54,355 nucleotides of DNA from an uncultured bacterium (GTDB taxonomy: Bacteria; Patescibacteriota; Microgenomatia; UBA1400; UBA12108): contig CAJAUT010000013.1 of assembly GCA_903945195.1 (NCBI GenBank), positions 75,473 through 129,827 of the forward strand, given 5' to 3'. Positions 1 through 54,355 of the stretch are shown piece by piece. A model generated the notes under the pieces. That model was not told the origin of the DNA, did not search any database, and was given only the letters and a program-made list of their open reading frames with translations. Both the position numbers and the translations under genes were made by a program. The first letter of the stretch is position 1, and every line of letters begins with the position of its first letter.

Positions 1-406
<406 letters not shown>

Positions 407-3400
407 TTATGCCTCCCCTTCGGTTTTTTTGAGTTCTTCATCTGATGGTTCTTCGATTTCGTCTAGATCATCGTCATCGTCAGTTGCAGTGACGATAGTT
501 GCATCGTCAGCAGCTACAGCTGTATCATCTGGCAAGCCAGCGGCATCATCAGCTAGGATAACTTTGTCTTTTTCTAGCTCTTCAACGGATTCATCAGCGA
601 CCAAAACTTCTTTTGGATCAACTGGAACGACGTCTAGTCCTAGAGAGTTCAATTCTTTGAGTAAGACTTTGAATGACTCTGGAACGGTGGACTCTGGAAT
701 AGGCGTACCCTTGACGATAGCTTCAAAGGCTTTGGCACGTCCTACTAGGTCATCTGATTTGATCGTAAGCATTTCCTGTAGCACGTGTGCTGCGCGATGT
801 GCTTCAAGGGCCCAGACTTCCATTTCTCCTAGACGCTGTCCACCCATTTGGGCTTTACCACCAAGTGGCTGTTGAGTGACTAGGGAGTATGGACCTGTGC
901 TCCTAGCGTGGGTCTTGTCTTCCACCATGTGGATGAGTTTCAAGATGTAGCCGATACCTACTGTTGTAGGATTGTCAAAGGCCAAGCCTGTGCGACCATC
1001 GTAAAGGGTGGCTTTACCATTGATTGGAAGACCTGCTTTTGCAAGCTGTTCTTCGATCACTGACTCGTTTAGTGGTTCAAAGACTGGCAAAGCTACTTTG
1101 TAGCCTAGTTTGTCCGCGGCCCAACCAAGATGAGCTTCAAGAAGCTGACCTAGGTTCATACGAGCAAGGACAGATAGTGGTGAGATGATGATGTCGATTG
1201 GGGTACCATCGGCTAGATATGGCATATCGGCAGTTGGGATGATACGAGAGATAACACCTTTATTACCATGACGACCAGCTAGTTTGTCTCCGACTGTGAC
1301 TTTGCGGATCTGGGCTACTTTGACAGTAACTGTCTTTAGAACGCCTGGATCTAGCTCGTCACCTTCTTCGCGGTCTAGAGTAGATACTTCGATGACGGTA
1401 CCTGATTCACCGTTGGACATGCGAAGTGAGGTATCTCTGACTTCTCTGGCTTTTTCACCAAAGATGGCGCGGAGTAGTCTTTCTTCGGCAGTCAACTCGG
1501 TCTCACCTTTTGGTGCGATCTTGCCAACCAAGATATCGTTGCCTGTGACTTCGGCTCCGACAAAGACGATACCATCGTCTCCTAGATTGCGGAGATCGTT
1601 TTCTGAGACATTTGGAATATCTCTCGTCAATTCTTCGGCACCTAGTTTGGTGTCCATGATGTCTGCCTCGTATTCATTGATATGAATACTGGTAAGCACA
1701 TCTTCTTTGACGAGTTTATCGGAAATGATAATAGCATCTTCGTAACCTAGACCCATGAAAGAAGCGTAAGCAATGACTAGGTTTCGACCTAGTGAGAGTT
1801 CGCCGCCATCTGAGGCAGGTCCGTCGATCAAGAGATCGCCTTTTTTAACCTTGTCTCCTACTTTTACGACTGGTTTTTGGTTGTAGCAAGTAGAGCCTGC
1901 AGTTCTGTGGAACTTGATAATACTGTAGGTTACACGACCTTTGTTAAAGATAGCGTGTTCGTTGATACTACCGGCGTAGAACTCTTTAGCTTTGGCTACG
2001 ACATCTTTGTCTAGTTCAAGCTCGATAGAGTTGGCATCAACGTGGATAATGAGTCCTGGGAAATCTGATTTGACTACCCAGCCCATTGACTCTGCAACGG
2101 AAGCTTCCATACCAGTACCTACGACAGGTGACTGAGGAGAGATAAGAGGTACGGCTTGGCACTGCATGTGAGTACCCATGAGAGCACGGTTGGCTTCGTC
2201 ATGTGCGATGAAGGGAATAAGTGAGGCGGAAGTGCCTACGACTTGGCGTGGAATCACGTCGATGTACTGTACTTGTTCGACAGGTACTTCGATGAAGTTG
2301 CCTTTGTATCTGGCTGGCACCCATTCTGGGACGATGTCGCCATTTTCACTCATCTGTATACCAGCATGGGTGATGTAGTAGTTTTGCTCGTCATCAGGTG
2401 GGAGATAAGTGATATCACTTGAGACATTCATGACAGTTTTACTGCCACGTTTAACTGCTGTCACTTTGCGATAAGGTGACTCTAGGAAACCAAACTCATT
2501 GATGCGGGTGTAGAGCGAGAGATAGGTAACTAGACCAATGTTTGGACCTTCAGGGGAACGAACTGGACAGATACGACCGTACTGTGAAGCATTGATATCG
2601 CGCATAGAGAAACTAGCGCGTTCACGAGTGACACCACCTGTACCCATGACGGAAAGACGACGTAGATTGTCGATCTCGGCCAAAGGATTGGTTTGATCTA
2701 GGATAGTAGATAGTCTGTTGCGGCGGAAGAACTCAGAGATGGTTGCAATCACAGGGCGAGCATTGATGAGCTGCACTGGAGTCACGGCTTCTTCTGGTTT
2801 AACAAGAGACATTTTTTCTTTGATGGATCTTTCTAGGCGTAGCAAACCGATACGGAATGCGGTCGCACCTAGGAGTTCACCGACGCGGCGAACGCGGCGA
2901 TTGGCCAAGTGATCGATATCGTCGACCTGACCTACTCCATTTTGGAGACCGATCAAGTATTTGATGATAGCGATAAGATCAGCTTTTTGGAGAACTTGAT
3001 TGTCTGGTTTGTTTTCGATATCAAGGCCCAATTTTTTGTTGAGCTTGTAACGACCGACTTTGTCTAGATCGTAGCGACGTGGATCAAAGAAGCTCTGGAA
3101 GAAGAGGTTTTTGGCGTTTTCTAGAACTGCTGGTTCACCAGGTCTGATCTTGTCATATAGGTCTAGTAAAGCTTCGGACTGAGTTTTGTTTGGATCTTTG
3201 GCTAGAGTAGCAAAGATATATTGATGATCGACACTGTTGTCGACATCTTTAAATAGGGCTTTGATTTCTTCTTCATCTTCGATACCTAGGGCACGAAGTA
3301 GAGTGGTGACATAGAATTTGCGATGACGATCGATTTTGGCTGTGAGGACATCGTTTTTGCCGACAGACAATTCTAACCATGACCCTCTCATAGGGCGTAA

Positions 3401-3865
3401 CTCAGCGGTGTACAAGACACGACCAGTGGTTGGATCGACTGAGCCTGCAAAGAATGCACCAGGGGCACGGACGAGTTGGTTTACAACTGCACGCTCGATA
3501 CCAGACACGATAAAGGTACCGCGCGCGGTCATCTTTGGCAGATCGCCTAAGAAGACGTCTTGTTCTGTCTCGTCGCCAGTGATTTTGTTGACTAGTTTGA
3601 CTTTGACACGTAGGGGGATATCGTAGGTGAGGCCTTTTTTGACTGCTTCATCAGGTGTAAGTTTGGGAGATTCGAAGTAGTGAGCACCAAAGGAGAGTTC
3701 CCAGGTCTTGCCTGTGAAATCGTCAATAGGTGAGATTTCTCTGAGATATTTCTGTAGATCTTGGTTTAGGAACTTTTCGTATGACTCGCGTTGTACAAAT
3801 GTGAGGTCTAGTGGAGGTAAGTTTAGATTTTCATTTCCCCAATACAAACGCTTCTTTTTTGTCAT
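407..3865 (-). CDS. rpoB: RNA polymerase beta subunit
   Basis: Full-length beta subunit of 1152 residues. Recognisable blocks run from the N-terminal LDLTFVQRESYEKFL through the rifampicin-pocket region (about residues 375-400) and VRSPEGPNIGL to the C-terminal GGQRLGEMEVWALEAHRA. The start is the ATG at 3865, preceded by GAGAGGA. Two oddities are visible. The Rif region reads LSTILDQTNPLAEIDNLRRLS, so the E. coli Gln513 and His526 positions are Thr and Asn. After the normal C-terminal block (FKVLLKELNSLGLDV) there is an extra acidic tail of about 70 residues containing a run of five Asp. It heads an rpoB-rpoC operon with its own promoter. Confidence 0.99.
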   Translation of the reverse strand: MTKKKRLYWGNENLNLPPLDLTFVQRESYEKFLNQDLQKYLREISPIDDFTGKTWELSFGAHYFESPKLTPDEAVKKGLTYDIPLRVKVKLVNKITGDETEQDVFLGDLPKMTARGTFIVSGIERAVVNQLVRAPGAFFAGSVDPTTGRVLYTAELRPMRGSWLELSVGKNDVLTAKIDRHRKFYVTTLLRALGIEDEEEIKALFKDVDNSVDHQYIFATLAKDPNKTQSEALLDLYDKIRPGEPAVLENAKNLFFQSFFDPRRYDLDKVGRYKLNKKLGLDIENKPDNQVLQKADLIAIIKYLIGLQNGVGQVDDIDHLANRRVRRVGELLGATAFRIGLLRLERSIKEKMSLVKPEEAVTPVQLINARPVIATISEFFRRNRLSTILDQTNPLAEIDNLRRLSVMGTGGVTRERASFSMRDINASQYGRICPVRSPEGPNIGLVTYLSLYTRINEFGFLESPYRKVTAVKRGSKTVMNVSSDITYLPPDDEQNYYITHAGIQMSENGDIVPEWVPARYKGNFIEVPVEQVQYIDVIPRQVVGTSASLIPFIAHDEANRALMGTHMQCQAVPLISPQSPVVGTGMEASVAESMGWVVKSDFPGLIIHVDANSIELELDKDVVAKAKEFYAGSINEHAIFNKGRVTYSIIKFHRTAGSTCYNQKPVVKVGDKVKKGDLLIDGPASDGGELSLGRNLVIAYASFMGLGYEDAIIISDKLVKEDVLTSIHINEYEADIMDTKLGAEELTRDIPNVSENDLRNLGDDGIVFVGAEVTGNDILVGKIAPKGETELTAEERLLRAIFGEKAREVRDTSLRMSNGESGTVIEVSTLDREEGDELDPGVLKTVTVKVAQIRKVTVGDKLAGRHGNKGVISRIIPTADMPYLADGTPIDIIISPLSVLARMNLGQLLEAHLGWAADKLGYKVALPVFEPLNESVIEEQLAKAGLPINGKATLYDGRTGLAFDNPTTVGIGYILKLIHMVEDKTHARSTGPYSLVTQQPLGGKAQMGGQRLGEMEVWALEAHRAAHVLQEMLTIKSDDLVGRAKAFEAIVKGTPIPESTVPESFKVLLKELNSLGLDVVPVDPKEVLVADESVEELEKDKVILADDAAGLPDDTAVAADDATIVTATDDDDDLDEIEEPSDEELKKTEGEA

Positions 3866-3903
3866 GGAATGTCCTCTCTACTTGTAGCCACGAATATAAA
3901 ATT

Positions 3904-3929
3904 GGACGTACACATTTATTAGTACGCCC
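3904..3929 (-). promoter_or_regulatory. Hairpin in the rpoB leader
   Basis: The minus-strand RNA reads GGGCGUAC, a 10-base loop, then GUACGUCC, giving an 8-bp stem with one G-U pair. It lies between the promoter and the rpoB start. There is no clean U-tract after it, so it is not an obvious terminator. A control role is inference. Confidence 0.45.
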
Positions 3930-3954
3930 AACAACGCACAGCGGGCAAGAGAGT

Positions 3955-3983
3955 ATTTAAACACATCTAGAGGGGGACGTCAA
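3955..3983 (-). promoter_or_regulatory. rpoBC promoter
   Basis: On the minus strand TTGACG (3978-3983) is followed after 17 bases by TTAAAT (3955-3960). This matches the housekeeping sigma-factor consensus at 5/6 and 4/6 positions. The predicted start near 3948 leaves a leader of about 80 bases before rpoB, which makes this one of the few clearly leadered transcripts in the window. Confidence 0.65.
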
Positions 3984-4018
3984 GGGTTAAAGTGGAGCAA
4001 AATCAATATTCTCGTGAA

Positions 4019-4597
4019 TCATTCAAGTATGAACTGGTGATCACTAATATCTACACCTTTTGATGCTGCAAAATCATTGACAATTTTTTTACCATCAATC
4101 CTAGGTTCTTTTATTTTTATAAGCAATGTCTTTGCCGATTTGTATTTTACATATACTTGGTTTGTTTCGTATGGCAAGTATGCTGCTAAACGATAGTTAG
4201 CAGTAATTATTGCATCATTTTTTGCTAATGCAGCTACTGAGGGCTTGTTTGGTCCTAATAGAGTAATTGAGCCAATGTCCTTGCCAAAATAAATAAATGA
4301 GACTTCGTACTTTTGGTCATATTCATAAAATTGTCCGATATTAATTCCAAAATGTAATTCTTTTTCATTACGATTGTAGCCAATCATCCCATCAACTGGT
4401 GGATTAATTTTGATCTTAATTAATTGTTTGAATAATGGTAGCCTATTAAGCTTCAAGTAAATTGTATCGGTGGGTGAAACTAATGTGATTGGAATATCTA
4501 TATTTTTAATTGGTGCAATATTCAGTTGTGTTGCAAATAAATATGTTGATCCGATTGAAGATAATAGGATCAGTAATACTATAAATATTTTTTTCAT
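4019..4597 (-). CDS. Exported hypothetical protein, last gene of a three-gene operon
   Basis: 192 residues. A hydrophobic N-terminal segment (IFIVLLILLSSIGSTYLF) is either a signal peptide or a membrane anchor. The rest is predicted extracytoplasmic, with alternating hydrophobic residues suggesting beta structure. I do not recognise a family. Its ATG overlaps the stop of the 617-aa gene by one base (TAATG), so translation is coupled and it probably works with the CHAP-like protein upstream. It is more AT-rich than the rpoB side. No clear terminator is visible before the rpoB promoter. Confidence 0.75.
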   Translation of the reverse strand: MKKIFIVLLILLSSIGSTYLFATQLNIAPIKNIDIPITLVSPTDTIYLKLNRLPLFKQLIKIKINPPVDGMIGYNRNEKELHFGINIGQFYEYDQKYEVSFIYFGKDIGSITLLGPNKPSVAALAKNDAIITANYRLAAYLPYETNQVYVKYKSAKTLLIKIKEPRIDGKKIVNDFAASKGVDISDHQFILE

Positions 4598-6450
4598 TAT
4601 AAGTTTTTACTATCGTTGGTGACCCAGCACCCCTTGGTTCTAACGTCTCCGTCTGGCAGTCTGCGCCACACACCCTTTACACTATCCACTACTACTGGAT
4701 GAATCCTAGCTATATTATCTACCTGAAAATTTGCATCTGAAGTATTACATGTCGGACTACCGTCGGCATCAGTGCAAATACCAATGTGTCCAACATTATC
4801 AGTACCGCCCGAATCTGGGAAGACCATAATGTCGTCTGCATAAAATTCTTCTGGGGATTCGCAGTAGGCCCAGCCATTTGGAGTATCACCTAAACAAGAT
4901 TGTGTTACTCCACTAGCTGTCTCACGTGCACAGATAGGACTAGTTTTTAAAATAGCGCTGACTGTAATTGCTGTAAATTCTAGACACTGAAGTCCTAATG
5001 AGTCCACACTATTCTCCTTTAAGTAAGTAGCCACTTTTTTTGCAGCAGACCCATCTGAACAATTCATGGATTTGCAAAAACAGTCATATAAGTCCTGACC
5101 AGAGCCCATTCCAGATATTTGACAAGCATTTGTGACAATGGCTATATCACTCGCCGCCTGACCTAGATATCCAGATTGACCTTTATAAGTATCAATCCCT
5201 GATGGTAGGTCTATTTTCCCGCTTGAAAGATTCCCTCCCCCTACCGGCTCTTCACCATATTCCATTTTGGGGACGGTGGTTGTTGATGTAGGTGTTGGAG
5301 TTTGACTCTGAGAACCAAATTCATATTCAATGTATGGATTTGGAGTAGCATCTCTGACGATTGTGAAACCACCTGTTGTATTGGGCTCGCACGTCTCACC
5401 CGATCTTTTAGCCAATTCACATGTTTTTGCATCTTGATATGAGTTATTGGTCATGGATTCCGGACGACCTGCGGTGGCTCCGGAGTTATATGAAATAGAT
5501 CCTGCAAAATCTTTTGGAACTATACCAAACTGTGCGGTACCTTGCACCACTACACATTGCTCATTTGACTTGAGAACGGACGATCCACCACAAGATTTAT
5601 CCGCATAAAGCTTGGTAATCCGGTCGGTTTCTTTTGTAATCTCTACTTGATTTGTGGTGATTGAAGATATGTTTGACTCAGCTAATTTCTGCTCGTCTAG
5701 CTTTTGTTTATCTAGCTCTTCTTGTTCGATCCGAGTGTCTATTATGACTGGTGCAACTATTGGAGTGGGAGGATTTGATTCCCATTTGCCATTTTGGCAA
5801 TATCCTACTCGAGATAGGTTAGCAGTATGCGCATACATTAAGTTGTTGTTAAAACAGGAGGCAGTAACTTTGTCTGTAGTGGGGGTAATATAGTTGATAG
5901 CGTTCCCTTGTCCACAAATTTGTTTATTTGACAAATCATATCTACCCGCGAGACACTGAACGCACTCATTTTCAAGATTTCCAATTGGAGCCCATTGATC
6001 TGCACCAATTGTTGAGCATGATGGTCCTCCAGAGATAATGGGAATGTCTTGATTTGAGGTTTGTAAATCTAATTTTGTTGGTTGATTGTTTGTGGTAACA
6101 GTTTTTTCTATACTCGCTACAAGTGATACAACATCTACTTGTGGATCGACATTTTTTAGAATTACCTGAGAAGTATACTCTTCCCCATTATCTTTGTTGA
6201 CTGTAACTTTGACAACAGGGGTAGATGCAACTCCGGATGAAGTAAATTTTTTATCTTTGCTAATACTTTTTTGTAGAAAGGCTGCCTCTTCTGCATCTAG
6301 CCCATCAGCTAGATTGATTGATGGAGTAACCACGTTATTTTTGTACCAAAGAAGTCCAGAGAGTCCGAGCATTATTAATAATAGAGCCATAATTGATGGG
6401 AGTTTCGATAATTTATTTTTTTTGTGAAGTCTTTGTTTCATTTTTTTCAT
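4597..6450 (-). CDS. Membrane-anchored protein with C-terminal CHAP/NlpC-like amidase domain
   Basis: 617 residues. A basic N terminus and one membrane span (about residues 18-36) put the rest outside the cytoplasm. The middle is a low-complexity, cysteine-containing region. The C-terminal 170 residues look like a papain-fold peptidoglycan amidase: a cysteine in SLGLQCLEFTA (about residue 487) and a histidine in DNVGHIGIC (about 558), spaced as in CHAP/NlpC domains and preceded by a DIMVFPDSG strand. The family is inferred from this Cys/His pattern. The gene is the centre of a tight operon: 3 bases after the 123-aa gene and overlapping the next by one base. A plausible role is cutting peptidoglycan during growth, secretion or contact with a host cell. 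Low GC compared with flanking operons hints at a different history. Confidence 0.7.
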   Translation of the reverse strand: MKKMKQRLHKKNKLSKLPSIMALLLIMLGLSGLLWYKNNVVTPSINLADGLDAEEAAFLQKSISKDKKFTSSGVASTPVVKVTVNKDNGEEYTSQVILKNVDPQVDVVSLVASIEKTVTTNNQPTKLDLQTSNQDIPIISGGPSCSTIGADQWAPIGNLENECVQCLAGRYDLSNKQICGQGNAINYITPTTDKVTASCFNNNLMYAHTANLSRVGYCQNGKWESNPPTPIVAPVIIDTRIEQEELDKQKLDEQKLAESNISSITTNQVEITKETDRITKLYADKSCGGSSVLKSNEQCVVVQGTAQFGIVPKDFAGSISYNSGATAGRPESMTNNSYQDAKTCELAKRSGETCEPNTTGGFTIVRDATPNPYIEYEFGSQSQTPTPTSTTTVPKMEYGEEPVGGGNLSSGKIDLPSGIDTYKGQSGYLGQAASDIAIVTNACQISGMGSGQDLYDCFCKSMNCSDGSAAKKVATYLKENSVDSLGLQCLEFTAITVSAILKTSPICARETASGVTQSCLGDTPNGWAYCESPEEFYADDIMVFPDSGGTDNVGHIGICTDADGSPTCNTSDANFQVDNIARIHPVVVDSVKGVWRRLPDGDVRTKGCWVTNDSKNL

Positions 6451-6453
6451 AGA

Positions 6454-6825
6454 TTATTCAAGTGTAATTTTTGTAACAGCCATAGACATGATTGGGTTTG
6501 ACTCGGTAGCAGGATAAAGATACCCAATTGCAAAGACTTTCATGCCTATTAAAGTATCTAAACCTTTGATGTCTAATAGGACGGGAGAACCATCGCCTAA
6601 TAGTAAAATGTATTTCCCAGCTTTTCCTGCAGGACTATCTTTGCGCAGGATGCCTGAAATTGTGGTATTGCCAGATTCTACTGATGGTGGATTGATGATT
6701 AAGATCTCGGCTGGTTTTATTTGTCGAGAGATATATATATTGAAGATAGCGTATCCAGTTATAACCACAATTGAAAAAAAGGTGATTTTTAAATACAGTT
6801 TTTTTCTTATCATACTTTTCTTCAT
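6454..6825 (-). CDS. Small membrane-anchored protein, OB-fold-like
   Basis: 123 residues. There is one N-terminal membrane span (KITFFSIVVITGYAIFNIYI), then about 85 residues with a pattern like a small OB-fold (TISGILRKDSPAG, KYILLLGDGSPVLLDI, LIGMKVFAIGYLYP). That fold call is a guess from the strand pattern. It is the first gene of the CHAP-like operon. Upstream lies TTGTCA, 17 bases, then CACATT preceded by TGT, ending 6 bases before the ATG. The -35 is good and the -10 weak, consistent with a leaderless start. Confidence 0.65.
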   Translation of the reverse strand: MKKSMIRKKLYLKITFFSIVVITGYAIFNIYISRQIKPAEILIINPPSVESGNTTISGILRKDSPAGKAGKYILLLGDGSPVLLDIKGLDTLIGMKVFAIGYLYPATESNPIMSMAVTKITLE

Positions 6826-6877
6826 ATCTACAATGTGACAGAAAAATGAACGTTTGACAAGGCTTTAAAATATGAGG

Positions 6878-7801
6878 TTAGCGGATATATTTAGCAATAT
6901 TTTGATTGTGGTCGGCGAGGGTGGCACCATAGCGAATGACGCCGGAACGGTCGTGGAGATAGAACCAATATGGAGAGGATTCTGGATTTTGTGCGGCTTT
7001 GATGCTGGATAAACCTGGATTGCAGATGGGGCCGGGTGGTAAGCCCTGATTGAGGTAGGTGTTGTAGGGAGATTTTAGTTTGCGATCCAGAAGAGTCGTA
7101 TTTGGCCACCAATTACCAGATTTCCCTAGAAAATACTGGACTGTGGCATCTAGCTCTAGAGCCCAACCAGCTTCCATACGCTTGTTTAAAATACCAGCTA
7201 CTACCGGCTTTTCGGCGTCACCCCTTGTTTCGCGCTCGATGAGCGAAGCCAAGATAAGAGTATTTTTGTCGATTGTCCCGACTTTTTTTAGGAAGTTGTC
7301 ATGCATGATTTTGACTAATTCGGTAGCAGTGATCCCCTCTTTGACGAAATAGGTGTCTGGGAAGAGCTGACCTTCCATCCCCTTGGCGGCTACCAAAAAA
7401 TCTTTGACTGGGAGACCGGCAGTTTCTGCAATTTGCTCGAGACGATAACCTTCTGGAATAGTGATTTTTTTGTCGACAGCTTTGCCTTGTGTGAGAATGA
7501 GTGCGACCTGATTTGGAGGGGCGGCTCTAGAGACTTTGAAACTACCAGCCTGGAGAGTTAATTTGTTGAATCTGACAAGGAGGCGGAAATACTGAACTGA
7601 TCTAATGAGTCCAGCTGACTTTAGGTTTGAGGCGATGGTGGTAACGCTTTCGCCTTTTTTGATCTCAAAATCCTGTAGAGCTCCGTTTTTAGCATCAACG
7701 GGTCCAAAAACATAAAAGAAAATGCCGCAGATAGCGAGTATTAAAACAAAACTAAACTTCGCTAAAAAGCGCGCGACGGTAGGTCTTTGTGGTTTTGTCA
7801 T
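6878..7801 (-). CDS. mltG: Endolytic murein transglycosylase MltG
   Basis: 307 residues from the ATG at 7801 (MTKPQRPTV). The ORF track starts at 7861, but its extra 20 residues are unlike the family and overlap most of a zinc-ribbon gene in another frame. The protein has a short cytoplasmic tail, one membrane span, then the YceG/MltG fold: a LysM-like part (FEIKKGESVTTIASNLKSAG), the catalytic Glu in LASLIERET (about residue 189), and LKSPYNTYLNQGLPPGPICNPG near the end. MltG cuts nascent glycan strands in the membrane-proximal periplasm or wall zone and sets their length. It is the last gene of the envelope operon that includes sortase and ruvX; ruvX-mltG neighbours are common in bacteria. 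Confidence 0.95.
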   Translation of the reverse strand: MTKPQRPTVARFLAKFSFVLILAICGIFFYVFGPVDAKNGALQDFEIKKGESVTTIASNLKSAGLIRSVQYFRLLVRFNKLTLQAGSFKVSRAAPPNQVALILTQGKAVDKKITIPEGYRLEQIAETAGLPVKDFLVAAKGMEGQLFPDTYFVKEGITATELVKIMHDNFLKKVGTIDKNTLILASLIERETRGDAEKPVVAGILNKRMEAGWALELDATVQYFLGKSGNWWPNTTLLDRKLKSPYNTYLNQGLPPGPICNPGLSSIKAAQNPESSPYWFYLHDRSGVIRYGATLADHNQNIAKYIR

Positions 7802-7925
7802 AGATAAAAATACGTCCACATTTGCAAGTAAATTTTTCGCCTGGCCCAAGTTTTTTGCCACACCCTACACACTGGCCTTTGCTGAGTAACCAAGCTTGAA
7901 TAGGTGCAATTACACTTTTTAACAT
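7752..7925 (-). CDS. Small zinc-ribbon protein (57 aa), overlaps mltG
   Basis: Found by reading the minus strand; it is too short for the ORF track. The ATG at 7925 opens a 57-codon frame ending at TAG (7752-7754). It contains CVGCGKKLGPGEKFTCKCG, a four-cysteine CxxC-x11-CxC knuckle that should bind zinc, followed by an aromatic/basic tail. It starts 16 bases after the ruvX stop and its last 50 bases overlap the start of mltG in another frame. No Shine-Dalgarno is visible, so translation may be coupled to ruvX. The four cysteines and the operon position argue for a real gene; function unknown. Confidence 0.6.
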   Translation of the reverse strand: MLKSVIAPIQAWLLSKGQCVGCGKKLGPGEKFTCKCGRIFIYDKTTKTYRRALFSEV

Positions 7926-7941
7926 ATAGATATATATTACA

Positions 7942-8322
7942 CTATTTTTGAAACTCCAGGTAATCTTCGAGGATTAAACAAGCCGCGTAGGCATGATCAT
8001 TCTTTTTCTTGGCCCTACTGGCACCTACTGCTATAAGTTTGGAGATAGCTTCTTGAGATGACAAAGTCTCTGGATGTAGAGTAACTGGAAGACCTGAAAA
8101 CTCGTGTAAATCAGTGGCAAATTTCTCGATGACTGGCACTAACTTGCCTTCTGGAATACCACAAATTATATCGGTGATCTGCTCTGATTTGATGAGTTTG
8201 TTTAATTTGATAAACAATTCAGAATCGTTGTGAAGAGAAGCCAGGGGTGTAGCTAGGACTGCCTCTGAAGTGGCAAGACCGATATGCACAAGACCGTAGT
8301 CTATACCTAGATATTTACTCAT
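7942..8322 (-). CDS. ruvX: Putative Holliday junction resolvase / pre-16S rRNA nuclease YqgF
   Basis: 126 residues, normal length for RuvX/YqgF. The RNase H-like fold is shown by LGIDYGLVHIGLA at the N terminus (first catalytic Asp), ICGIPEG in the middle and NDHAYAACLILEDYL at the C terminus (last acidic cluster). In E. coli YqgF processes the 5' end of pre-16S rRNA; a resolvase role has also been proposed. Its ATG overlaps the sortase stop by four bases (ATGA), so it is co-translated in the envelope operon, and mltG follows downstream as in many bacteria. Confidence 0.93.
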   Translation of the reverse strand: MSKYLGIDYGLVHIGLATSEAVLATPLASLHNDSELFIKLNKLIKSEQITDIICGIPEGKLVPVIEKFATDLHEFSGLPVTLHPETLSSQEAISKLIAVGASRAKKKNDHAYAACLILEDYLEFQK

Positions 8323-9092
8323 AAAATATATGCCTTGATAATCAACCTGCGCAGATAGGTCCCTGGAGGCGTACAGGTAATCAGCGTCAAGTAGCGGCCA
8401 TTATATACCTGGGCCAAGGGGGACAAATCATCTGGAGCTGCTTCGTACATCTGCGAAATTTTGTAGGTATAGTTGGCGCCATCTGCTGAAATACTTATAG
8501 TATCGCCTGGTTTTAAAGTGTGGAGAGTAGAAAAAATGGTTAGATAATTGGCAGGGTTAAAGAATTGGGGTAAAACTGAGTGACCAAAAATGACAGTGTT
8601 CCCGAGATTGCCTGGGTAGGCAGTGCCTGGATAGTGGATGAGGGATTGTTTGAGATCGGTATGATCAGATCTGACCACGGCGTCTTTGATCCGAAGTTTG
8701 TCGATAGATATGGTATAGACAGCATAATCTTGTGATTCTTTGGATTTGACGCTACCTGCAAACCAATTGGAGGCATCGGTATAGTCAAAGGAAGTGTTGA
8801 CCACTTCGTCAACAAAAGTAGGATTGTCTTTGGCTTCAGCTTTTTTTACATTTGCTGGAATGATGTTTTCTACGTTTGCTGTAATGGGAATAATTGGTGA
8901 AACTAGCGAAGATTTTTGAAATTCTGGTGCAAAGGCAAACTGATAATTGATGAGTGGATAGGCAACAGTTGTAAAAACTGCGATACCAAGCGTAATAAGA
9001 GTAAGTGAAAGAGCGTATCGCAATTTGAAACCCAAACCCTTTGGTAACTCTAGGGCATAGCCTGGTGGAGCTTTGACATATTTATAGGTCAT
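8319..9092 (-). CDS. Sortase (class D/E-like)
   Basis: 257 residues. A cytoplasmic tail and one membrane span (about 28-50) are followed by the sortase beta-barrel. The catalytic triad is readable: His in GNTVIFGHS (about residue 170), Cys in LTLITCTPP (about 238) and Arg in YLRRLII (about 246). Sortases cut LPxTG-like signals and join surface proteins to wall peptides or pilin lysines. Two proteins in this window end with such signals (VPVTG in the 447-aa protein, LPVAG in the 285-aa protein). The gene overlaps both its upstream and downstream neighbours by ATGA. The exact class is uncertain from sequence alone. Confidence 0.9.
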   Translation of the reverse strand: MTYKYVKAPPGYALELPKGLGFKLRYALSLTLITLGIAVFTTVAYPLINYQFAFAPEFQKSSLVSPIIPITANVENIIPANVKKAEAKDNPTFVDEVVNTSFDYTDASNWFAGSVKSKESQDYAVYTISIDKLRIKDAVVRSDHTDLKQSLIHYPGTAYPGNLGNTVIFGHSVLPQFFNPANYLTIFSTLHTLKPGDTISISADGANYTYKISQMYEAAPDDLSPLAQVYNGRYLTLITCTPPGTYLRRLIIKAYIL

Positions 9093-11323
9093 ATTGCGGG
9101 AGTGATAACAAGTTTCACATTGTTTGTGTTACTTGGAATTCTTTTGAGTTTGGTGGGCAAGCCTTTGGGGGTGATGGTAACTACTGCACTTTGATAACCT
9201 GGGATCATGCCAGATAAAATAGTTTCTAGAGCTGAAGGGTTTTTACCTTTGATGGAAGAGATAATTTTGGCGGAATCTATGACTGGTAAGAGTGATACTT
9301 GGACCTTTGCTGAACCTTTAACGGTGGTCCCATCTTCGCTGATGGAACTAGCCGTAAGATCTACGGTTGAGGGTAGGTTTGCGCGCACATAACCCATTGG
9401 CACAGCTGTATCAATTGACGAATTTACGAGACTCGTAACATCGTCTGCTTTGTATTTTAGAAGCGTGGCTTTGACAGACATAGAGAGTTTGAGGCTTTTG
9501 GCTGGGTCGCCAGTTTTATTTGTGTAGATAACACCATCTGATTTGATAGAGTCCTCGATCAAATAAGTGCCTACTCCTGGATTTATAGAGCTAGATGATG
9601 ATTTAAGTTTGTCCAAAAGTTCGGCGGTCAGTTCTTTGGCGAGAGTTTTTTGATCGTCTTTGCCTACAACCTGAACTTCTTCGGAAGTACCGCCAGTTAG
9701 CGCAGAGTCGTTTTTGGCTACATAACTATCTTTGCCAAAGCTGGCCACGGTAAACTCTGTGCCTGAAACAATATTGAAGTCTGTGCCTATAGTTGAGGCA
9801 GAAATATCTACATTGGCTTTGCCTGGTACATCTACATAGTCGCTACCTGCAGACTTACTGGCGACAGTGACATCAGAGTCTAGGGTGAATTTGAGAGTGC
9901 CGATAGAAAGAGTTACTCCTTTGGCTAGGGTTTTGACTGCTGAGGTGCGATTGTAGATAGTAACCTCACCTTTTGCGGTCTCTCCTACAGTCTTTTTGCC
10001 TGTGGTTTCCATGATTTTTTCACCTGACTGCGAAACAGAGGTGACCTCGGCTGGAACGACTGCGCCCGAAAAATCAATGGAAGTTTCTACAGTTGATAAA
10101 GTGAGATCAAGTGTTTGATCTAGAGGTTTGGGCACAACAGTGACTGTAACTAGAGCTTTTGGCAGGAAATAGACTAGGTAAAATATAAGGGCAGCAAAAA
10201 GTAATACTCCTCCACCTATCATGACCCAGAGCGATGACATGTGTGGTAGAGAAAATTTGAAAGATGGAAGCGATATCTTTGGGAGGACAATTTTGGGAGC
10301 AACAAATTTGGCTTTTTTGGGAGGTTCTTCTTCCATGACTTCTGCCTCAGCAACTACTGGGGGCTCGTCATCTGGGTCAATAAAATCAATTTTTTCTGTT
10401 TTTTGTGAACTATCGCTAAAACCAATTTCGTCAGCGGTCATAAAACCATCTCCAGAGACGGGTATGACATTTGATTCTTCTACATCTTCCATTTCTTCCA
10501 CTTCTTCTTGTTCTACTTCTTCTACAACTGGCTCTTTGACGGTTGTGGCTACAACTGAAAGTCCTAAACTCTTGGCTACTTCGGATCCTCCTGCCACAGA
10601 TAGGGCGCGGATGGCTACGTCTTTTGCAAGTGCTTCGATCTTGGGCGTATGGAGGAAATTGAACTGAGTGGGCCAATCGGTACTTAGTAAGTTTTGAATG
10701 ATGTCGTCTAGGTTGTGCATGCTATTAAAGAGGATGATGCGACTGGGCAAGTTGTCTAGGACTTTAAATCTAGCGATACCTTCTGTCACGTCTTCAACCA
10801 CATCATCGCTTCTACCGATAGTCTCGACTGCTTCGATGTGGCCTAGACGCACTAGTAAAATAGTGAGCTCGTCGCGACTGACCTGGATCATAATGGAGGT
10901 GGTGGGAGTACCTTCTTGCATCTTGAGATAGCTCAGAACACTGTCGGTGATGATGACGTACCCAATGGCAACTAGTTCTAGCTCTTTGCGGATTTTGGCG
11001 ATGAACTCTTTTTTGACACCCAAGACACCAGTTTTATCGGTCCAGCTATGTGGGATACCCAAGATGACCTCTGATGGCTCGTCTTCGATACCTTCTGTAG
11101 CACTAGAGATGGTGGCGTCGACGGCAGTGATGAGCTCGGTTGTCGTACCAGTATCGCCGTCCCATTCTACGGGAGTACCTATAGAGATGATTTCTGTGGC
11201 TTGGCTTACTACACTCCAGACTGAGGCCTGGACGACTTCGTCAGTTAAAATGAGGGCGAGAAATTTCTTTGGTTCTTCTTTGCCTGATCCTTTTAGTTTG
11301 CCCAAAAAATTGCCTAATTCCAT
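9089..11323 (-). CDS. Membrane protein: actin-like (PilM/FtsA-like) domain fused to extracytoplasmic baseplate-J-like domain
   Basis: 744 residues in three parts. Residues 1-250 look like an actin-fold ATPase of the PilM/FtsA kind (FLALILTDEVVQASVW, SEVILGIPHSW, AIGYVIITDSVLSYL); the assignment is tentative. Residues 250-355 are an acidic, low-complexity linker. A membrane span follows at about 363-387 (WVMIGGGVLLFAALIFYLVY). The rest is extracytoplasmic, with VTVTVVPKPLDQTLDLTLST, KGEVTIYNRTSAVKTLAKGV and repeats resembling baseplate-J-type proteins annotated in CPR genomes. It directly precedes and overlaps sortase (ATGA). A TGC-TAAGCT weak extended -10 ends 6 bases before the ATG. It may link a cytoplasmic ATPase scaffold to a surface structure, which is inference. 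Confidence 0.7.
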   Translation of the reverse strand: MELGNFLGKLKGSGKEEPKKFLALILTDEVVQASVWSVVSQATEIISIGTPVEWDGDTGTTTELITAVDATISSATEGIEDEPSEVILGIPHSWTDKTGVLGVKKEFIAKIRKELELVAIGYVIITDSVLSYLKMQEGTPTTSIMIQVSRDELTILLVRLGHIEAVETIGRSDDVVEDVTEGIARFKVLDNLPSRIILFNSMHNLDDIIQNLLSTDWPTQFNFLHTPKIEALAKDVAIRALSVAGGSEVAKSLGLSVVATTVKEPVVEEVEQEEVEEMEDVEESNVIPVSGDGFMTADEIGFSDSSQKTEKIDFIDPDDEPPVVAEAEVMEEEPPKKAKFVAPKIVLPKISLPSFKFSLPHMSSLWVMIGGGVLLFAALIFYLVYFLPKALVTVTVVPKPLDQTLDLTLSTVETSIDFSGAVVPAEVTSVSQSGEKIMETTGKKTVGETAKGEVTIYNRTSAVKTLAKGVTLSIGTLKFTLDSDVTVASKSAGSDYVDVPGKANVDISASTIGTDFNIVSGTEFTVASFGKDSYVAKNDSALTGGTSEEVQVVGKDDQKTLAKELTAELLDKLKSSSSSINPGVGTYLIEDSIKSDGVIYTNKTGDPAKSLKLSMSVKATLLKYKADDVTSLVNSSIDTAVPMGYVRANLPSTVDLTASSISEDGTTVKGSAKVQVSLLPVIDSAKIISSIKGKNPSALETILSGMIPGYQSAVVTITPKGLPTKLKRIPSNTNNVKLVITPAI

Positions 11324-11348
11324 ATATACAGCTTAGCACAAATTAAAC

Positions 11349-12875
11349 TCAATAAGTCCTAAAACTACCCACATATCCTGAGTGAGATCCTGGAAGATTT
11401 GGATCCTCGCCGTAATCAATTTCAAATGAAATTTGGCTATTAGCTGGAAACCCTTCACCACTAACTGGCTCTATGATTGCTTGATTTAGGAATAATTTGG
11501 TAATTTTAATTGGGGTCTCGACATTATTAACTTTAAATATGTATGGAATCGTTATGTCTCCAAAAGCATAATAGTAACAATTGATACAACTATTATCTCT
11601 TTGTCTAAAATAGCGTACTTTTTTCCCATCTACGACTTCGATGGGACTAGTGAAGTGGGCTATCATGACTGCGGGCTGAGATTTAGATACCATTGATTTG
11701 GTGGGATTGTTGATAAGCAATTCACTTCCATCTGCATAATGGGCATAATACAAGTCTTGAACTTGATCTAGATCAAACACTTTGAGTAAAAATTCACCAA
11801 TTTTTCCTGGATAGCTATTTACAATTAAGTAATATCTAGCTCCTGATGGAGGCTCATTGTTCCCCCCTATCCCGATTCTTGTGCCTGCTTTAGTGATCAA
11901 ATTGCCTGCTTGATCATATAGTTCACTTTGGATAAAAGATCCAGTAGTTTTCAATGCTTCTTTCCCTTCTTCGGCCAACACTTCAACTCTCTGTCCAGGC
12001 AAAACCACAAAAGTGTAAAGTCTAGCAAAGCCTTCTTTATATGCTTTGTCTGTTTGAGATAATCTCTCTGGATATGGTCCTGCCATGATCTCAATCTCTT
12101 TCCAATCGGCAATATTAAAGCCTGCAATAGAGGCGATTTGCACAGATCCACTAGGAGTAGAGGATTCCTGCGCCGATACTTTGGGGATTAAGAAATTTGG
12201 AATAGAGTAAGTTTGCTTGGTTGAAGGAGAAATGATTTTAATTAATGAGACTTTATATTTTGCGATTGATGATTGGTCACCGTAGAGAGTCAGTAGGGCT
12301 GTGTTGATGCCCAGATTTTTTTTAACTTGAACCACCTCTCTAGTGGATGAGAGAAATTTTTCCTTGCCTGTAAAAACCTGCAGATCACCCTCTATGATTG
12401 GTTCTCCCAACTCTAGATAAAGATTGGGAGCAAATTCGTTGCTGGGCCCTATTTGGACGTCTACATAAACTGAAGTTTTGGTGGACTCGGCGGGAAACAA
12501 TCTTGCTGCGAGAACGTTGTTTGATTTGCTTGAAATACTAATTTTCCAGCCAGCAGGTATATTTATCTTTTGCCCTGAGACGCTTAGACTACTGCTTGAG
12601 TCTAGTTCAAGTTCTTGTGTGGATGGAGAATCATTATTATCAATTGTTGTTGTCTCGGGCGGGACTAGTGTGGAGTCAGATTTTTTTGCAATCAAGGAAT
12701 TAAATTTAGAATAACCAAGATAGGCAAGAGCTAAGACAACTAATAAAATGACTAGGAATACTGGGAGAAAAATTTTCTTTTGTGATGGTGGATTAATTAA
12801 TTGTGCTGGCGGTTCGATAACAGGATTTGCAGAAGTTTCAGATGATACTGTCTGCTCAGCATTAAGTTCTTCCAT
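11349..12875 (-). CDS. Single-span membrane protein with large exported region
   Basis: 508 residues. A Pro-rich cytoplasmic tail of about 33 residues, one membrane span (IFLPVFLVILLVVLALAYLGY), then a long exported region. The first exported part (INIPAGWKISISSKSNN) resembles the PsbP-like modules encoded at 19976-26332. The C-terminal part is beta-rich and ends SHSGYVGSFRTY. No catalytic motif is recognised. TAGAAT ends 7 bases before the ATG, suggesting a leaderless transcript that heads the sortase-ruvX-mltG operon; the gap to the 744-aa gene is 25 bases. Confidence 0.7.
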   Translation of the reverse strand: MEELNAEQTVSSETSANPVIEPPAQLINPPSQKKIFLPVFLVILLVVLALAYLGYSKFNSLIAKKSDSTLVPPETTTIDNNDSPSTQELELDSSSSLSVSGQKINIPAGWKISISSKSNNVLAARLFPAESTKTSVYVDVQIGPSNEFAPNLYLELGEPIIEGDLQVFTGKEKFLSSTREVVQVKKNLGINTALLTLYGDQSSIAKYKVSLIKIISPSTKQTYSIPNFLIPKVSAQESSTPSGSVQIASIAGFNIADWKEIEIMAGPYPERLSQTDKAYKEGFARLYTFVVLPGQRVEVLAEEGKEALKTTGSFIQSELYDQAGNLITKAGTRIGIGGNNEPPSGARYYLIVNSYPGKIGEFLLKVFDLDQVQDLYYAHYADGSELLINNPTKSMVSKSQPAVMIAHFTSPIEVVDGKKVRYFRQRDNSCINCYYYAFGDITIPYIFKVNNVETPIKITKLFLNQAIIEPVSGEGFPANSQISFEIDYGEDPNLPGSHSGYVGSFRTY

Positions 12876-12882
12876 AAAAGCA

Positions 12883-12888
12883 ATTCTA
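12883..12888 (-). promoter_or_regulatory. -10 box of the envelope operon, leaderless
   Basis: TAGAAT (5/6 match to TATAAT) ends 7 bases before the start codon of the 508-aa gene. No good -35 is seen. Transcription would begin at or next to the ATG. Confidence 0.45.
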
Positions 12889-12914
12889 CTACATCTCTAC
12901 TTGCAATAGAAAGA

Positions 12915-14693
12915 CTATTTAAGCCTGGCGTAGATGCGGCGCTTGCCAGAGCCAAGAGACTCGTCTTTGTAAATTTCGATCGCGCCTATGACACCAGTAC
13001 GTTCAACGTGTGGGCCGCCACAGAGTTCGCGTGAGTAGTCCCCTATTCTATAAACACTAACTTTGTCTGGGTATTTGTCGGCAAAGAAAGCTTTGACACC
13101 ACTTTCAAGTGCCATCTTTTTATCTTCGATAGTTTTGACAACTGGCAGGTCAGCTTTGATTTTAGTGTTTATGATGGATCCTATTTCTTTGATTTGCTCA
13201 GCTGTAGGTTTTCCAGAATAGGTATAGTCGAAACGTAGCCTTTCACTTGTGATATTTGACCCCGCTTGGGAGATTTCGCTACCCAGGACATCGTATAAAG
13301 CTTGATGAAGTAGATGGGTGGCGGTGTGATATTTGGTCGTGATCTCGCCCTGATCAGCTAGACCACCTTTAAACATGCCAGCGCTGGCTGTGCGACTCCC
13401 CTCTTTGTGTATCGCAAAGATTTTGTCGAACTCTGCCTGATCTAGAGTGATGTTTTTTTCGGCTAGGAGGTCGCGCGTGATTTCGTAAGGGAAGCCTAGA
13501 CTCTGATAAAGATTGAACGCAAACTGAGCGTCAATTTTGTTTATATCTGTTCGTTCTATTTCTTTAAGACCTTTGTCTAAAGCTTTGCCGAATTTGTCGA
13601 GCTCCGCTATAACCACGGCTTGGACATGATCTAGGGAGGAAGCATCGATGAAACCAGCGTCTGAGTATTCTTTGACTATGGCTGGGATACATTCTTTAAA
13701 GATAAGTTTGGCATCTGCACCAAGTAAACGAACCCTCACGGCTGCACGACGTAAAAGTCTGCGTAGGATATAGCCTTGGAGTTTGTTGCTGGGCTCTGTA
13801 CCTTGGGCGATCATAAATGCAGCGGCACGCAAGTGATCAGCCACCACTCGCATAGGAGACATGTAGACGCCCTCGTACTTTTTGCCGCTAGATTTTTCGA
13901 TTGCAGCGATGAGGGAACTAAACATGTCGATTTTGAAAACATCTGGATCGTTGTTGACGGCGGCTACTAACCTTTCTAGTCCTCCGCCAAAATCTACGTT
14001 TTGAGCAGGTAGTGGTTCTAGACCTTTTTCAGTTTTGACATATGCCATAAAGACTGAGTTGCCGATTTCCATAAATCTGCCACAATCGCAGTTTGGGTGA
14101 CATTTGTCACCATATTTAGAGTCGTGCACAACATCCGTAAACTCAAAAAATACTTCGCTCGTTGGGCCACCGATCTCACCTACTGGCATTTGATCTGGAG
14201 TTCCTGCTCTACTCCACCAGTTTTTCTTGCCAGGGTAATAAAAGATGTGGTCGTCTTTGACCCCTAGCGACTGCCAAATTTTGTATGCCTCTAGATCTTT
14301 TTCAACGAAATCATTGCCTTCGAACAAGGTCACATATAGTTTGTCAGGTGACAATCCCAGTTCTTTGGTCAAGAATTCCCAGACCCAGGGCAATTGTTCT
14401 TTTTTAAAATAGTCACCTAGTGACCAGTTGCCTAACATCTCAAACATGCAAGTGTGTCTATTGTCGCCGACTTCCTCGATATCTTCGGAGCGGAAACTGG
14501 GCTGAGAGTCTACGATCCGCTTGCCCATGGAGTGAGGTTCGCCTTTTAGGTACGGCACCATTTGTTGCATGCCAGAACTAGTAAAGAGTGTGGTTGGGTC
14601 ATCAGGTGGGATGATCGGGGCTGCAGGGATCACGGCATGACCACGACTCTCAAAAAACTTTAGATACTTGGATCGGATTTCACTGGCTTTCAT
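12915..14693 (-). CDS. alaS: Alanine--tRNA ligase, short form without C-Ala domain
   Basis: 592 residues against about 875 in E. coli. The class II catalytic core is complete (TLFTSSGMQQMVPYL, FRSEDIEEVGDNRHTCMFEM, GGLERLV), followed by the tRNA-binding helical region and the editing domain with its zinc ligands (HTATHLLH at about 457, CGGPH at about 559). The protein stops right after the editing domain (GSGKRRIYARLK), so the C-Ala/DHHA1 oligomerisation domain is absent. No stray C-Ala fragment is seen nearby, so this looks like a natural short form and not a broken gene. It charges tRNA-Ala and should still clear Ser/Gly mischarging. Its extended -10 (TGC-TACAAT) ends 7 bases before the ATG, implying a leaderless mRNA. 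Confidence 0.97.
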   Translation of the reverse strand: MKASEIRSKYLKFFESRGHAVIPAAPIIPPDDPTTLFTSSGMQQMVPYLKGEPHSMGKRIVDSQPSFRSEDIEEVGDNRHTCMFEMLGNWSLGDYFKKEQLPWVWEFLTKELGLSPDKLYVTLFEGNDFVEKDLEAYKIWQSLGVKDDHIFYYPGKKNWWSRAGTPDQMPVGEIGGPTSEVFFEFTDVVHDSKYGDKCHPNCDCGRFMEIGNSVFMAYVKTEKGLEPLPAQNVDFGGGLERLVAAVNNDPDVFKIDMFSSLIAAIEKSSGKKYEGVYMSPMRVVADHLRAAAFMIAQGTEPSNKLQGYILRRLLRRAAVRVRLLGADAKLIFKECIPAIVKEYSDAGFIDASSLDHVQAVVIAELDKFGKALDKGLKEIERTDINKIDAQFAFNLYQSLGFPYEITRDLLAEKNITLDQAEFDKIFAIHKEGSRTASAGMFKGGLADQGEITTKYHTATHLLHQALYDVLGSEISQAGSNITSERLRFDYTYSGKPTAEQIKEIGSIINTKIKADLPVVKTIEDKKMALESGVKAFFADKYPDKVSVYRIGDYSRELCGGPHVERTGVIGAIEIYKDESLGSGKRRIYARLK

Positions 14694-14700
14694 GAGGTGT

Positions 14701-14709
14701 ATTGTAGCA
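14701..14709 (-). promoter_or_regulatory. alaS extended -10, leaderless
   Basis: TGCTACAAT (TGn plus a 5/6 -10) ends 7 bases upstream of the alaS ATG, with no room for a Shine-Dalgarno after the predicted start. Confidence 0.6.
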
Positions 14710-14736
14710 AACCAAATATTAGATTGACATATGACC

Positions 14737-14742
14737 TATAAT
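14737..14742 (+). promoter_or_regulatory. -10 box for the small membrane protein gene, leaderless
   Basis: A perfect TATAAT ends 6 bases before the ATG at 14749. This also decides the start codon, because the earlier in-frame ATG at 14731 lies upstream of the -10. Confidence 0.55.
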
Positions 14743-14748
14743 TGTCTT

Positions 14749-14931
14749 ATGAGCAACGAAACATTTAGAGAAAAGATTATTGGCTTAGTGATAGCTTCCG
14801 AATTTTTACTTGGAGCTATTTTGACTCACATTCCAGGGTTGGAAAATTTAGGGGTTTTACTATCTCTGTCTGGTATGGCATGTGGGGTAGCTGCTACGTC
14901 AAACACTATCAATCACGAGAAAAAACTCTAA
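14749..14931 (+). CDS. Small two-span membrane protein
   Basis: 60 residues from the ATG at 14749 (MSNETFREKI); the ORF track starts six codons earlier, upstream of the likely -10 box. Two hydrophobic stretches (IIGLVIASEFLLGAIL and LGVLLSLSGMACGVAA) suggest a small double-spanning protein with a charged tail. No family is recognised. It is the only plus-strand gene in the first 38 kb and is convergent with the YtxH-like gene, whose stop codon is immediately adjacent. The perfect TATAAT upstream supports expression. Confidence 0.6.
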   Translation: MSNETFREKIIGLVIASEFLLGAILTHIPGLENLGVLLSLSGMACGVAATSNTINHEKKL

Positions 14932-15276
14932 CTATTTTCCTAGTTTTGAACCCATGCGCTGGAAAAAGTTCTTTTTTGGGGTGGATTTGGCGGGTTCTGT
15001 GACTTCTACGACTTTTTCGGCAGCGCTGTTGATAGTTGCTCTTGCGGCATCCATCGTCTTTTGAAGTTCTTGGATTTTGTCGGCTAGGGCAGGATTCTCG
15101 CCTAGATCTTTGAGAGTTTCGCTTGCATTTTCTTTTAGCTTGCTCAGGATTTCTTTACCTTCTTCGCTGTTTGTCAAAAAATGTAAACCTGCAGCTCCAA
15201 GAATGACGCCAAGCAAAAGGCCAGAAGTGAATCCTGAACTATCTTGATGGTTAGAGCAATTTTTGCAGTCTGACAT
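14932..15276 (-). CDS. YtxH-like small membrane protein
   Basis: 114 residues from the ATG at 15276 (MSDCKNCSNHQ). The ORF track extends 95 residues further upstream, but that part is the shadow of the neighbouring gene in another frame. One glycine-rich membrane span (SGLLLGVILGAAGLHFLT) is followed by a helical tail (EEGKEILSKLKENASETLKDL) typical of YtxH/gas-vesicle-like envelope proteins. Two cysteines sit at the N terminus. It begins 2 bases after the 88-aa gene; a DUF948-like/YtxH-like pair is common in Gram-positives and linked to general stress. Exact function unknown. Confidence 0.75.
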   Translation of the reverse strand: MSDCKNCSNHQDSSGFTSGLLLGVILGAAGLHFLTNSEEGKEILSKLKENASETLKDLGENPALADKIQELQKTMDAARATINSAAEKVVEVTEPAKSTPKKNFFQRMGSKLGK

Positions 15277-15278
15277 AT

Positions 15279-15545
15279 TTATTTTTTTGTTTTTGACGAA
15301 AAAGCTTTGGTGACGAGGCCAACTAGCTGCATACCACTTTCGAGACTGGTAAACATATGAGAGAGAGTCGAGGAACCACGAGTAAGACTGCGAGAAAGAA
15401 ATCCTACATCTTCGATAATCATGTCGGTCTTGCGAAGAGTTTCTTTGGCGTCTTTGAGGAGTCCGATGATCTGGATGCCGATGATGATCAGGATCACAGA
15501 GACGACGACAATGACAATAAGTAAAATAATTTGTGGCAGGTCCAT
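15279..15545 (-). CDS. DUF948-like single-span membrane protein
   Basis: 88 residues. A long N-terminal membrane span (IILLIVIVVVSVILIIIGIQIIGLL) is followed by an amphipathic helical tail, the layout of DUF948-like proteins that accompany YtxH-like ones. TGC-TAGTAT, an extended -10, ends 6 bases before the ATG, so this pair probably has its own leaderless transcript although rodZ-like lies only 17 bases upstream. Confidence 0.7.
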   Translation of the reverse strand: MDLPQIILLIVIVVVSVILIIIGIQIIGLLKDAKETLRKTDMIIEDVGFLSRSLTRGSSTLSHMFTSLESGMQLVGLVTKAFSSKTKK

Positions 15546-15551
15546 ACAGAC

Positions 15552-15560
15552 ATACTAGCA
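15552..15560 (-). promoter_or_regulatory. Extended -10 for the DUF948/YtxH pair, leaderless
   Basis: TGCTAGTAT ends 6 bases before the ATG at 15545. The hexamer matches at 4/6 and the TGn extension compensates. Confidence 0.4.
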
Positions 15561-15562
15561 CG

Positions 15563-16189
15563 TTATTTACTTACAGTGAAGGTGCGCTCGACGAGAGTGG
15601 ACTTGCCCTGACGATTGGTCGCTTCAACAAGTACTGAGTGAGTGCCTCCGGGGAAGACCAAGTCTAGAGTAAACTGACCATTTTGATCCAAGATGACAAG
15701 CTGTCCATTTACCTTTACTGTCGCATCGCTGTCGGCAGTCCCTTTGAAGGTAACTTTTTCACCATAAGTGTCATTGTTTTGCGGTTGGATTAGTTTGATT
15801 TTTGGCAAGCTCCACCAGGAAATGAGTTGGATTCCTAAAAATCCCACAAAGGCCACAACGGCAATACTAGTTAAAATTAGCGAGACGGAGATAAATCTGG
15901 GTTTACTATTTACTGGTTCTACGAGACCCCTAGGGATAATTTCTCCTTTTGAATTTTGCGTAAAATCACGCCTAAACATGGCTACCATCGTGTCTGGATT
16001 TAAATATAAAAAAGTTGCGTAGTTGCGAAGGAATCCCTTGGCAAAGGTGGAAGAAGGAAGACGCGCATAGTCGGAATTTTCGATGGCTTCTAAAAACTCA
16101 ACTTTGATTTTGGTTTTTTTCGAGACGTCCTCTAGAGATAATTCTTTTAAAAGTCTTTTCTCTTTTAACAAATCACCTGCTGTTTTCAT
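15563..16189 (-). CDS. RodZ-like HTH membrane protein with Ig-like end
   Basis: 208 residues. Residues 1-75 form a RodZ/DUF4115-type helix-turn-helix (LLKEKRLLKELSLEDVSKKTKI, FAKGFLRNYATFL). One membrane span lies at about 98-122. The exported C-terminal 75 residues resemble a bacterial Ig-like fold (FKGTADSDATVKVNGQLV) where true RodZ has a beta domain. RodZ ties MreB to the wall-synthesis machinery; no mreB is visible here, so a cell-shape role is inference. Its start overlaps the ftsK stop by ATGA. Confidence 0.8.
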   Translation of the reverse strand: MKTAGDLLKEKRLLKELSLEDVSKKTKIKVEFLEAIENSDYARLPSSTFAKGFLRNYATFLYLNPDTMVAMFRRDFTQNSKGEIIPRGLVEPVNSKPRFISVSLILTSIAVVAFVGFLGIQLISWWSLPKIKLIQPQNNDTYGEKVTFKGTADSDATVKVNGQLVILDQNGQFTLDLVFPGGTHSVLVEATNRQGKSTLVERTFTVSK

Positions 16190-18306
16190 ACTGCCTCACG
16201 ACTCTTTAGTTCCTCTAGATTGGCTACTAGAATTGGACGAGGTTTGGCGCCTTCGGCTGGTCCTATGACTCCAGCTTGTTCTAGTTGATCCATGATTTTG
16301 GCGGCACGATTGTAGCCTAGGGACATGCGACGCTGTAGATAACTAGTTGAGGCTTTACCTGCCGATATCACAACGCTTGCGGCTTCTTCAAATGCTGGGT
16401 CGCGAGCTGTACTTGTCTCTCCACCATCTTCGTCGCCCAGATATTTCTCGGTCACTTCTTCTTTGTACTGGACGGCTTCTTCACCACTAGCTTTTAAGAA
16501 ATCTATAAGAGCTTTGATCTCTGAGTTGGTGACATACGTGCCTTGAATACGAGCCGGTAAAGGCCTATCTGGTGGGACAAATAGCATGTCTCCTTTGCCT
16601 AGGAGCTTCTCGGCTCCAGGACTGTCGATAATGACGCGTGAGTCGATCATAGAGGCTACGTTGAAGGCGATGCGAGTAGGGATATTGGCTTTGATAAGTC
16701 CAGTGATCACATTGACTGATGGACGCTGTGTAGCCACGATCAAGTGGATACCCGTGGCACGAGCCATCTGCGCTAACCTCACGATGAGCTCCTCTACCTT
16801 GGAAGGAGCAGTGAGCATGATATCTGCAAGCTCGTCGATCACAATGACAATATATTCCATGGCAGTGAAACCACTGGCTTCGTTGTAGTCTTCGATGTTT
16901 CTGGCCCCTACTTCGGCAAACATTTTGTAACGACGATCCATTTCTTTGGTCGCCCATTGCAAAGCCGAAATTACGCGCTCGGTGTCTGTGATCACGGGAG
17001 TCAAAAGATGTGGGATGCCGTTGTAACCGGTGAGCTCGACACGTTTGGGATCGACCATGATAAATCTGAGCTCTTGGGGAGAATTTCTAAACAGTAGAGT
17101 TGTAATGATGGTGTTGATACATACTGATTTACCAGAACCTGTAGAGCCTGCAACTAAAGCGTGGGGCATTTTTTTGATGTCTGCCATGGCTGGGGCACCA
17201 GAGACTCCCAGTCCTAGACCTACGGCTAGGCGACTCTTTTCTTTTTTCATATCTGGGTGATTCATGATCTCGTAAAGGGTCACATATTCTGGGCTGCGAT
17301 TTGGGATCTCGATACCAACTAGGTTACGACCTGGGATAGGAGCTTCGATACGGATTTGACCTGTTGGGGCAGCTAGTGCTAGTGCCAGATCAGTTTGCAA
17401 AGCTTTGATCTTTGAGAGTTTGGTGCCTTCGGCGATCTTGATGGCGTACTGGGTGATAGCTGGACCGCCATTGACCTCGGCTACTTTGGCGCGGATACCA
17501 AAGGAGTCTAGGGTCGACTCGATGATGCTAGCATTTTCTTTGATGTCGCCACGATCTGCTTTACTACCTCGCTCTTTGGAGAGCAGCGAAAGTGGTGGAT
17601 ATTTCCAGATTTTTGTAGTGCCATCTTCATTGATTGAGGTATTGATTTGAGCTTCAAAGTCGGGCGTCACTTCGCGCTTTAAAAGTGGTTTACCAGGTAC
17701 GACCTCTTCTTTGGCTTCGTTGTTTGGAATGTTGATTTTGGTTTTGACATTGTCAGCATTGAACAATTTTGGAATTGAAAGATTTGATTTTAGGGGAACA
17801 TCTTTTTTGTCTTTTGAAAAAGCATTTTTGATAGTACTAAACCCACCTGCTATCCACATGACAAAATCTTCAAGGGGAGTATTTGTGAGTACCATAACAC
17901 CAATAAACATGACGGCAAAATAGATGATTGCAGCCCCTGCACTAGTTAAAAAGATGGCGATAGAACTAAAGATAGTTTCACCTAGGGTGCCCGCTCTACT
18001 TAGTCCAAGAAGCCCTGTAAAGATGAGGGTGCCACCAAGTAAAAGTGAAGGACTGGCTAGTGACCATTTGAGAGAGGTCATCATAAGACTAATCGATAGC
18101 AAAAGAAATGGCACGACAAACATGGTCCAGCCAAAGCCGCGATACATAACAGAATAAACAGTCGTAAGAACGCTACCTGAGCGGGTGAAGGAGAGTAAAG
18201 TAATGAGCGCGAGCGTCCCAAAAATGACTGAGATAATACTGTAGATGATGTCTTTTTTCAGCTTTAATTTAAACGGGTTTTTACGCCTGCCTCTTTTGTG
18301 AGCCAT
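16186..18306 (-). CDS. ftsK: DNA translocase FtsK/SpoIIIE
   Basis: 706 residues. Four hydrophobic spans occupy the first 170 residues, followed by a short linker and the alpha/beta motor: ALVAGSTGSGKSVCINT is Walker A (about residue 390), EYIVIVIDELADIML is Walker B, and ATQRPSVNVITGLIKANIPTR is the usual downstream block. The C-terminal winged helix (gamma domain, GYNRAAKIMDQLEQAGVIGP) reads polar KOPS-like sequences in known homologues. FtsK pumps chromosome ends through the closing septum. The gene has GAGGAG before its ATG and starts 2 bases after rnj. Confidence 0.97.
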   Translation of the reverse strand: MAHKRGRRKNPFKLKLKKDIIYSIISVIFGTLALITLLSFTRSGSVLTTVYSVMYRGFGWTMFVVPFLLLSISLMMTSLKWSLASPSLLLGGTLIFTGLLGLSRAGTLGETIFSSIAIFLTSAGAAIIYFAVMFIGVMVLTNTPLEDFVMWIAGGFSTIKNAFSKDKKDVPLKSNLSIPKLFNADNVKTKINIPNNEAKEEVVPGKPLLKREVTPDFEAQINTSINEDGTTKIWKYPPLSLLSKERGSKADRGDIKENASIIESTLDSFGIRAKVAEVNGGPAITQYAIKIAEGTKLSKIKALQTDLALALAAPTGQIRIEAPIPGRNLVGIEIPNRSPEYVTLYEIMNHPDMKKEKSRLAVGLGLGVSGAPAMADIKKMPHALVAGSTGSGKSVCINTIITTLLFRNSPQELRFIMVDPKRVELTGYNGIPHLLTPVITDTERVISALQWATKEMDRRYKMFAEVGARNIEDYNEASGFTAMEYIVIVIDELADIMLTAPSKVEELIVRLAQMARATGIHLIVATQRPSVNVITGLIKANIPTRIAFNVASMIDSRVIIDSPGAEKLLGKGDMLFVPPDRPLPARIQGTYVTNSEIKALIDFLKASGEEAVQYKEEVTEKYLGDEDGGETSTARDPAFEEAASVVISAGKASTSYLQRRMSLGYNRAAKIMDQLEQAGVIGPAEGAKPRPILVANLEELKSREAV

Positions 18307-18308
18307 AG

Positions 18309-19967
18309 TTACTCCTCTATAATTATAGGGATAACCACAGGGTTTTTGCCGATATGTTCTATGAACAATCTACTGATTTCCTTGGAGATCCTATCTTTAC
18401 TATACAACCTATCTCTGGTCATGTCTTGTGCTCCCATAACGGTGGCAAACTGTTCTTTGATAGTTTGCATGGCCACAGGATCTATTTGAACATTCACTCC
18501 CTTGGGGATGATGTCTAGATCTTTAAGACCCCCTGCCTTGTGAAGGCCTAGAACTACTACGACTGCCCCTTCTTGGAACATCATCTTGCGATCTAAAATA
18601 TGAGCATCATCTTGTGTGATCAAACCTGATTCTACGTAGACATTTTTGAGATCGATTGGATCTCCAAAATGAACTATACCTCCTGACTCGATGACAATAC
18701 TTTGGTTTTCTGGCATGAGAATATGGTCTTCTGGAATACCCATTTTTACAGCCAATTTGCCGTACTGAATATTGTGGCGATGAGTACCTCCAGTTGGGAT
18801 CACGTATTTGGGCTTAGTCATGGCCATAAGCATCATAAGCTCCATGGAACTAGCGTGTCCTGAGACATGAAGGTCTGAGGATATGTCAGAATATGAGACA
18901 TTGATTCCATGAGTAGAGAGAAGATCGATGAGTCGATAGACATTGCTTTCGTTGCCCGGGATCGGATCTGCTGAAAAGATGACTTTGTCGCCTAGGTCTA
19001 GCTTGACTGATTTGTGATCACCTGTGGCAATGCGCTCAAGAGACGAGCCCATTTGGCCTTGTGAGCCGGCGATGATCAAACATTGCTCATCTTTGGGAAG
19101 AGTAAACATCTTTTTCTTGTCTACAATTAAACGAGGGGGAATATTTAAAAAACCTAGCTCGGCTGCTACTTTGACGTTGCGCTCTACCGAGAAGCCGACA
19201 AAGGCTACTTTGCGGTTGTTTCTTTTGGCTACCCAAAGGGCTTGCTGGATACGAGAGATATTTGAAGACATAGTTGTGACGACTACCCTATTTGTTTCCC
19301 CGCGGAACTCACGCTCGAAAGAATCTTCGACAATGGCTTCTGAGAGTGAATAGCCGGCTTTTTCGGAGCGAAGACAGTCTGACAGAAGTAGCACCACACC
19401 TTCGGCACCAGCTCTAGTCATGGACTGAATATCTGGGAGTTCTTGTCCAACTGGCGTCCAGTCGAATTTAAAGTCGGAGCCGTGATAGATATTGCCCATG
19501 GGAGTCTTGATGATCAAGTGTTTGGTGTCTGGGACAGAGTGTGTGACTGGGATCATTTTGATTTCAAAATCTCCCAGCATGATGGGCTGGCGATCTTTGA
19601 CTACATTTAGGATTTTGGCGTCGATACGAAACTCGCGGAATTTTTCTTTGAGGAATCCTGCTGCTAGTTTTGAGGTGTAAATTGGGATGCCTTCGCGCAT
19701 TTGAGGAATGATGTAGGGGAAACCGCCGATATGATCTTCGTGACCGTGAGTCACTACAAATCCGCGAATCTTACTTTGCTTGTCTTTGAGATAGGAGATA
19801 TCAGGGATCGTGAGGTCTACTCCAGAGACTCCTTCGTCAGGGAATCCCATACCACAGTCGACGATGAAGATATCATTATCTGATTCGTATACCCACATGT
19901 TGTCGTGGACGTTTGGTGTGCCACCCAGTGGGGTGATTTTGATTTGCGTGGTTGGGAATTGGTTCAT
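18309..19967 (-). CDS. rnj: Ribonuclease J
   Basis: 552 residues, normal for RNase J. The metallo-beta-lactamase motif VVTHGHEDHIGG (about residue 75) binds the two catalytic zincs, and the beta-CASP region follows (SDCLRSEKAG, GSQGQMGSSLERIA, VSGHASSMELMMLM). RNase J combines 5'-3' exonuclease and endonuclease activity in mRNA turnover and rRNA maturation. AAGGAG precedes the ATG by 5 bases. Downstream ftsK is 2 bases away, so they share a transcript; upstream is the 348-aa exported protein gene, 8 bases away. Confidence 0.97.
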   Translation of the reverse strand: MNQFPTTQIKITPLGGTPNVHDNMWVYESDNDIFIVDCGMGFPDEGVSGVDLTIPDISYLKDKQSKIRGFVVTHGHEDHIGGFPYIIPQMREGIPIYTSKLAAGFLKEKFREFRIDAKILNVVKDRQPIMLGDFEIKMIPVTHSVPDTKHLIIKTPMGNIYHGSDFKFDWTPVGQELPDIQSMTRAGAEGVVLLLSDCLRSEKAGYSLSEAIVEDSFEREFRGETNRVVVTTMSSNISRIQQALWVAKRNNRKVAFVGFSVERNVKVAAELGFLNIPPRLIVDKKKMFTLPKDEQCLIIAGSQGQMGSSLERIATGDHKSVKLDLGDKVIFSADPIPGNESNVYRLIDLLSTHGINVSYSDISSDLHVSGHASSMELMMLMAMTKPKYVIPTGGTHRHNIQYGKLAVKMGIPEDHILMPENQSIVIESGGIVHFGDPIDLKNVYVESGLITQDDAHILDRKMMFQEGAVVVVLGLHKAGGLKDLDIIPKGVNVQIDPVAMQTIKEQFATVMGAQDMTRDRLYSKDRISKEISRLFIEHIGKNPVVIPIIIEE

Positions 19968-19975
19968 GGTCTCCT

Positions 19976-21022
19976 TTATGGCAAATAATGCTCAGATATT
20001 TTTGTAATAAAATTATCCTGAATTTCGATATCAAATAAGGGGCCTATCTTCTTGGAGTTTAGCGCAGAAATTAGTTCTAGGAGTTCTGCAAATGAAGCAG
20101 AGCGACCTGGCATGTTTAGAGTTCCATCAATATTGCTTATAATATTTATTTCTATATTTGTCTGATTTGGGATGGCTGATAATTCTATGGTTTCAGATAA
20201 CGGATCATCTTCCCTGTAACCATTTGGCTTCGTGGAATCTGAGATTATTTTGACTTCGTCTAGAGCGACAAAATATGCATTATTGCTTGAACTTATCTCA
20301 CGAATATAACCAGTTTTTTTAATCACCTTACTATTAGTTTCATCGTTAAATTTGAAAGTGGAGAGGATTTGGTCAAAAGTTTTTTCGAGATTAATACTTT
20401 CTCCTGAGTCTATATATTTTCCAGGATATTTTATATTAATGATGTATGTTTTCTTGTTTAACAGTAAAACTCCCAGCGATTCTTTAAGGGAATTGGTAAT
20501 ACCTACACTCTCACTATTGTCGTAGGTATTATGCGCTTTGTATTTAAATACCTTGTTCCCGTCTAATATAAATGGTGAGCCCTCGTAATCCATACCTGAT
20601 CCACCTATGCCATCGACTCCAAAAATCATGTGGATGGTCGCCTGGTCCTTTGTCAATTTGATTGAAGCATTGTATTTGGCAATATCATCTTCTTTTGTTA
20701 ACTGCCACCCCAGGGGATATTTAAATGAGACATTGTGAACTGAATTTGAATATGTATTCCAGCTTGCCTGATCAAGAGTTGTGGTAGAAGGTGATGGCGA
20801 TTGATCTAGTACTGGCGAAGGAGATGGTGATGCCTGAGATATAGAAGATGAGGTTTTTATTGAACCAAAGATAAAATAGCCAGCGATGAGTAGTGCTGCA
20901 GTAGCTAGTGAGCTCAGCAACACGGGGATAAGATAAGAAGGTTTGGTAGTAGGTGATGGCAACACTGGTTGTAGAGTTTCAATTTCTTTTTCTAAAACTG
21001 GCTGTGATATTTGTTCTTCCAT
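19976..21022 (-). CDS. Membrane-anchored PsbP-like protein
   Basis: 348 residues. A Pro/Glu-rich cytoplasmic tail, one membrane span (YLIPVLLSSLATAALLIAGYFIF), an S/P-rich linker, then a PsbP-like exported domain marked by WNTYSNSVHNVSFKYPLGW and ending QILSTFKF. About 100 further residues at the C terminus are unassigned. It belongs to a cluster of at least four genes with the same YP..W module (225, 262 and 373 aa). The module's function in bacteria is not established. Its ATG lies 5 bases after the stop of the 156-aa gene. Confidence 0.7.
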   Translation of the reverse strand: MEEQISQPVLEKEIETLQPVLPSPTTKPSYLIPVLLSSLATAALLIAGYFIFGSIKTSSSISQASPSPSPVLDQSPSPSTTTLDQASWNTYSNSVHNVSFKYPLGWQLTKEDDIAKYNASIKLTKDQATIHMIFGVDGIGGSGMDYEGSPFILDGNKVFKYKAHNTYDNSESVGITNSLKESLGVLLLNKKTYIINIKYPGKYIDSGESINLEKTFDQILSTFKFNDETNSKVIKKTGYIREISSSNNAYFVALDEVKIISDSTKPNGYREDDPLSETIELSAIPNQTNIEINIISNIDGTLNMPGRSASFAELLELISALNSKKIGPLFDIEIQDNFITKISEHYLP

Positions 21023-21027
21023 ATATT

Positions 21028-21498
21028 TTATTTTGAAAGTAAGACTTTATACTCGCCGCCTTTATATCTAATAATTAGCTTTTGATTGTTTTTGACGTAG
21101 GTGTGAATTGACTCACCCATCCCATCTGCAATTCCACTTGGATCTTCTGCCCAGCCGTATTGTTTGACTAGTGGAGTGTCTGTAACCAAAAGACCTGCAA
21201 ATTTATTTGCTTCTTTTGTGGCTACTTTGGAAGAAATAAGTGTACCAGGTACCTCATCTCCGGCTGCATTCATAAGAGTACCTTCGGCTGGAGCTGTCCA
21301 GACCATAGGCGTAGTAAGCTCGGGGATGGTTTGTAGGATAGTCTCTGATATAGGCTTTGCAAGTGGGGCTGGCGAAACTAATGCTACTGTTGATTTGGGT
21401 GAAATATTTGAAACTTTGTTGGTACGAGTAATAAAGTATGTCCCTGCGATAATAGAGCCAATAACTACGACACCTAGTATTTTCATTTTTTCTGACAT
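21028..21498 (-). CDS. Exported hypothetical protein
   Basis: 156 residues from the ATG at 21498 (MSEKMKILGVV), chosen because AAGGAG sits 6 bases upstream. The ORF track's longer version reads back into the end of the 225-aa gene. An N-terminal membrane span (ILGVVVIGSIIAGTYFI) is followed by a Pro/Ser-rich stretch and a small exported domain ending KNNQKLIIRYKGGEYKVLLSK. No family recognised. It sits inside the PsbP-like cluster. Confidence 0.7.
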   Translation of the reverse strand: MSEKMKILGVVVIGSIIAGTYFITRTNKVSNISPKSTVALVSPAPLAKPISETILQTIPELTTPMVWTAPAEGTLMNAAGDEVPGTLISSKVATKEANKFAGLLVTDTPLVKQYGWAEDPSGIADGMGESIHTYVKNNQKLIIRYKGGEYKVLLSK

Positions 21499-21511
21499 AT
21501 TTTCTCCTTTG

Positions 21512-22189
21512 TTATTTTGTAAGTTTAAATGATTGATAGAATTGTTCAAATGTAGTCCCGACCGGAACTCCTGGTTTTTTTGCAAGATTTTCATTGCTAA
21601 TGGCGCCATTACTAACAAAGTAATAATTTTTTGAATCTTTAAAAATTACAGTTTTGGAATACCAATTTGGATTGCTTGGACTTCTGACAACATATTCTTC
21701 AATTTTATTATTGGCATTATTTTTATAGAGAGATGATTCTCCGACCATATCTTCAAATTGAGATCCAATTTCAGATTCTAGATCTTCAAGGTTTGAAGTA
21801 ACAGGATATACATTGATTGTCCACAAGACATCTTCAGCTATTTCTGTTGGACCAAAGCCAATGGTGTCCCCCTCTAATTTCTTCCAATTTTTTGGATATT
21901 GGACGGTAAAACCATACGCCTTATTAGTGTAAAGTTGCCAGTCTAAAGTTGATTGAGTAGGTATGGTGACGTCTGAAGTTTTTGCAACTGGTAATTGAGT
22001 AGAGCTAGAGATCGGACTAGAGTTTGAAGTAGAAATAGGACTAGTTTTAACTTTAGTTTTTTGAGACCATAAATATCCTCCATATATACCAATCATCACG
22101 ACTACTGACGATATAATTATTGGCAATACGTATGATTTCTTTGTATCATTTGTCGTTTCTGATGAAGATGACATTATTGATTCTTCCAT
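21512..22189 (-). CDS. Membrane-anchored PsbP-like protein
   Basis: 225 residues. A short tail, one membrane span (VLPIIISSVVVMIGIYGGYLW), a Ser/Thr linker, then one PsbP-like module (WQLYTNKAYGFTVQYPKNW, ending FEQFYQSFKLTK). AAGGAGT lies 6 bases before the ATG. It is 13 bases downstream of the Lon-like ATPase gene, so it shares a transcript with it. The same module recurs in the neighbouring 262-, 348- and 373-aa proteins. Function unknown. Confidence 0.7.
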   Translation of the reverse strand: MEESIMSSSSETTNDTKKSYVLPIIISSVVVMIGIYGGYLWSQKTKVKTSPISTSNSSPISSSTQLPVAKTSDVTIPTQSTLDWQLYTNKAYGFTVQYPKNWKKLEGDTIGFGPTEIAEDVLWTINVYPVTSNLEDLESEIGSQFEDMVGESSLYKNNANNKIEEYVVRSPSNPNWYSKTVIFKDSKNYYFVSNGAISNENLAKKPGVPVGTTFEQFYQSFKLTK

Positions 22190-22202
22190 AAAACTCCTTA
22201 TG

Positions 22203-23267
22203 TTAATAAGCTTGCATATAATGTTTGTAGTTGTCCATACCGATTACAACTTGGCTAGTTTTGCCTTCTACTATCTCTCTAGCTACACGACGACAAAGAG
22301 CGGCAATGGTTCGCTGCAAAGTGCGAATACCAGCGTCATAGCCTAGCGGACGAGCGACGACTGGCCAGACTGATGAATCAATGGTGAGCTGATTGGGTAG
22401 TAACCCCGCTTCTTTTAAACCTTTGGGGAGCAAAAACTCCCTAGAGATGTGAATCTTTTCTTCATCACTATAACTTGGCATTTGAATGAGCTCTAGACGA
22501 TCGAGCACGGCTGTAGCCACGTTGGTTGTATTGTTGGCGGTAGCTACAAAAAGGACTTGAGATAGATCGATTGGGTAATCTAGGTAATGATCGAGGAAAC
22601 GGTTGTTTTGAGTGGGATCTAAGAGCTCTACTAGGACACCCATGATGTCCGCTCTTTCCTCGGCTCCGACACGGTCGATTTCATCTAGGAGGATGATGGG
22701 GTTCCAACTACCTGCATCTCTTATGGCTTTGACAATAGCTCCTGGTTCGGCTTCGGCAAATAGTCGCGACTTACCACGAAGGTCTCTAGCACTACCCAAG
22801 CCACCAAAAGGGATACGAGCGAACTTGCGACCCATGGTCTCGGCGAGTGAGTAGGCAAAAGTAGTTTTACCCGTACCTACTAGGCCTACCAGAAAGATAG
22901 CTGGAGCATGCACGATCTTTTCTCCACCCTGATCCATGCGGAGTTTGATGGTAGCTAAATACTCCAAGATGCGATCTTTGGGATCTTTCATGCCGTAGTG
23001 GGTTTTTTCCATGCTTTGGGCAGCTGACACAATGTCTAGTTTGTCGGCTGTGTAGGTGCCCCAGGGGAGTGAGGTGATCCACTGAATATAGTGGGCGGAT
23101 CTATCGTACTCGGCTGAGTATACGCCGGTATCCACCATACGTGTCAGACGCGAGAGCATCTCGTCAGCTTTGGATTTTAATTCCTCTGGGAGTTGCTTGG
23201 CGTCTACTAGAGCCTTGAGCTTGGCAAGTTCAGCATTAAAACTCTGGTTTTGAATATTGTCACTCAT
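22203..23267 (-). CDS. Lon-type AAA+ ATPase lacking the protease domain
   Basis: 354 residues corresponding to the middle of Lon. The helical stretch before the ATPase (WITSLPWGTYTADKLDI, AQSMEKTHYGMKDPKDRILEYLA) matches Lon closely. Walker A is FLVGLVGTGKTTFAYSLAE (about residue 132), Walker B is IILLDEIDRVG, then ATANNT (sensor 1), LDRLELIQMP and a sensor-2 helix GIRTLQRTIAALCRRVAREI. It stops there: the N-terminal substrate domain and the Ser-Lys protease domain are both missing, and the next gene encodes something unrelated. It is probably an active unfoldase or remodelling ATPase, not a protease. TGA-TATTAT ends 6 bases before its ATG (leaderless). Confidence 0.85.
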   Translation of the reverse strand: MSDNIQNQSFNAELAKLKALVDAKQLPEELKSKADEMLSRLTRMVDTGVYSAEYDRSAHYIQWITSLPWGTYTADKLDIVSAAQSMEKTHYGMKDPKDRILEYLATIKLRMDQGGEKIVHAPAIFLVGLVGTGKTTFAYSLAETMGRKFARIPFGGLGSARDLRGKSRLFAEAEPGAIVKAIRDAGSWNPIILLDEIDRVGAEERADIMGVLVELLDPTQNNRFLDHYLDYPIDLSQVLFVATANNTTNVATAVLDRLELIQMPSYSDEEKIHISREFLLPKGLKEAGLLPNQLTIDSSVWPVVARPLGYDAGIRTLQRTIAALCRRVAREIVEGKTSQVVIGMDNYKHYMQAY

Positions 23268-23273
23268 ACAACC

Positions 23274-23282
23274 ATAATATCA
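23274..23282 (-). promoter_or_regulatory. Extended -10 for the Lon-like ATPase, leaderless
   Basis: TGATATTAT (5/6 hexamer plus TGn) ends 6 bases before the ATG at 23267, within the 19-base gap after the 262-aa gene. Confidence 0.5.
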
Positions 23283-23286
23283 TCTT

Positions 23287-24075
23287 TTAAAGAGCACCGC
23301 CTTGAAAACCCGGACAATTGGTTTTATACCAATCCATGGCTTCTTTAGTGCATGAAGGTTTTGGACCACCTGGAGAAGGCATACAGTCGACATAACCACT
23401 GGCGGGACAAGTGAAGGTAGTTGTATTTGAATCCGTGAATTTGAAGGTAGAGAGGATCTGATTAATTATCTCTGTAGTAACAATTTGATTGGGAAATGGT
23501 TCAACCACTAATCTCAGTAGTCCCATATTTGGTAAAACGATTGCGTACTCTCGTGAGACATATTGTGACCCACCTTTGATTATGGTAAATTCGTTGTTGT
23601 TAAGCGTAGTTGTCTCGATTATTTCTCCAGCTTGATTGTCTTCTAACCATTTACCTATATTGCTAATACTTTTGTGAAAGGTGACAAAAAAAGATCTATC
23701 TTCAGTATTTTGTGTAAAAGAGACAATGCCTGGGCTATTCTCATCATTTTCATTCCATCCTTTTGGATATTTGAAGCTAAAACCTAATTCGCTATTAGTA
23801 TATGCTTGCCAGTCGGCGGAGGCAATGGGAGACGGGGAGGGAGATGGGACTGGTTGGGACATGGAGAGCTGTCGTACCTGGAGGAAGAGATAGACTGCGA
23901 TGACTGATACGACAGTGAGAATGAGGAGGAGAATCACTGAAAATAATGGGAATTTTTTGCGGGGAGTAACTGGGGGTGCAAAGTTTTGAACACCTTCTGG
24001 AGCTGGGGTTGGGACTGGAGGTGTAGCGTCTGGCATTGTGGTGGGAGGAGCTATAGGTAAAATATTTTCTGACAT
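23287..24075 (-). CDS. Membrane-anchored PsbP-like protein
   Basis: 262 residues. A Pro-rich cytoplasmic tail of about 40 residues, one span (FSVILLLILTVVSVIAVYLFL), a short S/P linker, then a PsbP-like module (WQAYTNSELGFSFKYPKGW, ending INQILSTFKFTD). A cysteine-bearing tail (TFTCPASGYVDCMPSPGGPKPSC) follows, with another Cys near the end, suggesting disulfides outside the cell. It follows the L,D-transpeptidase-like gene by 17 bases. Confidence 0.7.
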   Translation of the reverse strand: MSENILPIAPPTTMPDATPPVPTPAPEGVQNFAPPVTPRKKFPLFSVILLLILTVVSVIAVYLFLQVRQLSMSQPVPSPSPSPIASADWQAYTNSELGFSFKYPKGWNENDENSPGIVSFTQNTEDRSFFVTFHKSISNIGKWLEDNQAGEIIETTTLNNNEFTIIKGGSQYVSREYAIVLPNMGLLRLVVEPFPNQIVTTEIINQILSTFKFTDSNTTTFTCPASGYVDCMPSPGGPKPSCTKEAMDWYKTNCPGFQGGAL

Positions 24076-24092
24076 AGTTTAATATTACATGA

Positions 24093-25214
24093 TTATTTCA
24101 CTACGCGCACCAACATGCCGACGTCTGAGAGATTGTAGATCTCGCGCGAATCCTTTGGTTCCATCGCTACACACCCTCCTGTCATCATGTCCCCAATGTA
24201 ATAACCATATCTATATACTGGCTTGCCTTTTGCGTCTTTGATGTAGGCTATCTCATGCAAACCTAGATAGGCGCCTACATCATTTGCATACTTGAACCCC
24301 ATCCAGTACGGCATCCATACTTTGTAAATCTCAGAAAATGCAATTGGAGCTTTGTTTAAAATATGAAACTCACCTACTGGCGTAGGATAATCTATACCTG
24401 TTGAGACTTTGTATTCTTTGTACAAAGTGTGGTTGATAAAAAAATACATTTTTTGCTGAGAGAGATCTACTTCTAAATATTTATCTGATAGTTCTCCATA
24501 GCTAGTAGGCCCATCATCTACTCCAAGAACCACTGGTGTGGCTTCACCCATGAAGCGTAGGTTGATGGCTTTTTGTGTATTTTGATAGGCGACTTCGCTA
24601 CTAAAATATTTTTTTTGCTTTGGAGTCAAGCGCTCGTTAATATATGTCAGTAGTGCTCCTTTATCTATGAGCGGTGGCACATTTATTTCAGTAGTTGAGG
24701 GCTTGAGGAGAGTACGTAGTAGAACAGTATCTAAAGCCATATCAGTTAAAGTACTACCATCTTTGAGTGAGATATTTAATGGTGAGCGATGGATGCGATT
24801 GAGCCTAAAATTGTACTCTGTGATGCTAGGCATGGATCTATCTCTTAGTACATATTTTGGTGCCAATGAAACAACTTGATCACTATAGTTTAAGAACTGA
24901 TTTTTTAAGATATCTATGTCTACCACGTAGTCTTTGGGGGAAACTACAGATTCTAGAAGACCATCGACTGAGTTGTATGAGATCTGTGGGGTAGCATTGT
25001 CTAAGGTCGGGATGATTAATTCATCTGAGATTTCTTCTAAATCAATCTTGGAGATAATATATTCTTGATCGGGGAAAATCAGAGTATAGCTTTGATTTGG
25101 ATCTGAAGCTTCGACTTGATTACTAGTAACACTAAAAACCTTGTAAGTTACATAGGTGGTAAGTGCAGTAAGAGTTGCAAAAAATAATACTACAAGCAGT
25201 GTTTTAGGTTTCAT
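24093..25214 (-). CDS. L,D-transpeptidase-like (YkuD) protein with altered active-site motif
   Basis: 373 residues. An N-terminal membrane anchor, about 220 residues resembling peptidoglycan-binding-4/linker regions, then a YkuD domain: KYLEVDLSQQKMYFF, VSTGIDYPTPVGEFHI, YLGLHEI (His about residue 306) and the nucleophile Cys in TGGCVAM (about 346). Known L,D-transpeptidases have (S/T)HGC here; this protein has TGGC, with Gly in place of the His. It may form 3-3 cross-links or attach proteins to peptidoglycan, or it may be altered in activity. Its start overlaps the 373-aa PsbP-like gene by ATGA. Confidence 0.85.
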   Translation of the reverse strand: MKPKTLLVVLFFATLTALTTYVTYKVFSVTSNQVEASDPNQSYTLIFPDQEYIISKIDLEEISDELIIPTLDNATPQISYNSVDGLLESVVSPKDYVVDIDILKNQFLNYSDQVVSLAPKYVLRDRSMPSITEYNFRLNRIHRSPLNISLKDGSTLTDMALDTVLLRTLLKPSTTEINVPPLIDKGALLTYINERLTPKQKKYFSSEVAYQNTQKAINLRFMGEATPVVLGVDDGPTSYGELSDKYLEVDLSQQKMYFFINHTLYKEYKVSTGIDYPTPVGEFHILNKAPIAFSEIYKVWMPYWMGFKYANDVGAYLGLHEIAYIKDAKGKPVYRYGYYIGDMMTGGCVAMEPKDSREIYNLSDVGMLVRVVK

Positions 25215-26332
25215 TGGATAACTGTGATTGACTTTACGATATCATCCATTTCTTTGATGATGTCTGCGTCATATTTGGCTGGAACATAGTATACTAAGCC
25301 GCCAATAGAAAGTGGGGTTTCAAAGTATGGTCCATCATCTTGCCTCTGACAGAAGAACATCGTGGATTTGTCACCTGCGTTGGCATTGAAATATCTGCGC
25401 AGCACTGCTCCACTTGTTGTATTAAATTCTGAGAATTGCTTGCTACGTAGGTCACCCGAGGATCCCTCAAAAGCTGGACTATCGCTAAACAAACACACGG
25501 CACCACCAATAGCTTTTTGACTAATGGTGATTTCGTAGTTGTTGCGGTAGATGGAGACATCTAGACTCTTGTCCCCTACTTTTTCAGTCACAACCCATGA
25601 CTGGGGATATTTTAGTGAGAATGATTTAAAACTAAGACCTTCGATTTTTTTGCTTGCGTAATCTTTTAGATCTATCCCAAGTTTGGTAGTATCTGTGAGT
25701 CTAAAACTCGAAAGCGAGCTGTGGTATTCGCGAATAACTGTATCGTTTACAACTGCGTTTTTGCCTGAAGGGGGGATGAGCGTAAAAGTGTAGAGCATAT
25801 CAGATACTTTTACATAACTAGTTGTTACTTGAAGACCAGTAGTGGGCCATGATTCTGCCCTTTCATACCCGTCATATGTACCTATTTTGATCTGGGAAGA
25901 ACCCTTTGATTTGATGAGATCTTTGTTTGTAGTATCAGCCTGAGTTAAATATTCGTCTAATGTCAGTGTGGTTTTCTCGGCGTTGATTTCTAATATTCCA
26001 TTTCCTTCTAAATTAAATATTGCGACGTTTGTGATGAGAGGTGATCTTTTAATCTCGGTCCACTTGGGAGAGATTGTAATCTCAAAGAAGTTTGCTGGGT
26101 TTGAGTACTTGGGCCAAGTGGGATCGATCGTGATTTCAGTAGATGTGGTAGAAACTGGTGTTGTCGAAGTAGTAGATTTGCTCGAGCCAAAAAAGATAAC
26201 GGCTAGAGTGATCGAAACCAAGATGACAGCAAGACCTCCTAGAAGATAAAGTAGTTTGGGTGGGGACTTTGGCTTGAATAAGGGCGCAGGAGATACTACT
26301 TGAGGTGGCACAATGAGTGTTTCGTTTTCCAT
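25211..26332 (-). CDS. Membrane-anchored protein with two PsbP-like modules
   Basis: 373 residues. A Pro-rich tail, one span (LLYLLGGLAVILVSITLAVIFF), a Ser/Thr-rich linker, then two copies of the YP..W module: WPKYSNPANFFEITISPKW and LSFKSFSLKYPQSWVV. Two cysteines lie in the second module. It is the first gene of the cluster and overlaps the transpeptidase-like gene by ATGA. TACAAT ends 6 bases before its ATG, with TGCACA 17 bases further up, giving a fair leaderless promoter. Confidence 0.7.
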   Translation of the reverse strand: MENETLIVPPQVVSPAPLFKPKSPPKLLYLLGGLAVILVSITLAVIFFGSSKSTTSTTPVSTTSTEITIDPTWPKYSNPANFFEITISPKWTEIKRSPLITNVAIFNLEGNGILEINAEKTTLTLDEYLTQADTTNKDLIKSKGSSQIKIGTYDGYERAESWPTTGLQVTTSYVKVSDMLYTFTLIPPSGKNAVVNDTVIREYHSSLSSFRLTDTTKLGIDLKDYASKKIEGLSFKSFSLKYPQSWVVTEKVGDKSLDVSIYRNNYEITISQKAIGGAVCLFSDSPAFEGSSGDLRSKQFSEFNTTSGAVLRRYFNANAGDKSTMFFCQRQDDGPYFETPLSIGGLVYYVPAKYDADIIKEMDDIVKSITVIQ

Positions 26333-26338
26333 GAGTTC

Positions 26339-26367
26339 ATTGTACTAGACTTTTTAGGTCATGTGCA
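26339..26367 (-). promoter_or_regulatory. Promoter of the PsbP-like cluster, leaderless
   Basis: TGCACA (26362-26367, 4/6), a 17-base spacer, TACAAT (26339-26344, 5/6), then 6 bases to the ATG at 26332. Confidence 0.5.
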
Positions 26368-26368
26368 A

Positions 26369-28546
26369 TTAACGACGAGGGCGGAAGCCGCCTCTATCAC
26401 CACCGCGTCCTCCGCGGTCACCTCCACCAAATCCACCTGAACGCTCACGAGGAGCTTCTGGCTTGAGCTGGTCAAGAGGCACCATGGATAGATCAGTACG
26501 ACCCATATCGTCAACTCCTTTGACGTAAACGTGGACGATATCGCCTTCTTTAACTACAGCAGAGGCATCTTGGACGAAGTCTTTGGACATGCGAGAAACA
26601 TGGACTAGGCCTTGTTTGCCTGGTAGGAATTCGACAAAAGCTCCGTATCCTTCGACACGTGTAACTTTTCCATCGTATTCTTCGCCTGTCTCGGCGACAT
26701 GTGTCATACCTTTGATCCACGTGACAGCTTTGTCCATAGAAACTGGATCGACTCCAGATACTGTGACTTTACCAACTCCCGTTGAATCGTCGATGTCGAC
26801 CTGAGCACCAGTTTCTGACATGATGAGTTTGATGTTTTTGCCTCCTGGCCCGATCACTTCACCGATTTTGTCGGTTGGGATCTCAAACTGGACGATCTTT
26901 GGAGCGTATTTAGAGAGCTCTTTACGAGGCTCGGGAATAGCTTTCAGCATAACTTCCATGATCTCTAATCTTGCCACCTTGGCTTGAGCAAGGGCTTTTT
27001 CTAGGACTTCGAAGGAGATGCCTTTGACTTTGATATCCATTTGAAGTGCAGTGATACCGTCTTTGGTACCGGCTACTTTAAAGTCCATATCGCCGACGTG
27101 ATCTTCTAATCCTGCAATGTCTGTAAGCACTACTGCTTTTTTACCATCATACATAAGACCCATGGCAATTCCAGCTACTGGTTTTTTGAGAGGAACACCA
27201 GCTGCCATAAGAGCAAGTGTTGATCCGCAAACTGAAGCTTGTGAAGTAGAGCCGTTGCAGCTCATAACTTCAGACACCACTTGAATAGTGTATGGGAAAT
27301 CTACTTCGGCTGGGAGCATAGGCATAAGAGCACGCTCAGCAAGAGCTCCATGACCTATTTCGCGACGACCTGGAGCTCCAAAACGGCCAGTTTCACCGGA
27401 AGCATATGATGGCATGTTGTAGTGATGAATATAATGTTTGACTGTTTCAAATTCCATAGACTCGATAATCTGACCAAGGGATGGAGCGCCAAGGGTGGCA
27501 ACGCTCAAGACCTGAGTTTCACCACGCCTAAAGATTGCACTACCATGTGGACGAGGTAGGATGTCTACTTCAGCTTCTAATTCACGGATTTCTGTCAGCT
27601 TGCGACCATCAATGCGAAGTTCTTTTTCGATTGTGATTTTGCGTGTTTCCTCTGCAAATACGTCGTGCACTATTTCATAGAGTTGTTTGCCATCCAACTT
27701 GTCAAGATATTCATCTTTAAGTGTTGCGACAAACCCTTCGATAAGTCCAGTTTCTGCGTCAGGTACTCCTAGTTTTTTGGCGATTGGTCCACGAATCTTT
27801 GCGGCAACTTCTAAACGTAGTTCTGATAGGATTGTTTCAACAAGAATAAATTCTTGCTTAACTTTACCAATTTTCTTTTGGAGATCTAGTATAACTGCAA
27901 CGATTTTTTTGATTTCATCGTGAGCAAATTTCATGGCAGCCAAAGTTTCTTCTTCGGTTGTTTCGTTTGCACCAGCTTCAACCATGACTATGGCTTCAGC
28001 TGAACCTGTGACTATGAGATCTAGTTTTGAAGTTTTGCGCTGCTCATAGGTAGGATTGGCTACGTAAGCCCCATCAATCAAACCTACGCGGACACCGGCG
28101 ATTGGTCCTTCCCATGGGATGTCGGAGATTGTAAGTGCAGCAGAAGCTGCGACTAATCCTGGCATATCTGCATCATTTTCACCATCTGCTGAAAGTACTG
28201 TAGCGATAACTTGTACATCTCGTTTAACTGATGTTGGAAATAATGGACGGATAGAACGGTCGATTACACGACCCTTTAGGACTGCTTCATCGGATGGTCT
28301 ACCATCACGTTTGACCCAACGAGAGCCTTTGATTTTGCCACCGGCATATAGTTTTTCGGCAAAATCGACAGATAGTGGAAAATAAGAAAGAGTAGTATCT
28401 GATTTACCCATAACTGTGGTGACGTGAACTATGGTCTCGCCGTAGGTAACTAGAATGGCAGCATTGGCTTTACCGGCAAGTTTGCCGTATTCCAGGACCA
28501 AATCTTTACCACCAACACTCAGGGACACTTTTGTAATATTTTTCAT
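26369..28546 (-). CDS. pnp: Polyribonucleotide nucleotidyltransferase (PNPase)
   Basis: 725 residues, full length. Two RNase PH-like cores are present (SRWVKRDGRPSDEAVLKGR; FRRGETQVLSVATLG), then a KH domain (GEVIGPGGKNIKLIMSETGAQVDI), an S1 domain (YDGKVTRVEGYGAFVEFLPGKQGLVHVS) and a Gly/Arg-rich tail (GGGDRGGRGGDRGGFRPRR), a likely RNA-binding extension. PNPase degrades RNA 3'-5' with phosphate. It follows rpsO by 15 bases, the classical rpsO-pnp pairing. No Shine-Dalgarno is clear before the ATG. Confidence 0.98.
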   Translation of the reverse strand: MKNITKVSLSVGGKDLVLEYGKLAGKANAAILVTYGETIVHVTTVMGKSDTTLSYFPLSVDFAEKLYAGGKIKGSRWVKRDGRPSDEAVLKGRVIDRSIRPLFPTSVKRDVQVIATVLSADGENDADMPGLVAASAALTISDIPWEGPIAGVRVGLIDGAYVANPTYEQRKTSKLDLIVTGSAEAIVMVEAGANETTEEETLAAMKFAHDEIKKIVAVILDLQKKIGKVKQEFILVETILSELRLEVAAKIRGPIAKKLGVPDAETGLIEGFVATLKDEYLDKLDGKQLYEIVHDVFAEETRKITIEKELRIDGRKLTEIRELEAEVDILPRPHGSAIFRRGETQVLSVATLGAPSLGQIIESMEFETVKHYIHHYNMPSYASGETGRFGAPGRREIGHGALAERALMPMLPAEVDFPYTIQVVSEVMSCNGSTSQASVCGSTLALMAAGVPLKKPVAGIAMGLMYDGKKAVVLTDIAGLEDHVGDMDFKVAGTKDGITALQMDIKVKGISFEVLEKALAQAKVARLEIMEVMLKAIPEPRKELSKYAPKIVQFEIPTDKIGEVIGPGGKNIKLIMSETGAQVDIDDSTGVGKVTVSGVDPVSMDKAVTWIKGMTHVAETGEEYDGKVTRVEGYGAFVEFLPGKQGLVHVSRMSKDFVQDASAVVKEGDIVHVYVKGVDDMGRTDLSMVPLDQLKPEAPRERSGGFGGGDRGGRGGDRGGFRPRR

Positions 28547-28561
28547 GAGATCTTTAACTGG

Positions 28562-28828
28562 TTATTTACTGAGGCCTAAACTCTTTATGACCGTCTGATA
28601 TCGCTCTTCTACACTACCTCTTAGGTAATTTAGAAGACGGCGACGTTTGGACACCATCTTTAGGAGTCCACGACGAGAGTGATTGTCCTTTTTGTGAAGC
28701 TTCAAGTGCTCTGTGAGCTCCTTGATGCGCTCAGTCAAGAGGGCAATCTGTACCTCGGGAGAACCAGTGTCTCCTTTCGTAGTTGCAAATTTTTTAATAA
28801 TTGATGTTTTGTTGTCTGTTTTCAGCAT
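28562..28828 (-). CDS. rpsO: Ribosomal protein uS15
   Basis: 88 residues, normal length, with the conserved [29 protein letters not shown]. uS15 binds the central domain of 16S rRNA and nucleates platform assembly. It heads an rpsO-pnp unit. TACAAT ends 7 bases before the ATG, with TTGCAG 17 bases upstream, so the message is probably leaderless. That leaves no leader for the E. coli style of S15 autoregulation. Confidence 0.98.
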
Positions 28829-28835
28829 GTGATGT

Positions 28836-28864
28836 ATTGTAACTGATCAGGCGAGAATCTGCAA
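28836..28864 (-). promoter_or_regulatory. rpsO-pnp promoter, leaderless
   Basis: TTGCAG (28859-28864), 17 bases, TACAAT (28836-28841), then 7 bases to the rpsO ATG. Confidence 0.5.
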
Positions 28865-28877
28865 TGGGAAAAGAAAA

Positions 28878-29705
28878 TTAGCCATTTGAGCTATAAATTT
28901 TGGGCTTGGTCCAGTCCTCTTTAGGTGACTCAGAGTCGATGATGGGCATGTCGGCGACGATGCGGGCGGTTTGAGTAGGAGCAGATGGTGCTGTGCGGCG
29001 GGCACCTGCGCGGTAAAGGATAGCTAGAGCTTCAAAAGTGTCTGCGGTCATGCTTGGACTGGACAAACCAGAGGTAGCTGACTCGATGCCTTGCATGAGA
29101 TTGTTTGCGATATCTACATCCAGTGGGAGCGAAAGTTCTTTAAGAAGAGCTGTAACTAGCTCAGAGTTGCTAGAGCTAGGGTCGGTAATGTTGATAGCGC
29201 CAAAACTACCGACTTGATTTGAGATGTTGGCAATGCGTTCGGTTTTAAAGAGTTCCAGCTCTTTTTCGGCCAAGGAGCCGATATCTTTGAGATCGGCGGC
29301 GCCTATGACCATGACTAGATCGGCGGCGGCACCAGAATAACCAAATTTGACGTTTGCAGCAGTTAAAGGAGCGGCGCCTTTGGCTGGTGCAATGATCAAG
29401 TTGAGATGTCCACCTTCGGTATTGCTTGTGACTTTGTCGATGATATTTTCTGGGACATCTAGAGTGATGACTAGATTGGAGCCACCAACATCCTCTGAGA
29501 TTTTGTCTAGACCTACCAGATGGGAATCGCGTACTACTGGAGAACTGGAAGCCACAATGGAAACAGTTTTTCCAGATTGTTTGATCGAGAGATAAAGAGC
29601 AAGCGCGGAAGCTACAACATCCTGACTAGGATTTGTAGGGATACTTAAAAGGACAGTTTGTGCTGTCCCCAACTTGGTTTTTAGTTCTTGTAGTTGGTCG
29701 TTCAT
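28878..29705 (-). CDS. DHH/NrnA-like protein with degenerate active site
   Basis: 275 residues. Position and pattern (VVASALALYLSIKQSGKTVSIV, NLVITLDVPENIIDKV) match the DHH phosphoesterase family that lies next to infB/rbfA in many bacteria. The usual metal ligands are not visible: the first motif reads SQDVVASAL where active enzymes have D-x-DA-x-GSA, and there is no DHH triplet. It may therefore be a binding protein and not a nano-RNase. The start overlaps the infB stop by ATGA. Confidence in the family is moderate. Confidence 0.65.
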   Translation of the reverse strand: MNDQLQELKTKLGTAQTVLLSIPTNPSQDVVASALALYLSIKQSGKTVSIVASSSPVVRDSHLVGLDKISEDVGGSNLVITLDVPENIIDKVTSNTEGGHLNLIIAPAKGAAPLTAANVKFGYSGAAADLVMVIGAADLKDIGSLAEKELELFKTERIANISNQVGSFGAINITDPSSSNSELVTALLKELSLPLDVDIANNLMQGIESATSGLSSPSMTADTFEALAILYRAGARRTAPSAPTQTARIVADMPIIDSESPKEDWTKPKIYSSNG

Positions 29706-31123
29706 ATGTCATCTACCTTTTTCTTATAGGCTATTATAACGTCTTTTTCGCGTACGTCAAGGTTGGGGGATAAAAAGATCCCACACTCTTTGCCGGCCTC
29801 GACTTTTTTAACTTCTTCTTTACCTATACGAATAGACCTGACTCTAGCATCTTTGACTACATCTCCCCTCTTTAAATGGATAGTATTACCCACTTCAAAA
29901 AGGCCTGATTCGATACTAGAACCAGCGATGTGATCGCCGTTGATATCAAAAACTTTGAGGACTGTGGCTTTGCCCAGTTCGTCTTCATCAATGGAAGGCT
30001 CCATGAGCTTGAGGACTTTTTTCTCTATATACTCTAGGAGTTCGTAAATTATTTTATGAGCCTTGATGATGACTTCTTCGGCTTCGGCCAGCTTGGCTAC
30101 TGAGCTACTTACTTTGATATTAAACCCTAAAATGATAGAGCCTGTTGTTGAGGCAAGCAACACATCACTTTCTGTAAGATCGCCGGTACCAGAGCTGACT
30201 ATATATACATCAGAGGTAAAGCTACCAAGAATGGCCTCGAGCGAACCTGCAGTATCTGCCTTGACTATCACGTTTAGGCGTTTAATGGTGGGATCGATGG
30301 CGGCAGCTGGGACATTTAGTGGTGAGATGTGAACGGCTGTTTCGAGTGACCCTGGAATAATGATATCTCCTACAAAAGGTAGAGTCTGAAAGCCCAGGAT
30401 CTGGACTGGCATGCCTGGAAGGGCTTCTTTTACGCTGATGCCTGCGTCAGAGTAGAGCGCACGGACTTTGCAGGTAGCATTTGTGGTACTGACCGTATCG
30501 CCTAGTTTGAGAGTACCTTCTTTGACGATAGAAGATACAAGGACGCCTTTTTTTGGATCTAATTTGGCTTCGATCACGATGGCAGATAGTTTGGCAGAAT
30601 CATCGTATTTGATTTCTTCGAGTTCGGCGAGTAAAAGAATTGTTTCTAGTAGAGTATCTACACCTGTTCCCTTTTTTCCAGATATGAGGACAAAGGGAGT
30701 GTTGCCCCCATAACCTTCGACGAAGACTTCGTGCTGGGTCAGCTCGGCTTTGACTACTTCGACCTGAGCATCTGGCTTGTCGACTTTGTTGATAGCTACA
30801 ACAAATGGTACAGCGGAAGCTTTGATATGTTTGATGGACTCAATGGTTTGAGGCTGGACACTATCATCAGCTGCCACGACAAGGACTACGATATCGGCTA
30901 CTGTGGCACCGCGAGAGCGCATTTTGGAGAAAGCGGCGTGTCCTGGAGTATCGATAAAAGTTAGAAGCTTGCCTTTAAATTCTGCCTGGTAGGCACCAAT
31001 GGACTGGGTGATACCGCCGGCTTCTTTGTCTGCAACATGAGCTTTCCTGATGTAATCTAGGAGAGTTGTCTTGCCATGATCAACGTGACCTAATATAGCC
31101 ACGATGGGTGGGCGAGCTGTCAT
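29702..31123 (-). CDS. infB: Translation initiation factor IF-2, short form
   Basis: 473 residues. The G domain starts almost at the first residue: VAILGHVDHGKTTLLDYIR (G1), GGITQSIGAYQ (G2), FIDTPGHAAF (G3), VAINKVDKPDA (G4). The later domains that bind the ribosome and fMet-tRNA follow (GSLEAILGSFTSD, ECGIFLSPNLDV). The long N-terminal extension of E. coli or Bacillus IF2 is missing. IF2 delivers initiator tRNA and, in studied bacteria, favours 70S initiation on leaderless mRNAs, which fits the promoter layout here. It overlaps nusA upstream and the DHH-like gene downstream (both ATGA). Confidence 0.97.
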   Translation of the reverse strand: MTARPPIVAILGHVDHGKTTLLDYIRKAHVADKEAGGITQSIGAYQAEFKGKLLTFIDTPGHAAFSKMRSRGATVADIVVLVVAADDSVQPQTIESIKHIKASAVPFVVAINKVDKPDAQVEVVKAELTQHEVFVEGYGGNTPFVLISGKKGTGVDTLLETILLLAELEEIKYDDSAKLSAIVIEAKLDPKKGVLVSSIVKEGTLKLGDTVSTTNATCKVRALYSDAGISVKEALPGMPVQILGFQTLPFVGDIIIPGSLETAVHISPLNVPAAAIDPTIKRLNVIVKADTAGSLEAILGSFTSDVYIVSSGTGDLTESDVLLASTTGSIILGFNIKVSSSVAKLAEAEEVIIKAHKIIYELLEYIEKKVLKLMEPSIDEDELGKATVLKVFDINGDHIAGSSIESGLFEVGNTIHLKRGDVVKDARVRSIRIGKEEVKKVEAGKECGIFLSPNLDVREKDVIIAYKKKVDDI

Positions 31124-32358
31124 TTGTTTTCTGCCTCACGTTCTGCCTGATAACGAGCCATTTTTTCAGCTTCTTCTTTGGCCATGTTTTGTTTCTTGTG
31201 GAAACGGGCTATGGCTTTTTCGGTTTCTTCGGCACCTCGAACGTCGATCTGCGCAAACACTGGTTTGACTTCGTCTAATTTGGCTTCGAGCATCTCGACT
31301 GTGGTGATACCCATGTCGATCAAAGTATTGCGGAGCTTGGATGACAAGCCAAGGGCATCGATCTCAAATTTCTCATCACCTGAGGTAGACAGGGCAATCT
31401 TTGAGGCTTCTGCGCCTTTTAGGTCGATTTTAAAACCGGTAAGTTTGGCTGCCAACCTCGCATTTTGGCCACCTTTGCCGATAGCTAGAGAAAGCTGATC
31501 GTCAGGAATGGTTATGGTCGCTTTGCGGAGCTTTTCGTCTATCTCGACGTGTAAACCTTCGGCTGGAGCCAGGGCACTGGCGATATATTCTTTAATGTCT
31601 TTGGAGAACTCGATGATATCTACTTTTTCGCCGTTTAGTTCATTGATGACTGCTTGGACACGGATGCCCTTTTGACCTACGCATGAACCTACTGGATCTA
31701 CGCCATCTTGGGTACTTTTGACGGCAAGCTTGGTACGGTGACCAGCTTCACGGGCTATGGCCACGATCTCGACTGCATCTGAACCTACCTCTGGAACTTC
31801 GCGGGCAAAGAGCTCTTTGACGAGCTCAGGTGCGCTACGAGAAACTATGATGGCTTTGCCTTTGTATGTCTCTTTGATTTCTTTGATGTAGACTGCGATA
31901 CGCTGATTGAGACGGTAGAATTCGTTGGGGATAGCCTCTACTGGTGGCATGATAGCCTGGCCACGACCGATGTCGATGACGACATTTGGACCATCAAAGC
32001 GCAGGATCATACCTGTCACCATGGAGCCAATTTTGTCTGTGTACTCACCTAAAATTGCTTCTTTTTCGGCTTCACGGACTCTTTGCATGATGACTTGTTT
32101 GGCAACCTGGGCAGCAATGCGGCCAAAGCCGGCTGGGGTAGCATCTGCACCATCTTTTAAGACGACAATGGCACCGGTATCTTCGTTTACTTCTACAACG
32201 TAGCCCTCTAGGAGCTCTTCGTCTTCTAGACCTAGGTCACGCTTTAGAGCGGCAAGTAGAGCTTGTTTGATAGATTCTATGACTACTTTGGGATCGATTC
32301 CGCGCTCGGCACAGATTTGATTTAGAGCTAAGGCAAATTCTGATTTAGTTTGTGACAT
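31120..32358 (-). CDS. nusA: Transcription termination/antitermination factor NusA
   Basis: 412 residues. The N-terminal RNAP-binding domain (ICAERGIDPKVVIESIKQALL), an S1 domain, KH1 (GSCVGQKGIRVQAVINEL) and KH2 (LAIGKGGQNARLAAKLTGF) are present, and the C terminus has a helix-hairpin-helix-like part (LIDMGITTVEMLEAKL). NusA modulates pausing and hairpin-dependent termination. AGGAG lies before the ATG. It heads the nusA-infB-DHH operon and has a leader with a terminator-like hairpin (32391-32418), so autoregulation is plausible. Confidence 0.97.
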   Translation of the reverse strand: MSQTKSEFALALNQICAERGIDPKVVIESIKQALLAALKRDLGLEDEELLEGYVVEVNEDTGAIVVLKDGADATPAGFGRIAAQVAKQVIMQRVREAEKEAILGEYTDKIGSMVTGMILRFDGPNVVIDIGRGQAIMPPVEAIPNEFYRLNQRIAVYIKEIKETYKGKAIIVSRSAPELVKELFAREVPEVGSDAVEIVAIAREAGHRTKLAVKSTQDGVDPVGSCVGQKGIRVQAVINELNGEKVDIIEFSKDIKEYIASALAPAEGLHVEIDEKLRKATITIPDDQLSLAIGKGGQNARLAAKLTGFKIDLKGAEASKIALSTSGDEKFEIDALGLSSKLRNTLIDMGITTVEMLEAKLDEVKPVFAQIDVRGAEETEKAIARFHKKQNMAKEEAEKMARYQAEREAENK

Positions 32359-32390
32359 AAATACTCCTATTTTTTAAATATGGTTGTAGC

Positions 32391-32418
32391 TAAAAAATAA
32401 GGCGGGTCACCCCACCTC
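32391..32418 (-). terminator. Rho-independent terminator / possible nusA attenuator
   Basis: Minus-strand RNA: AGGUGGG, loop GUGA, CCCGCCU, then UAUUUUUU. It is a strong 6-7 bp GC stem with a U-tract. It lies after the 85-aa lipoprotein gene and also downstream of the predicted nusA promoter, so it could both end the upstream operon and attenuate nusA. Confidence 0.75.
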
Positions 32419-32445
32419 ATTAATCTAAAACACTACAACTAGAAT

Positions 32446-32474
32446 ATTATAGCACTATTATTACTTGATGTCTG
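32446..32474 (-). promoter_or_regulatory. nusA-infB promoter (extended -10)
   Basis: CAGACA (32469-32474, 4/6), a 17-base spacer ending TGC, then a perfect TATAAT (32446-32451). The predicted start near 32439 gives a leader of about 80 bases that contains the hairpin at 32391-32418. Confidence 0.65.
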
Positions 32475-32718
32475 AGAAATCTTCTTCTAACACCTTGGTG
32501 TTGTTTATGTCTGCTTCTAGACTGGAGGTGTCAGAACCTGTTGAAACAGAAGGAATTACTTCTAACTCTTGATCTTGCCTAACTGGTGCGGGAGTCGAAG
32601 TGGCTACAGCCATAGATTTTTCATCTTTTGCGGCGTCTCCAGTTTTAAAGACATCTCCTAGGGTACAACCTCCTAAAAGTAGGGCTGAGATTGTGATGAT
32701 GGCAAGTTTATTTATCAT
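32461..32718 (-). CDS. Small lipoprotein
   Basis: 85 residues. The signal sequence ends in a lipobox, ALLLGGC, so the mature protein would begin at the Cys and be lipid-anchored. The remainder is acidic and Ser/Thr/Pro-rich with no recognisable fold. AAGGAG precedes the ATG. It is the last gene of a run of exported proteins and is followed by the terminator at 32391-32418. No lgt or lsp gene is visible in this window. Confidence 0.8.
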   Translation of the reverse strand: MINKLAIITISALLLGGCTLGDVFKTGDAAKDEKSMAVATSTPAPVRQDQELEVIPSVSTGSDTSSLEADINNTKVLEEDFSDIK

Positions 32719-32734
32719 ATATACTCCTTCAAAA

Positions 32735-33331
32735 TTATAATGAATTATTCACAGCGGCTGAAGCAGCTGGGAGTGCTGGTTTACTGATAACTTTGAGTGA
32801 TTTTAGTGCAGACTTTAAAGAAGTATGAGCTTCTTCAAATAGCTTGCGGGCGGAATTTGCTAGATCACGAGCTGCCATTAGAGCTGCTTTTTGGTCGGCG
32901 ATGCTTGTGGGGTCAATAGCTCTAAAAGCAGCTATTGCTTCTACACCTTTTGATTTGGCTGACTCCAATTTTGCTTTGGCTGCTTGCAGCTCTGTTTCTA
33001 TGCTTGAGACAGATTTCCCCTCGGATTTTAGTTTTGCAAGACGCTCCTGGAAGCGAATAATGATATTTGAAAGTCTAGTAGAATACGCTGTGAATCTTTT
33101 TTCTAGTCTATTTGCATGATTTTCTGCGATCTCGCTACGCTTGGCTTCGATATTTTCTTTGACTTCTTCTCTTTTCTCTTGCCTATTTTCCTTTCTTTCT
33201 GTCCTAATTTCTTGGATTTCTGCAGCTTTTTCGCTGCGGCGAGTGATCACATTTTCATCAGAAACTGCTTTGACTAATGAAGCATTGATTAAGAGAATTA
33301 GAGCTAGAATGAATATTAGATTTTTTTTCAT
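32735..33331 (-). CDS. Exported coiled-coil protein
   Basis: 198 residues. A signal peptide (NLIFILALILLINASLVKA) is followed by a highly charged helical region (RRSEKAAEIQEIRTERKENR and more Glu/Lys/Arg) and a second Ala/Lys-rich helix, suggesting a long coiled coil outside the membrane. No family recognised. AGGAGG before the ATG is a strong Shine-Dalgarno. It lies 16 bases from both neighbours in an exported-protein operon. Confidence 0.75.
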   Translation of the reverse strand: MKKNLIFILALILLINASLVKAVSDENVITRRSEKAAEIQEIRTERKENRQEKREEVKENIEAKRSEIAENHANRLEKRFTAYSTRLSNIIIRFQERLAKLKSEGKSVSSIETELQAAKAKLESAKSKGVEAIAAFRAIDPTSIADQKAALMAARDLANSARKLFEEAHTSLKSALKSLKVISKPALPAASAAVNNSL

Positions 33332-33346
33332 AGACTAACCTCCTAA

Positions 33347-34285
33347 TTAAAATGAAAATATACTCATAAATCTATCAAATCCAGATAGTTCTGTGCGGAC
33401 AAGCTCGCCAGTCTCGGCAGAAATTACTGCTTTGGTTTTGTAGGATACTTTAAATAAACCTAGAACTTTTTCTTCTTTTTTGCCATCTACTTTGTAAACT
33501 GACTGCCCATCTTCATCTTCTAATTCTGGGAGTCCAGTGGAGTCGCCATTTTCATCTGTGACACTATCGTCTACTGTGATATTTTGATCCCTCAGCATTT
33601 TAAGTGCTTGGTCAGGCATGATAGCCACCACTTTGGTGGTACCATCTGGACGAGTGACTACAAGCTCATTGTTTTCGTTTATGCTAATTGGTAGTTTGGT
33701 ACCTACTTTGACTCCATCTTTTTCTAATTCGAGACTATCATCCTGTCTAGCTCGGAGTGTGAATTTTTTAGACTCATCACCGGTTTTTGATTCTATTTGT
33801 AGTTCTTCGCCGTTTTCAAGTTGCATTTCTGTTTCTGTTTCTTTACCGTTTGCATCTTTGATTTTTTGTTTGATTTTGATCTTGTCACCTTCTACTTCTA
33901 TTTCTGATTCTTTTTCGATTTTATTGGTTTTGGATCTGATCTCATTAATTTTAATTTTTTCCTTTAACTCTTTCTTGGCTTTATCGCTAGCAATTTCTGC
34001 GTTTTTCTTGGCAGCTTCCCTAACTCTTTCTTGTTCCTTATCTTCTTTCCTGGATTCTGGATTGGAGCTGCTACTTGGGGATGATTTGACTTCAGTTTCT
34101 GTTTCTTTTTGATCTTCAATTTTGATTTCTTTAACATCGTCTTTACCCAAGATACGAGGATCTATCTTGATAAGAGTGCCTGTGCGATCTAGAAGCCAAT
34201 CGGCAGAAACTCTATTTGGATTTGAAGCAACTAGCGCAAATAAAGAGATTGCGATAATCCCAAAGACTACATAATTCTTATTCAT
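33347..34285 (-). CDS. Exported charged hypothetical protein
   Basis: 312 residues. A signal peptide (YVVFGIIAISLFALVAS) is followed by a Ser-rich, Lys/Glu-rich helical stretch (about 65-130) and then a beta-rich C-terminal part (FTLRARQDDSLELEKDGVKV). A short conserved-looking end, AETGELVRTELSGFDRFMSIF, is unassigned. AGGAG precedes the ATG. It probably works with the coiled-coil and lipoprotein genes downstream. Confidence 0.72.
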   Translation of the reverse strand: MNKNYVVFGIIAISLFALVASNPNRVSADWLLDRTGTLIKIDPRILGKDDVKEIKIEDQKETETEVKSSPSSSSNPESRKEDKEQERVREAAKKNAEIASDKAKKELKEKIKINEIRSKTNKIEKESEIEVEGDKIKIKQKIKDANGKETETEMQLENGEELQIESKTGDESKKFTLRARQDDSLELEKDGVKVGTKLPISINENNELVVTRPDGTTKVVAIMPDQALKMLRDQNITVDDSVTDENGDSTGLPELEDEDGQSVYKVDGKKEEKVLGLFKVSYKTKAVISAETGELVRTELSGFDRFMSIFSF

Positions 34286-34315
34286 ACTGAAATTCTCCTA
34301 GTTTAATATTATCTT

Positions 34316-35344
34316 TTAATATAACACAAAAGTTTTAGACTGTTCGTTGACGTTGTTTCTGGCATCAAAAATCTTGATTTTGTAGAGGTGAGATGAGCCA
34401 GAGGTCCCTACAAAACAATACCTGGCACCTGAGAAGGCAGACCAAGCCCCACCGTCGACTTGCTGTTCTATCTTTAAACTAGCATAGGGCGTCACGTTGT
34501 CTGTAACATACTGCGGGAAGAGACATGAGCCGGTTGCTCCTTCGTTTGTGGGGCCCAGGAGAGTAAAGTTTGGTGCAATTTTATCTGAGAGATTTTCCCA
34601 GGAAAGACTGGCGATGTCGTTTGTATATATAACTTCTTTCTGAGTCTTGTCTCCATTTAACGTAAGACGAGCTATGTGTTTGCCAATATCATTTGTTACG
34701 TCATGACACCAATCATAAAGACGGCCTGGTTCTAGTTTATCGTACTGCCCAAGATTGTCTTTGACATCTTCTTTGTCATCCAATGTTAAAACAAAATTTA
34801 AATCTTTACCTTTGATTTCTTCGTTTGAGACAATGTGATAACAAATAGTAACTCGTGGAGACCAAGATGAGATAACTTCATCAAATTGCCCTGCTTGAAT
34901 ACTTGTATATTCCCTATTGATTACACGTCCAGCGCCAGAACTATCATCGTAGGTTTGCTTGACGTTTGCGCTGGGATTGCCGAAGCGGATATCTAGAGTG
35001 GGAATCGCAATAGGAGTGGGAGTAGGGGTAGAAATAGTCGTTGAGCTAGCTTTAGGACTAGGTTTTGTAGAAGTTTTTGGGGTGGCGCTAGGAGTAGAAG
35101 TAGCTACAATAGAGGGAGAAGGGATGATAGAAGGAGCTGGTGAGGAAGTTGGACTTGGAGAAACATTTGGTTTGAAAACAGTTTTAAAATATACCACGCC
35201 AAGTGCTGCAGCGACTATGACTACGATAAAAAACCCGATTAGGACCGGGATGATCGGGAATTTGGGTTTTGGGGGGATATAAAGAGGTTGAGGATCAACT
35301 GGTGGAAGAGAGGTAGATGGGACTGGCTGATTTTCTTCAAACAT
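34316..35344 (-). CDS. Single-span protein with S/T/P-rich stalk and Ig-like exported domain
   Basis: 342 residues. A Pro-rich cytoplasmic tail (about 30 residues), one span (IIPVLIGFFIVVIVAAALGVVYF), then a 60-residue Ser/Thr/Pro stalk (SPSPTSSPAPSIIPSPS and similar), and a beta-rich exported domain with a few cysteines. The stalk is a good candidate for O-glycosylation by the PMT-type enzyme at the right edge (inference). TATAGT ends 7 bases before the ATG and overlaps the dnaJ stop. Confidence 0.72.
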   Translation of the reverse strand: MFEENQPVPSTSLPPVDPQPLYIPPKPKFPIIPVLIGFFIVVIVAAALGVVYFKTVFKPNVSPSPTSSPAPSIIPSPSIVATSTPSATPKTSTKPSPKASSTTISTPTPTPIAIPTLDIRFGNPSANVKQTYDDSSGAGRVINREYTSIQAGQFDEVISSWSPRVTICYHIVSNEEIKGKDLNFVLTLDDKEDVKDNLGQYDKLEPGRLYDWCHDVTNDIGKHIARLTLNGDKTQKEVIYTNDIASLSWENLSDKIAPNFTLLGPTNEGATGSCLFPQYVTDNVTPYASLKIEQQVDGGAWSAFSGARYCFVGTSGSSHLYKIKIFDARNNVNEQSKTFVLY

Positions 35345-35352
35345 GAGGACTA

Positions 35353-36222
35353 CTATAGTTCATTTTGAAGCAGTTGTACAAGCTCCTTGGCTTTGCGAGA
35401 CAATTTTTCTGGCAACATGACTTTGAGTTTGATATAAAAATCTCCCCTACCTGAACCTCTAAGTCTATGCATGCCTTTGCCGGATAGTCGTACGGTCGTA
35501 CTAGGCTGGGTTCCCTGGCGAATTTTTATGAGAAGTTCGCCGTCTAGAGTAGGAACGGTAGTTTCTCCGCCCAGGATAGCCATGGCAAGTGGAATCTCAT
35601 GGTAGATGTAAATATCGTCACCTTCGCGTCTGAAGATTTTATGAGGTTTGACATTGAATGAGACATCAAACTCGCTATAGCGGATGCGCGTACCATCGTC
35701 GGCACCTGGGGGAACCTTGACAGTATACTGCTTGCCCTGATGGACAAAGGATTTTTCGACTCCATTTACTGCGTCCATAAAATCGATGGCCATGGAGTAG
35801 TGAGGCTTTTGCTGAGATCCACCGCCAAAGGGATTTTGACCGCCAAAGAAGGACTCAAAAATATTGAAGGGGTCATTGAATCCTTGTTGACCGGCCCCGC
35901 CAAACATGTCTTCAAAACCACCATTTGAGGAGTAGGTATAGGTAAATGGACCCTGGCGATATGACTGGCCGCCGGCTCCACCAAAACCAGCAGAAGGATC
36001 AAAAGCCGCATGACCAAACTGGTCGTACTTGGCTTTTTTGCCTTCGTCACTTAGGACTTCGTAGGCTTCGTTGATTTCTTTAAACTTGGCTTCGGCACCT
36101 GATTCTTTGTTTTTGTCAGGGTGCCATTTGAGAGCTAGTTTGCGGTAGCTGGACTTGAGGTCCGACGCGCTAGCTGATTTGGTAACACCTAGAATATCGT
36201 AGTAATCACGCTTGGTAGACAT
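35353..36222 (-). CDS. dnaJ: DnaJ-type chaperone without zinc finger (CbpA-like)
   Basis: 289 residues. The J domain is complete, with the HPD motif in [13 protein letters not shown] Gly/Phe-rich stretch follows, then the two C-terminal substrate-binding domains ([36 protein letters not shown]). The four CxxCxGxG repeats of type I DnaJ are absent, so this is type II/CbpA-like; the symbol is used broadly. It stimulates DnaK ATPase. It lies apart from hrcA-grpE-dnaK and shows no CIRCE. A perfect TATAAT ends 8 bases before the ATG. Confidence 0.93.
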
Positions 36223-36230
36223 ATAAAGGG

Positions 36231-36259
36231 ATTATAAAGGCAATTTAAGCAGTAAACAA
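36231..36259 (-). promoter_or_regulatory. dnaJ promoter, leaderless
   Basis: TTGTTT (36254-36259), 17 bases, TATAAT (36231-36236), then 8 bases to the dnaJ ATG. Confidence 0.55.
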
Positions 36260-36274
36260 GGTGGAGTGCTAAAG

Positions 36275-36556
36275 CTATGAATTATATCTGTGATGTATAA
36301 GATGTTTATCTAAAAAAGATAATTCAGGATCTGGCAAATTATCTACTTCATCACTATCAATTGCCGAGAGAATTTGACTACAAATCTTTGACGTTTTTAC
36401 ATCTAGTGTAAAGCTGTGCCTCATCATGTTATTAAGAAAAATTTTTAAAAGATCAACCAATCCACGATCTTCACATATTGTGTAATGTTTAACAACCTTT
36501 TCTGGATTTATTGACATTACTAATTGATTAAACCAATTATTATTAGGTATTACCAT
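36275..36556 (-). CDS. Hypothetical protein
   Basis: 93 residues, AT-rich, no membrane span, no family recognised. The composition (NPEKVVKHYTICEDRGLVDLLKIFL) looks like a real helical cytosolic protein. It follows the hydrolase gene by 24 bases and could be co-transcribed. No clear ribosome-binding site is visible. Confidence 0.5.
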   Translation of the reverse strand: MVIPNNNWFNQLVMSINPEKVVKHYTICEDRGLVDLLKIFLNNMMRHSFTLDVKTSKICSQILSAIDSDEVDNLPDPELSFLDKHLIHHRYNS

Positions 36557-36580
36557 GCGCAGGTGGTGCTTATTAATGGA

Positions 36581-37141
36581 CTAAACTAGATCAATTAGCT
36601 CTTTGAGTTCTACAGAGCCTTCCTCGGCAGTGATGTGACCTTTGTTGTGGAGCACGATAATCTCTGGATTTAATTTTTGTCTAAATAGTGATTCATTTTC
36701 TTTATACGGCACCCAGGCGTCATTGTCGGAGAAAATTGTAATAAATTTTTTAGCTTTATTAATTATTTTTGAGAAATCTAAGGGAGTTTTTAACCAAGGA
36801 TCTGCAATATCCCACATCTCATCACTACCTAGATTTGTAAGTGTAAACCAAGGAGCTACTAGAATGATTTTGGCTGCCACCCTGCTTGAGTTCTCTAGAA
36901 ACCTCAAAATTGTTTGACAGCCAATACTATGGCCGATAAAAATATCACTTTCACGAATATCTCCTACCAAAGTCGATAGATGGCCCACCCAAGCGTCAAT
37001 GATTGGAGTGTCAGTATCTGGCATAAGTGGGGCAATAACTTCGTAGTTGAGTGATGTCAGAACATTGATCGCCCAAGGGAACCAATCACCTTCGGGAGAT
37101 CCTGACCAGCCGTGAATGAGATAGATGCGAGACTTTAACAT
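36581..37141 (-). CDS. RBBP9/YdeN-type alpha/beta hydrolase
   Basis: 186 residues. It begins IYLIHGWSGSPEGDWFPW, typical of the RBBP9/YdeN family, with the nucleophile Ser72 in IGHSIG, a probable Asp in FSDNDAWVP (139 or 141) and His169 in HNKGHI. These are small serine hydrolases of unclear substrate. TGT-TACAAT, an extended -10, ends 6 bases before the ATG; any -35 would fall in the end of the IS30 element inserted just upstream. Confidence 0.88.
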   Translation of the reverse strand: MLKSRIYLIHGWSGSPEGDWFPWAINVLTSLNYEVIAPLMPDTDTPIIDAWVGHLSTLVGDIRESDIFIGHSIGCQTILRFLENSSRVAAKIILVAPWFTLTNLGSDEMWDIADPWLKTPLDFSKIINKAKKFITIFSDNDAWVPYKENESLFRQKLNPEIIVLHNKGHITAEEGSVELKELIDLV

Positions 37142-37147
37142 GAGAAT

Positions 37148-37156
37148 ATTGTAACA
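37148..37156 (-). promoter_or_regulatory. Extended -10 of the hydrolase gene, leaderless
   Basis: TGTTACAAT ends 6 bases before the ATG at 37141. TTGGGA (37173-37178), inside the IS terminal repeat, lies 19 bases further up and could act as a hybrid -35. Confidence 0.5.
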
Positions 37157-37168
37157 AACAGCTGAATT

Positions 37169-38170
37169 CTAATCCCAATCCGAACACTTCTCCTTTCTCG
37201 AGGTTGATTGTAACTCTCTTTTGAAGGCTTCGAAAGAGGTCTCATATCCGAGACATTTCCTGGGTCGTTGGTTGATTTCTTGGAGGATGATATTTAAATC
37301 AGTCTGAGTGAAGGTGGTGAAGTCAGTCTTCTTGGGGATGTATCTCCTGAGGATTCCGTTGTGATTTTCGTTTGAGCCTTTTTGCCAGGAACAGTATGGG
37401 TCACAAAAATAGGTTTTGATACCAATCTGCCTTAGCTCATCGTGGTTATAGTTCTCCTTCCCATTGTCCATGGTGACTGATTTAGTGATTTCCTTGGGAT
37501 ACTTTGAGAGGAGTTTCTTCCGTGCCCAAATCCCGTACTCTGAGTCGATTTTGGGAATCAGTTGTCCTCTAAAGTAGCGAGTCTTTCGCTCTAGCATGGT
37601 TTGGATCCCACCTGTATGTTTTGAGCCCTCAACTATATCTGTCTCCCAGTGACCAAAGATCTTGTTCTCTTTGATTTCCTCTGGACGAAGACGAATACTG
37701 GTGCGATTAGCGATCCCACGATGATAAATATATCTTCCATGCCATTTGCGACGACGATAGTGTTGACGAGTTAAATACTCGTATAGCTGTTTCTCCTTAC
37801 CTGCGTCAGAATCAATGTAGCGATAGATGGTTTCATGGCAGATCACGGACTTCCCTTTATGGTTGCGTTTGAGTCTTCCTGCGATCTGTTCTGGACTCCA
37901 ACCTGACCTTAACTTGCGAATGGCATAGTCATACACCCAAGGACTTTTGAGTGGGTTTAGGCGACGACTGGCACGATTCCTCTCCTCACTTAAAAGTTGT
38001 GCTTGATGTGGCTGATATACATTCTCGACACTATTTCGTTTCACTTCATCGCTGATTGTGGAAACACTTCTGTTTAGGTTGCGGGCTATCGCCCGCAACG
38101 AAACATGAGTAGCTAAAGATATGGCAATTTGATCTCTTTCAAGGGCAGTTAACTTAGTTTGTTTTTTCAT
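37169..38170 (-). CDS. IS30-family transposase
   Basis: 333 residues, intact. An N-terminal helix-turn-helix (ALERDQIAISLATHVSLRAIARNLNR) is followed by the DDE core: Asp in GHWETDIVEG (about 176), Asp in VTMDNGKE (about 234) and Glu in GSNENHNGILRRYIP (about 268), with the Glu block ending in RPRKCLGYETSFEAF. This is the classic IS30 layout. No Shine-Dalgarno is visible; a hairpin abuts the start codon (38172-38193). The frame has no disruption, so the element may still be mobile. Confidence 0.95.
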   Translation of the reverse strand: MKKQTKLTALERDQIAISLATHVSLRAIARNLNRSVSTISDEVKRNSVENVYQPHQAQLLSEERNRASRRLNPLKSPWVYDYAIRKLRSGWSPEQIAGRLKRNHKGKSVICHETIYRYIDSDAGKEKQLYEYLTRQHYRRRKWHGRYIYHRGIANRTSIRLRPEEIKENKIFGHWETDIVEGSKHTGGIQTMLERKTRYFRGQLIPKIDSEYGIWARKKLLSKYPKEITKSVTMDNGKENYNHDELRQIGIKTYFCDPYCSWQKGSNENHNGILRRYIPKKTDFTTFTQTDLNIILQEINQRPRKCLGYETSFEAFKRELQSTSRKEKCSDWD

Positions 38171-38171
38171 A

Positions 38172-38193
38172 TCCGAACATTTTACTGTTCGGA
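38172..38193 (-). repeat. Perfect hairpin at the transposase start
   Basis: TCCGAACA, a 6-base loop and TGTTCGGA form a perfect 8-bp stem ending one base before the transposase ATG. One arm is part of the terminal inverted repeat, and the same TCCGAACA occurs at the other IS end. It may bind transposase or hide the start codon in read-through transcripts. Confidence 0.6.
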
Positions 38194-38244
38194 TTCGTTT
38201 TAGAACTCACGACAGACAAAATAGTAGGTTATAATTTGATAACA

Positions 38245-38913
38245 ATGAAAAATATACTTGTTGCAGGTGGTACAGATGGGCTGGGACTGGAAATAGTTAA
38301 ATTACTTATTGAAGATACAAGTAATCATGTAATAGTCCTGGGTAGAAATCCTGAAAAATTGAAAAGCATAATTGGTAAAATAGATTTTTATAAAATTGAT
38401 GTCTCGAACGAAGTGGAGGTAGAAAATTTTGAAAAATCATTTCAGGTTCAACTAGACATTTTGATAATTTCAGTCGGAATTTTTGGTCATGGGAAGATAG
38501 AAGACTTTACTTTTGCACAGATAAGAAATAGCCTCGAGGTAAACTTGCTTGGACACATGTTTTTGACTAAGGCACTATTTTCACAATTACTACCGGGCTC
38601 ACGAGTCATTTCAATAAATTCTATGTCTGGCATTAATGCCACTAAAGAAAGGAGTCTCTTGTGTGCTGCCAAATGGGGGTTGCGAGGATTCTACAATGCA
38701 CTATCTGAGGAATGGAAGGGTAGAAATATTATGATAACTCAGATTTTCCCAGGTTTTTTTGATTCAGAATATATGGACAAAGTTGGAATTCCCAAAGATA
38801 AGGGTAAGGCAATAAAAAAGGAACTCATAGCAAAACAAATAGTTGGTGTATGCAATTTGCCGGATAATGTATACCTGCCAGAGATACAAATAAAGAATAT
38901 TTCTTACACATGA
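38245..38913 (+). CDS. Short-chain dehydrogenase/reductase-like protein, catalytic Tyr missing
   Basis: 222 residues from the ATG at 38245 (MKNILVAGG); the track's TTG start is three codons earlier. The Rossmann nucleotide motif is GGTDGLGLEIVK, and the catalytic Ser is in SINSMSG. Where SDRs have YxxxK, this protein reads LCAAK, so the Tyr is Leu while the Lys is kept. It may bind NAD(P) without acting as a normal dehydrogenase. A perfect TATAAT (38230-38235) ends 9 bases before the ATG. AT-rich; overlaps the next gene by ATGA. Adjacent to the IS30 element. Confidence 0.85.
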   Translation: MKNILVAGGTDGLGLEIVKLLIEDTSNHVIVLGRNPEKLKSIIGKIDFYKIDVSNEVEVENFEKSFQVQLDILIISVGIFGHGKIEDFTFAQIRNSLEVNLLGHMFLTKALFSQLLPGSRVISINSMSGINATKERSLLCAAKWGLRGFYNALSEEWKGRNIMITQIFPGFFDSEYMDKVGIPKDKGKAIKKELIAKQIVGVCNLPDNVYLPEIQIKNISYT

Positions 38914-39365
38914 ACATACATGCTTTGGAAAAAGATCTAGTTAGTCGAATCAAGTTGTGCGATGAATTTTTTACGTCTATACAATTGGATAAAACATACA
39001 AACTTCACTACTACACTGTTTTTACAAAGAGTGAATTTGAAAAAAAACAATTCGTAGAATTACTTAATAGTAAATTTAAGTTGATTGATTCTAGTAATGG
39101 AATTATGTTTAAGGCCGATGGAAATTCTTTTTTGTCCAAGCATGTACGTTTTATCAGAGTCCGTAATCCTGATGATAGTTCTACCCTTATCGCAGGTGAT
39201 GTGATCAAAGAAGATATAGATATCGTTGGCAAATATTTAGTAAGAAATAATATTGACTATTCGATAATCAAAAGGCTAGAGAATACAATAATTGAAATAG
39301 AGTCTTTTAATAAGCAAGTTGCTATCTACTTTCCAGAATCTCACTTTCTCAATAAATACTATTAA
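38910..39365 (+). CDS. Hypothetical protein coupled to the SDR-like gene
   Basis: 151 residues, AT-rich, no membrane span, no family recognised. It alternates short helical and strand-like parts (KLHYYTVFTKSEFEKKQFVELL, HVRFIRVRNPDDSSTLIAGD). Its ATG overlaps the SDR-like stop (ATGA), so the two are translated together. Its stop TAA overlaps the NUDIX stop on the other strand within TTAA. Confidence 0.65.
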   Translation: MNIHALEKDLVSRIKLCDEFFTSIQLDKTYKLHYYTVFTKSEFEKKQFVELLNSKFKLIDSSNGIMFKADGNSFLSKHVRFIRVRNPDDSSTLIAGDVIKEDIDIVGKYLVRNNIDYSIIKRLENTIIEIESFNKQVAIYFPESHFLNKYY

Positions 39366-39787
39366 ACCAATTTTTCGTCAAGTATTTTACTTATAGTACC
39401 CCTGGTGACATCTAGTAAGTTTGATAATTTGATCGCTTCTGAAAGCGAGAACCATTTAGCTTCCTGGATTTCGTCGTTGTCGAGTTTTAGAGTTGGATCA
39501 CCCACCACGTGACACAAACACTGGAGACCGACAAAATGTTTTTGATCGTGAAAGTTTGGGTCAAAGACAAACTGAACTGCCTCAATGACATGGCCAAAGA
39601 CGACCGTGAGCCCAAGCTCTTCCATGGCTTCTCGTACAACTGTGTCTTGGTATTTTTCTCCCCACTCGATGTGTCCGCCCATGACTACCCATTTGCCAGG
39701 CCATTTATATGATTTAACTAGAAGGATTTCATTTTTGTCATTTAAGATGAAGCAACCAACTACGATTTTGGGTAATTGTTTGTCCAT
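39362..39787 (-). CDS. NUDIX hydrolase
   Basis: 141 residues. A complete NUDIX box spans residues 38-60 (GHIEWGE, seven residues, REAMEELGL), the Mg2+-binding signature. These enzymes hydrolyse nucleoside diphosphates linked to another moiety; the substrate cannot be told from sequence. TGC-TAAAAT, an extended -10, ends 6 bases before the ATG, suggesting a leaderless message. Convergent with the 151-aa gene, overlapping it by 4 bases. Confidence 0.93.
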   Translation of the reverse strand: MDKQLPKIVVGCFILNDKNEILLVKSYKWPGKWVVMGGHIEWGEKYQDTVVREAMEELGLTVVFGHVIEAVQFVFDPNFHDQKHFVGLQCLCHVVGDPTLKLDNDEIQEAKWFSLSEAIKLSNLLDVTRGTISKILDEKLV

Positions 39788-39793
39788 ATGATT

Positions 39794-39802
39794 ATTTTAG
39801 CA
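39794..39802 (-). promoter_or_regulatory. Extended -10 of the NUDIX gene, leaderless
   Basis: TGCTAAAAT (5/6 hexamer with TGn) ends 6 bases before the ATG at 39787. Confidence 0.55.
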
Positions 39803-39807
39803 CCCTA

Positions 39808-39822
39808 CAGGGTCGGACCCTG
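39808..39822. repeat. Palindrome CAGGGTCGGACCCTG
   Basis: Perfect 7-bp arms around one central base, in the gap upstream of the NUDIX gene. The core GGTCNGACC also occurs in both arms of the grpE-dnaK inverted repeat (42263-42312). Confidence 0.6.
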
Positions 39823-39875
39823 AAGACTAGCGCGAAGTTTGGTGGCAAAGTAGAGATGCATGTTTGTATGTAAAG

Positions 39876-40217
39876 TTATTCTGGGAATTTTATTAATTGT
39901 ATGCTCACAGGTTTACTATTATACAATTCTTTGGAAATTGAAAATGGAGAAATGCTTGTAGCTGCTAACGTGTTAAGTGAAGCTAAAGATAATCTACCGA
40001 TAATTTCATAAATACTGTCTTTCTGATCAAATGATCCTGAAAATGGGAGTTGATCACTCAATATGAGCGCGCCACTAATGTTAACGGCTCCATTCAGATA
40101 AAGTTGGGTTATTAGATATTGTGGGTCGGGAATATTCATATGTTCCAAAAAACCCCAAGCTGCTTCTGAGTTGCGAGCTCGGAAAACACTACCCATATAT
40201 AGTAAATTTTCAGACAT
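39876..40217 (-). CDS. Hypothetical protein
   Basis: 113 residues from the ATG at 40217 (MSENLLYMGSVFRARN), chosen because a perfect TATAAT ends 6 bases upstream; the track's start is six codons earlier and overlaps that box. No family or membrane span recognised. It sits downstream of the dnaK terminator and has its own promoter. Confidence 0.55.
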   Translation of the reverse strand: MSENLLYMGSVFRARNSEAAWGFLEHMNIPDPQYLITQLYLNGAVNISGALILSDQLPFSGSFDQKDSIYEIIGRLSLASLNTLAATSISPFSISKELYNSKPVSIQLIKFPE

Positions 40218-40223
40218 GGCTAG

Positions 40224-40229
40224 ATTATA
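40224..40229 (-). promoter_or_regulatory. -10 box of the 113-aa gene, leaderless
   Basis: Perfect TATAAT ending 6 bases before the ATG at 40217; no good -35. Confidence 0.5.
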
Positions 40230-40245
40230 AATCAATGGTCAAACC

Positions 40246-40270
40246 AAAAGCCCCCTTGCGGGGGCTTTTT
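40246..40270 (-). terminator. Terminator of the hrcA-grpE-dnaK operon
   Basis: A perfect 10-bp hairpin, AAAAGCCCCC-GCAA-GGGGGCTTTT, 20 bases after the dnaK stop. The symmetric A/T flanks could let it work on both strands. It is the strongest terminator in the window. Confidence 0.9.
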
Positions 40271-40290
40271 AGGTTTAGTAACAATAATTC

Positions 40291-42222
40291 TTATTTCTTT
40301 TTCTTTTTGGGCTCTTCTTCGACTACTTCGCCTTCTTCAGCGCCATTTGTGGCATCTGCTGATTGTTTGGCTTGCTCGGCTTTGGCAGCATCTTCAGGCG
40401 AAGGAGCTGATTCGGCAGCGGCCTTGTAAAGGCGCTCGCCGTATTTAGAGAGAGATTCGGAAGCTTTTTTGTAGAGTTCATCGATAGACTCTACAGTTGC
40501 ATCTGACTTATCTTTAGCTTCTTTTAGAGCTTTGATAGATTCTTCTATCTCTTTCTTTTCATCTTCAGTGATTTTGTCACCGGCATCCTTGACCGATTTT
40601 TCGGCGGTAAAGATAAGAGTTTCGGCTTCGTTTCTTTTGTCGACGAGCTCTTTCTTCTTCTTGTCTTCACCCGCGTATTTCTCAGCTTCCTGCTTCATGC
40701 GCTCGACCTCTTCATCGGTCAAGTTGGTAGCATTTTGAATAGAGATCTTTTGCTCTTTGCCGGTACCTTTGTCTTTGGCACTCACGTGCAAGATACCTGA
40801 AGCATCGATGTCAAAGGTGACTTCGATCTGTGGTACACCACGAGGTGCTGGGGCGATACCGTCTAGGACAAAACGACCTAATGTCTTGTTGTCGGCAGCC
40901 ATAGGACGCTCACCTTGCAAGATATTGATCTCGACCTGAGGTTGATTGTCTGCTGCAGTTGAGAAGACCTGACTCTTGCTAGTTGGGACGGTCGTATTCC
41001 TATCAATGAGCGGGGTGCGGACACTACCCATGGTCTCGATACCGAGAGTAAGAGGTGTGACGTCTAGGAGTAGTACGTCATGGACTTCGCCACCTAGAAT
41101 ACCTGCTTGGATAGCTGCACCTACTGCCACGACCTCGTCTGGATTGACGCCTTTGTGGGGCTCTTTGCCAAAGAAGTCTGCTACGGCTTTTTGCACAGCT
41201 GGCATACGAGTCTGACCACCCACGAGCACGATCTCATCGATCTCTGAGGTTTTGACTTTTGCATCGCTTAAACATTTTTTAACTGGTTCCATGGAGCGCT
41301 TGATCAAGTCAGCAGTTAACTCTTCGAGTTTGGCGCGGGAAATCTTCATGGTCAAATGTAGAGGACCATTTGGGCCTTGGGTGATAAAAGGCTGATTGAT
41401 CTCTGCTTCCATAGAGGTAGAGAGCTCGATCTTGGCTTTTTCGGCACTGTCGCGAACTCTTTGTAGGGCCTGCTTGTCGCTAGACAAATCAACACCATTT
41501 TCTTTTTTAAATTCTGCCACGATATGTTCGATGATTTTGCTATCAAAATCATCACCACCAAGGAATGTATCGCCATTGGTAGCTTTGACTTCAAAGACTC
41601 CGTCACCGATTTCTAGGACTGAGATATCAAAGGTTCCACCACCTAGATCGTAGACGGCGATCTTACCTGATTTCTTTTTGTCTAGTCCATAAGCTAGAGC
41701 GGCGGCAGTGGGCTCATTGACTATGCGTTTGACTTCTAGACCTGCGATCTTGCCGGCTTGCATAGTGGCTTGGCGCTGAGAGTCGTCAAAATAAGCTGGG
41801 ACGGTGATGACGGCTGAGTCGACCTTGGTGCCCAAGTAAGCTTCGGCGTCGGCTTTGGCTTTTTGGAGGATTTTGGCAGAGATTTCTTGGGGTGAGTAGA
41901 CTTTGCCGTCCACTTTGACACTGGCCATATCGTCTTTGCCGGCGACTATTTCGTAGGCGACCTTCTTCATGGTGTCTTTAACCATGGCGTCACCTAGTTT
42001 GCGACCCATTAAGCGTTTTACACTATAAATAGTGTTTTTACTATTTAAGATCATTTGGTTTTTGGCTACTGCCCCAACCAAGTTTTTGACTGGCTCGACG
42101 ATAGATGGGAAGGTGTTGGTACCTTCGTGTAAAGGTATTACTTTGGCTTTACCGCCTTCCATGACTGCTACACAACTATTTGTGGTACCTAAATCGATAC
42201 CGATGGTTTTTGAGTTTGACAT
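40291..42222 (-). CDS. dnaK: Chaperone protein DnaK (Hsp70)
   Basis: 643 residues, full length. The ATPase domain has [45 protein letters not shown] and [13 protein letters not shown]; the substrate-binding domain has [14 protein letters not shown]; the lid ends in a Lys-rich tail. It refolds proteins with DnaJ and GrpE. AAGGAG precedes the ATG, and grpE lies 44 bases upstream, separated by a long inverted repeat. It is the last gene of the CIRCE-controlled operon. Confidence 0.99.
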
Positions 42223-42262
42223 AATTGTCTCCTTGTAAATTAGTAATTAATTTTAGTCCCTT

Positions 42263-42312
42263 AGGGTCAGACCTTCCCTTCGGATTGGGCACTTCCATCA
42301 AGGTCTGACCCT
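42263..42312. repeat. 13-bp inverted repeat spanning the grpE stop codon
   Basis: AGGGTCAGACCTT (42263-42275) and AAGGTCTGACCCT (42300-42312) are perfect reverse complements with a 24-base spacer, plus three further pairable CCC/GGG bases outside. In the mRNA it forms a long stem covering the last grpE codons and stop, upstream of the dnaK ribosome-binding site. Confidence 0.8.
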
Positions 42313-42767
42313 TTGGGTACAGACGCGGTGGGTGCCTGGGAGCCAGATCCCACTACAACTCGAGCGGTGCGCAACACTCGGTCATGCAAGCGGTAGCCTG
42401 GGCGGATAACTTTGATCACTTTGTCTTTTTCTCCTTCACCCATTTCCTGACATTCCATAGATGATGGGTCATAAAGACCATCTGTTTTAACCTCTACTAC
42501 GCCTTCATCAACTAGGAGTTTGTCAAAAGAAGATAGGATCATATTTAGACTTTGATCCTTAATTTGGACGCTCGCTAAACCTAGATGATCGCGGATATCT
42601 AGAAGTTTGGTCAGGAGATTGGACGTGGCGAATTTGATGACACTAGAGCTTTGCTCGCTAAATCTACGCTCGAGATTGGCATAGTCTGCGAGGGCGCGGG
42701 CTAGACTAGATTCTAGCTGGGCGATTTTGGGATCAATTTGTGGTTCAGTTTTTGTTTGTTTTTTCAT
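42267..42767 (-). CDS. grpE: Nucleotide exchange factor GrpE
   Basis: 166 residues. A coiled-coil helix (ARALADYANLERRFSEQ) leads to the beta-domain (VVEVKTDGLYDPSSMECQEM, VIKVIRPGYRLHDRVLRTARVVV). GrpE releases ADP from DnaK. GGAG precedes the ATG. The last 15 residues (KGSDLDGSAQSEGKV) are encoded by the inverted repeat 42263-42312 and look like an add-on tail. It sits 4 bases after hrcA. Confidence 0.95.
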   Translation of the reverse strand: MKKQTKTEPQIDPKIAQLESSLARALADYANLERRFSEQSSSVIKFATSNLLTKLLDIRDHLGLASVQIKDQSLNMILSSFDKLLVDEGVVEVKTDGLYDPSSMECQEMGEGEKDKVIKVIRPGYRLHDRVLRTARVVVGSGSQAPTASVPKGSDLDGSAQSEGKV

Positions 42768-42771
42768 AAAT

Positions 42772-43503
42772 TTAACTCCAACTGGCTGATATTTCGTCGA
42801 TTAAGCTAGACATGTGACGAAGCATAGGCATGACGTAGGGATAATTGAGGCGAGCTGGACCGATGACACCGATGTGACCTGTTTGACCGCCGGCTGAGTA
42901 ATCTAGATAAGCCATGGCACAAGGATAGAGATATTCGTTGCCAAACTCGTCGCCTAGGACAATATGAAAAGGCTGGAGGTCTTCGGTGCGAGCAAATATT
43001 CCTTCCATTTGTTTCCAGGACTCGATCATAGATAGGACTTGGCGGGTCACATCTATATCAAAAAACTCTGGAAGAGATAAGAGGTTGGAGTAGCCGGCGG
43101 AGTAGATTGAGCCGTCGCTAGAGGTGGCAAAACTAATATTGCCGGTTTTTTCAGATAGTACCTTAGTGGCTTCTTGTAAAAGCGTGTCTAGCTGTTTGCG
43201 ATGGTCCCAGATGCGCTCTTTGACGGAGACTTCCTCTGTGACGGAGAGATCTTCTTCGTGCATGAGTTCTGAGACATAAAGCTTGAGGGCAATTGGGGTC
43301 GGTATACGGCCAGCGGAGGTGTGTGGCTGCTTGAGATAACCTAGATCTTCAAGACGCACCATTTCGTTGCGGATCGTGGCTGGCGAGACGCCAAGATTGA
43401 ATTTTTTGTCGAGGGTGTCTGAGCCGATTGGCTCACCGGTTGAAGTATATTCTTCAACTACGGCTTTGATAATTTGGATTTGACGTGGACTTAATGGTTT
43501 CAT
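42772..43503 (-). CDS. hrcA: Heat-shock repressor HrcA, short form
   Basis: 243 residues from the ATG at 43503 (MKPLSPRQ); the track begins five codons earlier at a TTG. The winged helix is clear (ATIRNEMVRLEDLGYLKQPHTSAGRIPT), and the C-terminal part (GHIGVIGPARLNYPYVMPML) is conserved. At about 100 residues shorter than Bacillus HrcA, the central inserted dimerisation domain appears reduced or missing. It represses its own operon through the CIRCE element just upstream. Confidence 0.95.
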   Translation of the reverse strand: MKPLSPRQIQIIKAVVEEYTSTGEPIGSDTLDKKFNLGVSPATIRNEMVRLEDLGYLKQPHTSAGRIPTPIALKLYVSELMHEEDLSVTEEVSVKERIWDHRKQLDTLLQEATKVLSEKTGNISFATSSDGSIYSAGYSNLLSLPEFFDIDVTRQVLSMIESWKQMEGIFARTEDLQPFHIVLGDEFGNEYLYPCAMAYLDYSAGGQTGHIGVIGPARLNYPYVMPMLRHMSSLIDEISASWS

Positions 43504-43527
43504 ATATTGCGAATCCAAGTAATGTAA

Positions 43528-43554
43528 TTAGCACTATGATAGCGAGAGTGCTAG
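43528..43554. promoter_or_regulatory. CIRCE operator
   Basis: TTAGCACTA, 9 bases, GAGTGCTAG: each arm matches the CIRCE consensus (TTAGCACTC-N9-GAGTGCTAA) at 8 of 9 positions. It overlaps the spacer and -10 box of the hrcA promoter, so bound HrcA would block RNA polymerase. Confidence 0.92.
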
Positions 43555-43564
43555 GATGTGTCAA
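43536..43564 (-). promoter_or_regulatory. hrcA-grpE-dnaK promoter
   Basis: Perfect TTGACA (43559-43564), 17-base spacer, TATCAT (43536-43541). The start near 43529 leaves about 26 bases of leader before the hrcA ATG. The CIRCE repeat lies across it. Confidence 0.85.
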
Positions 43565-43574
43565 GTAGGGAAAA

Positions 43575-45362
43575 TTAGATCTTTAGGATTTCGGTGAAGG
43601 CTTCCTGGGGGACGGAGACTGAGCCCATTTGCTTCATCTTTTTCTTGCCCCGCTTTTGCTTGTTTAGGAGTTTTTTGTTGCGGGAGATATCGCCACCATG
43701 GAGCTTGGCTTCCACGTCTTTGCGGAAAGCTTTAACTGTCGAGCGAGCGATGATCTTGCCACCGATTGTGGCTTGGATGGCTACTTCGATCAGAGACCTG
43801 GGGATGAGCTCAGCTAGTTTGTCTACGATCACGCGAGCCCTCGACTCTGCAGAGAAGCGAGGCGAGACAAAAGAGAGTGCTTCGGCTGGGTCACCATTTA
43901 AAAGTACGTCTACTTTGGCGGCGTCGACTGGGCCATAGCCTGCATGGTCGTACTGTACTGAGGCATAACCTGATGAAACAGACTTGAGACGATCATAAAA
44001 ATTGGTGATGAGCTCAGAGAGTGGCATAAGATAGTTCAGGCGTACACGAGAACTGACGTACTGCATATCGATAAACTCGGCCCTTTTACCTTGGGTGAGC
44101 TCCATAATGCCACCGACATATTGTTCTGGGGTGTAGATCGTGAGGGTGACCATGGGCTCTTCGATATTTAAGATAGACTCTGGAGCGGGCCAGTCGGCCG
44201 GTGAAGAAATCTCGATTTTTTCACTGTTTCGTAGAGTCATTTTGTATGGCACGGAGGGCGCGGTATTTACAACCTGCACCTCAAACTCGCGGGACAAACG
44301 CTCGGTGACGATCTCAGCGTGTAAGATGCCAAGGAACCCTACGCGGAAACCGTGGCCCAGGGCGGGACTAGAAGCGGCGTGGTAGGTGAGTGAAGCATCG
44401 TTTAGAGCTAGTTTGCCTAGTGCGTCAACTAGATTGCGATAATCGACGGCGTCAATTGGGTAGATATCCATAAATACCATGGGTTGTGGACGCTGATAAC
44501 CTTCAACTGGTGTGATTATGGCACCAAAAGTAGTCAAGGTATCACCGATTGTGACTGAGCGAATATCTTTGTGGCCTGTTGCGATATACCCCACCTCCCC
44601 TACTTCGATATGGTCAGAAGCCCGCATGTCAGGAGAGAAAAATCCTATTTCAAGGGGCGAGAGTTTTTCTTTGGAAGCAAAAAGCATGAGATTGTCGCGA
44701 TTTTTTTTGTTGATTTCACCAGAAATTACTTTGACAAAGGCGATCACGCCTTTATGCGTATCGAAGGTAGAGTTAAAAACCAATGCTCGCAGTCCCTCGA
44801 CTTCGCTCGGGATCTTCGCTTCGCTACGAGGACAAGGAATACGAGTAATGATGGCATCTAGCAGCTCTGTAACCCCTATTCCGGACTTGGCAGAGCCAAA
44901 GATGATGTCTTCTTGTTTAAAACCTAGAATCTCGATGATCTCTAGTGCGACGCGCTCAGGCTCGGCGGCTTGCATGTCTATTTTGTTTACAAAAGGAATA
45001 ATGGTTAAACCTGCATCTTTGGCTTTGTCAAAATTGGCGATAGTTTGGGCTTGGATACCTTTGGTGGCGTCTACTACTAGCACTGCTCCTTCGCAGGCAT
45101 GCAGAGCACGAGAAACTTCGTAAGAAAAGTCCACGTGTCCGGGAGTATCGATCAAGTTTAAAATCTTATCCTGGTACAACATGCGGACGGGTGCTAGCTT
45201 GATTGTGATGCCTCGTTCTACCTCTATGGGATTGCTATCCATGAGACGAACGGTGCCACCCATGGCTACAGTGCCAGTGGCTTCTAGGAGCCTATCAGTC
45301 AAGGTAGTTTTGCCATGATCGATATGTGCGATGATAGAAAAATTGCGAATTTGAGATATCAT
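43575..45362 (-). CDS. lepA: Elongation factor 4 (LepA)
   Basis: 595 residues, full length. The GTPase motifs are NFSIIAHIDHGKTTL, LIDTPGHVDFSYE and PFVNKIDM. The LepA-specific C-terminal domain is present (GDISRNKKLLNKQKRGKKKMK). LepA acts on ribosomes under stress or during initiation/biogenesis. A perfect TATAAT ends 6 bases before the ATG, so the message should be leaderless. It stops 10 bases before the hrcA -35 with no visible terminator. Confidence 0.98.
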   Translation of the reverse strand: MISQIRNFSIIAHIDHGKTTLTDRLLEATGTVAMGGTVRLMDSNPIEVERGITIKLAPVRMLYQDKILNLIDTPGHVDFSYEVSRALHACEGAVLVVDATKGIQAQTIANFDKAKDAGLTIIPFVNKIDMQAAEPERVALEIIEILGFKQEDIIFGSAKSGIGVTELLDAIITRIPCPRSEAKIPSEVEGLRALVFNSTFDTHKGVIAFVKVISGEINKKNRDNLMLFASKEKLSPLEIGFFSPDMRASDHIEVGEVGYIATGHKDIRSVTIGDTLTTFGAIITPVEGYQRPQPMVFMDIYPIDAVDYRNLVDALGKLALNDASLTYHAASSPALGHGFRVGFLGILHAEIVTERLSREFEVQVVNTAPSVPYKMTLRNSEKIEISSPADWPAPESILNIEEPMVTLTIYTPEQYVGGIMELTQGKRAEFIDMQYVSSRVRLNYLMPLSELITNFYDRLKSVSSGYASVQYDHAGYGPVDAAKVDVLLNGDPAEALSFVSPRFSAESRARVIVDKLAELIPRSLIEVAIQATIGGKIIARSTVKAFRKDVEAKLHGGDISRNKKLLNKQKRGKKKMKQMGSVSVPQEAFTEILKI

Positions 45363-45368
45363 GACATG

Positions 45369-45374
45369 ATTATA
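45369..45374 (-). promoter_or_regulatory. -10 box of lepA, leaderless
   Basis: Perfect TATAAT ending 6 bases before the lepA ATG, lying between lepA and the murJ stop. Confidence 0.55.
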
Positions 45375-45388
45375 CCTTATACCAGAGG

Positions 45389-47044
45389 TTAGATTGGAGT
45401 TTCGGTATTTTCTAGAGATTCGGTTGAGGCGCCAAGTGACGAGCGCCAGTTGCCTAGTTTTTTGGCAAGAGCGACAAACACCTCTAGTTCTCTGATCCGC
45501 AGCAGATAAGAAACTGAGATATAAACTATGATGCCAATTACCATGACCGTAATAGTGAGCAAGATGAGGGGCAGAGTATGAGTAGTATCAAAGATAAGTT
45601 GATCTAGTACGCGTAGTGGCACCCAAAGACTAATAGTCGTGATCACGGCGGCAAGTAACATCTTGAGGAAAGGACCAAGTATCTCACGCAAAGAAAATTG
45701 GGCTACCCTGTAGAGAATAATTGTCAGAATAGAAGTCTCTAGGATGTCGGCAACAGTGATGGCAAAAGCCATACCCAAGATACCTGTGCGCAGGACAAAC
45801 AACAAATAATAACTTAGACTCACATTGATGGTAGTAGAGACAAGATTGATGATAAAGGGAGTCTTGGTATCGTGAAGCGAGTAAAAAACACGAATGATGA
45901 TATGAGAAAGTGAGCCTGCGGCGATAGCTAAAGCAAACATCGCGACTAACTTGCCTGTTAAAACTGTTTCTGCCCATGGGAAAGAACCGGCTCCATAAGC
46001 TAGACGAACTAGAGGGATGCGTAAAACCAAGATGACCACACTGGCGGGTAGTGCCAGATACAGCATTTGCAAAATTGCGTCATTAACCATTTTAGCTAAG
46101 CCCTTTAGGTTGTTTTTGGCGGTTTCTTTGGCAAAAAATGGAAGTGAAGCCTGCCCTATTGTGACTCCAATCAAGCGAATCGGAAGATTGGTGAGTTGCT
46201 GCGCGATAGAGATGATAGTCACCGTGCCACTACCTAACCATGAAGAAAAGGCAATGAGAGTAGTCTGCTCTATTTGAGCCAGGGAAAGCGTGATCATACG
46301 AGGAACCATGAGTCTCGACATTTCTTTGATTGCAGGGTGTTTGTAGATGATGGGCTTGTAACTAAAGCCTAGTTTTGAGGCTAGGGGAAGTTGGGCTAAT
46401 AGATGTAAAAGTGCCCCTATTACAACACCAAGAGCAGGACCCATGATACCCATGGATTTACTAAATAGAATGGTGCCCAAAATGATTCCCACGTTATAGA
46501 GACTAGGGGCAAAAGCTGGAACTAAAAATCTTTTGTGTGACTGGATAATACCAGTAATAAATGAGGAAAAACCAAACAATACTTGGGCACTAGCCATGAT
46601 ACGAGTAAGGTTTACCATCAGAGCAATCTGAGTATCATTAAATCCACCAGCTACTAAGCGACAAAGAGGTTCTGCCCAGATAAGAATAATAATTGTGAAG
46701 ATGAGCATGATCCCTACCACGGTATTGATCATCGAAGAAGCGATAATGCTAGCCTCTTCCCTCTTTTCGTGTTCCAAATACCTACTAAAAACAGGGATAA
46801 AAGCAGAAGAGAGTGCTCCGACAATAAGGATCTGGAAAATGGTATCTGGGATACGAAAAGCTGCCCAAAAAACATCAAGAACGCTTTTGTCAGCGAAAAA
46901 ATAACTTATTAATAGTCTAGTGCGAATAAAGCCAAGCAAGGCTGAAACAAGCGTAGCAAACATAATAACTGCTGCGGCCGATAATATAGAAGAATTTTCT
47001 TTGGAGATAAGATCTTTACTGTTTTGCATGAACCTTTTAAACAT
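45389..47044 (-). CDS. murJ: Lipid II flippase MurJ (MviN family)
   Basis: 551 residues from the ATG at 47044 (MFKRFMQN); the track's GTG start is six codons earlier and lies within the promoter. About 14 membrane spans, with the early MurJ pattern ALLGFIRTRLLISYFFADKS, and PDTIFQILIVGALSSAFIPVFSRY. MurJ flips lipid II across the membrane for peptidoglycan growth, fitting the mltG and transpeptidase-like genes here. TACACT ends 6 bases before the ATG with TTACGC 17 bases upstream (leaderless). Divergent from rpsT. Confidence 0.95.
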   Translation of the reverse strand: MFKRFMQNSKDLISKENSSILSAAAVIMFATLVSALLGFIRTRLLISYFFADKSVLDVFWAAFRIPDTIFQILIVGALSSAFIPVFSRYLEHEKREEASIIASSMINTVVGIMLIFTIIILIWAEPLCRLVAGGFNDTQIALMVNLTRIMASAQVLFGFSSFITGIIQSHKRFLVPAFAPSLYNVGIILGTILFSKSMGIMGPALGVVIGALLHLLAQLPLASKLGFSYKPIIYKHPAIKEMSRLMVPRMITLSLAQIEQTTLIAFSSWLGSGTVTIISIAQQLTNLPIRLIGVTIGQASLPFFAKETAKNNLKGLAKMVNDAILQMLYLALPASVVILVLRIPLVRLAYGAGSFPWAETVLTGKLVAMFALAIAAGSLSHIIIRVFYSLHDTKTPFIINLVSTTINVSLSYYLLFVLRTGILGMAFAITVADILETSILTIILYRVAQFSLREILGPFLKMLLAAVITTISLWVPLRVLDQLIFDTTHTLPLILLTITVMVIGIIVYISVSYLLRIRELEVFVALAKKLGNWRSSLGASTESLENTETPI

Positions 47045-47050
47045 AATGGT

Positions 47051-47100
47051 AGTGTACCCCACGGCTAGTGATTGCGTAAGTAGGAGGCTACCTGTATAAT
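47051..47100. promoter_or_regulatory. Overlapping divergent promoters of murJ and rpsT
   Basis: murJ (minus): TTACGC (47074-47079), 17 bases, TACACT (47051-47056), 6 bases to ATG. rpsT (plus): TTGCGT (47072-47077), 17 bases, TATAAT (47095-47100), 7 bases to ATG. The two -35 boxes share four bases, so both cannot be occupied at once. Confidence 0.6.
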
Positions 47101-47107
47101 CCCCCTC

Positions 47108-47347
47108 ATGCCACTTACAAAATCAGCAATCAAAAAAGCACGCGTAGATAAACGTCGCACACTTTCAAACCTTACCGCTAAAGGTAGGCTTAAAACTACG
47201 ATCAAGGATGCTCGTGCCAACCCAAGTTTAGAAACCTTGAAAAAGCTATATTCTGCTATGGACAAAGCTGTCAAGCACCATTTGGTAGCTAAAGGTCATG
47301 CAAGTAGACTAAAGTCTAGAATTTCCAAGCTAAGTAAAAAGAAGTAA
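47108..47347 (+). CDS. rpsT: Ribosomal protein bS20
   Basis: 79 residues, Lys/Arg-rich, typical of S20: KSAIKKARVDKRRTLSNLTAKGRLK and VKHHLVAKGHASRLKSRISKL. It binds 16S rRNA helices in the 30S body. A perfect TATAAT ends 7 bases before the ATG, implying a leaderless message. Monocistronic; the PilN-like gene begins 38 bases later with its own -10. The common neighbour relation of murJ and rpsT is kept here, but divergent. Confidence 0.97.
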   Translation: MPLTKSAIKKARVDKRRTLSNLTAKGRLKTTIKDARANPSLETLKKLYSAMDKAVKHHLVAKGHASRLKSRISKLSKKK

Positions 47348-47373
47348 GACAAGATTTTTTTCCGTAGACACGT

Positions 47374-47379
47374 TATACT
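47374..47379 (+). promoter_or_regulatory. -10 box of the PilN/PilO-surface locus, leaderless
   Basis: TATACT (5/6) ends 6 bases before the ATG at 47386. A run of seven T lies upstream; no good -35. Confidence 0.5.
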
Positions 47380-47385
47380 GGATTA

Positions 47386-47952
47386 ATGAAACTGCCCGCA
47401 TTTTTTGGTCACAAAAAGTCGATTAATTTGTTGCCTCGAGATTCTTTTGAGAATAGTACTCTTGGCGTGATACTTGAATGGGCTCTAGTTTTTGGAAAAT
47501 GGGCGGTTATTTTGACGCAATTGATTGTGATGGCAGCATTTTTGTATAGATTCACCCTAGATAGGACATTAACTGATCTGCGCAAATCTATCACCTCGGA
47601 TGTGATGATAATCAAGTCATATGAGCAAGTCGAAAGAGACTATATGTTGGCACAAAAACGAGTAGTTACAGCCAAAGATGCAATCAAATCACAAAATCAA
47701 GTACTTGGAATAATTGCAGAAATTGCAAAGATTACTCCCAACGACCTGTGGTATGACAAAATCAATATTACTGATACCTCACTCAATATGACGGCCTACG
47801 TATCTTCTTTGTCGGGATTTGCACAGTTTATGACAATGATCCAAAAAAATCCAGCATTCAAAAATATCCGTATTGCTAAACTTGAGACTAGTTCGACAAA
47901 AGGTGCTCAAATACAATTTGAAATTTCTACTACACTAGGAAGCAATAAATGA
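47386..47952 (+). CDS. PilN-like type IV pilus assembly protein
   Basis: 188 residues. The N terminus has the PilN hallmark SINLLPRDSF, followed by one membrane span (about 30-52), a short coiled coil and a ferredoxin-like exported domain (LWYDKINITDTSLNMTAYVSS). PilN pairs with PilO and links cytoplasmic PilM to the pilus machine. Its stop overlaps the PilO-like start (ATGA). No pilM, pilB, pilC or pilin gene is in this window. Confidence 0.75.
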   Translation: MKLPAFFGHKKSINLLPRDSFENSTLGVILEWALVFGKWAVILTQLIVMAAFLYRFTLDRTLTDLRKSITSDVMIIKSYEQVERDYMLAQKRVVTAKDAIKSQNQVLGIIAEIAKITPNDLWYDKINITDTSLNMTAYVSSLSGFAQFMTMIQKNPAFKNIRIAKLETSSTKGAQIQFEISTTLGSNK

Positions 47953-48629
47953 GCTTTTCACCAACCAGATACACCCAAGACTTGCGTAGATATTATAGAC
48001 TGCCAGCTGTGCAAGCTTCTTTGACTCTAGTGCTATCGATTTTTGTGATCTCTATATTTGTATTTTTTGCACTCCGTCCAACAATGGTGTCTATTACAAC
48101 CTTGAAAAAATCTATTACTGAATACGAAAAAACTTCTAAACTATTAAAAGCTAAGATAAAGAATCTACAAGTTGCATCCACTCAGTTGGAATCTATAAAA
48201 AATTTCTTACCTATTCTTGATACAAACATCCCAAATAATGGAGCAAGTTATACAACTTTAACAAATAGCATAGAGGCTCTTGCAGCCCAAAGTGGTATAA
48301 AACTTGAGACTGGTTCTCTTGGTGCAACCTTACTCTTTTCCAGATTGATATCTCCATTTTCGCCAGATAAAGATCAAAGTGTAGTCGCTCTACCATTTAA
48401 TATCAGGGCTAGCGGTGGTTATGTGGAACTAAACCTATTTTTAACGAATATTCTAAAAATGGAACGTGTTTTGCTGGTTGATTCTGTGAGTATCAATCCA
48501 CAGATAGGAAGTAATAGAAACAAAATGAGCGCAGGTTCCCTAGTGCTTAATATTTCTGGAAGCGCTTATTATTTAGCAAATGAAGCCCAAATTACTAAAG
48601 CAATAACTGAAGATAAGGGGAAGAAATAA
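47949..48629 (+). CDS. PilO-like membrane protein
   Basis: 226 residues. A short cytoplasmic tail, one membrane span (LTLVLSIFVISIFVFFALRP), a coiled coil (LKKSITEYEKTSKLLKAKIKNL) and a small exported alpha/beta domain with a conserved-looking LTNSIEALAAQSGIKL. The layout and its place after PilN support PilO. It would form a heterodimer with PilN around the pilus base. The next gene begins immediately after its stop. Confidence 0.72.
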   Translation: MSFSPTRYTQDLRRYYRLPAVQASLTLVLSIFVISIFVFFALRPTMVSITTLKKSITEYEKTSKLLKAKIKNLQVASTQLESIKNFLPILDTNIPNNGASYTTLTNSIEALAAQSGIKLETGSLGATLLFSRLISPFSPDKDQSVVALPFNIRASGGYVELNLFLTNILKMERVLLVDSVSINPQIGSNRNKMSAGSLVLNISGSAYYLANEAQITKAITEDKGKK

Positions 48630-48941
48630 ATGGCAAGGCGAAATAGCATACTAGTCAGCAAAACTCTTTATCAAATTGGAGTACTCACTTTGATTACCTC
48701 TATTTTGTGGACTGCAATTACTGTGATGCAAGCGATAAGCCAAGCGCCAAATAAAGTTGAAGTCGGTAGTAAAATCCTTGAGCCGATAAATGTGAGTATG
48801 GATAAAGAAATTATTGAGATGCTATCAAATCGCAAGAAGGTTGATGTGGGAAATATTCCTCAACCCACAACTGAGCCAGTTATAGCAAGTGGATCGGCAA
48901 ATGCGACATCTAGTGCTACTATTAAGGTGAGTGGAGAATAA
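48630..48941 (+). CDS. Small single-span membrane protein (PilP position)
   Basis: 103 residues. One membrane span (IGVLTLITSILWTAITVMQAI) and a short exported tail that is Ser/Thr/Ala-rich. Its place after PilN/PilO is where pilP often sits, but no PilP fold is visible. It starts directly after the PilO-like stop and overlaps the next gene by one base (TAATG). Confidence 0.65.
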   Translation: MARRNSILVSKTLYQIGVLTLITSILWTAITVMQAISQAPNKVEVGSKILEPINVSMDKEIIEMLSNRKKVDVGNIPQPTTEPVIASGSANATSSATIKVSGE

Positions 48942-50284
48942 TGAACGTATTAGCTAAGAAAATACCAACACTACTGGTGCTTCTATTAATTGGGGCTGCT
49001 ATTTTTGGATATTTTTATTTTTTCCAAGGTAAAACATCAAAAATTTCTCAAGATATCGTCCCTGAAAAAGTAAAAATTACAAATATTTCTGATAATAAAT
49101 TTAGTGTTTCATGGGTTACAAAAACAAATACTAGTGCGTCACTTGAGTACGGAGTGGTGGGAAGCAAGCTTGCCAACAAAGCTATCGACTCCAGGGGAGA
49201 AGGCAAATATACAACTCACCATATCACTGCTTCTGAGTTGCAGCCAAATACTCAATATGCTTTTCGAATAGTGTCTGGAGATGATTTAACAAAATTTGAC
49301 AACAATGGTAGTGTGTACAACGTAACAACTGGAACGGTAATTGCTGGTACTCCCCCTTCTGTCAATTTTTATGGAAATGCAGAACTATCTTCGAAACAAG
49401 CTGCTAGTGGATCATTGATATATCTAACCTTGCCAGGCGGAAGTACAAATTCGACACTTGTAAGTGAAACTGGAAACTATGCATTTACATTGTCGGTAAT
49501 GAGGAGCATGGATAATCGTACTTATGTGCAATTTGATCCCTCCGCGACTATTGCAACAATACTCCTTGAATCTGGAACTGAGCAGTCTACGGTAAATGTC
49601 GCCCTGACAAACTCTAGTCCAGTTCCAATGATCACGCTAGGTAAGAACCAAGATTTTTTGAGCCCAGGAATGGTGCCTAATATTGCTCAAGTTCAACCAA
49701 AAGAAGCAAGTTCTGCAGCAGTGCCTCAACCAGCCTCGATTTTTAACGTAGAACCAATTGCAAATAATGTAAGTGCAGTGACCACAACTAATGTGGTACT
49801 CCTAAACCCCAAAGAAGATGGTGAAACATTAAAGACTCTAAGACCAGAATTTAGAGGAACAGGACCTGCTGGCACAACTCTATCTATCGCACTGACTGGA
49901 CAAAAAGCAATTTCTGATACAGTAGAAATTTCTAGTGATAAAACCTGGGCATGGGCTCCCGTGATTGATTTGAAAACTGGAAAGCAAAAAATAACAATTT
50001 CATATATAGCCAGTAGCGGAGCTACGGAGAAAATTGAACGTGGGTTTACTATTAGTACTAGCACTACAGGACTAGATCCTGCTTTTGTATCGTCTCCTTC
50101 GGCTTCATTAAAAGCTAGTCCTAGTGCAAGCATAAAATCTAGCAGTTCATCAGCAACTACGCGCGCGGCAATGCCGGCTACAGATAGCGGTGTACCCGTC
50201 ACAGGCGTGATAGAAAATACACTATTGACGGCAGGGCTAGGAATCGTCATTATGGTAGTAGGAGCAGCGCTTTTGGCACTGTAG
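48941..50284 (+). CDS. Surface protein with fibronectin-III-like domain and LPxTG-like tail
   Basis: 447 residues. A signal/anchor (TLLVLLLIGAAIFGYFYFF), then an FN3-like domain (KVKITNISDNKFSVSWVTKT, LQPNTQYAFRIVSGDD), further Ig-like repeats (LRPEFRGTGPAGTTLSIAL) and a Ser/Ala-rich stalk. The end is VPVTG, a hydrophobic span and only Ala-Leu residues: an LPxTG-like sorting signal without the usual positive tail. It is probably a wall- or pilus-linked substrate of the sortase encoded at 8319-9092. Confidence 0.75.
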   Translation: MNVLAKKIPTLLVLLLIGAAIFGYFYFFQGKTSKISQDIVPEKVKITNISDNKFSVSWVTKTNTSASLEYGVVGSKLANKAIDSRGEGKYTTHHITASELQPNTQYAFRIVSGDDLTKFDNNGSVYNVTTGTVIAGTPPSVNFYGNAELSSKQAASGSLIYLTLPGGSTNSTLVSETGNYAFTLSVMRSMDNRTYVQFDPSATIATILLESGTEQSTVNVALTNSSPVPMITLGKNQDFLSPGMVPNIAQVQPKEASSAAVPQPASIFNVEPIANNVSAVTTTNVVLLNPKEDGETLKTLRPEFRGTGPAGTTLSIALTGQKAISDTVEISSDKTWAWAPVIDLKTGKQKITISYIASSGATEKIERGFTISTSTTGLDPAFVSSPSASLKASPSASIKSSSSSATTRAAMPATDSGVPVTGVIENTLLTAGLGIVIMVVGAALLAL

Positions 50285-50295
50285 AAAATATAATT

Positions 50296-51888
50296 ATGCC
50301 TGACCCAATCACACCACAACTACCTGATCCACAAGCTTCGGTTGACGCAGCCCTAGGGAGTGTACCCATGGGAGATGAGACTCCCCTTGCTTTTGCAGCA
50401 CCTACCTTAAATGCCATGCCAGTATCACCCGTAGCACCCGTAGCACCCGCAGTACCTGAGGCGCCAAAACCTGAACCTATGCCTAGTGCAGGATCTAGTT
50501 ATCTGCCTCCTGTACCGCCAGCTCCTATTTCCACCCCACCAGTTGATGCCAAGCCAAAATCTAAGTTTGGATTGAAGATGGTAGGTTTAATGATTGGGGT
50601 GCTTGCGCTTATTGGTGGGATTGGGTATGGCAGTTGGTGGATATATTTTACGAACTATAGTGAACCAGCAAAGATTGCAGGGGTTATAACAGAATCAAAA
50701 AATAAAGCGAGCTGTAACGGTTGTTTGAATGGAGGTTGGTTGGTTTGGAGAGATGGCGGGTGCAAGGTGACTGGAATTTGTGGTAATGAAGCTGTAGTTG
50801 ATAAAAATACTGATAATCCAAATGCGAGTACTACCCTGGACAGCAAGGGAACCTGTGAAGGAGCTCAAAAAGGATATGTTTGGTGCTCAAGTGTAGATAG
50901 CACTGGAAAGGCATATGCTTTTTGTAATACTAAAGGGATTGGTTGTAATCAAGCAGCGGTTGAGCAAGGATATACTATAAATTATGGATCCAGTGTATCC
51001 ACCATACCTAAAGATGGTTGGACAGCTTGTGAATGTGGTACTGGTATAACTTTATACTTCCAAAAGAGTGGTGTGTGTAATCAGGCCATTGCAGATAAAA
51101 CAGGTGGATATCTACCAAATACAAACAACGAGACAAATTACAATAAGATGGGTTTATGTGCTTTGGGCGGGAAGTATACATATAAGGCGGATGGTACACC
51201 CGTATTTACTTTAGATCAATTTAAGATTGATATAGCAGATAATTACTACTGTGATGAAAATGGTTGTTATGCCAAGAATGGGAATTGTATTTCTATGAAA
51301 TATAAATGTGATAAGCAAATTACAGGTAGATCTTGTACAGACAATGAAAAGCCTGGTACAACTTTTGACAATACTTGTGGCAAAGTAGAACAAATAGATA
51401 TTATGTGTTCGAATAATGGAACAATGCAGTATGTCGAGTCACGAACTAGAATAAATGGTGCTTGTGATGCGACGGCAGCAAATGAGAACCCTACAACCCA
51501 CAAAGCGTGTAATTTAACGACTAAAGTATGCGAGACGGTCACGGGCCCTGGGACAGATACCTGTACCACTGATGCAAACTGCGTGACTGCAGCACCTGTA
51601 CTGGCTTGTACTGGGCTTACTCAAACTCCTGTAGCAACGCCCACAATTGGTCAAACAGTGACATTCACTTGCGCTGGGACTATCACTCCAGCTGCAGCTG
51701 CTACCCTATCTTATAAATTCCGCTATAGTTTGGACAATGGTGCTGACCAACTACTGACAAATACAACTGCAACCACAGCTCAACTTGCGATAACGGCTTG
51801 TGGCACTTATTCTGTCCAGTGCAAGGTTTGCGCCACGATAGCTGGAGTACTTACTTGTGATCCTACTTGGACTGGAGCCGTACAATGA
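50296..51888 (+). CDS. Cysteine-rich surface protein with single membrane span
   Basis: 530 residues. A long Pro/Ala/Val-rich cytoplasmic tail (about 85 residues with VAPVAPAVPEAPKPEPMP), one span (MVGLMIGVLALIGGIGYGSWWIYF), then an exported region with more than 30 cysteines (CNGCLNGGWLVWRDGGCKVTGICG, KACNLTTKVCETVTG), implying many disulfides. The last 100 residues form a beta-rich, possibly Ig-like module with Cys pairs. No family recognised. It starts 11 bases after the previous gene and overlaps the next by ATGA. Confidence 0.7.
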   Translation: MPDPITPQLPDPQASVDAALGSVPMGDETPLAFAAPTLNAMPVSPVAPVAPAVPEAPKPEPMPSAGSSYLPPVPPAPISTPPVDAKPKSKFGLKMVGLMIGVLALIGGIGYGSWWIYFTNYSEPAKIAGVITESKNKASCNGCLNGGWLVWRDGGCKVTGICGNEAVVDKNTDNPNASTTLDSKGTCEGAQKGYVWCSSVDSTGKAYAFCNTKGIGCNQAAVEQGYTINYGSSVSTIPKDGWTACECGTGITLYFQKSGVCNQAIADKTGGYLPNTNNETNYNKMGLCALGGKYTYKADGTPVFTLDQFKIDIADNYYCDENGCYAKNGNCISMKYKCDKQITGRSCTDNEKPGTTFDNTCGKVEQIDIMCSNNGTMQYVESRTRINGACDATAANENPTTHKACNLTTKVCETVTGPGTDTCTTDANCVTAAPVLACTGLTQTPVATPTIGQTVTFTCAGTITPAAAATLSYKFRYSLDNGADQLLTNTTATTAQLAITACGTYSVQCKVCATIAGVLTCDPTWTGAVQ

Positions 51889-52739
51889 AAAAAACAATAC
51901 TTATAGCACTTGGAATATTTATCGCCATACTAGTCACTGTGGCGATAGTTTACTTTGTGCGCAAGCCTGCTCCTGTTGCCACACTACCTACCCCAAAACC
52001 AGTAGCAACTGTTCCATCCCCAATTGCTTCACCAATAATGGCACCAATCCTAGCTATTGAACAACCATCTGTGTGTTCAAAAAATATTGTGGTTGCATGT
52101 AGCTCGCCTACTCCAACACCATCCACTTCTCCTACCCCAACTCCATCTGGTTCCCCTACTCCTACTCCATCACCATCTATACCACCTGCTGCTGCATTAG
52201 ACTGTGTGGCCAAGAAAGCTTATGAAGACGACTCGCGAAATAGAGCTGCGTTTTACTATATGGAAAAAGAAATTGCCAATGCAAGTACCATCACCAGCGG
52301 ACAAACAATCTTGTACAATGTAATTGCAAAAAATACTGGTGGAAATAGTGTCCCAGATACTACTATTACTGATAAATTATCTAGCAACTTGACATATGTC
52401 GATGGTGATACTGGTTGTACTTATGACAATACTACTCGTGTAGTCACCTGTACCATAGGTACACTAGCTGCTGGCAGTGAGGCGCAGAGATCGTTCCGTG
52501 CAAAGGTGACTGCAGCAGGCAATTCTTCTATTGCAAATACAGCTGAAGTATCTTCTACCAATGGTCAAAGAGATAGTTGCAATATCACCATGGATGCAAC
52601 TGGCAAAGTGGTCGTGACTATAGCATCACCAATACCAACTGCCTTGCCAGTAGCTGGGGTATTTGAAGTAACGGTTGGGACAGTTGGGATCGGCGTCCTA
52701 CTACTAATCACTGGAGCCCTTGGATTACTACTACTTTAA
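51885..52739 (+). CDS. Surface protein with DUF11-like repeat and LPVAG tail
   Basis: 284 residues from the ATG at 51885 (MKKTILIALG); the track's start is a TTG six codons earlier. A signal/anchor, a Ser/Thr/Pro stalk (SPTPTPSTSPTPTPSGSPTP), a DUF11-like domain (ILYNVIAKNTGGNSVPDTTI, DKLSSNLTYVDGDTGCTY) and a tail of LPVAG plus a hydrophobic span. LPVAG is an LPxTG-like sorting motif with Ala at the fourth position; as in the 447-aa protein, no charged residues follow. The stalk is a likely glycosylation site (inference). Confidence 0.75.
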   Translation: MKKTILIALGIFIAILVTVAIVYFVRKPAPVATLPTPKPVATVPSPIASPIMAPILAIEQPSVCSKNIVVACSSPTPTPSTSPTPTPSGSPTPTPSPSIPPAAALDCVAKKAYEDDSRNRAAFYYMEKEIANASTITSGQTILYNVIAKNTGGNSVPDTTITDKLSSNLTYVDGDTGCTYDNTTRVVTCTIGTLAAGSEAQRSFRAKVTAAGNSSIANTAEVSSTNGQRDSCNITMDATGKVVVTIASPIPTALPVAGVFEVTVGTVGIGVLLLITGALGLLLL

Positions 52740-52750
52740 GTGGATTACTA

Positions 52751-54355
52751 TTATTTCCAGCTAGGCAATAGACTAAAAAGCATACTCCAGTAACTTACAG
52801 AGATAGGGAAACCATAGAGCATTGGTGACATCAACAGCAATACTATAAAGGCGAGGATGCAAAATAGTAAGGCGTGTTTTGAGTTTAGAGTAGATATCCA
52901 AGTAGCTACAATAATACAGAGAAAGGTCGAAGAAGGTAGGTAGTGATAGAAGAACATGATGCGAGGAGAGAAGATCCAAGGTATAGTAAAAATCCCGTAA
53001 AGTAGATAGAAAAGTGAGTACGGATAAGTAAAGATTTTGCGAATATTTAAAATAATTGCAACTAGACCAAACCACAAGATGATGGGGTTACCAATTGCAT
53101 AAATGTTGGCCAGTACTCCAGTCCCATATTTGACGTAGTACCATACCGGCCGAACGTCAAAGATCCACTCTAGAGGAGTTGACTGGTACCCATGAGTCGC
53201 GACAAGGTGCGTGTGGTAGTACCACATCTGTCTATGTAGTTCCCACCACTGTGCCCATGTATGACCAGCTAAGATAAATGGAGTAAAGGTGATGACGTAA
53301 ACAAAGACTGAGATTAGTAATAACCTTAGTGCAAAAAATATATGATATACAATAGAGCGAATATTTTTATAGTCTTTGAAATATTGATATGCATATATAT
53401 ATGCTAGTGGCACGACTCCATAAAGTGCACTCCACTTTGAAGCAAGTGATAACCCGTACAAGATAGCTGATAATTTCCATCTAGTTTTGACGGCAGAGTA
53501 AAGTGCAAAGATAAAAAATACCATCATATACATATCGTTCATGGCTATGCGTGACTGAGCAATGTGCAATCCTTCGATACTTACCAGAAAGGCTGAAAAT
53601 AATGCAACGTTTTTATTTGCTGTAAGCTCTTTTACCAACAAATAGATACCATAAATACTGATCACGCCAGCCAGGGCTGAGCCTAGTCGCCAGCCTGTAC
53701 TATTTTCTCCAAACAACAACATTCCTATCACCATGCCATACTTGGCAACAGGAGGGTGCGTCCATTCGTAAGCTACATCTTTTGGTGGTGTGGTCCACCA
53801 CTCCCAAGCTTCTTTGTGATTATTTAAATATTCACGGGCCGTAAAGGCATGATAAACTTCGTCAAAAATATAAGTTGGTGGATTTGAGATATTTGTAAAT
53901 CTTAGTAAACTAGCGATAATGAGAATCCCCACTAGAATCCTATTTTGATTAAAGATATTTTTACATTTATGTAAGAAGATTGGCCATGACCAAATAGTTG
54001 CAAGCATTATGGTAGTTGTGACGGTGATCCAAGAAACGAGAGAGATAGTAGTCAGACTAAATGGCCAAGTTTGGGTGTGCATGACCCAGTAGTATGCCCC
54101 GTATAAATTGAGGGTAAAAGTGATTGATAGAAGAGATAATGGGACAAGCAACCATGAGTCATAGATAGTGGCGATAGCTAAAAATGGAAGTCCAAACAAC
54201 AAATGCCTTTCGTGCATGCGAGTAGTGAAAGTGAAAAATAAAATAAGGATGGTAGCAGCCAAGCGCGCGATATATTTTTGATCAAAACCAGTGCGCTTCC
54301 AGTTTAAAATAGCAATTATGGACATGATACAAAAGATGATTAGACCTAGGATGTG
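52751..54355 (-). CDS. PMT-family (GT39-like) membrane glycosyltransferase, partial
   Basis: At least 534 codons are open to the right edge; the track's Met at 54325 is probably internal, because the frame stays open and hydrophobic to 54355. The last 410 residues are PMT-like: TYIFDEVYHAFTAREYL (catalytic-loop Asp-Glu), YEWTHPPVAKYGM and EGLHIAQSRIAMNDMYM, with many membrane spans. The first 110 residues (MHERHLLFGLPFLAIATI) resemble the end of another polytopic glycosyltransferase, so the full gene may be a tandem fusion. PMT enzymes move mannose from a polyprenyl phosphate carrier to Ser/Thr. Confidence 0.85.
   Translation of the reverse strand, partial: HILGLIIFCIMSIIAILNWKRTGFDQKYIARLAATILILFFTFTTRMHERHLLFGLPFLAIATIYDSWLLVPLSLLSITFTLNLYGAYYWVMHTQTWPFSLTTISLVSWITVTTTIMLATIWSWPIFLHKCKNIFNQNRILVGILIIASLLRFTNISNPPTYIFDEVYHAFTAREYLNNHKEAWEWWTTPPKDVAYEWTHPPVAKYGMVIGMLLFGENSTGWRLGSALAGVISIYGIYLLVKELTANKNVALFSAFLVSIEGLHIAQSRIAMNDMYMMVFFIFALYSAVKTRWKLSAILYGLSLASKWSALYGVVPLAYIYAYQYFKDYKNIRSIVYHIFFALRLLLISVFVYVITFTPFILAGHTWAQWWELHRQMWYYHTHLVATHGYQSTPLEWIFDVRPVWYYVKYGTGVLANIYAIGNPIILWFGLVAIILNIRKIFTYPYSLFYLLYGIFTIPWIFSPRIMFFYHYLPSSTFLCIIVATWISTLNSKHALLFCILAFIVLLLMSPMLYGFPISVSYWSMLFSLLPSWK

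Follow-up and report, generated by a model that had tools for sequence, protein, structure and literature searches.

The nearest architectural parallel to the protein described here is GspL, in which an actin-fold cytoplasmic domain, a linker, a single membrane span and an extracytoplasmic domain are joined in one chain, and whose counterpart encoded by separate genes is the PilM/PilN pair (PMC3815138). The actin fold with two lobes is also that of the FtsA family (PF14450, TIGR01174), where subdomain 1C serves self-association and IIB contacts FtsZ. Relative to actin, the IC subdomain of FtsA stands in place of IB (PMC6450608). On the extracytoplasmic side, the relevant family is the baseplate J-like barrel (PF04865), known from phage baseplate wedge proteins such as Mu gp47. 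Finally, Meheust et al. (2019, PMC6744442) reported a CPR sortase family, fam000526, that almost all Microgenomates carry and that has a patchy distribution in the remaining CPR, and the passage of that paper concerning the family does not tie it to a neighbouring actin-fold membrane protein.

The window, i.e., the whole stretch of 54,355 nucleotides that was analysed, contains a reading frame with the layout of GspL (Table 1). As proposed in the preliminary description, an N-terminal domain, an acidic linker, one span and an exported region follow each other in a single polypeptide, and its stop codon overlaps the start of the sortase gene by four bases (junction CCCGCAATATGACC). The linker carries a mean net acidic charge of ~8 across 78 homologues. 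Because positive charge is greater on the N-terminal than on the C-terminal side of the span in 87% of homologues, the positive-inside rule argues for an N-in/C-out topology.

Table 1. Positions of the fused gene, its parts and its neighbours in the window.
Feature	Coordinates	Strand	Evidence
Fused FtsA-like / baseplate-J-like membrane protein, 744 aa	9089..11323	(-)	Intact ORF
Cytoplasmic actin-fold domain, FtsA-like, ~residues 14-252	10568..11284	(-)	AF2, Foldseek, profile and motif counts
Former phosphate-1 loop, residues 21-29, FLALILTDE (ALDIGTE in unfused homologues)	11237..11263	(-)	Alignment
Short loop at site of missing subdomain 1C, residues 94-101	11021..11044	(-)	Alignment
Acidic linker, presumably disordered, ~residues 253-360	10244..10567	(-)	Sequence
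Linker motif [LFIV]GF, residues 297-304, ADEIGFSD, candidate docking motif	10412..10435	(-)	Shuffle comparison
Single transmembrane span, ~residues 365-386	10166..10231	(-)	Hydropathy 2.42
Extracytoplasmic region, residues 388-744	9092..10162	(-)	AF2 and Foldseek
Baseplate-J-type beta-barrel, residues 447-549, best conserved part	9677..9985	(-)	PF04865 18.5 bits, E 4.6e-4
Sortase, 257 aa, ATGA overlap with fused gene	8319..9092	(-)	PF04203 E 8.5e-24
RuvX, conserved neighbour	7942..8322	(-)	PF03652 E 2.5e-21; synteny
MltG/YceG endolytic transglycosylase, conserved neighbour	6878..7861	(-)	PF02618 E 6.9e-68; synteny
Alanyl-tRNA synthetase (AlaS), conserved upstream neighbour	12915..14693	(-)	PF01411 E 1.4e-106; synteny

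As a single sequence, the window protein could not be identified among curated families and PDB sequences, and it retrieved zero relatives from genome contigs; the sequences of relatives were required in a whole-genome search. By that route homologues, mostly of full length and with intact frames in nearly all cases, were found in 50 of 53 relatives, and a homologue is present in 183 of the 187 genomes of the class (Microgenomates). The named relatives all belong to this class (Woesebacteria, Gottesmanbacteria, Collierbacteria, Chisholmbacteria and others). Conservation at this level places the fused reading frame far above chance. The full-length profile also matches 368 of 380 genomes sampled across the phylum, which makes it look like a core gene family of a very large and least understood bacterial group, but outside the class the match is mostly confined to the C-terminal half and falls in reading frames of ~500–600 aa. 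Sequences from across the phylum diverged too far for their alignment to support a pattern scan. We found no description of such a module in the open-access literature on Patescibacteria, CPR, Microgenomates or Saccharibacteria that also concerns FtsA, sortase, baseplate J or PilM, a scope that leaves novelty unproven.

For the cytoplasmic domain, the AF2 model of residues 14–270 (41 homologues, pLDDT 92.9) has the two lobes of an actin-type fold, and Foldseek aligns it with FtsA (3wt0), PilM (5eox), EutJ and Ppx/GppA at TM-scores of ~0.4–0.6, the E-values against FtsA, PilM and EutJ being ~1e-7. The actin-like fold claimed in the preliminary description, which had named structure prediction of residues 1–250 with a fold search as a check, is thereby upheld. 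Sequence profiles alone gave no identification of the N domain of the window protein, and the window protein does not match TIGR01174, which carries the curated FtsA cut-off. A profile built from the relatives' N domains does match FtsA-family genes, and is colinear with FtsA-like genes that lie next to AlaS in other genomes. These score 46–67 bits, compared with at most 4.8 bits for divisome FtsA and at most 1.2 bits for MreB/PilM, where the sequences L219–L226 read as MreB (GIDLGTANTLVYV...), so that their scores count for MreB and only L174 is PilM-like. A PilM origin of the fused domain was ruled out by the profile scores, the genome's own PilM-type protein (L174) reaching 0.4 bits. In a phylogenetic tree the fused domains group on a single branch (100/100), and the FtsA-like gene of locus L151 lies next to it (90/86); long branches leave the exact placement unsure. 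Of the combined PilM/FtsA label given earlier, the shared fold therefore stands and the kinship with PilM does not, the true relative being a separate FtsA-like paralogue. The divisome FtsA of the same genome is a separate gene (G000:C2).

Outside the class, searches with the N domain find separate reading frames of ~420 aa. Their products belong to the FtsA family, with PF14450 above its cut-off and matches to TIGR01174 (E 1e-25 to 1e-35) that fall short of the equivalog cut-off, and a divisome FtsA that scores above the cut-off is encoded elsewhere in every genome tested. A second FtsA-like gene is present in 20 of 20 unfused genomes and absent from the three fused genomes tested. Both halves lie on one contig in 40 of the 42 genomes checked, which have both among the matches listed; the matched stretches are separated by 456 bases in the median, and one of the two exceptions has both matches at contig edges. 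At all 20 loci that were read, the FtsA-like gene is followed on the same strand by the gene for the C-terminal half, which encodes a linker–TM–baseplate-J protein, and the pair mostly sits after AlaS and before RuvX–MltG. The two-gene and one-gene arrangements link two otherwise unassigned proteins as one working unit. If the unfused pair exists in the cultivated and genetically tractable Saccharibacteria, a role in envelope assembly or host attachment would be directly testable.

The unfused C-terminal proteins (L151–L170) begin with a conserved alpha/beta domain of ~80 aa (IYLEPDEEITSVIDKI...VNLKLLKRQA..LGK.I.IVT), which may be a docking domain for the FtsA-like partner. Survival of this domain in the fused protein is unsupported (best E 0.11). 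The linkers of the fused proteins carry a conserved motif, [LFIV]GF, which is present in 60 of 75 distinct sequences, whereas shuffled linkers would give 3.8 (maximum 9); among the 20 unfused proteins it is seen only in L151, the nearest unfused relative.

Alignment to FtsA shows that the blocks corresponding to subdomains IA and IIA are kept in the fused domain and that two regions are missing, the subdomain boundaries being assigned from the alignment and from general knowledge of FtsA. The 1C region shrinks from 87 aa in the unfused proteins to a median of 7 aa in the fused ones (~80–87 residues missing), and the IIB-containing region from 72 aa to 25 aa (~47 residues missing). The nucleotide-binding motifs are affected as well. 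The phosphate-1, phosphate-2 and adenosine motifs are intact in 19–20 of 20 unfused homologues, and lost in nearly all 78 fused ones, the window protein included. Thus, the phosphate-1 Asp is kept in 20/20 unfused but only 2/78 fused proteins, the first Gly of the adenosine GGG survives in 6/78, and at the phosphate-2 position Asp falls outside the eight most frequent residues, which together make up 67/78. The fused domain has neither the 1C and IIB regions of FtsA nor its ATP motifs, is tethered by its own TM span, and is not the divisome FtsA, even though its unfused homologues at the same locus belong to the FtsA family by profile. Judged from sequence, the earlier designation as an actin-like ATPase fits the fold but probably not the activity, since the nucleotide motifs, and with them the 1C and IIB regions, are gone in almost all fused homologues. 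Degenerate motifs of this kind may be compatible with nucleotide binding through other residues. The loss of the ATP motifs upon fusion offers a clean way of testing the purpose of the actin part.

The extracytoplasmic region (residues 388–744) was predicted by AF2 with a pLDDT of 93.9 (41 homologues). Its best Foldseek matches in the PDB (probability 1.00, E 2e-6) are baseplate wedge proteins of phi812, cyanophage A-1(L), diffocin and Mu, together with the barrel of GlxA, and its best matches in BFVD are baseplate J proteins, with E-values down to 8e-9. The TM-scores over the whole length are only ~0.2, so the similarity extends to no more than a portion of the ectodomain, in all likelihood the barrel. 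The PF04865 score of the window protein lies below the cut-off of 21.1 bits, but 17 of 41 homologues match this family at E<0.01 (best E 1.2e-6), and six of the 41 match the baseplate wedge family phrog_6. The baseplate-J-like exterior of the preliminary description, low in sequence score for the window protein itself, is in this way supported by the fold, and neither a non-actin N-terminal fold nor membership of the exterior in a known unrelated family was found. Common to this protein and phage baseplate J proteins is, by profile and Foldseek, the barrel only; here it is anchored by a TM span, present in a single copy in the genome (the fused gene itself), and located outside any tail gene cluster.

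In 40 of 40 loci from the same taxonomic order, the fused gene is followed downstream by a sortase gene, which is with few exceptions the very next one; in a partly overlapping set of class loci, the sortase follows directly in 48 of 49 cases. A coupling to sortase, as first suggested from the sequence alone, is supported by this co-occurrence. The catalytic His and Cys and the aligned Arg are present in all 41 linked sortases. At none of the 20 loci with the unfused pair does a sortase lie beside it, and most of these genomes carry sortases elsewhere, unlinked. This distribution agrees with that reported for fam000526 by Meheust et al. (PMC6744442), a family that the linked sortase resembles in its distribution. 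The only fused locus that lacks a linked sortase is L110 (G078), where RuvX and MltG directly follow the fused gene. At L081 (G043) the downstream sortase is split into two reading frames of 115 and 171 aa, by a frameshift or an assembly error. As for possible substrates, the LPXTG anchor model TIGR01167 was found in two of 20 order relatives and not in the genome under study (G000), and when the window and loci were scanned for sorting signals at C-termini, a single unconvincing match came up, in a 104-aa ORF. The substrates of the sortase may use an undescribed sorting signal.

Several accounts of the fused protein can be weighed against these data. One holds that it is a working actin-like ATPase, which polymerises or switches with ATP and signals across the membrane to a surface appendage. 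The high-confidence actin-like fold and the complete motifs of the unfused homologues are what such a protein would have, but the key nucleotide-binding residues have disappeared together with the 1C region that FtsA uses for self-association, and no appendage gene was seen in the neighbourhood read, so that this account appears very improbable. Nothing indicates the surface appendage invoked in the preliminary description, the "baseplate" amounting to one barrel domain. Slightly better placed, but still improbable, is an equivalence to GspL or PilM–PilN, i.e., a place in the platform of a type IV pilus or of a type II-like secretion machine. The layout is the same, the cytoplasmic and periplasmic parts of GspL correspond to PilM and PilN (PMC3815138), and PilM is among the fold matches of the N domain. 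Against this, the genome has a separate PilM-type protein that the fused-domain profile hardly recognises, the ectodomain is a baseplate-J barrel and not the ferredoxin-like fold of GspL and PilN, and the neighbours scanned included no recognisable pil gene. The fused protein uses another actin paralogue and is linked to sortase, RuvX and MltG instead of pilus genes; GspL is its nearest parallel in layout, and the protein is not a member of that family.

Derivation of the exterior from a phage or contractile injection system, of which it would still be a part, is suggested by the wedge proteins among the best Foldseek matches and by the phrog_6 matches, but is hardly credible given the low whole-region TM-scores, the occurrence of a single barrel also in GlxA, the one ectodomain copy in the genome, and a window in which the ORFs scanned include no tail, sheath or tube gene. 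A more serious competitor, although we consider it unlikely, is a stand-alone envelope protein beside which the sortase is a functionally unlinked neighbour kept by gene order. The order of AlaS, RuvX and MltG is stable across the phylum, the sortases of unfused genomes lie elsewhere without linkage, and in a neighbourhood rich in housekeeping genes (AlaS, RuvX, RpoB) adjacency may partly reflect inherited synteny. Nevertheless, the linked sortase is confined to the fused class, where with few exceptions it abuts or overlaps the fused gene, and the linkage persists over deep divergence, with a single break among the fused loci examined.

The explanation that we favour, and to which we would give about an even chance, is a nucleotide-independent, membrane-spanning envelope scaffold that places the sortase near wall enzymes, and that represents the fused Microgenomates form of a phylum-wide module. 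The ancestral form would have been a gene pair, consisting of an FtsA-family actin-like ATPase and a single-span protein with an outer baseplate-J-type barrel. The two genes merged in Microgenomates, and the actin part was reduced to its two core lobes. Given the loss of the ATP-binding residues and of 1C and IIB, the actin part is most likely a static platform for docking or oligomerisation, and not a nucleotide-switched filament. The GF motif of the acidic linker probably binds this platform or another cytoplasmic partner. At sites of envelope assembly in the wall zone, the ectodomain would most likely hold or activate the co-encoded sortase, and possibly MltG or other wall enzymes. The domain layout, the fusion, the motif losses, the conservation and the linkage to the sortase are seen directly in the data, whereas the lack of ATP binding, the scaffold function, the contact with the sortase and the place of action are inferred from them. 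Transmission of a cytoplasmic assembly state to the exterior, as envisaged in the preliminary description, is conceivable for the unfused two-gene form, but a weak proposition for the fused one. In its widest form, the scaffold model would imply that nearly all Patescibacteria possess an undescribed envelope system composed of a baseplate-J-barrel membrane protein and an FtsA-like ATPase additional to that of the divisome, and that in Microgenomates this system has been condensed into one pseudo-actin scaffold, independent of nucleotide, to which a sortase is recruited. This wider proposal is tentative, and we regard it as somewhat doubtful; if it is true, a cytoskeletal switch has been converted into a structural element that anchors the assembly of surface proteins.

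Two further genes in the vicinity encode predicted membrane or exported proteins. Between AlaS and the fused gene lies a 508-aa predicted membrane/exported protein (11349–12875, minus strand), which has no match in the 40 order loci and looks lineage-specific. A few genes past MltG, a 617-aa exported protein (4597–6450, minus strand) carries a C-terminal CHAP-like domain that scores below the Pfam cut-off, and is a candidate wall hydrolase.
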